Source: Gammaproteobacteria bacterium
GTDB lineage: Bacteria > Pseudomonadota > Gammaproteobacteria > Enterobacterales > GCA-2746155
NCBI GenBank assembly: GCA_002746155.1
Contig: NVWF01000003.1
Location: forward strand, 39,894 to 77,163
Length of the DNA: 37,270 nt
Direction of reading: 5' to 3'
The number at the start of each line of letters is the position of its first letter. The first letter of the stretch is position 1. Under the pieces are notes generated by a model. That model was not told the origin of the DNA. It did not search any database and worked only from the letters and a program-made list of their open reading frames with translations. The position numbers were made by a program, and so were the translations under genes. This document shows, in pieces, positions 1 to 37,270 of the stretch.

Positions 1-837
1 TGGATAATGGCCGGATTCAATCAAGGTTGTTGCAATTCCCTTGCTCGACAATAAGTCGCCGAAGGCACGGTATGAGTAAGTATCATCATAACGGCCCACA
101 TGGTTAGGATATTGCTGCTGTATAGATTCATTTAATAAGCCAATCAATTGCATTGCTTTATGGCGACTTTCACTAATATCCTTGGCTTCATTAAATGCCG
201 GTGCTAGGACAGAGATGGTTGCTGTATTGGCAGATTTTCCAACGGAGTAAAATCTACCCTGATCATGGAGGTTAAATCCAAACTCAGGTTTGATTTTTTC
301 TGCAAGTGAATACAATAACCTTCCTTCCGGAGTTTGGAGTCGTTTAGCATCGCGGTTAATATCAATACCTTGTGCATTAAAACGTTGTTTCTGTTCTGCG
401 CCATCTGGGTTTAGCATGGGGACCATATGGATAGTTATTTTATTTTGCCAACTATTGACCCAGTCTTTATTTTTTTGTGCCTTTATATAGTTTATCAAAT
501 CAAATAAACTGGCCGTTGCCGTAGACTCATCGCCGTGCATTTGAGACCACATAAATATTGCTAGAGGTCCATGCCCTACTTGAATTTCATAGATAGGTTT
601 TTTCAAAAATGAAGCACCTACCTTTTTTATGCGAAAAAGATTGTTATTTTTAATGTTTTCAATCAAGGGATAAATATCATCGGGCTGGATATTCGGCTTA
701 TCGAGACCCGGTTGTTTTATAGTTGAGTAGTGTTGTTTTAATTGATTATGAGCAGTTTCTGAGTCAATTCCAGCATCTGCCTGAACTATCAGTGGCATTA
801 ATGTTAATAATAGAGAGGCTAAATAAAAGTGACGCAT
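1..837 (-). CDS. M14 zinc carboxypeptidase, exported, C-terminus cut by window edge
   Basis: The reading frame is open for 279 codons from an ATG at 837 to the window edge, so the C-terminus is missing. AAGGAAG lies about eight bases before the ATG. The N-terminus (MRHFYLASLLLTLMPLIVQA) is a signal peptide, so the enzyme works in the periplasm or outside. M14 motifs are visible: HGDE (HxxE zinc ligands), an Asn-Arg pair in GIDINRDA, the third zinc His in NLHDQG, and IESGHYP near the cut end. M14 enzymes related to MpaA cleave the gamma-D-Glu to diaminopimelate bond of murein peptides, which would fit the neighbouring wall-degrading genes; a general carboxypeptidase is the alternative. It is divergent from the LD-carboxypeptidase operon. 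Confidence 0.88.
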   Translation of the reverse strand, partial: MRHFYLASLLLTLMPLIVQADAGIDSETAHNQLKQHYSTIKQPGLDKPNIQPDDIYPLIENIKNNNLFRIKKVGASFLKKPIYEIQVGHGPLAIFMWSQMHGDESTATASLFDLINYIKAQKNKDWVNSWQNKITIHMVPMLNPDGAEQKQRFNAQGIDINRDAKRLQTPEGRLLYSLAEKIKPEFGFNLHDQGRFYSVGKSANTATISVLAPAFNEAKDISESRHKAMQLIGLLNESIQQQYPNHVGRYDDTYSYRAFGDLLSSKGIATTLIESGHYP

Positions 838-879
838 TGCAGACTTCCTTTTCGTTATTAATGAAGATAAGTGTCATTT

Positions 880-924
880 AAACATATTTATTGTAAAGAT
901 AAAATATTCATAATAAATATGTTT
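880..924. promoter_or_regulatory. 13-bp perfect inverted repeat, candidate operator
   Basis: AAACATATTTATT (880-892) and AATAAATATGTTT (912-924) are perfect reverse complements separated by 19 bases, in the gap between two divergent genes. The right arm overlaps the -35 of the best promoter reading for the LD-carboxypeptidase operon. It could bind a dimeric regulator; no regulator can be named from sequence. Confidence 0.5.
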
Positions 925-941
925 GTCATTATAAAATATTC
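899..941. repeat. Direct repeat of ATAAAATATTC
   Basis: The 11-mer ATAAAATATTC occurs at 899-909 and 931-941, 32 bases apart start to start, about three helical turns. A third copy in the opposite orientation lies at 10024-10034 in front of the dipeptidase gene. The spacing suits side-by-side protein binding; the low complexity of the motif makes chance possible. Confidence 0.35.
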
Positions 942-951
942 CTTGTATTGT
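923..951 (+). promoter_or_regulatory. Candidate sigma-70 promoter of the LD-carboxypeptidase operon
   Basis: TTGTCA (923-928) and TATTGT (946-951) are separated by 17 bases, about 55 bases before the ATG at 1007. The -35 overlaps the right arm of the 880-924 inverted repeat and the spacer holds the second direct repeat copy, so repression here would be easy to picture. Confidence 0.4.
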
Positions 952-1006
952 AATAACTTCAATTCATTAAAGTAATCCGACTGAAAAATAAGATAAACAC
1001 AACATT

Positions 1007-2050
1007 ATGAAAAAATTAATATTCCTTATCCTAATCACACTTGGCATACAGCTCTTAATCAATTCTATCCTTGTTGCTGATAATACTATTAAACATCATC
1101 AGCAACTCAGTATTGACCTAATAACGGTATCCAGTTCTTATGATGAAACCAAAATTGAACCACTGAAGAAAAAGCTGGAAGAGCTAGGGTTTCGTGTCTA
1201 TACGCGCTATTTTGACCAGACCATATCTGATTTAGGTTATGTCAATTTGGACGAAAATCGAGTCAATTCACTTTTAAATGCCATTAAAGCACCTGACAGT
1301 GATGTTGTCTGGTTCCTCAGAGGTGGTGCGGGCGCACTAAATCTGCTGCCATTACTTGAGGAACACAAGGACGAACTGAAAAAACTTAAACCCAAACCAA
1401 TTATTGGTTACAGCGATGTTACTGCCATTCACAACTTTCTTAATAACAGTCTAGGCTGGCCCTCAGTGCATGGTATTGTGGCAGCCTATAACACTGAAAT
1501 GAGTCATCTCTATAAGGAAAAGCTTGTATCAACACAAAAAGGTGATATAACGAATGGACGCGAAAGTATTACCGACTTGCAGCATGCACTTTTTAATGGC
1601 ATAAATTATAAAAAATTGTTACCACTGAATAAAGCAGCCACTAAAGGTGTTAGTGGAGAATTAAGGGGGGGTAATCTGACCTTATTTCAAGCAACGATTG
1701 GAACAAAGTTTGCTCCTGATTTAAAAGGTAAGATTTTAATTCTCGAGGACGTCAATGAAGGATACCGGAAAATTGATCGGGTACTGCATCATCTTGAATA
1801 TGCAGATAACCTTCATGCCTCAGCGGTTATATTTGGACAGTTTCATAATAAACGGGCCAGTGATGCTGAACGGTTGATATTTAAAACAGTACTCAAGGCT
1901 TATGCAGATCGTGTTTCTATTCCCGTTTATTATTTTCCCTATATTGGTCATGGATATCATAACAAACCACTCTTTCTGGGCAAGCAAGCAAAATTAACAT
2001 GCCATGGGAATAATTATTGTCAATTAGTACAAGATAAGCTACTTAAATAA
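1007..2050 (+). CDS. Exported S66-family LD-carboxypeptidase
   Basis: S66 LD-carboxypeptidases remove the terminal D-Ala from murein tetrapeptides. The protein has 347 residues. LRGGAGALNLLPLL is the family's glycine-rich signature, and the triad can be placed as Ser136 (in IIGYSDVT), Glu247 (in LILEDVNE) and His315 (in FPYIGHG). Residues 1-24 form a hydrophobic leader, whereas the Escherichia coli enzyme LdcA is cytoplasmic; this copy should act in the periplasm. It is the first gene of a plus operon, 16 bases before the amidase gene. The family also includes microcin-immunity MccF-like peptidases, which is the main alternative, but the murein neighbours favour LD-carboxypeptidase. Confidence 0.87.
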   Translation: MKKLIFLILITLGIQLLINSILVADNTIKHHQQLSIDLITVSSSYDETKIEPLKKKLEELGFRVYTRYFDQTISDLGYVNLDENRVNSLLNAIKAPDSDVVWFLRGGAGALNLLPLLEEHKDELKKLKPKPIIGYSDVTAIHNFLNNSLGWPSVHGIVAAYNTEMSHLYKEKLVSTQKGDITNGRESITDLQHALFNGINYKKLLPLNKAATKGVSGELRGGNLTLFQATIGTKFAPDLKGKILILEDVNEGYRKIDRVLHHLEYADNLHASAVIFGQFHNKRASDAERLIFKTVLKAYADRVSIPVYYFPYIGHGYHNKPLFLGKQAKLTCHGNNYCQLVQDKLLK

Positions 2051-2066
2051 AAACAAGGATTAATCA

Positions 2067-2741
2067 ATGAAACTCAAAGTATGTTTATTAACACTCATTT
2101 TTCAGGTGTTTTTAACGGGTTGTAGTAGTTTCACTATCACCAAGGAGCCTGTGTCATTTAACGAGGATAGAAAACAGCTGTCTTTACAATATTTGAAGGA
2201 ACGACATGGAATAGAAACAGATCAAGCTGTAATCGATCCTAAGATGATAGTCGTTCACTATACTGTGATACCAACTTTGGAAGCCACAATGAAGGCTTTT
2301 TACAATGCTGAGTTGCCAGGTTCAAGAACTGGCATTAAAGGTGCCAGTCAACTTAATGTTTCGTCACAGTTTGTGGTTGATAGGGACGGAACTGTTTATC
2401 AAATTCTTCCCGAAGAGACTACATTTGCCAGACATGTTATCGGCCTAAATTACTGTGCTTTTGGTATCGAAAACGTTGGTGGCGATAAAGATTCACCTTT
2501 AACAGATGCCCAACTTAAAGCCAATATTAAGCTTATAACGTACCTTAAGAAAAAATACAGCACCGTTGAATACCTAATTGGTCATCAGGAATACAACCTC
2601 TTCAGAGGCCATGAGTTATGGAAAGAAACCGACTCTGGTTACAGAACAGAGAAAAGTGACCCTGGTATAGAGTTCATGAATAGGTTAAGAGAACAACTAA
2701 AGACTCTTGAACTTCAGGGGCCACCGAGTAATGCAAAATAG
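2067..2741 (+). CDS. Lipoprotein N-acetylmuramoyl-L-alanine amidase (Amidase_2)
   Basis: The product should cut the bond between MurNAc and L-Ala in murein or muropeptides. It is 224 residues long and starts with a lipoprotein signal ending in the lipobox LTGC (Cys19). Amidase_2 features are the first zinc His in IVVHYT (H64), a later His in ARHVIG, a catalytic-type Glu in FGIENVGG (E135), and the C-terminal GHQEY (H173) and KSDPG (D198). The stretch between the last His and Asp is longer than in AmpD, which suggests a subfamily with an insertion. AAGGA precedes the ATG. It lies between the LD-carboxypeptidase and D-Ala-D-Ala dipeptidase genes, all on one likely transcript. Confidence 0.9.
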   Translation: MKLKVCLLTLIFQVFLTGCSSFTITKEPVSFNEDRKQLSLQYLKERHGIETDQAVIDPKMIVVHYTVIPTLEATMKAFYNAELPGSRTGIKGASQLNVSSQFVVDRDGTVYQILPEETTFARHVIGLNYCAFGIENVGGDKDSPLTDAQLKANIKLITYLKKKYSTVEYLIGHQEYNLFRGHELWKETDSGYRTEKSDPGIEFMNRLREQLKTLELQGPPSNAK

Positions 2742-2750
2742 GACGATTAA

Positions 2751-3464
2751 TTGATGTTACAGAACATGATAAAGAGACTATTAAAAGTCATTTTTTTAAT
2801 GATAGCCCCGTTGTTTTTGCTAGCTTGTCAATCAGCTTCGGATCTCTCCCTGCGACCTGCAGGTTTTATTGATATAAACAAATTAATACCTGAGGCTCAT
2901 TTTGACATTCGATACTTCACCGCAAATAATTTTGTTGGTAGCCAGATCGATGGTTATCAAAAACCAAAGTGCCTTCTTCAGGAAAAAGCAGCATTTGCCC
3001 TTAAAAGGATTGCAGTTAATGCCCAAAAAAGAGGTCTAAAACTTAAGATATTTGATTGCTATCGCCCACAACAAGCGGTTGACCATTTTGTAAGATGGGC
3101 CGCAGATATGGGTGATCAGAAAACAAAATCTACCTATTACCCAAAGCTGGATAAAGGCAGTCTAATTGGACCATACATTGCTGCAAAATCTGGCCATACC
3201 AGGGGGGCAACAATCGATTTAACGCTAACTGAAAATATTCAGGGACAATGGAGAGAACTGGATATGGGTGGGCACTACGATTTTTTTGATTCAATATCAA
3301 ATACCGATGATAAAAGGATCTCTAAAAAGCAAAAGAAGAACCGTTATATTCTTAAGCAATTAATGGAAGCAGGAGGATATTCTTATTACGATATGGAATG
3401 GTGGCACTTTTCATTGCAGCCGCAGCCATACCTAGATACCTATTTCAATTTTCCCGTTAATTAG
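2751..3464 (+). CDS. Lipoprotein D-alanyl-D-alanine dipeptidase (M15D, VanX/DdpX type)
   Basis: Enzymes of this type hydrolyse D-Ala-D-Ala. The 237-residue protein has a lipoprotein leader ending in LLAC, so it is membrane-anchored outside the cytoplasm. The M15 zinc motif SGHTRGATID (SxHxxGxxxD) and the downstream EWWH with its zinc His and catalytic Glu are intact; FDCYRP carries the substrate Arg typical of the family. It starts nine bases after the amidase stop; a second Met at 2766 is possible. In a wall-feeding locus it would recover D-Ala from pentapeptide ends. There is no vanH or vanA neighbour, so a vancomycin-resistance role is unlikely. Confidence 0.9.
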   Translation: MMLQNMIKRLLKVIFLMIAPLFLLACQSASDLSLRPAGFIDINKLIPEAHFDIRYFTANNFVGSQIDGYQKPKCLLQEKAAFALKRIAVNAQKRGLKLKIFDCYRPQQAVDHFVRWAADMGDQKTKSTYYPKLDKGSLIGPYIAAKSGHTRGATIDLTLTENIQGQWRELDMGGHYDFFDSISNTDDKRISKKQKKNRYILKQLMEAGGYSYYDMEWWHFSLQPQPYLDTYFNFPVN

Positions 3465-3553
3465 TCTAAACTCAGCGTTCATTGAAATGGCAAGAAAGTT
3501 TGGTCAGAATAGAATATGACTAGAGGGTTTCTTTACACTTAGAGTAACCTATT

Positions 3554-4858
<1,305 letters not shown>

Positions 4859-4863
4859 TCATC

Positions 4864-4887
4864 ATGTAAACAGCAGATTATTTACAT
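4864..4887. promoter_or_regulatory. 7-bp inverted repeat upstream of murA
   Basis: ATGTAAA (4864-4870) and TTTACAT (4881-4887) are perfect reverse complements with a 10-base spacer, 50 to 75 bases before the murA start. The dimension fits a dimeric repressor or activator site. The partner protein is unknown. Confidence 0.35.
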
Positions 4888-4947
4888 CGGTTAATATTAC
4901 TAGTTGTATTAGAGTATAACTGTACCTTAAAAGTTAACGAGATTCAC

Positions 4948-4998
4948 TACCCTTATATATTTTTTTGGAGGCATATTATCAAAGTAGGATTAAGGGTA
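4948..4998. repeat. 8-bp inverted repeat with 35-base loop
   Basis: TACCCTTA (4948-4955) pairs perfectly with TAAGGGTA (4991-4998) in the leader of the broken amidase gene. The loop is too long for a good terminator. It may be a leftover regulatory site or chance. Confidence 0.2.
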
Positions 4999-5033
4999 TT
5001 ATTAGTCATTATAAAATTTAAAAAGTCTATAGC

Positions 5034-5433
5034 ATGAAATTAAAAAATAATAACAAACAACTTAGATTTCTTTTTGTTTTATCCAGTTTGTTTTTTATCG
5101 GTTGTGCAACAACAACTACAACTATTAAACAGATAAATCCCAATAATCATAATGATAGAATTCGTTTTCTGGTCATTCATCATACGACTATTGATTATAA
5201 GGATTCCATCAAAGCATTAACTAATCCTCATGGTGTCAGGTCTCATTATTTGATTCCTGACAATAATGATGAATCATACCAAGATGATAAACTCGAAGTA
5301 GTGCCCTATGCAAGTCCTGTTGCCGATGATTGAAACTGAAGAAGGCAGTGTTTTTTCCGGAGATACTTTTGAAACAGGAAAGTATGGCAGTATTGTTTCA
5401 CTGATTTATGAAGCATTTATTGAAAGTAAATGA
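5034..5433 (+). pseudogene. Remnant of an AmiD-type lipoprotein amidase fused to another gene's tail
   Basis: The first 5034-5333 encodes a lipoprotein leader (FFIGCATT) and the start of an Amidase_2 domain: RIRFLVIHHTT with the first zinc His, then RSHYLIP, matching the N-terminal part of AmiD. The frame then leaves the family at about 5298 and stops at 5331, before all other active-site residues. A second open stretch in another frame (from 5302, ATG at 5308) runs to a stop at 5431 and reads like an ordinary protein C-terminus (ending SLIYEAFIESK), whose family I cannot name. This looks like a deletion joining two genes plus a frame change. The first fragment could still be made as a secreted 99-residue lipoprotein. 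Confidence 0.65.
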
Positions 5434-5479
5434 CTGAATCTTAAAGCTATAATTCGGTAAAAATATATCCTAAAATTGT

Positions 5480-8347
5480 TTGAGAAGCATAACTTTGTTA
5501 AAGACTAAAACTACAAAATATCAAAATCTGGTCAAGTCATTAGCTTTATTGATCGATAAATCACGCCTGATTACGGATCCTTCACTTTGTTATACCTTGG
5601 GTACGGATGCGAGTTTGTATCGAATGACACCTGAGGTCATTGTCAAGGTGGATTCTATTGATGAACTCAAGAAAGTGATGCAACTTTGTAGTCAGTTTAG
5701 CACTCCCTATACCTTCAGAGCCGCAGGGACCAGTTTGTCTGGTCAGGCTGTTTCAGATTCTGTACTAATCATGCTGACAGAAAATTGGATTAATTATAAA
5801 ATTTTGGAAAGTGGCAATAAAATAAGGTTACAACCGGGAATAATTGGTGCTGATGTAAATCGATACCTTGCCCCTTTTCATAAAAAAATCGGTCCTGACC
5901 CGGCTTCACTTGAGAGTTGTAAAATTGGTGGTATAGCCGCCAATAACTCATCAGGAATGTGTTGTGGAACAGCCGCCAATTCATACCAAACATTATCCTC
6001 CATGACAGTGGTTCTAGTAGATGGCAGTGTGTTAAATACTCTGGATATTATATCTGTTGAAAAGTTTAAAAACAGTCATGGATCATTACTCCGTCAACTT
6101 TCTGCTCTCGCTGATGAAACTAAAAGTGACGCCTCCCTGAAACAGTTAATTCAACATAAATATCGCTTAAAAAATACCATGGGATTTAGTATTAATGCCT
6201 TGATAGATTTTGATGACCCCATTGAAATTTTACAGCACCTAATGATTGGATCTGAAGGATGCCTAGGCTTTATCGCCGACATTACTTACAAGACGGTCAC
6301 AGAGAGTCAATTTAAGGCAACAGCCTTGTATGTGTTTGCTGATATTAAGTCTTCCTGTCAAGCCGTATCAGAATTGGCACAGTTAAATGTTGCTGCTGTA
6401 GAGCTTATAGATGGTCGGGCTTTACAGTCCATCAGTGGTAAAAGCGGGTTACCTGAATTCATTAAAAACCTTGATCTTGAGGCTACCGCCCTACTACTGG
6501 AATGTCACGCAACATCGAAGGAAGAGCTTAATTTACTGACAAAACAAGTAACAGACAAACTGACTCTATTTCATCCCATTGAGTTCATTCGTTTTACCGG
6601 TAATTTGAAAGTATGTGCGAACTTATGGCAAATACGAAAAGGCCTGTTGCCAGCAGTTGGTGGTATTAGAAAAACAGGCACCAGTATTATTATTGAGGAC
6701 ATTGCTTTCCCTATTTCCAATTTAGCTGCTGGAACAATGGCACTCAGAACACTATTGAATGAACAGGGCTATTCAGATGCGATTATTTTTGGTCATGCAC
6801 TTGTGGGAAATTTGCACTTTGTAATTACTAATGACTTTAGTAATCCCGAGGAGGTGGAACAATATAAGAGATTCATGGAGGAACTGTCTGAATTAGTCGC
6901 GGTCAAGTTCAAAGGTTCACTAAAAGCAGAACATGGTACCGGGCGAAATATGGCCCCTTTTGTTGAATTGGAATGGGGTAGTGTTGCGTATAGCTTAATG
7001 CAGAAAATTAAAATGCTTTTCGATCCAGAAGGTATTTTAAATCCCGGTGTAATTATAAACCCCGAGAGGGAATGCCACATCAATAACCTAAAAACACTTC
7101 CAGTTGTCGAGCCATTGATTGATAAATGTATTGAATGTGGATTTTGCGAAGCAGTCTGTCCTTCGAAAAACCTGTCCTTAACACCCAGACAACGAATTGT
7201 AATGTTTCGACAACTACAACAATTAAAAACCGGCAATCAGACTAGCTCGACAAAAAGACAAATTAAATTACTTACAAAAAAGTTCAATTATTTAGGCATT
7301 GATACCTGCGCGGCAACAGGCCTCTGTGAGGATCGTTGTCCCGTGGGTATTAACACTGGTGATTTAATCCGGTTATTAAAACAGCCTGATGGCTCAACTA
7401 AAAATCGTCTTGCAAATTGGTCAGCAAACCATTTTGCCTTTACCACAATGATTGTAAGAATGCTCTTTAAAATCAATCAGCTGTTGCATAAATTACTACC
7501 TGATAAAGGTATTAATGTCATTGGCCAAAGTCTCCATAGACTATCGAACAAATCCTTTCCACTCTGGTTTGCCGAGTACCCCACTGCGAGTAAAATAACA
7601 AGATTACCGACAAGATCGCCGAGCAAAATTGCTGAAAAAAAAGTGGTCTATATCCCATCCTGTGCAAGTCGTACCCTCGGCACACAAACATCAGCAAAAG
7701 ATCAACGTTCCTTGCCAGACGTCACCATTAATTTGTTGGAGAAAGCCGGATATCAAGTCATTATACCCAGAGAGATGAATCAATTATGTTGTGGAATGCC
7801 ATACCATAATCATGGCATCAATACTGTGGCAAAGCAGAAAAGTAAGCAATTTGAATCGCTAGTTTGGCATGCAAGTGAAATGGGTGAATTTCCAATACTG
7901 ATTGATGCTAGTGCTTGCAAACAATACTCAGCAGAGTCTTTTAAGCAACAGATGGCGATATATGAACCCTTTGAATTTGCTGAAAAGTACCTGCTTGATG
8001 AATTGCAATTAGATTCACTCGATGAAACGATAATGCTTCATATAACTTGCAGTAGCCGCAGAATGAAGTTAACGGAAAGTATCATCAATATTGCGAAGTT
8101 ATGCTCTAACAAAGTCGTAATCGCCGATGATATAGAGTGTTGTGGTTGGGCAGGAAATAAAGGATTTACCACTCCGGAACTTAATAAATCAGCCTTGTCT
8201 CCATTAAGAAAACAAATTCCAGCCGAGTGCAAGAGAGGATTCAGTAACAGTCTAACCTGTGAAATTGGTTTGTCACACCATGGCGGAATCCCCTACCAAT
8301 CAATCTTCTATTTACTCGATGAAGTCAGTTCCGCTAAGTCGCGTTAA
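5480..8347 (+). CDS. FAD- and Fe-S-binding D-lactate dehydrogenase-like oxidoreductase
   Basis: The 955-residue protein joins an N-terminal FAD_binding_4 domain (RAAGTSLSGQA, IGPDPASLESCKIGG), a FAD-oxidase C domain (LVGNLHF, EHGTGRNMAPFVE), a ferredoxin-like part (CIECGFCEAVCP; then CAATGLCEDRCP, where one expected Cys is Thr) and two CCG-type cysteine clusters (LCCGMPYHNHG; ECCGWAGNKG). This layout is that of the Dld-II type D-lactate dehydrogenases; D-2-hydroxyglutarate dehydrogenase (YdiJ type) is the alternative. The only plausible start is TTG at 5480 because a stop codon lies just upstream and the first ATG is far inside the domain. MurQ, encoded downstream, releases D-lactate, which would supply the substrate. 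Confidence 0.85.
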   Translation: MRSITLLKTKTTKYQNLVKSLALLIDKSRLITDPSLCYTLGTDASLYRMTPEVIVKVDSIDELKKVMQLCSQFSTPYTFRAAGTSLSGQAVSDSVLIMLTENWINYKILESGNKIRLQPGIIGADVNRYLAPFHKKIGPDPASLESCKIGGIAANNSSGMCCGTAANSYQTLSSMTVVLVDGSVLNTLDIISVEKFKNSHGSLLRQLSALADETKSDASLKQLIQHKYRLKNTMGFSINALIDFDDPIEILQHLMIGSEGCLGFIADITYKTVTESQFKATALYVFADIKSSCQAVSELAQLNVAAVELIDGRALQSISGKSGLPEFIKNLDLEATALLLECHATSKEELNLLTKQVTDKLTLFHPIEFIRFTGNLKVCANLWQIRKGLLPAVGGIRKTGTSIIIEDIAFPISNLAAGTMALRTLLNEQGYSDAIIFGHALVGNLHFVITNDFSNPEEVEQYKRFMEELSELVAVKFKGSLKAEHGTGRNMAPFVELEWGSVAYSLMQKIKMLFDPEGILNPGVIINPERECHINNLKTLPVVEPLIDKCIECGFCEAVCPSKNLSLTPRQRIVMFRQLQQLKTGNQTSSTKRQIKLLTKKFNYLGIDTCAATGLCEDRCPVGINTGDLIRLLKQPDGSTKNRLANWSANHFAFTTMIVRMLFKINQLLHKLLPDKGINVIGQSLHRLSNKSFPLWFAEYPTASKITRLPTRSPSKIAEKKVVYIPSCASRTLGTQTSAKDQRSLPDVTINLLEKAGYQVIIPREMNQLCCGMPYHNHGINTVAKQKSKQFESLVWHASEMGEFPILIDASACKQYSAESFKQQMAIYEPFEFAEKYLLDELQLDSLDETIMLHITCSSRRMKLTESIINIAKLCSNKVVIADDIECCGWAGNKGFTTPELNKSALSPLRKQIPAECKRGFSNSLTCEIGLSHHGGIPYQSIFYLLDEVSSAKSR

Positions 8348-8360
8348 TAGATGCTTACAC

Positions 8361-9938
8361 CTATTGTTGCTTGAAATCGAGATCTTCAAAGTCGAAGCTG
8401 AAGTCCGTGGCAGACGATATGGGTTTCATTAATAAACGAACTTTGGCCCTTGTTGCATTGTTATTAAAATACAACCAAGCATCAGCTTCAAAACTTCGGT
8501 CATGCCATTTTACCCACCACTGATTGTCTTTATAAAAGTAAAGAGTACCTTTTAAACGAGGTGATTTTTTCGACTGAAAAATAATATTGTTATTCTTTTT
8601 TGCTAGGGTTATTTCACCAAACCAGGGGTCAATATAATTTCCCAATAATTGTCGTGACTTATCGTTATCAGGTATAAGCTTTTCTTCAGGGAATGAAATA
8701 ATTGCTGATTTTTTAGTAGATTTAGATAGTCTGGATAACCGAGTCGCTTTTGCTTTCACGTAATGTGCAACCCAGTCAGTTTTATTCACCTCAATAAACT
8801 CTTGTAATAGACCACGGGCTAGTGAATTTCTCGCAGCACTTGATTGCTGATTTGTAAGAACTACTATGCCCAAGTTATGATCCGGTAACATTATAATTTG
8901 TGACATTGAACCACTTAAGGAGCCAGTATGGGATACTTTCCATTCACCATGGGTATCACCAACCCGCCAGCCCAGAGCATAGCCACGATAATGACTATTA
9001 TCTAATTGCTTAAGTTCTGATGAGAGTGGTAGACGTGTAACAGCTTTCCACATGAAGTCTCTTTGGCTTAGTGAAATTAATGATTGACCATTATCCATTA
9101 TGCCACCATTTAGCAGCATCTTGAGCCATTTCAGCAGGTCACTTGCACTGCATTTTATGCCACCTGCAGCTGCCATCAAGCTAATCTTGTCATTAATCAA
9201 ATTTGCATGATCAACTTTGAGCTGATTATTAATTACAAGATGGGGGGTAACTAGATTTAAATATTTATTAGTGTCTACACCTCCAGCGAAACAATTCTCC
9301 ATCCCAAGTGGTTTGAAAATATTGGACTCAATAAAGGCTTCCCATGATTGCCCGGAAATACTTGCTATGACTTCTCCTGCAACAATATAGAGTAGATTAT
9401 CATAGGCATATTGATTGCGAAAGCTGGTTACAGGTTTTAAATAGCGAAGGTTTTTTACCACTTCCTCACGGCTGAACTTCGTGGGTTCGGGCCACAACAT
9501 CAAATCGCCTGCACCAATACGCAGGCCGCTTCGGTGGGTAAGCAGATCAAGAATATTGAATTCTTTAGTCACCCAGCTATCGTACATTTGAAAGTCGGGT
9601 AAATATTGAATGACTTTATCATCCCAATTCAGTTTCCCTTGATCGACTAATATTGCCAGAGCTGCTGCTGTGAAAGCTTTACTGTTTGAGGCGATCTTAA
9701 AAATTGTATTTTCATCCACAGGGCTACCTGTATCTAGATTAGCAATACCATAGCCTTGTTGATGAATAATCTTTCCATGCTTAATGATACCGATAGCCAC
9801 CCCAGGTACCTGAAATGTTTGCATTGCTTTTTTAACCAGATCTTCGATAGATTGAGCGTTAGGATTTGCTGACAAACTCATTGCGCCTGTTAGTAGGAGC
9901 AGCAAGACAATTATTTTCAACCCAAGCTTTGCCATCAT
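8361..9938 (-). CDS. Exported serine hydrolase of the beta-lactamase/PBP (S12) superfamily
   Basis: The protein has 525 residues with an N-terminal signal peptide ending near SANP. The SxxK motif is SNSK (Ser84, Lys87), the second motif is YDN (in YAYDNLLY) and the third is HTG (in VSHTGSLSG), so the fold is that of class C beta-lactamases, D-aminopeptidases and EstB/CubicO esterases. About 140 residues follow the catalytic domain and look like the beta-rich DUF3471-type extension, which true AmpC lacks. Between D-lactate dehydrogenase and dipeptidase genes, a D-amino-acid peptidase role on wall peptides is the best guess. It is convergent with the dehydrogenase gene, 13 bases apart; a second Met at 9935 is an equal start. 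Confidence 0.85.
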   Translation of the reverse strand: MMAKLGLKIIVLLLLLTGAMSLSANPNAQSIEDLVKKAMQTFQVPGVAIGIIKHGKIIHQQGYGIANLDTGSPVDENTIFKIASNSKAFTAAALAILVDQGKLNWDDKVIQYLPDFQMYDSWVTKEFNILDLLTHRSGLRIGAGDLMLWPEPTKFSREEVVKNLRYLKPVTSFRNQYAYDNLLYIVAGEVIASISGQSWEAFIESNIFKPLGMENCFAGGVDTNKYLNLVTPHLVINNQLKVDHANLINDKISLMAAAGGIKCSASDLLKWLKMLLNGGIMDNGQSLISLSQRDFMWKAVTRLPLSSELKQLDNSHYRGYALGWRVGDTHGEWKVSHTGSLSGSMSQIIMLPDHNLGIVVLTNQQSSAARNSLARGLLQEFIEVNKTDWVAHYVKAKATRLSRLSKSTKKSAIISFPEEKLIPDNDKSRQLLGNYIDPWFGEITLAKKNNNIIFQSKKSPRLKGTLYFYKDNQWWVKWHDRSFEADAWLYFNNNATRAKVRLLMKPISSATDFSFDFEDLDFKQQ

Positions 9939-10023
9939 TATAAGTTGTCTCTCTCGTTATTATTAGGTATATCCTAGAAGACTTTATGATGATAATAATA
10001 TATTATTTTGAATATTTCTATGT

Positions 10024-10034
10024 GAATATTTTAT
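10024..10034. repeat. Third copy of the ATAAAATATTC motif (inverted)
   Basis: GAATATTTTAT here is the reverse complement of the 11-mer repeated at 899-909 and 931-941. It lies next to the inverted repeat at 10035-10057 in the gap between the serine hydrolase and dipeptidase genes. Confidence 0.25.
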
Positions 10035-10057
10035 TGCATGATGAACAACTTCATGCA
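10035..10057. promoter_or_regulatory. 7-bp inverted repeat upstream of the dipeptidase gene
   Basis: TGCATGA (10035-10041) and TCATGCA (10051-10057) are perfect reverse complements with a nine-base spacer, in the divergent gap between the S12 hydrolase and M19 dipeptidase genes. It is a plausible operator for either gene; I see no convincing -35/-10 pair around it. Confidence 0.35.
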
Positions 10058-10114
10058 GCTATATCAGTATATTAACTAACAGATAGCAACTAACAATAAA
10101 GAGGTAGCATTCAA

Positions 10115-11359
10115 ATGACGTTTAGATTTTATCCGATAAAAATTGCACTGGCGACATCCCTTGTATTGGCAACAGTAGTATCCTCGGCTGAACAGGTGAA
10201 GATGACATCATCCGAGATTACCGACTTTCATCAATCACTGGTGACTTTGGATAGTCATGTGGATATCCCTCGAGACTATATGCGTCTACCGGTTTTTGAC
10301 CCGTCTAATAACACTTCCCTGAAAGTTGATTTCAATAAAATGAAAAAAGGTGGACTGGACGCTGTGTTCCATATTGTTTATGTAGCACAAAAAAAGCGCG
10401 ATAAAGCGGGTTATGCAGCTGCCTATAAAGCGGCGATGAAAAAGTTTGAAGCCTTGCATATGATGGAAAAACAATATGCTGAACAGATTGCTATTGCCTA
10501 CTCTACCAAGGATGTAAAAAGAATAATCGCAGAGGGTAAATTAGTTTCTATTATCGGTGTTGAAAATGGTTTCCCACTTGCAAAGGATATTAACAGAGTG
10601 GATGAGTTTTATAAGTTGGGTGCACGTTACTTGGGCTTAACCCATACCGGTCATAATGATATTTGTGATAGCTCGGGAACAAAGCCAGAATATGGCGATA
10701 AACTCGAAGAGCACGGTGGTGTCAGTGAATTTGGCAAAGACGTCATTAATAGAATGAACCAACTGGGTATGATGGTGGATGTATCACATGCTTCTGATAA
10801 ATGTGTCAAGCAGGTATTACAGATATCTAAAGCGCCTATCATTGCATCCCATTCTGGTGTGCAAAGCATGTTAAATCACTCAAGAAACCTCAATGACAAT
10901 TTAATTAAGGCAATCGCCAAGAAAAAGGGTGTGATACAACTAGTTGCCTACAGCGGATTTATTAAAAGTGATCCCAAACGCAACCTTGCCTATAAGTCAT
11001 TGAAAGCGAAAGTAGCTGAGCGTTATAAGTCCACTAAATTTGACTATAAGCACCATGAATATACACCTGAATATGCTAGGGGTTTTATGCAATTAAATCT
11101 GGATTATCCTCTGGCGACGGTAAAACAATATATTGACCAGATTGAATATGCCATTAAAATTGCTGGTATAGACCATGTTGGGATCAGTTCAGATTTTGAT
11201 GGTGGGGGCGAACTTTTCGATTGGAAAGACGGCAGTGAAACTGAGAATGTTACCAGAGAACTACTCAGTCGCGGCCATAGCAAAACTGATATTCAAAAAA
11301 TTTGGGCAGGCAACCTGCTCAGGGTTTGGTCTGATGTTGAACAGTTTGCCAAGAAATAA
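10115..11359 (+). CDS. Exported M19 membrane-dipeptidase family enzyme
   Basis: M19 dipeptidases are zinc enzymes that split dipeptides and accept a D-residue at the second position. The 414-residue protein begins with a signal peptide (cleavage near VSSA-EQ), so it acts in the periplasm. Family motifs are DSHVDIP with the first metal His and Asp, the bridging Glu in IGVENGF, LGLTHTGHNDICDSS, VDVSHASD and IIASHSG with later metal His residues, and ISSDFDGGG. GAGGT about 11 bases ahead of the ATG is a fair ribosome site. In this locus it could cleave L-Ala-D-Glu or D-Ala-containing dipeptides before import, in competition with the cytoplasmic epimerase route. It is convergent with the halogenase-like gene. 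Confidence 0.93.
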   Translation: MTFRFYPIKIALATSLVLATVVSSAEQVKMTSSEITDFHQSLVTLDSHVDIPRDYMRLPVFDPSNNTSLKVDFNKMKKGGLDAVFHIVYVAQKKRDKAGYAAAYKAAMKKFEALHMMEKQYAEQIAIAYSTKDVKRIIAEGKLVSIIGVENGFPLAKDINRVDEFYKLGARYLGLTHTGHNDICDSSGTKPEYGDKLEEHGGVSEFGKDVINRMNQLGMMVDVSHASDKCVKQVLQISKAPIIASHSGVQSMLNHSRNLNDNLIKAIAKKKGVIQLVAYSGFIKSDPKRNLAYKSLKAKVAERYKSTKFDYKHHEYTPEYARGFMQLNLDYPLATVKQYIDQIEYAIKIAGIDHVGISSDFDGGGELFDWKDGSETENVTRELLSRGHSKTDIQKIWAGNLLRVWSDVEQFAKK

Positions 11360-11377
11360 AAAGAATCAACCTAGTTA

Positions 11378-12895
11378 TTAACTGGCACTACAGTGCTTTG
11401 TTATAAACTCGGCATGTGTCGGCATTTTCTTGCTGCACAAGCGAACAACTTCCTTCATTTTAGAGAGTTGAATGTGTAGATTTTCAGTTGAGGTATTATC
11501 TACTAATGGATGGTAACTCTGGGGAATTATCCCTTGCCCCGACAATACTGATAACCAACTGAGTTCAGCAAAAAGCTCATTATTTTCTCTGAATACTCTA
11601 CCATTGGTTTTGTAAAGTTCTATTTTTGATTGAAGGGTATCTGGAATGCTCATCTCTTTGCAATACTTCCAGAAAGGACTATCCTCTCGTGTAGTTAACT
11701 TGTAGTGTAAAACAATAAAGTCGCGGATCTGCTTCAATTCAATGTCCGCATTTTCATTAAAAATATCAATATCTTTTTGTTGAAATGACTTGTTTGGAAA
11801 CAAGCTGAGTAATCGTTCTATTGATGCCTGAATCAATTGTAATCCTGTGGATTCCAATGGCTCTATGAAGCCTCCAGATAATCCAATCGCGACACAATTC
11901 TTAACCCACAGTTTTTTCCTTTTACCATTTGTCCACTTTAGGAAGTTTGGCTCACCCATTGGTTTGCTCGGAAGATTCGAAAATAATGTGGTTAGTGCAT
12001 CATCCTGATTGAGAAAGTCAGAAGAATAAACATGACCGTTGCCGATTCTATTCTGTAGTGGGATCTGCCACTGCCACCCAGACTTTTGTGCCGTTGAAAT
12101 AGTATATGGTTTTTTGTCAGGAAGAGATTCACTAGCATGGGCAATAGCACTGTTGCATGGTAACCATTGGCTCCAGTCTTCAAAAGGACTTTCCATTACT
12201 CCGTCAATTAAAAGACCTTTAAATCCTGTACAGTCTATAAATAAGTCACCATTAATCAAAGCGCCATTCTCTAATAATAAAGACTCAATAAATCCGGTTT
12301 CATTATTGGTATTTATTTGAGTTACGATACCTTCTATACGACTAGCTCCCAGTTTTTCAGAGTAGGTTCTTAAATACGCTGCATAAAGAGTAGCATCAAA
12401 GTGGAAGGCGTAATTAACACTAGTTAGAGGAGTATTCGGATAATTTAAAGGGCGTGAAAACAAATTTTTCTTTGCTGCATAACCTTCAAGACAATAATCT
12501 AGCAAATCATCTTTTGGCTGAATCTTTTGGCTCTTAAGCCAATAATGATGGAAGGGCACACCATGCATATTGGTTCCATATGCACCAAATGGATGCATAT
12601 AGGAATGTCCCATTTCCTTCCAATTTACAAATTCAATGCCTAATTTAAATGTCCCGTGGGTATGTTTTAAAAAGTCATCCTCGTCAATTTCTAACAACGA
12701 GTTAAAAGCGCGAATATGGGGAATGGTAGCCTCGCCCACTGAAACGGTGCCAATAGTATCCGATTCGATAACTGTTATTGAATAATTATTACATCCCAAT
12801 ACTTTTGTTAATGCTGCCGCTGTCATCCATCCAGCTGAACCGCCACCAACAATAATTATCTGTTTTAATGCTTCAACTTCGCTTTGATTGATCAT
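11378..12895 (-). CDS. Flavin-dependent tryptophan-halogenase-like protein (copy A)
   Basis: The 505-residue protein carries the halogenase family motifs: the dinucleotide site GGGSAGWMTAA, VGEATIP, the Lys of TFKLGIEF at the position of the catalytic Lys, WQWQIP (WxWxIP) and FIEPLESTG with the Glu-Ser pair of tryptophan halogenases. The frame extends to a TTG at 12907, but an ATG at 12895 with GGGGA five bases ahead is the better start. It lies directly downstream of the TonB-dependent receptor gene on the same strand, across a terminator. Such proteins recur beside carbohydrate receptors in proteobacteria and their real substrate there is unknown; halogenation of free tryptophan should not be assumed. 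A paralogue pair is at 30635-33669. Confidence 0.9.
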   Translation of the reverse strand: MINQSEVEALKQIIIVGGGSAGWMTAAALTKVLGCNNYSITVIESDTIGTVSVGEATIPHIRAFNSLLEIDEDDFLKHTHGTFKLGIEFVNWKEMGHSYMHPFGAYGTNMHGVPFHHYWLKSQKIQPKDDLLDYCLEGYAAKKNLFSRPLNYPNTPLTSVNYAFHFDATLYAAYLRTYSEKLGASRIEGIVTQINTNNETGFIESLLLENGALINGDLFIDCTGFKGLLIDGVMESPFEDWSQWLPCNSAIAHASESLPDKKPYTISTAQKSGWQWQIPLQNRIGNGHVYSSDFLNQDDALTTLFSNLPSKPMGEPNFLKWTNGKRKKLWVKNCVAIGLSGGFIEPLESTGLQLIQASIERLLSLFPNKSFQQKDIDIFNENADIELKQIRDFIVLHYKLTTREDSPFWKYCKEMSIPDTLQSKIELYKTNGRVFRENNELFAELSWLSVLSGQGIIPQSYHPLVDNTSTENLHIQLSKMKEVVRLCSKKMPTHAEFITKHCSAS

Positions 12896-12947
12896 ACAGA
12901 TCCCCAAAATACCTAGACTATTTTAAGTAAAAATTTACAATATACAC

Positions 12948-12971
12948 AAAAAAGCCCCTGAATGGGGCTTT
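12948..12971 (-). terminator. Rho-independent terminator of the TonB-dependent receptor gene
   Basis: On the minus strand AAAGCCCC and GGGGCTTT pair perfectly around a five-base loop (ATTCA), and the stem runs into a T tract (TTTTTT). It sits 26 to 49 bases past the receptor stop and before the halogenase-like gene, so that gene is either read by leakage or has its own promoter. Confidence 0.85.
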
Positions 12972-12996
12972 AATGCAGTTCTAACAAAATTACATT

Positions 12997-15855
12997 CTAG
13001 TAGAATTTATATTCCACTAGGAATGTAAAAGCTCGTCCTCTTGGATCTGCAACTCGTGGATCGAATGCTGCTCCAGGAGAAAAATCATTTTGATGCGCTG
13101 TAAATGATGGATCTTGATCCAGTAAGTTTTTGATACCGAATCTTATATCAAAATTATCAAGAGCGTAATAGGCTACACTGTAGTTATAGGTAGTATAGCT
13201 ATCAACAACCGGATCAAAATTAGGTACTACAGCTGCTCCTGAAGCAATTCCAGCAGGAACTTCATCTAGATAACTATCCCTGAACACCTGAGTTAGAGAA
13301 TGACTCCAATCAGCGATTTGATAACTGAAAGTTAAGGTATGCTTCCATTCCAGTGGGATTGTTCCTCTGGAATGTGTACCTACACGGTTCTCACCAAAAG
13401 GCTCACTATCATCCAGCTTTACCTTATCCGTAATTAAGAAACTACCATTAAAGTCTAATTTCCAACTTCCTGCACCTAGCTCACCACTGGTCCGAAATCC
13501 TACTTCTACACCACTGGTGTCACGTTCACCTGCGTTGATAAAGCGTCTATCAACAGCAACGATTTCGCCACTTGCGTCACGAATGAAATTAGCACTATAG
13601 AGGTCATAGTTTTGAATCAAACGGTCAAAGCTTGTTGTCTGGATGGTGCCTTCTTTTAGGATTTGCCACCAATCCATGTTCAAGCTCGTTTCATCGTTGA
13701 ATTCCCAAACAAAACCCACACTTGATTGTTTAGATTCTTCCGGATCCAGATCCTCTTTACCACCAAAAATACTTACCGGTTGAAGCGGTTCGCAGGCGGG
13801 GTTGCCTGGCTGTGGAATACCTCCATCACAAACTGCCGGATCTGCAAAATCCAAGCCTGTGTAGGGCTGCTCTGAAATACCATTATAAAGTTGGTTAAAT
13901 GAAGGTACTCGGAAACCAGTACTAAATCCACCACGAATCAATAGAGATTCGCTTGGAGTATACTTAAACCCAATTTTCGGATTTGTAGTACCACCAAAGC
14001 CGCTATAATTATCATAGCGAATGGCTAAATTAAGCTCCAGATTAGGTAGCACTGGTAATAATGCTTCTGCAAAAACCGCAGAAATATCACGGCTCACATT
14101 CTCAAGGGCATTGCTATCATCAAAAGGAGCTCCATAGATTCTTTCGCGATCTGCTGCAGCACGTCTGTCACCATTAAACTTATATTCTTCTCTACGTAAG
14201 TCAAAACCAGTAGCAACCGCAATCGAACCGCCACTTAACTCATAATCTAACTCAGTAGTAAATGAACCATCTATTTGGGTTAGAATGGTTTCTCCACCAA
14301 AAAGTATTACCCCTCTGGCAGAAGCCGCTTCCAGACCAGATATAGCTGCAGCAGTTTGAGATTCGCCAGGTAACAAGAATGGATTCAACGTGCCACTTCC
14401 AAATAATCCAGCCAGACCGGACGTATAATGATAGCCATCACCAAGTTCTGACTCTGATTCACTCGAAGCGCGAGATATACCTGCAGTATAATCCCAGTCG
14501 CCAATTACACCATCCATACCAAATAGAATCCTACTTGCTTCTGTTGTAGTATTAATTTCACGGGGGCCACAAGCTATACAACGCCAACGGAAAGCGATAG
14601 GTGCGCCGATGTTAAGTTGGTCAGCGCCGTAAAAATCAGAAAGTGCGTCGACAACATAATCATAGGAGGCACCAGTACTAGGATACCAGTTACCATAAAA
14701 GTTCCAGGGCGTCATTTGATTAGGTTCAAAGACTTTTCTCGACTCGACTTTTGATGCAACTATTTCTACATAAGCTTCAGATAAATCACCTACCTTGAAA
14801 GTAGCACGAGAAACGAAATCTGTTTTATCTACCGGTTGTTGCAATGCTGACGCTCGAGGATAGTCCCATGCACAACTGACAGTTTCATTAGGACGATTCC
14901 ATAATGCGCCTGTATCAACGCCCATGTCCGGGTAGATATCACAACCAGGTTGGCCTGGTAGTGCCATAATGTTTAATACTGAGTTTTCTAGACCAGTTAA
15001 CGGATTGATAAGACCATTACCAATCAAATTCCAATGTCTATTGGTTGGGTCATTTCCAAAGAATCGATCATTTAGAGACGCAAAGGGAGTACCCCGCGTA
15101 TCAGGAGATAATCCTCTGTCTGGCTGAAACGTTGATGTGAAGGGCCTATCAGATCCACGAAGTATTTGATTTTCCTTCAATGAAATTGTGGCCATCACGT
15201 TATAGCCATCGGTATTTAAATCTCCGAATCCACCCATGAGGTTATAACGGAAGATATCGCCACCGCCCGCGTCTGTTATATCAGCAAAAGCAGATGCACT
15301 GATTCCTTCAAAGTCCTTTTTTAAAATAAAGTTAATAACTCCACCAATTGCATCCGTACCATAAACAGCTGATGCACCATCTCTCAATACTTCGACCCTT
15401 TCAATCGCGGAAAATGGAATAGAGTTCAAATCAACTGAACGACCTTTCATGCCATGGGTGGCAATACGTCGACCATTTAAAAGAACCAAGGTTGAACCCG
15501 GTCCCTGGCCACGTAAATCTGCACTTGATGCACCATTATTACCCCTTTCAGTACCACCAACGATTCCTGCATTACTAGCAAGGTTTAAACTACCGTTGGA
15601 ATTTATATTTAATTGCAGCATCATTTGTTCAGCACTAGTGATGCCCTGCTTCGTCAGATCTTCCAGTGTGAATGTTGTAATTGGTAGCGAGCCTTCGGCA
15701 TCTGTTCTCTTGATTCTTGAGCCGGTGACGATTACTTTATTTTCATCATCATCTGCCTGATCTTCTTCTGCTGCTTGTACCATCGGCAGCACTAAACCCT
15801 GAGTGAGAGCTCCGGCAACCACCAAAGCAATTTTGGAAAACTTGATATATTTCAT
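12997..15855 (-). CDS. TonB-dependent outer-membrane receptor
   Basis: The receptor imports a bulky ligand through the outer membrane using TonB energy. The frame begins at 15873, but the ATG at 15855 is preceded by AGGGG (15863-15867 on the plus strand), giving 952 residues with a clear signal peptide (MKYIKFSK, cleavage near VQAAEE). The plug starts with VIVTGSRIKRTDAEG, followed by LVLLNGRR and VERVEVLRDGASAVYGTDAIGG (plug signature), and the barrel ends in an aromatic strand (VEYKFY). There is no N-terminal signalling domain. A Cys pair in a long extracellular-type loop (CDIYPDMG, CAWDY) may form a disulfide. Its place opposite the muropeptide operon suggests wall fragments or amino-sugar oligomers as ligand; this is inference only. 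Confidence 0.95.
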   Translation of the reverse strand: MKYIKFSKIALVVAGALTQGLVLPMVQAAEEDQADDDENKVIVTGSRIKRTDAEGSLPITTFTLEDLTKQGITSAEQMMLQLNINSNGSLNLASNAGIVGGTERGNNGASSADLRGQGPGSTLVLLNGRRIATHGMKGRSVDLNSIPFSAIERVEVLRDGASAVYGTDAIGGVINFILKKDFEGISASAFADITDAGGGDIFRYNLMGGFGDLNTDGYNVMATISLKENQILRGSDRPFTSTFQPDRGLSPDTRGTPFASLNDRFFGNDPTNRHWNLIGNGLINPLTGLENSVLNIMALPGQPGCDIYPDMGVDTGALWNRPNETVSCAWDYPRASALQQPVDKTDFVSRATFKVGDLSEAYVEIVASKVESRKVFEPNQMTPWNFYGNWYPSTGASYDYVVDALSDFYGADQLNIGAPIAFRWRCIACGPREINTTTEASRILFGMDGVIGDWDYTAGISRASSESESELGDGYHYTSGLAGLFGSGTLNPFLLPGESQTAAAISGLEAASARGVILFGGETILTQIDGSFTTELDYELSGGSIAVATGFDLRREEYKFNGDRRAAADRERIYGAPFDDSNALENVSRDISAVFAEALLPVLPNLELNLAIRYDNYSGFGGTTNPKIGFKYTPSESLLIRGGFSTGFRVPSFNQLYNGISEQPYTGLDFADPAVCDGGIPQPGNPACEPLQPVSIFGGKEDLDPEESKQSSVGFVWEFNDETSLNMDWWQILKEGTIQTTSFDRLIQNYDLYSANFIRDASGEIVAVDRRFINAGERDTSGVEVGFRTSGELGAGSWKLDFNGSFLITDKVKLDDSEPFGENRVGTHSRGTIPLEWKHTLTFSYQIADWSHSLTQVFRDSYLDEVPAGIASGAAVVPNFDPVVDSYTTYNYSVAYYALDNFDIRFGIKNLLDQDPSFTAHQNDFSPGAAFDPRVADPRGRAFTFLVEYKFY

Positions 15856-16001
15856 TTTTAATCCCCTGTACATTTTGATAATTTATATAAACTTACTATC
15901 CCATTTATCATTTAAGCTATACCAAACAATTTTTCTTGAATTCAGCACAGCACTTCTAAATATGCTAATGTGTTATTAAATCCCCATGTTTTTCTGATCT
16001 T

Positions 16002-16020
16002 TATTTACATTCAGTAAATA
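16002..16020. promoter_or_regulatory. 7-bp inverted repeat, candidate operator
   Basis: TATTTAC (16002-16008) and GTAAATA (16014-16020) pair perfectly across five bases, a compact 19-bp palindrome in the divergent regulatory region. Ligand regulator unknown; LacI- or RpiR-type factors use sites of this size. Confidence 0.4.
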
Positions 16021-16030
16021 ATATCTCAAT

Positions 16031-16050
16031 TACACTAATTACTGAGTGTA
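16031..16050. promoter_or_regulatory. 6-bp inverted repeat, candidate operator
   Basis: TACACT (16031-16036) and AGTGTA (16045-16050) pair perfectly across eight bases, ten bases from the previous palindrome. TonB-dependent-receptor genes are often controlled by sites of similar form, but no protein can be assigned. Confidence 0.35.
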
Positions 16051-16238
16051 CAATAGCTACTAATTTAATTACATTGGTGTTAGTTTTATTTCTTTACATT
16101 ACTAGCTAGGAATAAAATAACACTTTAAAAACATTTGTAAATAATTTATTATTCCTTTTTGCATATTTATGGCATATTATTACTAAATATCATCAAATTA
16201 GCCTAAATTCAGAGATAAAATGCCTGATTAGAGATAAT

Positions 16239-16265
16239 TTGAAATTTGTAGAATTATTTTATAAT
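16239..16265 (+). promoter_or_regulatory. Candidate promoter of the muropeptide operon
   Basis: TTGAAA (16239-16244) and a perfect TATAAT (16260-16265) lie 58 bases before the preferred ATG of the NlpC/P60 gene. The spacer is 15 bases, shorter than the usual 17, so the promoter may be weak or activator-dependent. Confidence 0.45.
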
Positions 16266-16322
16266 GGCTTCTAACTTAAACATTATTACTTGGAAATATT
16301 CAATTCAGTGAATACATTATTA

Positions 16323-17720
16323 ATGAATCCTTTGAAATTTTGGTTAAAAACATTAACATTGTTTAGCTTTTTCTTTGTTGTAGCTTTTAATAATGCTGCT
16401 CAACAAAGTGCTTATGTTTCTGACGTTATTGGTGTAGAAGAAAATATGCTCTATGCCAACTACTGGACAAGTAAATTATCAAACAGTGATATTGAGTTAC
16501 TAAGTGCTACGCAAATAAGAAGTGGCAACGAGCAATTGTTTAAAACTAATAACAAGATGATGGAGATTGCTCAATATCCTAAGTCACAAACTGCTGCGAT
16601 AATTTCTGCGAAGATTCAGAAGATCAGTTCGCCTGCTTCGTCTCCTCGGTTTTATTCTGACGGTCAGCTAGTTACTAAAGCAAATTATGATACCTATAAT
16701 CAAGCGCTCAATTTATCCGGCTTGCCAAGACTGCAGACCATAAAGTTTGGTTTGGTGGTCAGGCGCACAAATATGCGAACCTTTCCCACCTCTGACAAGA
16801 TCTATAAAACCACAACTAGTACCAACCTTGACCGATTTCAGGAAACAGCATTATTTCCAACTGAGGCTGTTGCTGTACTGCACGAAAGTCTTGATAAAAA
16901 ATGGTTCTTTGCTGTTTCATACAACTACACTGCCTGGGTTAAAAAAGAAGATATTGCCCTGGGAGATCGCGAACAAATAATTAACTATAAAAATTCTAAT
17001 GATTTTTTAGTAGTAAGTGGCAGTAAGATTTACACTTCTTTTAATCCGGAGAATGAAAGTATTTCTGAACTACAATTGGAGATGGGCACTGTCCTGCCTC
17101 TAGTTGAAGGTGAAAATATTCCTACGACTATTGCTGGTCAAAATACTTACGCCAGTTATGTGGTTTACCTGCCCGTTAGGGACCTAGATGGGAAGCTGAT
17201 TATTCAAGCAGCTTTAATATCGAGAAGTGATGATGTACATCGCGGTTATTTAGCCTATACGCAAGACAATATTATTAAACAATCATTTAAATTTCTGGGT
17301 GAGCGCTATGGTTGGGGGCATTCCTTCAACGCCAGAGATTGCACAGGCTTCATCGGCGAAGTGTTCAAAAGTTTTGGCATTCTTATGCCGCGTAATTCTG
17401 GTGATCAAGGCCTGAGTGAGCAAGGCATTAATACCCGCTTTTTAAAAACTGCCTCAGAAAGTAAAAAAATGAAATCCGTAGGAGAACTTAGTGTTGGTGA
17501 TCTAATTTATATACCGGGTCATGTAATGATGGTATTAGGTCATCAGGATGATAAACCATTTATCATTCATGATGTTTCTGGCATGAGTTATTTTAAAGAG
17601 AACGGCGACTATTACAAAAGCAGCCTCAATGGAGTGTCTATCACTCCTTTATTAACCATGCAGTTGTCTCAGGATAAATCCTATCTTGATAAAATTTATA
17701 ATATAAAGAAAATAAAATAG
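16323..17720 (+). CDS. Exported NlpC/P60 endopeptidase with SH3-type domains (YkfC-like)
   Basis: Enzymes of this build cut the gamma-D-Glu to diaminopimelate bond in murein peptides. The frame extends to TTG 16290, but the ATG at 16323 directly precedes a signal peptide (MNPLKFWLKTLTLFSFFFVV) and gives 465 residues; a GTG at 16308 is possible. About 290 residues form an N-terminal stabilising and SH3-like region; the C-terminal catalytic domain has its Cys in ARDCTGF (Cys340 with the ATG start) and His in PGHVMMV (about 400). The leader places it in the periplasm, though the next gene encodes a cytoplasmic epimerase. It opens the operon that continues through murQ. Confidence 0.9.
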   Translation: MNPLKFWLKTLTLFSFFFVVAFNNAAQQSAYVSDVIGVEENMLYANYWTSKLSNSDIELLSATQIRSGNEQLFKTNNKMMEIAQYPKSQTAAIISAKIQKISSPASSPRFYSDGQLVTKANYDTYNQALNLSGLPRLQTIKFGLVVRRTNMRTFPTSDKIYKTTTSTNLDRFQETALFPTEAVAVLHESLDKKWFFAVSYNYTAWVKKEDIALGDREQIINYKNSNDFLVVSGSKIYTSFNPENESISELQLEMGTVLPLVEGENIPTTIAGQNTYASYVVYLPVRDLDGKLIIQAALISRSDDVHRGYLAYTQDNIIKQSFKFLGERYGWGHSFNARDCTGFIGEVFKSFGILMPRNSGDQGLSEQGINTRFLKTASESKKMKSVGELSVGDLIYIPGHVMMVLGHQDDKPFIIHDVSGMSYFKENGDYYKSSLNGVSITPLLTMQLSQDKSYLDKIYNIKKIK

Positions 17721-17732
17721 TGAATTATAAAC

Positions 17733-18830
17733 ATGAAAATTACTGATATCAGATTTGCACTTTTAGAAGTACCATTAAAAACGCCCTTTAAGACAGCACT
17801 ACGAACAGTGAATGAGATTAAAGATATCATTGTCATCGTTGAAACTGATAGTGGTCATATTGGCTATGGAGAAGCTCCTGCAACAGCAGCAATAACGGGT
17901 GATACTTTAGGTTCAATAGTTGAAACAATAAAGAGTGAAATGAAACCACGCCTGATAGGTCGGGATATTTCAAATCTCAATGAGATAACAGAAATTATTC
18001 AGGGCTCTATCATGAAAAATTACAATGCGAAAGCAGCTGTTGAAATAGCTATTTATGATCTCTTTGCACAATTATATGGGGCTCCTCTTTATAAGATTTT
18101 AGGAGGCGGAGAGCCAACCCTGTCAACCGATATTACTATCAGCATCGATTATATTGATAAAATGGTAGAAGATTCTCTGAAAGCTGTTGAACTAGGCTTT
18201 GATATACTCAAAGTAAAAGTTGGCAAAGATATTGGACTTGATATGGATCGTGTCAGAGCTATCGATGCTGCTGTTAAGGGTAAGGCGTTAATTCGATTAG
18301 ATGCAAATCAGGGCTGGACTGCAAAAGGAGCCGTTAATGCGCTGAGGAGCCTTGAAGATTCAGGAATAATTCTGGAGTTGGTGGAACAACCAGTGAGAGC
18401 TGAGGATCTTGATGGTATGAAATATATTACCGAAAGAGTCGTTACGCCAGTTATGGCCGATGAAAGTTCATTTGGACCAAGAGAAGTTATTGAGCTTATA
18501 AAAATGCGTGCTGCTGATATTATTAATATTAAACTGATGAAGGCTGGCGGAATTTCAAAAGCAATAAAAATCGCAGATATCGCAGCAACCTATGGTGTTG
18601 AATGTATGATTGGCTGTATGCTGGAATCTAGTATTAGCGTATCAGCAGCAGCACATGTGGCTGTTGCCAAGTCCAACATTATCACTAAAGTAGATCTTGA
18701 TGGTCCTTCTTTATGTCAATACGACCCCGTTGTGTGCGGTGTGAAATTTAATAATTCTGAAATTACTATTTCTGACAGCCCCGGCCTCGGCATTAAAAGC
18801 GTTAAAAATTTACAGTTCCTAGATGTATAG
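17733..18830 (+). CDS. L-Ala-D/L-Glu epimerase (dipeptide epimerase, enolase superfamily)
   Basis: The enzyme turns murein-derived L-Ala-D-Glu into L-Ala-L-Glu in the cytoplasm, like E. coli YcjG and Bacillus YkfB. The 365-residue protein has the catalytic Lys pair in LKVKVG (Lys160, Lys162), metal ligands Asp190 (RLDANQGW), Glu218 (LVEQP) and Asp243 (MADES), and the opposite catalytic Lys267 (NIKLMKAGG). The late DLDGP stretch is the DxD element typical of dipeptide epimerases rather than muconate cyclases. No signal peptide. It begins 12 bases after the NlpC/P60 stop, so the two are co-transcribed. Confidence 0.93.
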   Translation: MKITDIRFALLEVPLKTPFKTALRTVNEIKDIIVIVETDSGHIGYGEAPATAAITGDTLGSIVETIKSEMKPRLIGRDISNLNEITEIIQGSIMKNYNAKAAVEIAIYDLFAQLYGAPLYKILGGGEPTLSTDITISIDYIDKMVEDSLKAVELGFDILKVKVGKDIGLDMDRVRAIDAAVKGKALIRLDANQGWTAKGAVNALRSLEDSGIILELVEQPVRAEDLDGMKYITERVVTPVMADESSFGPREVIELIKMRAADIINIKLMKAGGISKAIKIADIAATYGVECMIGCMLESSISVSAAAHVAVAKSNIITKVDLDGPSLCQYDPVVCGVKFNNSEITISDSPGLGIKSVKNLQFLDV

Positions 18831-18870
18831 CTCATTGAAACTATTGCATATCACAAGAAGGCAATAATTG

Positions 18871-20472
18871 ATGTCAGGTCTAACTATCCTTGATTGGGGT
18901 GTTTTTATTGGCTACTTTGGTCTTCTTGCTTTCACCGGCTGGTATTTTAGTAGAAAGAAAGTTAATAATACCAAAGATTACTTTCTGGCTGGCAATAATA
19001 TGCCGATTTGGGTGGTTGCAATTTCTGTTCTGGCTACCGCTCAATCGGCGGCTACTTTTCTCGGTGGTCCTGATCAAGGATATCGAGCAGATCTGAGTTA
19101 TCTTGCCACAAATATTGGTGCAATAATTGCCGCAATATTTGTATCAATATATCTTATCCCCAAATTTTACCAATATAAAGTCACAACTGTTTATGAGTTA
19201 CTCGAAGTTCGATTTGGCGAGAAGGCTAAGAAGCAGGCGGGAATAATGTATCTCTGCGGTCGGGTTTTTTCAAGTGGGGCTCGCCTGTATATGGCTGCTA
19301 TCGCCGTCTCAATGATTCTTTTTAGTGATATCGCTGCTGAGCATGTTGTTATGGCTATTGTGATTATAACTACTATAGGCTTGTTATATTCATTTGTAGG
19401 GGGTATTCGTTCGGTAATCTACAGTGATGTAATACAATGTCTGGTTTATGTCAGCGCTGCTATTGCTGTAATAGTGTATTTATTATCCAGTATACCAGCT
19501 GATCTTGGCCAGATTATAGCTGCTCTTGATAATCCCATCGATGGCAGCCAATCAAAATTAACCCTATTCAATTTTGATCTGGATTTTACCTCTAAAGGTG
19601 TGTTCACTGTCTGGGCTGCATTTACCGGTTTTGTGTTGATGAATATTGCTGCTTTTGGAATGGATCAGGATATGACCCAGAGAGTTTTGACCTGCAAATC
19701 TGCTGCAGAAGGTTCGAAAGCCATGTTGTTATCCATGGTTATTGTAATTCCGGTGGTTTTATTATTTCTCGTAATAGGACTATTGCTATATATTTTCTAC
19801 CAAAGACCTGACCTGATGGGCATAGCCGAGATTGGCGAGGTAACACAAAGTTTTAGCGGAGAAAAAATTACGATTTTTATGTATTACATGTTGAATGAAC
19901 TGCCATCGGGTCTAAGGGGCCTAGTTACTGTAGGGATTGTCGCAGCAGCATTATCGACACTTAACTCAGGACTCAATTCAATGTCTTCAGTTATTATCCA
20001 AGATATATATCGACCTTGGTCGGATAAAAAAGGCATTAAAAAAACCGAAAAACATTTTGTTAACGCAGGACGATTTGGCATGTTAATCGCAGCTCTGGCA
20101 TTAGGAAGTATGGCAACACTCAGTTTTTATTGGCAGCGTTATACCGATATGCCACTGTTAGCCTTCGCTTTAAGTGTTATGGTATTTGCGTATAGCGGTT
20201 TACTAGGTGTTTATTTTAACGCCTTATTTACAAAACGTGGTAATTCCACTTCAGTTTTAGTTGCATTAATTGCAGGCTTTTCCGTTACCCTTTTATGTCA
20301 GCCTTATGTACAAGACATGTTGAACATATCATGGTTTCGTTTCGATCTGGCCTTTCCTTATCAGTTATGCGTTGCTACATTTATTTCATTTATTTGTTGT
20401 TATCTCGGTTCTCCAAAGTCGGAACAGGAGCGTTCAAAAAATATTTCATTTGAAATCGAGACACCGTCTTGA
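18871..20472 (+). CDS. Sodium/solute symporter (SSS family)
   Basis: The 533-residue protein is very hydrophobic with about 13 membrane segments and shows the SSS start (WGVFIGYFGLLAFTGWYFSR), DYFLAGNNMPIW and VGGIRSVIYSDVIQ. The frame begins at TTG 18868, but the ATG at 18871 has AGAAGG some eight bases upstream and is the better start. SSS carriers import sugars, amino acids or acids with sodium. Between an epimerase and an amino-sugar kinase, the cargo is likely MurNAc, GlcNAc or a murein dipeptide; the sequence does not decide. Its stop codon overlaps the kinase start (TTGA), so the two are probably translated together. Confidence 0.9.
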   Translation: MSGLTILDWGVFIGYFGLLAFTGWYFSRKKVNNTKDYFLAGNNMPIWVVAISVLATAQSAATFLGGPDQGYRADLSYLATNIGAIIAAIFVSIYLIPKFYQYKVTTVYELLEVRFGEKAKKQAGIMYLCGRVFSSGARLYMAAIAVSMILFSDIAAEHVVMAIVIITTIGLLYSFVGGIRSVIYSDVIQCLVYVSAAIAVIVYLLSSIPADLGQIIAALDNPIDGSQSKLTLFNFDLDFTSKGVFTVWAAFTGFVLMNIAAFGMDQDMTQRVLTCKSAAEGSKAMLLSMVIVIPVVLLFLVIGLLLYIFYQRPDLMGIAEIGEVTQSFSGEKITIFMYYMLNELPSGLRGLVTVGIVAAALSTLNSGLNSMSSVIIQDIYRPWSDKKGIKKTEKHFVNAGRFGMLIAALALGSMATLSFYWQRYTDMPLLAFALSVMVFAYSGLLGVYFNALFTKRGNSTSVLVALIAGFSVTLLCQPYVQDMLNISWFRFDLAFPYQLCVATFISFICCYLGSPKSEQERSKNISFEIETPS

Positions 20473-21362
20473 ACCAATGCATCCTTGGCATTGATGCGGG
20501 TGCTACCAAAACTCTAGGCCTGTTAAAGTGCTTGAATACAGGCCAATCATGGTCTGCAGTAAGTGGTCCTGGCTCACTATCTAGTGATATTTCTACGACC
20601 TGCCAGAACATTGGAAAAGTGGCTAAAGAGTTGCTTTCTCTGGGTAATTGTTCTGCTGCAGAAACCTTGCTGGTTTGTGGTGCTGCAGGTACCACTAATA
20701 TTGAATCAAAAAACAGCCTGAAAAAAGCACTTCAAGAAATGCATTTTGTTAAGCCTATCATTACCACTGATGCCCAGACTTCTTTATATGGTGCAGGCAA
20801 TGGAGCTCCTATCATTGTTATTGCACTTGGAACAGGATCAGTGGCGATGCGGCTCGATACTAGTGGCTGTGAAAAACAATTTGGTGGATGGGGTTTAGCT
20901 GTGGGTGATCAAGCGAGTGGAGCTTATATTGGAAGAGCAGCCATAACTTCAATTTTATTGGAATATGATAAAGACGACTTTGTCGCGGATAGGTTTATGA
21001 CTGAAATGTTTACTATAATCGGTGATAATAAACAAAAAATATCTTCCTGGTTAACAAATGCTACAACTACAAAATTCGCGGAACTAGCACCAATTGTTTT
21101 TAGTTCGACATCTAGGAGTAAAATTGCTCGAGATATTATGAAAAAAGCCGTGACGGATGTTGAGAGTTTAATTGTTTCTGCTCAGGGCGATAATAGATTA
21201 CCCGTATGCCTGATTGGCGGATTGGCTCAAACTATTTATCCATTATTAAGTGCTGATCTCCGCAGCAGGATAATTCCTGCTAAAGGCAACGCAGTCAATG
21301 GTGCAATATATCTTGGAGAACAGTTTCTAAACCTTAACAATAAAACTAACCGCTTACTATAA
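20469..21362 (+). CDS. BadF/BadG-family amino-sugar kinase (MurK/NagK-like)
   Basis: The 297-residue protein has the ASKHA-fold phosphate motif GIDAGATKTLGLL, a second nucleotide motif ALGTGSVAM and GGWGLAVGDQASG, as in N-acetylglucosamine kinases of the BadF/BadG family. Clostridial MurK, a member of this family, phosphorylates both MurNAc and GlcNAc. Placed directly before murQ, it should supply MurNAc-6-phosphate, doing the job of AnmK or the MurP phosphotransferase system elsewhere. The start is a TTG overlapping the symporter stop (TTGA), a coupling form similar to ATGA; there is no nearby ATG that keeps the phosphate motif. Confidence 0.88.
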   Translation: MNQCILGIDAGATKTLGLLKCLNTGQSWSAVSGPGSLSSDISTTCQNIGKVAKELLSLGNCSAAETLLVCGAAGTTNIESKNSLKKALQEMHFVKPIITTDAQTSLYGAGNGAPIIVIALGTGSVAMRLDTSGCEKQFGGWGLAVGDQASGAYIGRAAITSILLEYDKDDFVADRFMTEMFTIIGDNKQKISSWLTNATTTKFAELAPIVFSSTSRSKIARDIMKKAVTDVESLIVSAQGDNRLPVCLIGGLAQTIYPLLSADLRSRIIPAKGNAVNGAIYLGEQFLNLNNKTNRLL

Positions 21363-21388
21363 GGTATCTGAGTTAAGAGGCATCAAAT

Positions 21389-22306
21389 ATGGACAATGCA
21401 GATTTAATTACTGTTTTAAATAAGCTTGTATCTGAGGAACAAAACCCAGAAACACTGGATATCGATCTGCTTTCATCCGTAGATATCGTAACAAAGATTA
21501 ATGCTCAGGATCATAAAGTATCACAAGCCATTTCAAAAGTTTTACCGGTCATTGCACAAACAGTTGATGAAATAGTTGCTACCTTTAAAAATGGTGGCCG
21601 TCTCGTTTATATGGGAGCTGGAACCAGTGGACGTTTGGGGGTATTGGATGCGGTTGAGTGCATCCCAACCTTTGGCATAGAACAAGGGATGGTTGTCGCT
21701 GTTTTGGCTGGTGGTGAATCTGCTATGTTCAAAGCCAAAGAAGGAGTTGAAGATCAAGAAGCTGCCGGTGAAGACAGTTTAAAAGATATAAATTTGAAAA
21801 ATAATGATCTACTTGTTGGAATAGCTGCAAGTGGAAGAACTCCCTTTGTCATAGGTGGATTAAAATACGCAAGCAAGATAGGAACAAAAACTGTAGCTTT
21901 AAGTTGTAATCCTAAAGCTGAGATCGCTAACTATTCTGATTTAGCTATCTTGGCTATTGTTGGTCAGGAACCGTTAACCGGTTCGACCCGAATGAAATCC
22001 GGTACAGCACAAAAAATGATTTTAAATATGCTCTCTACTGCGAGTATGATTAGGATAGGCAAGAGCTATAAAAATCTGATGGTAGATTTAAAGGCAACCA
22101 ATGAGAAGCTTTATGCAAGAGGTACTCGCATGATCATGCAGGTAACTGGTGTTGAGCAATCAGTGGCTGAAGATGTATTAAATAAATCAGATAAACTGGT
22201 AAAGGTTGCTATATTGATGTTGTTAGCTAAGGTGGATGCAACTAAGGCGAACAAATTATTAGTCGATGCCGGGGGGTTTTTAAGAAAGGCATTGTTATTA
22301 AAATAA
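21389..22306 (+). CDS. murQ: N-acetylmuramic acid 6-phosphate etherase
   Basis: MurQ cuts the lactyl ether of MurNAc-6-phosphate to give GlcNAc-6-phosphate and D-lactate in the cytoplasm. The 305-residue length is normal. Diagnostic parts are [18 protein letters not shown] with the catalytic Glu, [10 protein letters not shown] (sugar-phosphate SIS loop), [12 protein letters not shown] and the C-terminal helical part. AGAGG precedes the ATG. It follows the kinase by 26 bases and ends the operon before the regulator gene. Its product D-lactate is the expected substrate of the dehydrogenase at 5480-8347. Confidence 0.98.
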
Positions 22307-22326
22307 TTATTTGAATAAATTTTGTT

Positions 22327-22380
22327 TAACAGTTTATTAAAAATAAACAATTTTGACGATTTAAACTGTTATAGTTAACA
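22327..22380. promoter_or_regulatory. Nested inverted repeats in front of the RpiR gene
   Basis: TAACAGTTTA (22327-22336) and TAAACTGTTA (22362-22371) are perfect 10-bp reverse complements 25 bases apart. Within them GTTTATT (22332-22338) and AATAAAC (22342-22348) pair across three bases, and TGTTA (22367-22371) pairs with TAACA (22376-22380). The arrangement fits a multi-part operator at which the RpiR protein controls its own gene. The AT-rich hairpin might instead act as a weak terminator for murQ. Confidence 0.5.
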
Positions 22381-22381
22381 T
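22353..22381 (+). promoter_or_regulatory. Candidate promoter of the RpiR gene
   Basis: TTGACG (22353-22358) and TAACAT (22376-22381) are 17 bases apart, 25 bases before the GTG start. The right arms of the inverted repeats cover this pair, so bound regulator would block RNA polymerase. Confidence 0.4.
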
Positions 22382-22406
22382 TCCTTATACAGGTAAAATT
22401 AATACA

Positions 22407-23198
22407 GTGAGTTGTTTAATTAAAATTCGTTCAATACGTGACGAAATGTCAGCCAATGAAAAAAAAATTGCTGATCATATCTTGTCAAATTCTGCATTAC
22501 TGCGGGATTATTCTTCAATGCAACTGGCAAATGCTGTTGGTGTCAGCCAATCGAGTGTGGTGAAATTTTGCCAAAAGCTTGGTTATAAAGGATATCCTGA
22601 TTTAAAGCTTGCTATCAATGAAGCTGTCGCCAAAAATTTTACTAAAGAAAATATCAGGCCGAAATACTTTTCAAACTCTGAATTGAATACTGTATCCGAA
22701 CGATTATTACAGGGTAAATTAGAAGCTGTGACGGCTACAATAGAATCAATCACTGAGACGGCTTTCATTAACGCAAGTCATGCCATTAAAAAAGCAAAAA
22801 AAATTCTTATAATTTGCAGTGATAATGCCAGATATACGGGCGATTTGTTTGCTTCAAATTTAATCCATTCAGGCAAGGTTGCCTTTGCCTCCTCAGATAA
22901 AATATACCAAATCCAGTTATTAAACTTATTATCAAAGAATGATGTAGTGATATTTTTATCAACAACAAATGAACAGGATGTAATGACCACATTTCAGTCT
23001 GATATTAGAGATAAAGGCATGCAGATAATTCGAATTTGTCCCTATTCTCCAAATATAAATTACCACATCTCTGATATTTCCTTGTCCACCATCTCAGTGA
23101 ACAATGGAACACGCAATGAGTTTCGTATACCAATGAGAGCAGCACAACAACATATCATCGAGATATTATTATCCCTATCGGCAGACACTGATAAATAA
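22407..23198 (+). CDS. RpiR/MurR-family transcriptional regulator
   Basis: The 263-residue protein has an N-terminal RpiR helix-turn-helix (residues about 1-77, with VGVSQSSVVKFCQKLGYKGY) and a C-terminal SIS sugar-phosphate-binding domain (about 125-250; ILIICSDNAR, VVIFLSTTNEQD). In E. coli the relative MurR represses murQP and responds to MurNAc-6-phosphate. Translation starts with GTG; AGGT lies about 12 bases upstream. It sits 100 bases after murQ behind its own candidate promoter and operator. One SIS position that is usually a small Ser-Gly pair reads STTNE, so ligand contacts may differ from MurR. Confidence 0.93.
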   Translation: MSCLIKIRSIRDEMSANEKKIADHILSNSALLRDYSSMQLANAVGVSQSSVVKFCQKLGYKGYPDLKLAINEAVAKNFTKENIRPKYFSNSELNTVSERLLQGKLEAVTATIESITETAFINASHAIKKAKKILIICSDNARYTGDLFASNLIHSGKVAFASSDKIYQIQLLNLLSKNDVVIFLSTTNEQDVMTTFQSDIRDKGMQIIRICPYSPNINYHISDISLSTISVNNGTRNEFRIPMRAAQQHIIEILLSLSADTDK

Positions 23199-23209
23199 CT
23201 TAGACAATA

Positions 23210-24847
23210 TCAAGGTTCCCCATCCTCAGTTTTATCATAATCAATCAGCAAGGACTGCCATGAGCTTTCATTGCCAGAACGATCCACCGATGTTACTGCA
23301 ACTTCCGAGAGTTGAGTGATGACTGGTTCTACTTCTGTCGCGCTCACATTCGAGCTGTCTTCGTTAGTTATATTTATTTCAATACTCAAGCTTTCACGTG
23401 GCAATATTTCATATTGCCACTTATCACCATATTTTTTGTAAAGAACCCATTGGGAAATTTCATCGTCATTGTTTTCAAGCCAACTGAGTTTGAAAATGTT
23501 TTCAAGGAGCTGTGCCTTGAGAACAGGTGCTACAGGTGCTCTGGAATCTAACCATTTAGAAGCGGGAACCAATGCTTGTTTCTTATAGGGGCCAGTTGTA
23601 AGGCTTTCATAAAACGGCAAGTTATTTGTCAAGGCATCAACATTCCAGAAAACGCTACCGGGTCGATCAGAGAGCATTGCTCGACTAATCATAATTTGGT
23701 TTATTGACTCATCAATATCGATATCATTTAGAGCTTGCCTTGTGTGAATACCAGGCCAAAGATGACGATTTTTAATGTTTTCATTTTCCCACCAATTTAG
23801 CAACACTGGAAAACTTTGGGCATAGCGATTTATAGGCCAATAAAGTTGTGGTACAAAATAATCAATCCAGCCTTCATTGAGCCATAATTTTGCATCAGCA
23901 TATAGTTTTTCGAACTGGTCAAAGCCTAAAATTGATTCTGGAAAACCTGGTCGCCAAATACCGAAGGGGGAAATACCAAATTTCACATGATTTTTTTCAG
24001 CTTTAATTTCTTTGTAGGCGCGCTTTATAAAAGTGTTTACACTATCACGTCGCCAGTCACTTTTCGATAGCTTACCATCTTGGCTTTTGTACTTGTCATA
24101 ACTTTTTTGATCAGGGAACTCCTTTCCATTATTGTAAGAGGGATATGGATAAAAATAATCATCAATATGTATTCCATCAACGTCGTATCGTTTTACAATA
24201 TCCTTAACAACATTAAGGGAGTGGTTTATTGTTTCACTTTCCGTGGGAATCAACCAGTGATAGCCCACTTCTAACTTCACCACCAGTTTAGATCTCGTTT
24301 TAACAACGGATTGTTCTGAAACTTCTCCGCCCTCAATATGGTGTGCGCGATAGGGGTTCAGCCAAGCGTGAAGCTCGAGTCCTCGTTTATGGGATTCTTC
24401 TATCCAAAATTCTAATGGGTCGTAAAAAGGTACCGGTGCTTGACCTTGTTTACCCGTTAAATAGTAAGACCAAGGCTCTAGATCGCTTTGATATAAAGCA
24501 TCACTCTGGGGTCTTACTTGGAAAATAACGGCATTAAAGTTATTCGCTTGCAATGTATTAAGAAGTTTAATAGCTTCCTGCTTTTGAACTGCAACACTCA
24601 GACCGGGCTCGCTAGGCCAATTGATGTTTGCTACTGTCGCAACCCAGGCAGCTCTGAATTCTCGTTCCACTTTAATGGGGGAGTTGAAATGTTGTTCCCT
24701 TTCAATTAATCCCTGTAAAGCTACTACAATTGAAAAAGTGATCAAGAGGGCTATAAAAATTGGTTCTGAGATAAGTTTATAAAATTGTGTTTTAGTAAAC
24801 TTTTTATTGGTAAGCTTCTTATTGGTAAGCGAGGTATTTAAATTCAT
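23210..24847 (-). CDS. GHL10 (DUF187) glycosyl hydrolase, DigH/YddW-like
   Basis: E. coli DigH of this family cuts denuded murein glycan strands, those stripped of peptides by amidases. The 545-residue protein has an N-terminal membrane anchor or uncleaved signal (residues about 26-46), then the family core: REFRAAWVATVANINWPS, FQVRPQSDALY, LHAWLNPYR, and YDVDGIHIDDYFYP with the acidic catalytic-type residues. A C-terminal 100 residues look like a fibronectin-III-type domain. It would work after the amidase encoded at 2067. The N-terminal tail carries a tandem repeat (LTNKK twice). It converges on the RpiR gene, 11 bases apart. Confidence 0.88.
   Translation of the reverse strand: MNLNTSLTNKKLTNKKFTKTQFYKLISEPIFIALLITFSIVVALQGLIEREQHFNSPIKVEREFRAAWVATVANINWPSEPGLSVAVQKQEAIKLLNTLQANNFNAVIFQVRPQSDALYQSDLEPWSYYLTGKQGQAPVPFYDPLEFWIEESHKRGLELHAWLNPYRAHHIEGGEVSEQSVVKTRSKLVVKLEVGYHWLIPTESETINHSLNVVKDIVKRYDVDGIHIDDYFYPYPSYNNGKEFPDQKSYDKYKSQDGKLSKSDWRRDSVNTFIKRAYKEIKAEKNHVKFGISPFGIWRPGFPESILGFDQFEKLYADAKLWLNEGWIDYFVPQLYWPINRYAQSFPVLLNWWENENIKNRHLWPGIHTRQALNDIDIDESINQIMISRAMLSDRPGSVFWNVDALTNNLPFYESLTTGPYKKQALVPASKWLDSRAPVAPVLKAQLLENIFKLSWLENNDDEISQWVLYKKYGDKWQYEILPRESLSIEINITNEDSSNVSATEVEPVITQLSEVAVTSVDRSGNESSWQSLLIDYDKTEDGEP
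24804..24833 (-). repeat. 15-bp tandem repeat in the glycosidase N-terminus
   Basis: Two 15-base units (plus-strand starts at 24804 and 24819) share TTATTGGTAAGC and encode two LTNKK copies ahead of the membrane anchor. The reading frame is kept, so copy number could vary without harm. Confidence 0.6.
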
Positions 24848-24884
24848 TTTTAACTCTGCAATTAGATATTGTAAAAGTACTATA

Positions 24885-24907
24885 TTTGTTTTTCAACTTT
24901 AAACAAA
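24885..24907. promoter_or_regulatory. 7-bp inverted repeat between glycosidase and phosphoesterase genes
   Basis: TTTGTTT (24885-24891) and AAACAAA (24901-24907) pair perfectly across nine bases, 38 to 60 bases before the glycosidase start. It may control that gene, but both arms are simple sequence. Confidence 0.3.
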
Positions 24908-24942
24908 CTATTAAATCCATTTTGAGCAAAATTAATACCCTT

Positions 24943-24992
24943 AGGAGGTGAAATTGACTATGATAAATTCAGCTATTTGTACATCATGTTAA
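24943..24992 (+). other. Very strong Shine-Dalgarno followed by a tiny open frame
   Basis: AGGAGGTGA (24943-24951) is a near-perfect complement of the 16S rRNA end, the strongest such site I noticed in the window. It is followed by TTG at 24954 and ATG at 24960 in one frame, reading MINSAICTSC from the ATG and stopping at 24990. It lies 38 bases before the metallophosphoesterase gene, so it could be a leader peptide. Whether it is translated cannot be told from sequence. Confidence 0.3.
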
Positions 24993-25029
24993 ATAGTCAT
25001 TTTTTTGCTACTTTTAATAGGACTTTTGA

Positions 25030-26667
25030 ATGGCGTCGATAAATATAAAAACATTATTTTTATTAATATTCATTACGTTTAATAGTGTAAATGCTCAGGA
25101 TGAATTTAGATTATTTCCCTATCTACAAAACCCAGAGTCAAATGCCATGACGATAATTTGGTTTTCTACAACTAACACTGCAGGGTATTTATCTTATAGC
25201 AAAAAAAATGTAAATGAGCAGGCAGTGCTCACTTCTATTCCTATTCAAGCAAACTCCTTAGAATATTCAAAATGGGAAATAGAAACTTTTTTCAAAAACA
25301 AGGTTCCATCTAACCCTTATCGTCATAGACTGAGGATAGAAAATCTGCAACCTGCAACAACCTATCAATATACAATAACCCAGGGTAACAATATTTTTAA
25401 CTCGGCATTCAAGACAGCCCCTTTGGGTAATGCAAAAATTCGAATAATTGTATATGCCGACAGCGAGACTGAACCTGAATCAAGAAATAAGTTTTCGAGT
25501 TGGGGTGATCCCACCAATAATGATCCCGCCAAGACTAAAAGCCGTCAATATTTAATCGACCAGACGCTGGGCTATCAAAATAATCTAGATGTAATCCAGT
25601 CACGTAAGCCTGACCTCATTTTAATAGCTGGTGATCTTGTCGAGTCCGGAGGAGAACAAAGAGACTGGGACGAATTTTGGCGTCATAACACTAATAAAAT
25701 TGGACAACAAAGTCTCGCTAGTAAAATCCCAGTTATAGCTGCCATAGGAAACCATGAATATTATGAAGGGCCTTTTTCAGATCGTTATAATCAACCGGGT
25801 TCTGAAAGGGCTGTAAATAAATATCTGGAGTACTTTGAATACCCGTCAAACCAGGCGCCACAAAGAGAGCATGACGGGCGTTATTACAGTCTTAAATATG
25901 GGCCAGTAACTTTAATAATCCTGGACTTATGCAACAATGGCGTGAATAAGTCAGTGCAAGATAGTAACTATTATTTGTTAGGTGAACAGGATGAAGGGGG
26001 AGGCTTTGCGCCAGATTTTGGCAAACACTCTCAACAGTACAAATGGCTTAAAATAGAGCTTGAAAAATCACAAAAAAATAGTCTGTTTACTTTTGTAGCC
26101 TTTCATCATACCCCTTATTCCAGCGGCCCTCATGGTTTACCCTCAGGTGAAGCTAATCATTCTAATGATCAGTTCGACAATCAGTTCGACAATCAATTCG
26201 ACAATCAATCTGGCAGCCCTGCTAGACTACTAACGCCAATATTCATGCAATATGGCGTCGATGCTGTATTCTCAGGTCATGATGAAATGTGGGAACGTTC
26301 TGTAATTAACGGTAAGGAAATAACGCCTGATGACAGAGAAGTTTCTCATGCAATTCATTATTACGACGTTGGTATTGGTGGTGACGGACTCAGATCTCCT
26401 GTTGATGGACTAGTAAACTCTTATAAAAAATTCCTAGCACATGATGATGCTGTTGAAGTATGGAAAGACGGAATACTCGTCAGCGGAGGCAAGCACTATG
26501 GCCATCTTGAAATTGATATTGTTCCACTAGAAAATAATCGTTGGCAAGCTATTTTAAAACCGATATATATACTTCCAATAAAGGATAAAAATAACAAGAC
26601 TTACAGTAGTTATTCGCGTCGGATGTATGATGATATAATAACCATCATTAGTACCGCAACCAAGTAA
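25030..26667 (+). CDS. Exported metallophosphoesterase (purple acid phosphatase-like)
   Basis: The 545-residue protein has a signal peptide ending NSVNAQ, an N-terminal fibronectin-like domain typical of purple acid phosphatases (FRLFPYLQNPESNAMTIIWF) and a calcineurin-type metal centre: VYADSET, GDLVESGG, AIGNHEYY, AFHHTPYSSG and FSGHDEMWER. The first motif is D-S-E instead of the more common DxH. It would hydrolyse phosphate esters in the periplasm. Its link to the murein genes is position only; a role in removing phosphate from sugar or nucleotide wall fragments is possible. An in-frame QFDN triplication lies between the last two motifs. Confidence 0.88.
   Translation: MASINIKTLFLLIFITFNSVNAQDEFRLFPYLQNPESNAMTIIWFSTTNTAGYLSYSKKNVNEQAVLTSIPIQANSLEYSKWEIETFFKNKVPSNPYRHRLRIENLQPATTYQYTITQGNNIFNSAFKTAPLGNAKIRIIVYADSETEPESRNKFSSWGDPTNNDPAKTKSRQYLIDQTLGYQNNLDVIQSRKPDLILIAGDLVESGGEQRDWDEFWRHNTNKIGQQSLASKIPVIAAIGNHEYYEGPFSDRYNQPGSERAVNKYLEYFEYPSNQAPQREHDGRYYSLKYGPVTLIILDLCNNGVNKSVQDSNYYLLGEQDEGGGFAPDFGKHSQQYKWLKIELEKSQKNSLFTFVAFHHTPYSSGPHGLPSGEANHSNDQFDNQFDNQFDNQSGSPARLLTPIFMQYGVDAVFSGHDEMWERSVINGKEITPDDREVSHAIHYYDVGIGGDGLRSPVDGLVNSYKKFLAHDDAVEVWKDGILVSGGKHYGHLEIDIVPLENNRWQAILKPIYILPIKDKNNKTYSSYSRRMYDDIITIISTATK
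26170..26205 (+). repeat. 12-bp tandem repeat coding QFDN three times
   Basis: Three 12-base units (CAGTTCGACAAT twice, then CAATTCGACAAT) begin at 26170, 26182 and 26194 and encode QFDNQFDNQFDN. They sit in a loop between the FHHTPYSSG and GHDEMWER motifs of the phosphoesterase. Multiples of three keep the frame when copy number changes. Confidence 0.9.
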
Positions 26668-26722
26668 AAATTTTCAATGTATAATCTATGATTTATACCA
26701 TTAGTGTTATTTTTTATAAGGG

Positions 26723-27928
26723 TTAAGCTTTCCAAAAAATATTATTTCGGTACATCCAATGCATTAAAATATATGACAGGATTAAAAAACTAATCGCAAA
26801 CATTAAAGAACCATTTAACATTCCAAAACTTGGTGCAAATATTGTTTGATATAACCAGTTTTTTAATTGTGTATCAGCAACCGGAATCATAACTAATAAA
26901 CGACCCGTTATACCTGCAAACATAAAAAATGCGATGGCATTTGCACCAAAGACAATAAAAGGCGCTCCCCAACGTCGGTTTTTTTTAATATCAATTACAT
27001 AAATGAATAAAGCTAAAGTCAAGGTCGCAAGTCCACTACTCATTAGGACATAACTTGGTGTCCAAAGTGTTTTATTGATGGGTATCACAAATTGTAATAA
27101 CTCGCCTGAAATATAAGTAACTATACCAATCAGGCTCAATAGTCCAACCTGTTTAACTAAAGGTATGTTAATGCTTTTGGCCCATTGCAAATAACTCCCT
27201 AGCAGAACGCCAGTTAGGCAGGTTGCGACAGCGGGTAAAGTACTGAGTAATCCTTCGGGATCAAAACTAAAGGGTAATGTCTTAGCGAAAACATTATCCG
27301 AGCCTAAAACAAGCTGATCAAACCAAGCGCTGAGATTATTTCCCTTAATTAACAAACCTTGATAAATCTGACCTGTGTCATCTGAATAAGGCAGATATAA
27401 CATCATTAAACCATAGATGGTAAGAATGGAGAGTACCCATAGTATAAGGGCTTTTGGTCGAATAAATAAAAATAATGCAACACAGCAAAAGTATACAAGT
27501 CCGATACGTTGTAATACGCCCATAAATCGAATTCCCAGCAGTTTATCTTCAAACCAGTTAAAATTCATATCACCAAATTTGTAATAAAAAATCGCGAGAA
27601 ACCAGCCTAATAAAATTAGCTTAATACTTCTTATGGCTGCCATCTGGATAATTTTAAATTTAGGGATGGCCTGGTCTTTTTGTATGCCGATGGAAAAGCT
27701 AATAGCGACACCAACAATAAACACAAAAAAAGGAAATATTAGATCAGTGACAGTCCAACCATGCCAGTCGGCATGTCTCAGTGGTGCATAGATATGAGAC
27801 CAACTGCCTGGATTATTCACCATGATCATCGCCATGATTGTCATACCGCGAAAAACATCCAAGGCTAAAAGTCGGTATGAGGGTACTTTTTTTAAAATAT
27901 TATCACAGTGATTTCTAAGTAAGAGCAT
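26723..27928 (-). CDS. NagX-like membrane acyltransferase (DUF5009/HGSNAT family)
   Basis: The 401-residue protein has about ten membrane segments. It opens with LLALDVFRGMTIMAMIMVNN and the conserved segment HADWHGWTVTDLIFPFFVF, the region that holds the proposed active-site His in human heparan-alpha-glucosaminide N-acetyltransferase. Bacterial relatives are called NagX because they lie in N-acetylglucosamine clusters; their reaction is not firmly known. Passing acetyl groups across the membrane to a free amino-sugar, here from de-N-acetylated murein, is an attractive guess. AAAGGG lies about 12 bases ahead of the ATG. It converges on the phosphoesterase gene and is followed upstream by fadH on the same strand. 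Confidence 0.88.
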   Translation of the reverse strand: MLLLRNHCDNILKKVPSYRLLALDVFRGMTIMAMIMVNNPGSWSHIYAPLRHADWHGWTVTDLIFPFFVFIVGVAISFSIGIQKDQAIPKFKIIQMAAIRSIKLILLGWFLAIFYYKFGDMNFNWFEDKLLGIRFMGVLQRIGLVYFCCVALFLFIRPKALILWVLSILTIYGLMMLYLPYSDDTGQIYQGLLIKGNNLSAWFDQLVLGSDNVFAKTLPFSFDPEGLLSTLPAVATCLTGVLLGSYLQWAKSINIPLVKQVGLLSLIGIVTYISGELLQFVIPINKTLWTPSYVLMSSGLATLTLALFIYVIDIKKNRRWGAPFIVFGANAIAFFMFAGITGRLLVMIPVADTQLKNWLYQTIFAPSFGMLNGSLMFAISFLILSYILMHWMYRNNIFWKA

Positions 27929-27960
27929 CTATAATTTACCCTTTTTAAGTTTTAGGGTTG

Positions 27961-30018
27961 CTAAAAAGACTGGGCTAATTCAATGCCATTTTTTATGGCT
28001 TTTTTAGCATCAAGCTCAGCGGCTAAAGCTGCACCACCAATGATATGAGTGTTTATATTTGTGTTATCTTTTAGTTTATTAATCAGTTTATCAAACAGTT
28101 TATTACGAGAAATTTGGCCCGCACAAATCACGATATGATCAACATCCAACAAAACTTCTTTTCCCTTGTGATTGATCAAAAGACCGGCTTCATTTGACTC
28201 AAGATACTCAACCTCAGACAACATCTTTACCTGCCCATCTTTGAGCATTTGACGATGGATCCAGCCCGTTGTTTTTCCAAGTCCCTTACCTAATCGACCT
28301 GGCTTTCTTTGCATGAGTATTATTTCACGACTTGGCTCAGGAATAACCCTCTCAACCGATTCAATGCCAGAGCGAGAACGGAGTGATTTATCAATACCCC
28401 AATACTTTAAATACTCATCAACATCAGTGGATATAGCTGATTTCTCATGTAATAGATATTCAGATACATCAAAACCGATTCCGCCTGCGCCTATGACGGC
28501 AACTTTTTTTCCCACAGTTACCTTGCCAGAGATCACATCGGGATAGCTAAGTACCTTAGGATTATTCTCCATACCTTTAAAATTAACCTGCCTAGGTTTA
28601 ACGCCAGTCGCGATCACTAAATGGTCAAAATTTAGATCAGTTAACTCATCCACACCGGGTTCAGTTGATAACTTAATGTCTACTTTATGCTTTGATAGCT
28701 GTACCTGAAAATATCGCAGGGTTTCTTTGAACTCTTCTTTACCGGGAATTTTTGCAGCAAGTAAAAATTGCCCACCAAGCTGATCTGACTTTTCGAACAG
28801 GGTTACTTTATGGCCTTTTTTTGCCGACTCTAAGGCACAGGACATACCGGCAACACCTGCTCCGATAACAGCAATTTTTCTAGGATTATTGGTAACATCA
28901 TCATTAAATTCAGTTTCAAAACAGGCTTTTGGATTAACCAGACAACTAGCAATCTGGCGCTTAAAAATATGGTCGAGGCAGGCTTGATTACAACCAATAC
29001 AAGTATTAATTTCCTCAGCCCTATCCTGTTCGGCTTTTAAAATAAAATCTTCATCAGCCAATAAAGGCCTAGCCATGGATACTAGATCAGCATCGCCAGC
29101 GGCTAATAGTTGTTCACAAACTTCAGGCGTATTGATTCTATTTGTCGTTACTAATGGCACTGAAAGATGTTCTTTTGCAGCCTTAGTAACCCAGCTAAAG
29201 GCAGCACGGGGAACACTAGTGGCTATAGTGGGAATGCGCGCTTCATGCCAGCCAATTCCCGTATTAATTACATTCACTCCAGCCTTTTCCAAGGCTTGTC
29301 CTAACATCATCACTTCTTCAAAACTACTGCCCTGCTCAACTAAATCTAACATGGACAAGCGAAACATTAATAGAAACTCATCACCGACAACTTGTCTTGC
29401 AGCATCCACAATATCCACAGCAATGCGCATACGGTTTTCATAACTACCACCATACTCATCACTTCTTTTATTGGTACGCTGGGCAATAAATTGGTTGATG
29501 AAATAACCTTCAGAGCCCATGATTTCAACGCCATCATAGCCAGCTTGTTTAGCGAGCAGACAACTACTCGCATAGTCATTAATACTCTTCTGGATACCAG
29601 ATTTAGAAAGTGACCAGGGAGCAAAGGGAGTGATGGGCGATTTGATGCGAGATGGCGCAGCGCCAAAAGGATGATATGAATATCGACCAGAATGCAGTAT
29701 TTGCATCAATATTTTGCAATCATACTGGTGGACTGCTTCGGTGATCTGTTGATGTTGCAGCATCTCTTTGGTGGTTGTCATTTTGGCAGCAAAAGGTACA
29801 GCAGTACCTCTAATATTAGGAGAGATACCACCCGTGACAATCATGCCTACACCGCCCTTGGCTCGCCGCTTATAAAAGTCAGCCATTCTAGTCATGCCAT
29901 CACTAGCTTCTTCAAGCCCTAAGTGCATTGATCCCATGATCAGGCGGTTTCTTACAGTAAACGCCCCGAGGTTGAGGGGGCTTAATAAGGTGTTATATTT
30001 TTCATTTTTTTTATTCAT
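27961..30018 (-). CDS. fadH: 2,4-dienoyl-CoA reductase (NADPH), FadH type
   Basis: FadH reduces 2,4-dienoyl-CoA during breakdown of unsaturated fatty acids, using FMN, FAD and a 4Fe-4S cluster. At 685 residues it is close to the E. coli protein. The N-terminal Old Yellow Enzyme barrel (LGAFTVRNRLIMGSMHLGLE; ILHSGRYSYHP) is followed by the cluster CIGCNQACLDHIFKRQIASC, then two Rossmann sites, IGAGVAGMSCALE for FAD and IGAGGIGFDVSEYL for NADPH. It has no evident link to the murein genes and marks a change of theme. It is divergent from ychJ. Confidence 0.95.
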   Translation of the reverse strand: MNKKNEKYNTLLSPLNLGAFTVRNRLIMGSMHLGLEEASDGMTRMADFYKRRAKGGVGMIVTGGISPNIRGTAVPFAAKMTTTKEMLQHQQITEAVHQYDCKILMQILHSGRYSYHPFGAAPSRIKSPITPFAPWSLSKSGIQKSINDYASSCLLAKQAGYDGVEIMGSEGYFINQFIAQRTNKRSDEYGGSYENRMRIAVDIVDAARQVVGDEFLLMFRLSMLDLVEQGSSFEEVMMLGQALEKAGVNVINTGIGWHEARIPTIATSVPRAAFSWVTKAAKEHLSVPLVTTNRINTPEVCEQLLAAGDADLVSMARPLLADEDFILKAEQDRAEEINTCIGCNQACLDHIFKRQIASCLVNPKACFETEFNDDVTNNPRKIAVIGAGVAGMSCALESAKKGHKVTLFEKSDQLGGQFLLAAKIPGKEEFKETLRYFQVQLSKHKVDIKLSTEPGVDELTDLNFDHLVIATGVKPRQVNFKGMENNPKVLSYPDVISGKVTVGKKVAVIGAGGIGFDVSEYLLHEKSAISTDVDEYLKYWGIDKSLRSRSGIESVERVIPEPSREIILMQRKPGRLGKGLGKTTGWIHRQMLKDGQVKMLSEVEYLESNEAGLLINHKGKEVLLDVDHIVICAGQISRNKLFDKLINKLKDNTNINTHIIGGAALAAELDAKKAIKNGIELAQSF

Positions 30019-30076
30019 AAAACCAGTATGCCAACTAGCGCTTAAAAATGATACTTTAGGCCATGAATAACAAAAA

Positions 30077-30105
30077 TTGTTATAAGTTTTTGCAGAGGCT
30101 ATAAT
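30077..30105 (+). promoter_or_regulatory. Sigma-70 promoter of ychJ
   Basis: TTGTTA (30077-30082) and a perfect TATAAT (30100-30105) are separated by 17 bases, 28 bases before the ychJ ATG. This is the best promoter match I see in the window. Confidence 0.65.
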
Positions 30106-30133
30106 CCCATATTCAACAATACCGGAAATTATT

Positions 30134-30619
30134 ATGTCTAATTGCCCTTGTGGTTCAGAACGTAGCTATAACAAATGTTGTGAACCTGCACATTCAGGTG
30201 TAACGCCTTCTAAAACCGCTGAAGCCTTAATGCGTTCACGCTACTGCGCCTTTGTTAAAAAATGCATTCCTTATCTAGGTGAAAGCCTCCACCCTGATCA
30301 TAAGCAAGATTGGAGTGAAGAAAACACTAGACGCTGGGCTGATAATTCACAGTGGTTATCCCTTGAGATCCTATCCACTGAAGCTGGTTTGGAAAATGAC
30401 CAAGTGGGTGTTGTAGAATTTGCTGCAAGCTTTAAAGAAGGTGAACAGAAAAGTGTCCATCATGAGATAAGCACTTTTCAAAAAATTGATGACAAATGGT
30501 ATTACGTGGATGGTGAATCACCAAAACCGGCGACTGTACGTCATGAAACACCCAAGGTAGGTCGCAATGATCCTTGTCCCTGCGGCAGTGGTAAAAAGTA
30601 CAAGAAGTGCTGTAAATAA
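30134..30619 (+). CDS. ychJ: YchJ-family protein with two SEC-C motifs
   Basis: The 161-residue protein starts with a zinc-binding SEC-C motif ([13 protein letters not shown]) and ends with another ([15 protein letters not shown]), flanking the NTF2-like YchJ middle domain ([16 protein letters not shown]). SEC-C motifs bind zinc and, in SecA, SecB or ribosome. Cellular role of YchJ is poorly known. Only 15 bases separate it from the first of two halogenase-like genes, so the three are likely on one transcript from the promoter at 30077. Confidence 0.95.
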
Positions 30620-30634
30620 TGAAAACCCATCAAG

Positions 30635-32137
30635 ATGCAAAATAACCCTATCAAAAATATCGTGATTGTTGGCGGAGGTACAGCCGGTTGGATGACAGCT
30701 GCTGCCTTATCTCGCTATCTTCCACCTAAAGATTACACCATCAAACTGATCGAATCTGACCAAATTGGTACAATTGGTGTCGGCGAAGCAACTATTCCTG
30801 GCATTAGAGATTTCAACAATAAACTAGGTATCGATGAAAATGAATTTATGCGAGCGACCAAAGCGACCTATAAATTAGGAATTGAGTTTATTGACTGGAC
30901 TAAAAAAGGACATGCCTATGTTCATCCCTTTAGTTATTTTGGGCATGATTTAAATGGTGTGCCTTTTCACAACTATTGGTTAAAACAAAAACAACTCGGT
31001 GATACGACCAATATAAGTGAATATTCAATTGGTTATACAGCTGCAAAACTTAACAAATTTTCACATCCTACTAGCGACCAAAAATCAGTGCTTTCAAAAT
31101 TTTTCTACGCGTTTCATTTAGACGCAACGTTGTATGCAAACTATTTGAGAAAATTCTCAAGCAAGGCTGGCGTGGAGAGAATCGAAGGAAAAGTCATTAA
31201 TGTATCGACTAGAAAATCAGACGGTTTTATCGAAAAATTAACATTAGAAAGTGGACAAACTATTCAAGGCGACTTGTTTATTGATTGCAGTGGATTTCGA
31301 GGCTTACTCATTGAGCAAACGCTTAAAACAGGTTATCAGGATTGGTCTCATTGGTTACCTTGCGACCGAGCTATTGCTGTTCAAACTGTCAGTACTGAAG
31401 ATGCCATCCCTTATACTAAAGCAACTGCCCGAGAGGCTGGCTGGCAGTGGAAGATCCCCTTACAAAGTAGAGTTGGTAACGGTTACGTTTATTCCAGTCA
31501 ATATATCTCCGATGAACAAGCAAAACAAACGCTGCTTAGTAATATTGAAGGAGAGATGATTACAGAACCAAAGTTCATTCCTTTTAAAGCCGGAAAGCGC
31601 AACAAACTTTGGAATAGGAATTGTGTTGCAATCGGTTTATCCAGTGGATTTTTAGAACCTCTGGAATCAACCAGTATTCACCTGATACAAACGAGCATTA
31701 TGAAACTGATTACTCACTTTCCAGATCAGGCATTTAATCCTGTTGATATTCAAGATTACAATAATCAAATGAATAGACAGTTCGAGCAAGTCAAAGATTT
31801 TTTAATATTACATTATAAAACAACTCAACGAGATGACTCGCCTTTTTGGAAGTATTGCAAATCTATGGCAATTCCTAAGGAATTAGAGCATCGAATAAAT
31901 TTGTTTATCGAAACCGGCCATATTGTTAATTGTGAAAAAGAAGTTTTTGTTTATAGTAACTGGGCAGCCGTTTTATTGGGGCAAGAATTGTTTCCTAAGG
32001 TCTATCATCCGAGAGTAGACTGCATCAACCCAGAGCAACTTAAAATCCTACTTGCTCAGATGAAACTAACCATCGCCAAAAGCGTTTCTACTATGCCTAG
32101 CCATCTAGAAACGATTAACCGTTTTTGTAAAGCCTAA
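30635..32137 (+). CDS. Flavin-dependent tryptophan-halogenase-like protein (copy B)
   Basis: At 500 residues it has every halogenase hallmark: GGGTAGWMTAA at the flavin site, GVGEATIPG, the Lys of TYKLGIEF, WQWKIP and FLEPLESTS with the Glu-Ser pair. It clearly resembles copy A at 11378-12895 along its whole length. No receptor gene is next to it, unlike copy A. Its stop TAA shares one base with the ATG of copy C (TAATG), so the two should be translated together. Substrate is unknown; no non-ribosomal peptide or polyketide genes are around to supply one. Confidence 0.9.
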   Translation: MQNNPIKNIVIVGGGTAGWMTAAALSRYLPPKDYTIKLIESDQIGTIGVGEATIPGIRDFNNKLGIDENEFMRATKATYKLGIEFIDWTKKGHAYVHPFSYFGHDLNGVPFHNYWLKQKQLGDTTNISEYSIGYTAAKLNKFSHPTSDQKSVLSKFFYAFHLDATLYANYLRKFSSKAGVERIEGKVINVSTRKSDGFIEKLTLESGQTIQGDLFIDCSGFRGLLIEQTLKTGYQDWSHWLPCDRAIAVQTVSTEDAIPYTKATAREAGWQWKIPLQSRVGNGYVYSSQYISDEQAKQTLLSNIEGEMITEPKFIPFKAGKRNKLWNRNCVAIGLSSGFLEPLESTSIHLIQTSIMKLITHFPDQAFNPVDIQDYNNQMNRQFEQVKDFLILHYKTTQRDDSPFWKYCKSMAIPKELEHRINLFIETGHIVNCEKEVFVYSNWAAVLLGQELFPKVYHPRVDCINPEQLKILLAQMKLTIAKSVSTMPSHLETINRFCKA

Positions 32138-33669
32138 TGAATAACCTGAATTCAAGTAAAAATAGAATTCAAAATATAGTCATTATTGGTGGCAATACCA
32201 CCGGCTGGACTGTGGCAATGGCACTTGCTACCAGCCTAAAAGGATTGGATCTGTTCATCAGTGTAATTGACATTAATAAACACGAACAATCAACAAAGGT
32301 TGAATCAAGCCTCACCTCATCCAATCTGTTTTTTCAAACTTATGGTTTTAATTTACAAGAACTAATGAAAGAAACAAATGCCAGTTTTAAGCTCGGAACT
32401 GAGTTTTCGGATTGGACCACTATTGCAAAAAAATGGTTTCATCCTCATGGACAACAGGCAGGAAAAAACGGTTTCTTCGACTTGCATAGTCTAGCATTAA
32501 AACTCAAACAACTCGGCGAGAAAAATGCCTTTAATGAACATTCCTTGTCAGCAATGGCCGCTGACAAGGGCAAATTTTGTTTACCAACACCTCAACAAAA
32601 TCCGATTCTTTCAGCGCTAGGTTTTTCATTAAATTTTGATGCCTCTCGTTATCTAAACTATCTAAAAAATAGAGCGATAACTCTAGGCGTTAATAAATTA
32701 GAAGGTGATATATCTCATATCAATCAGTCTGAAGATGATTTTATTAGCGATATTACTTTAGATGACGGGCAAAAAATTAATGGTGATTTTTTCATTGATT
32801 GCAGTGGAACTGATGCTGTAGTTATAGGTAAACAGCTAGACATTGAATATATCAATTGGTCAAAAGATATTCCCTGCGATAGAGTTATTTCTGCGACATT
32901 CAAGTATTCTGCTGATGAAAAAATTCAACCCTATTCGGAAATATTAGCCTTGGCTAATGGATATTTAAAAACGACCTATCTCCAAGGTTTAATTGTAAGA
33001 AAATATATCTATTCGAGTAAGCATGATAGCGAAGTAAATGCTAAGCATATTCTGACTCAGCAAAATGCCCATCAACTAATAGAAATCAATGAATCTAGCA
33101 TTATAAAGCTCGGAAGAAGAGAATCTCCATGGGTCAAAAATTGTCTGGCTATTGGTCGTTCTGCTGGAGAGATTGATCCCCTACAGGTGGAAAGCATGCA
33201 CCTCGTTCATATGGCCATCAAACGATTTATCGAACTCTATCCAACGCATAAAAGCTCTATTAATTCCGTAGAATATAATCGTCTGACCCGACGAGAAATT
33301 GAGCTAGCAAAGGAATATCATTTGCTTCAATACTCATTATCCATGCGTGATGACAGTGCTTTTTGGAGAAGCTGCCAAGATTTGGAATTACCGATAAACT
33401 TAGTGCAAGCAATTCAGTTATTCAAGAGTCACGGTCGACAGCCTATGTATGATGAGGGATTAATTACCCGACATAATTGGATTTCAACTTTTATAGGAAA
33501 TTCGATCTGGCCCGATAATACACATCCCTTAGTCAACGCTTTACAAATTAATCACGTTTCAAAACAATTAAGCAACATGAGAAATGAAATAAAAGCTACC
33601 GTTAAGTCTATGCCAGAACACCAGCAATTTATTGATAGTTTTTGTTCTTCAAGAAATATACTTAAATAA
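32137..33669 (+). CDS. Degenerate tryptophan-halogenase-like paralogue (copy C)
   Basis: The 510-residue protein aligns with copies A and B from end to end but has lost the working parts: the flavin loop reads GGNTTGW instead of GGGxAGW, GVGEATIP is replaced by unrelated residues, WxWxIP is absent (TTYLQGL at that place), and EPLEST has become DPLQVES, removing the catalytic-type Glu-Ser pair. The Lys of SFKLGTEF remains. The frame is intact over 1.5 kb, so it is kept as a protein, not a decaying gene. Overlap with copy B suggests a partner subunit without catalysis. A changed but active flavoenzyme is the alternative. Confidence 0.82.
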   Translation: MNNLNSSKNRIQNIVIIGGNTTGWTVAMALATSLKGLDLFISVIDINKHEQSTKVESSLTSSNLFFQTYGFNLQELMKETNASFKLGTEFSDWTTIAKKWFHPHGQQAGKNGFFDLHSLALKLKQLGEKNAFNEHSLSAMAADKGKFCLPTPQQNPILSALGFSLNFDASRYLNYLKNRAITLGVNKLEGDISHINQSEDDFISDITLDDGQKINGDFFIDCSGTDAVVIGKQLDIEYINWSKDIPCDRVISATFKYSADEKIQPYSEILALANGYLKTTYLQGLIVRKYIYSSKHDSEVNAKHILTQQNAHQLIEINESSIIKLGRRESPWVKNCLAIGRSAGEIDPLQVESMHLVHMAIKRFIELYPTHKSSINSVEYNRLTRREIELAKEYHLLQYSLSMRDDSAFWRSCQDLELPINLVQAIQLFKSHGRQPMYDEGLITRHNWISTFIGNSIWPDNTHPLVNALQINHVSKQLSNMRNEIKATVKSMPEHQQFIDSFCSSRNILK

Positions 33670-33730
33670 TTATTTTGACCAAATATTTACTGAGATTACT
33701 GCTATATAAAATTTCCTCTATAAAGTTAGC

Positions 33731-33759
33731 TTGAAGAACAAAGCATCCAATGATATAAA
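33731..33759 (+). promoter_or_regulatory. Candidate promoter of the Yip1/MacB-type operon
   Basis: TTGAAG (33731-33736) and TATAAA (33754-33759) are 17 bases apart in the 221-base gap after copy C. The ATG follows about 130 bases later, leaving a long untranslated leader in which I see nothing else definite. Confidence 0.45.
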
Positions 33760-33890
33760 GAGCCACCTTGTGATTAATCGTACTTAACTCACGATAGATC
33801 TCAAAAGTTTTAACTTCAACTGTAATAAAAACAATAGATAACCTACTAACCCATTTAAATCTATTTAACTTCATGATCAAGGAAAATATT

Positions 33891-34598
33891 ATGAGTGAAG
33901 CACCTACTAGCATGACAATAATGACTAACATTTTTACCAACCCCCAAACCGTCTTCGATGAGATAAAAGTAAAATACCCAGTGTTGTTACCTTTTTTTAC
34001 TGTATTTATATTACAAGCAGCACTTGTAATACTTATGTACATGTCTCTAGATTACAAATGGTTTATTGATGAACTGATAGAAAGAGCTTCGACGGCTGAT
34101 ACCAGTCAAGAAGATATTGAGAATATGCGTAAAGGATTAGAGATGATGTCCGCAACTACAACAGGTCTCATTGGAGCTGTGTTTGCGAGCATATTTATTG
34201 CAGTTATGTACGCTGTAATGTCACTTTACTTAGTAATTGTCTCGGCAATTACCAATGATGGTATTAAATTTAAACAGTGGTTTTCATTAATTTCTTGGTG
34301 CTCCATGCCTTCAATTATAGGAATTTTAGCGGGCTTGGTTGTAGTGCTCAGTTCTAGCAATGGTCAAATTTTACCAGAATCGGTTAATCCACTTAGCTTA
34401 AACGAACTTTTCTTTGATATGGATCCTGCTAAAGGCCTTGGGGCTATGATGGCTGGTACCAGTATAACTACCCTCTGGACTTTTGCACTGATGGTCATGG
34501 GTTATTCTAAGTGGACAGGAAAAAGCACCGCAGTATCTGCCGGCATCATTGCAATTTTGTATGCTTTTTCCTACACCATTTGGTTTGCAATGGTTTAA
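33891..34598 (+). CDS. Yip1-domain membrane protein
   Basis: The frame opens at 33873, but AAGGA lies just before the ATG at 33891, giving 235 residues (MSEAPTSMTIM). About five membrane segments (LLPFFTVFILQAALVILMYM; GAVFASIFIAVMYAVMSLYL; SIIGILAGLVVVL; two near the C-terminus) and the N-terminal FTNPQTVFDEIK match bacterial Yip1-family proteins, whose function is unknown. It precedes the adaptor gene by 20 bases and probably belongs to the export operon, perhaps helping membrane assembly. Confidence 0.8.
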   Translation: MSEAPTSMTIMTNIFTNPQTVFDEIKVKYPVLLPFFTVFILQAALVILMYMSLDYKWFIDELIERASTADTSQEDIENMRKGLEMMSATTTGLIGAVFASIFIAVMYAVMSLYLVIVSAITNDGIKFKQWFSLISWCSMPSIIGILAGLVVVLSSSNGQILPESVNPLSLNELFFDMDPAKGLGAMMAGTSITTLWTFALMVMGYSKWTGKSTAVSAGIIAILYAFSYTIWFAMV

Positions 34599-34618
34599 TA
34601 AATATTTAGGGATAAACA

Positions 34619-35812
34619 ATGAAAAAAGGTCTTATTTTTGCCGTCATTTTAATACTGATTATTGGTATTCCTGTTCTGAAAAAGTATAGGGGTACCGACA
34701 AGACCAAGGCGGTTGAAGTTCAACAAGTTTCTATGAAAACCATTAAAGCTTCCATTCTTGCATCTGGGCAACTTAAGCATGAACATCAAGTAAAATTGAC
34801 TGCAGAAGTTATTGGCAAAATCAGTCGTCTTTATGTCAAGGAAGGTGACACCGTTAAAAAAGGTCAATTGGTTCTTGAAATTGATGATCAGACTTTTGTT
34901 GCTGCTGTTGAGCAACAAAAGGCAGCTGTGGATCAACAAAAAGTGTCCATCGAAAGGCATAAATTAGTGGTCATGAATGTTGCTAAACAGCTAAAACGAA
35001 AAAGAGAACTGTATAAACAAAAACTCATTGGTGAAGATGAATACGACACCATTAACCATCAATATAAAGTATCAGAGATAGATCTCAAGGGTGGCTATGA
35101 GTTGTTAAAACAAATTGAAGCCCGACTTGAACAGTCTAATGAACAACTATCTAAAACTAAAATTGAGTCACCAATTGATGGTGTTATCACCTCACTTGAT
35201 ATAAAAGAAGGTGAAACGGCTATATCAGGTACAACAAATATAGTGGGCTCAGGCCTCATGACCATTGCAGATCCGAATAGCATGTTGGCTGAGGTAAATG
35301 TTGATGAAGCGGATATTGCCCAGGTGAGCATTGGTCAGAAGGCTGAAATCATAGCCATCGCCTTCGCAGATCACCCTATCATAGGCATCGTAGAGTCTAT
35401 TGCTTCAAGTGCTAAAGCTGCGCCAGGACGAGGAACCCTAAGTTTTGCTGTAAAGCTGAACATTGAATCTTCTGATGCAATCAAACTATTACCAGGCATG
35501 AGTTGCCGTGCTGAGGTGTTCACTCAGGGTGAACAAAACCTATTAGCTATACCAATAAAAGCCATTAAAACTGATGAAGATAACGATGAAGACACTGTAG
35601 AGAATTATGTCTTTATCTTTGAAGCGGGTGTTGCTAAAAAAGTCACTGTTAAAACAGGTATTTCTGATGATACTTTCCAACACATTATTGAAGGTTTGGA
35701 AATTGGGGCGTCGGTTATTACAGGCCCAGACAAAATTATTCGTCATCTAAAAGACGGTGATTCAGTAGAAATAGCTGAAGCAAGTTCATCTGATGAAGAT
35801 GAAGATGACTGA
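34619..35812 (+). CDS. Periplasmic adaptor (membrane fusion) protein, HlyD/MacA type
   Basis: The 397-residue protein has one N-terminal membrane anchor ([16 protein letters not shown]), a lipoyl half-domain ([19 protein letters not shown]), a coiled coil (about residues 95-175, rich in Gln, Lys, Glu), the second lipoyl half ([19 protein letters not shown]) and beta-barrel parts. It links the inner-membrane ABC transporter to an outer-membrane channel. AGGGA precedes the ATG. The C-terminus is a strongly acidic tail (SSSDEDEDD) whose codons overlap the ATPase start region. Confidence 0.93.
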
Positions 35813-36530
35813 GCATCAAAATAAACCCATGGAATTGATCACATTACAGCATGTTTGTAAATATTACACTATGGGCGATCAAACAGTTAAGGCCCTAGAT
35901 CATATCGACCTGTCTATTTCGGCAAATGAGTATATTGCTTTTATCGGCACCTCTGGTTCAGGTAAATCAACCATGATGAATATACTGGGATGTCTTGATA
36001 AACCATCGGATGGAACTTATCTGCTAAATGGAACCGATGTATCATCCTTAACGGCAAATGAGCTCGCCAGAATCCGTAATCGGGAAATTGGCTTTATATT
36101 TCAAAGCTTTAATTTATTACCCAGAGCTACTGCCTTGCACAATGTAATGCTGCCTCTTGTTTACAAAGGTATAAAGTTTAGCGAGCGAAAGCGGCTTGCG
36201 ATAAAAGTCATGGAAAAAGTCAATCTATCCGACAGGATGGACCACATACCGAGTCAACTATCTGGAGGACAAAGGCAGAGAGTGGCAATTGCTCGAGCCT
36301 TAATTACCAATCCTTCAATATTGCTTGCTGACGAACCTACTGGAAATCTTGATACTCAAACCACCAAAGACATCATGGCTCTATTTGACCAGCTTCATAA
36401 TGAAGGGCAGACTATTATTGTGGTTACTCATGAAAAGGATATTGCAAATCATTGTCAGCGTGTGGTGACCTTAAGTGATGGTAAAGTTGTTAAAGACATA
36501 ATGAATAAGCGGGAGACTAGCAGTGTTTAG
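35793..36530 (+). CDS. ABC transporter ATPase, MacB/LolD type
   Basis: The 245-residue protein has Walker A ([12 protein letters not shown]), Q-loop (FQSFNLLP), signature [15 protein letters not shown], Walker B (ILLADEPTG) and the H-loop His (VVTHEKD), and belongs to the MacB/LolD/FtsE group. Unlike canonical MacB, ATPase and permease are separate genes. Starts at 35793, 35799, 35805 and 35829 are all in frame; the first three lie inside the adaptor's acidic-tail codons, and conserved sequence begins only at MELITLQHV (35829). It overlaps the adaptor gene by up to 20 bases. Confidence 0.95.
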
Positions 36531-37270
36531 TTTAATTGAAAGTTTTCGTAGTGCTATTAGTTCCATAAGAGCACATGGTTTCAGAAGCTTTTTGACAACC
36601 CTAGGTATTATTATTGGTGTTGCATCAACCATTGCCGTGGTTTCAGTAGTTCAAGGTTTGAGCCATTCAATCAACAAACAATTTGAGGGTTTTGGCTCTA
36701 ACTCAATTAGTATTCGATCCTACACACCTCGCTCGGAAAGACTTAAGGGAAAACTAGCAAGGATTACTGCTGAAGATGTTGAAATGATCCGCAAACGCGT
36801 TGAAGGTATAGAATACATAACCCCTCAGCTTGGTTCACAAGTTGGAGGCACCAGCGGCATTAAATACAAAGGCAATCAAGCTTTTTCTCAGGTTGCCGGC
36901 TCTACCTATACTTATCAGAGCGTGCAAAATATTGACATGAAATATGGTCGATTTTTATCCTACAGCGATAATCAATCACGTAGAAAAGTAGTGGTTATTG
37001 GTGAAAAATTAAGAGAAGATCTTGAACTACCTGCTGATCCCGTTGGTGAATTCATTAATTTTGCTGGTGAGTGGTTAAAGATCATCGGCCTTGCCGATTC
37101 TAAAGGTTCTTTCTTTGGATTTAATCAGGATAATTTTGCTATCCTGCCCTACAACACCATGCAAAGTCTCAATGGTAATTTACAGGAACCTGACATTTTT
37201 GTGCAGTTGAATCTTAAGGATCCAAAGCAATTTGAAGACATTAAAGCTCATATTAAAAGGATCCTCAGAA
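36523..37270 (+). CDS. MacB-type ABC permease, C-terminus cut by window edge
   Basis: The frame starts with GTG at 36523, eight bases before the ATPase stop, preceded by GGGAG, and stays open to the edge (249 codons). It shows the MacB_PCD domain: a first membrane helix ([20 protein letters not shown]) after SIRAHGFRS, then the periplasmic domain ([27 protein letters not shown]). The FtsX-type membrane part should lie past the edge. With the adaptor and ATPase it forms a tripartite exporter, often for peptides, macrolides or lipids; cargo unknown. Confidence 0.93.

Follow-up and report, generated by a model that had tools for sequence, protein, structure and literature searches.

A motif-intact flavin-dependent halogenase and an overlapping motif-stripped homolog as probable subunits of a two-component enzyme

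The chemistry and fold of flavin-dependent halogenases are already known, as are enzyme-pseudoenzyme pairs in other families (PMC5201418). Halogenases of the PF04820 family such as PrnA, RebH and PyrH are dimers of identical active chains, and crystals of tryptophan halogenases have one dimer in common (PMC7336383). In PrnA, residue E346 is essential to orient and activate HOX (PMC5945002). BrvH (6frl, from Brevundimonas) and Xcc4156 (6y1w) act on indole and have been described and assayed as single enzymes; the native substrates of BrvH-type enzymes are unidentified, possibly peptides, though these enzymes are abundant and structurally known (PMC7336383). Among the pairs from other families, Trypanosoma S-adenosylmethionine decarboxylase and its prozyme consist of an active enzyme and a dead paralog, with the complex solved and activation shown (PMC5201418), and in Fam20A/Fam20C and other such pairs a pseudoenzyme partners an active paralog (PMC5865150, PMC10211241). 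We found no report in the open-access literature searched of a pseudoenzyme or inactive-homolog pair among flavin-dependent halogenases, in agreement with an earlier note on this DNA, which knew of no such pair for tryptophan halogenases.

Here we compare these systems with two adjacent genes, B and C, in the window, by which we mean the entire 37,270-nucleotide stretch of gammaproteobacterial DNA that was analyzed (Table 1). ORF calling predicts proteins of 500 residues for B and 510 residues for C, which are 32% identical over 499 amino acids. The Trp_halogenase profile PF04820 (cut-off 21 bits) covers both proteins over its whole length, at 650 bits for B and 323 bits for C. B has the family profile, the GxGxxG loop, the active-site lysine, WxWxIP and the catalytic glutamate that characterize a flavin-dependent halogenase, and its closest solved structure is BrvH (E 3.6e-158), to which it is about 50% identical with all motifs present. 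The AlphaFold2 model of C (mean pLDDT 88) also has BrvH as its best solved match (TM 0.92), and C thus has both the profile score and the predicted fold expected of a family member; by prediction, the entire halogenase fold is present. C therefore resembles the dimer-forming enzymes PrnA, RebH and PyrH in fold and family profile, but differs from them, and from BrvH and Xcc4156, in lacking the halide-activating glutamate and motif residues including WxWxIP. The two genes meet at GCC TAATG, where one base is common to the stop codon of B and the start codon of C, as the earlier note had reported, and this overlap likely couples translation of C to that of B. The same note had described B as keeping GGGxAGW, GEATIP, WxWxIP and PLES and C as a full-length protein with a retained lysine motif, and both descriptions hold in our alignment.

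Table 1. Positions of the halogenase genes, their junction and the motif sites of C in the window
Feature	Coordinates	Strand	Basis
A: another intact halogenase, the third in the window, context outside the B-C pair	11378..12907	-	PF04820 609 bits, motifs intact
TonB-dependent receptor, with A behind it	12997-15873	-	
B: motif-intact BrvH-type flavin-dependent halogenase, putative catalytic subunit	30635..32137	+	PF04820 650 bits, five motifs, 6frl match
TAATG, where the stop codon of B overlaps the start codon of C	32135..32139	+	junction sequence GCCTAATGAAT
C: motif-stripped full-length halogenase homolog, putative non-catalytic subunit	32137..33669	+	PF04820 323 bits, motif table, AF2 model, tree placement with stripped homologs
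GGNTTGW replacing GGGTAGW in the FAD loop, C residues 18-24	32188..32208	+	alignment
VESSLT replacing GEATIP, C residues 55-60	32299..32316	+	alignment
KLGTEF, active-site Lys motif kept in C, Lys85	32389..32406	+	alignment
YLKTTY replacing WxWxIP, C residues 276-281	32962..32979	+	alignment
DPLQVES replacing EPLESTS, C residues 347-353, catalytic Glu to Gln350	33175..33195	+	alignment

Each of the five motifs of B has a counterpart in C: GGGTAGW is replaced by GGNTTGW, GEATIP by VESSLT, KLGIEF by KLGTEF, WQWKIP by YLKTTY and EPLES by DPLQV. Of the 17 near-invariant motif positions, C retains nine (G13, G14, G18, W19, E51, K80, F85, P342 and L343 in B numbering); G15, G50, P55 and both tryptophans and the isoleucine of WxWxIP are lost, E341 is changed to aspartate, and the catalytic E344 is changed to glutamine. 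In the FAD loop of C, the outer glycines of GxGxxG are present and the middle one is replaced by asparagine. As aligned, C is without the glutamate that orients and activates hypohalous acid (PrnA E346; Gln350 in C) and without the WxWxIP segment, while it keeps the active-site lysine (Lys85). The statement in the earlier note that C had lost all four motifs is accordingly correct for the residues that define function, namely both tryptophans of WxWxIP, the catalytic glutamate and the middle glycine of GxGxxG, and is slightly too strong for the motifs as a whole, because the active-site lysine and part of the FAD loop remain. The loss was not significantly concentrated in the motifs (9/17 motif positions kept versus 23/37 other near-invariant positions; Fisher p = 0.56), and selective loss there relative to other invariant positions is not supported. 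C has thus diverged broadly from its homologs, with changes that include catalytic positions but reach beyond the motifs.

As Lys85 and four residues of GGGxAGW are kept, C could still bind flavin or carry out another flavin reaction. It has been suggested that WxWxIP stops halogenases from acting as monooxygenases (PMC5945002), and, with its open frame and a full-length fold in the model, C could on this basis be a neofunctionalized flavoenzyme, such as an oxidase or a monooxygenase, that serves the same pathway after loss of WxWxIP and the halide-activating glutamate. We consider this unlikely, given the features of the stripped homologs described below.

The tandem position of C and its motif losses might also be those of a recent duplicate of B that is turning into a pseudogene. 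When we simulated unconstrained drift to a similar divergence, 15-28 in-frame stops accumulated, and no run was free of stops (0/300 per setting). Because drift always adds stops and the frame of C is open over 510 codons, chance or decay is excluded as an explanation of its present state. Furthermore, C and B share 32% identity, compared with 61% between B and the nearest intact relative that we found, which belongs to another family and is itself followed by an overlapping stripped gene, and no tree placed C together with B. Together with the purifying selection on stripped homologs, these results make a decaying duplicate highly improbable.

A scan of genome contigs using C alone revealed no close ortholog, and a class-level profile search yielded no clear new member of the C group. 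The source genome contains six PF04820 genes, among them a second intact/stripped pair, E-F, whose members lie 7 bases apart on another contig (C10; L193:11377-14419). In a genome from a different family of the same order, F has an ortholog with 43% identity that again comes right after an intact halogenase. We surveyed 100 halogenase loci from the order together with 80 named loci taken from a species-level genome collection, extracting all homologs and reading their motif positions as intact (i) or stripped (d). Among 350 homologs in about 180 loci, about 40 were stripped, and in 39 of 39 complete arrays the stripped gene immediately followed an intact one (idii, 16; idi, 11; id, 10; iid, 2), usually with a short overlap or a gap of a few bases. 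The three exceptions to this order involved contig ends or fragments. Many intact halogenases had no stripped gene next to them (134 single genes and 35 intact-intact tandems). The order of a working copy followed by a stripped one was found in many marine and soil bacteria, with hosts including Caulobacter, Sphingomonas, Erythrobacter, Asticcacaulis, Maricaulis, Aestuariibacter and Gilvimarinus. These counts may miss lone stripped genes elsewhere, because the loci were chosen around halogenase matches; a profile built from the trio-type stripped genes gives a biased measure of lone genes, since its strong matches are mostly indistinguishable from intact enzymes. The search for the pair in related genomes that the earlier note had proposed thus recovered the pair type and no close ortholog of C.

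The BrvH gene itself is part of an intact-intact tandem with a 4-nt overlap. We observed this in a 97% identical copy of the gene and its overlapping neighbor (L338:5673-8770); since that neighbor is an intact halogenase, we reject the idea that BrvH has a stripped one beside it. A natural partner may exist for the crystallized BrvH as well.

Close pairs of stripped genes had dN/dS values of 0.17-0.45, compared with 0.05-0.25 for the intact genes upstream of them. The stripped genes in related operons are therefore under purifying selection, with dN/dS well below 1, that is looser than on their intact partners. As the searches gave no close ortholog of C, the case for selection on C itself draws on its open frame and on these relatives, and of the substitution-rate analysis envisaged in the earlier note the part concerning C is limited to frame integrity. 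That note had named uniqueness of C to this genome together with neutral evolution as the outcome that would count against a partner role; at the level of the pair type neither applies, as there is a second pair, E-F, and stripped relatives are under purifying selection. Both features expected of an enzyme-pseudoenzyme pair, a linked partner in other genomes and purifying selection, are thus found in the stripped genes, with C itself judged by its frame.

The intact and stripped genes have been inherited together. Presence of a stripped gene behind the intact one, mapped on the intact-enzyme tree, changed 6 times, compared with a mean of 36 and a minimum of 31 in 200 shuffles of the labels. 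The intact partners mostly belonged to two clusters, with B and E together in one (13/15 tips). Distances among partners and among stripped genes were correlated (Mantel r 0.67, against at most 0.28 in permutations), and the stripped genes had diverged ~2.3x as much as their partners. This correlation shows joint inheritance but is not by itself evidence of contact. Branching also matched, with partners arranged as (B,I313) and ((E,I349),I340) and stripped genes as (C,P313) and ((F,P349),P340), where the B-I313 node is weak (0.03-0.31, FastTree SH values, as for all supports given here) and C-P313 was seen only in some trees. C grouped with stripped homologs. The stripped genes formed one clade when the motif columns were removed (SH 1.0) and also when the conserved columns were taken out in addition (SH 0.95), which may in part reflect long-branch attraction; in a tree without the other stripped genes, C was placed among intact enzymes with poor support.

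What the stripped homologs lose and keep bears on the proposal of a separate flavoenzyme. Across 37 of them, the catalytic glutamate was kept in 9%, the lysine in 19%, the second tryptophan of WxWxIP in 12%, the phenylalanine before the EPLES loop in 3%, and the glycine and glutamate of GEATIP in 28% and 21%. About 90% kept the first glycine of the FAD loop, Asp217, Gly220, Trp326, Asn329 and Asn376 (B numbering). Therefore, the scaffold appears to be kept and the halide and flavin site dismantled. No common replacement residue was seen at the lost catalytic positions, and some stripped homologs are shorter by about 150 amino acids; these short versions (about 345-368 amino acids) lie between intact genes in Erythrobacter-like genomes (L197, L203, L205 and L214), and the model of one has low confidence, yet is BrvH-like. 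The lack of a common replacement residue and the shortening argue against a new catalytic activity, as does the position of the stripped genes, which sit constantly behind an intact homolog and so point to a partner rather than a separate catalyst.

Many arrays adjoin a TonB-dependent receptor, and C might accordingly work on its own, binding or carrying the substrate or product of the TonB-linked uptake pathway, co-expressed with B and forming no complex with it. The receptor was found beside 23/29 named loci with a stripped gene and beside 33/51 without one, a link hardly stronger than in arrays lacking a stripped gene, and we regard its specificity for stripped arrays as unsupported. A carrier would also leave unexplained why stripped genes always come right after members of a single intact lineage, and we find this role still less probable than that of a flavoenzyme. 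The four-gene operon intact-stripped-intact-intact recurs, often adjoining a TonB receptor (L204, L210, L215, L230, L243, L256 and others).

Elsewhere in the window, positions 1007-27928 hold a peptidoglycan scavenging and recycling locus with halogenase A and the TonB-dependent receptor in its middle. Its enzymes are an LD-carboxypeptidase, an amidase, a D-Ala-D-Ala dipeptidase, an M19 dipeptidase, an NlpC/P60 protein and an epimerase-like enzyme, and its further genes encode a sodium symporter, NagK, MurQ, a MurR-like regulator and a NagX-like protein. This setting may hint at what the halogenase acts on, and, as A sits in a peptidoglycan-scavenging locus, muropeptide-like compounds would be reasonable first candidates. 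Directly 3' of C is a Yip1-HlyD-ABC-permease cassette (33873-37270); at L297, homologs of its first two genes (36% and 61%) lie about 8-12 kb from an intact/stripped pair.

From these analyses, we propose that B and C are probably the catalytic and non-catalytic subunits of an old, co-inherited two-component flavin-dependent halogenase. The recurrent, selected order of intact and stripped genes suggests two-part machines, and the earlier note's proposal of C as a non-catalytic partner or scaffold of B gains support at the sequence level from the E-F pair, the recurring order and the purifying selection on stripped relatives. As tryptophan halogenase crystals share one dimer, the simplest reading is that C would replace one protomer of this dimer to give a heterodimer with one active site. 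The altered surface of C, freed from catalysis, might then dock and orient a bulky substrate such as a peptide, glycopeptide or glycan fragment, or it might stabilize B. Such an effect on B would be analogous to the activation of a partner by a dead paralog in other enzyme families; the Trypanosoma decarboxylase and prozyme (PMC5201418) would share this working principle, but have an unrelated fold, and the complex and activation established there are inferred for B-C.

It is an evenly balanced judgment whether two-component flavin halogenases are widespread in Alpha- and Gammaproteobacteria, with the gene behind the catalytic one encoding an obligate pseudohalogenase subunit, often near a TonB receptor. 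If so, some of these halogenases would lack native laboratory substrates since they have been assayed without this subunit, and a conserved non-catalytic partner offers a testable reason why the substrates of some BrvH-type halogenases are unidentified. A route to the substrate would be to express the intact/stripped pair and not the single enzyme. If this proposal is true, a family that is important in biocatalysis would gain an enzyme-pseudoenzyme system.
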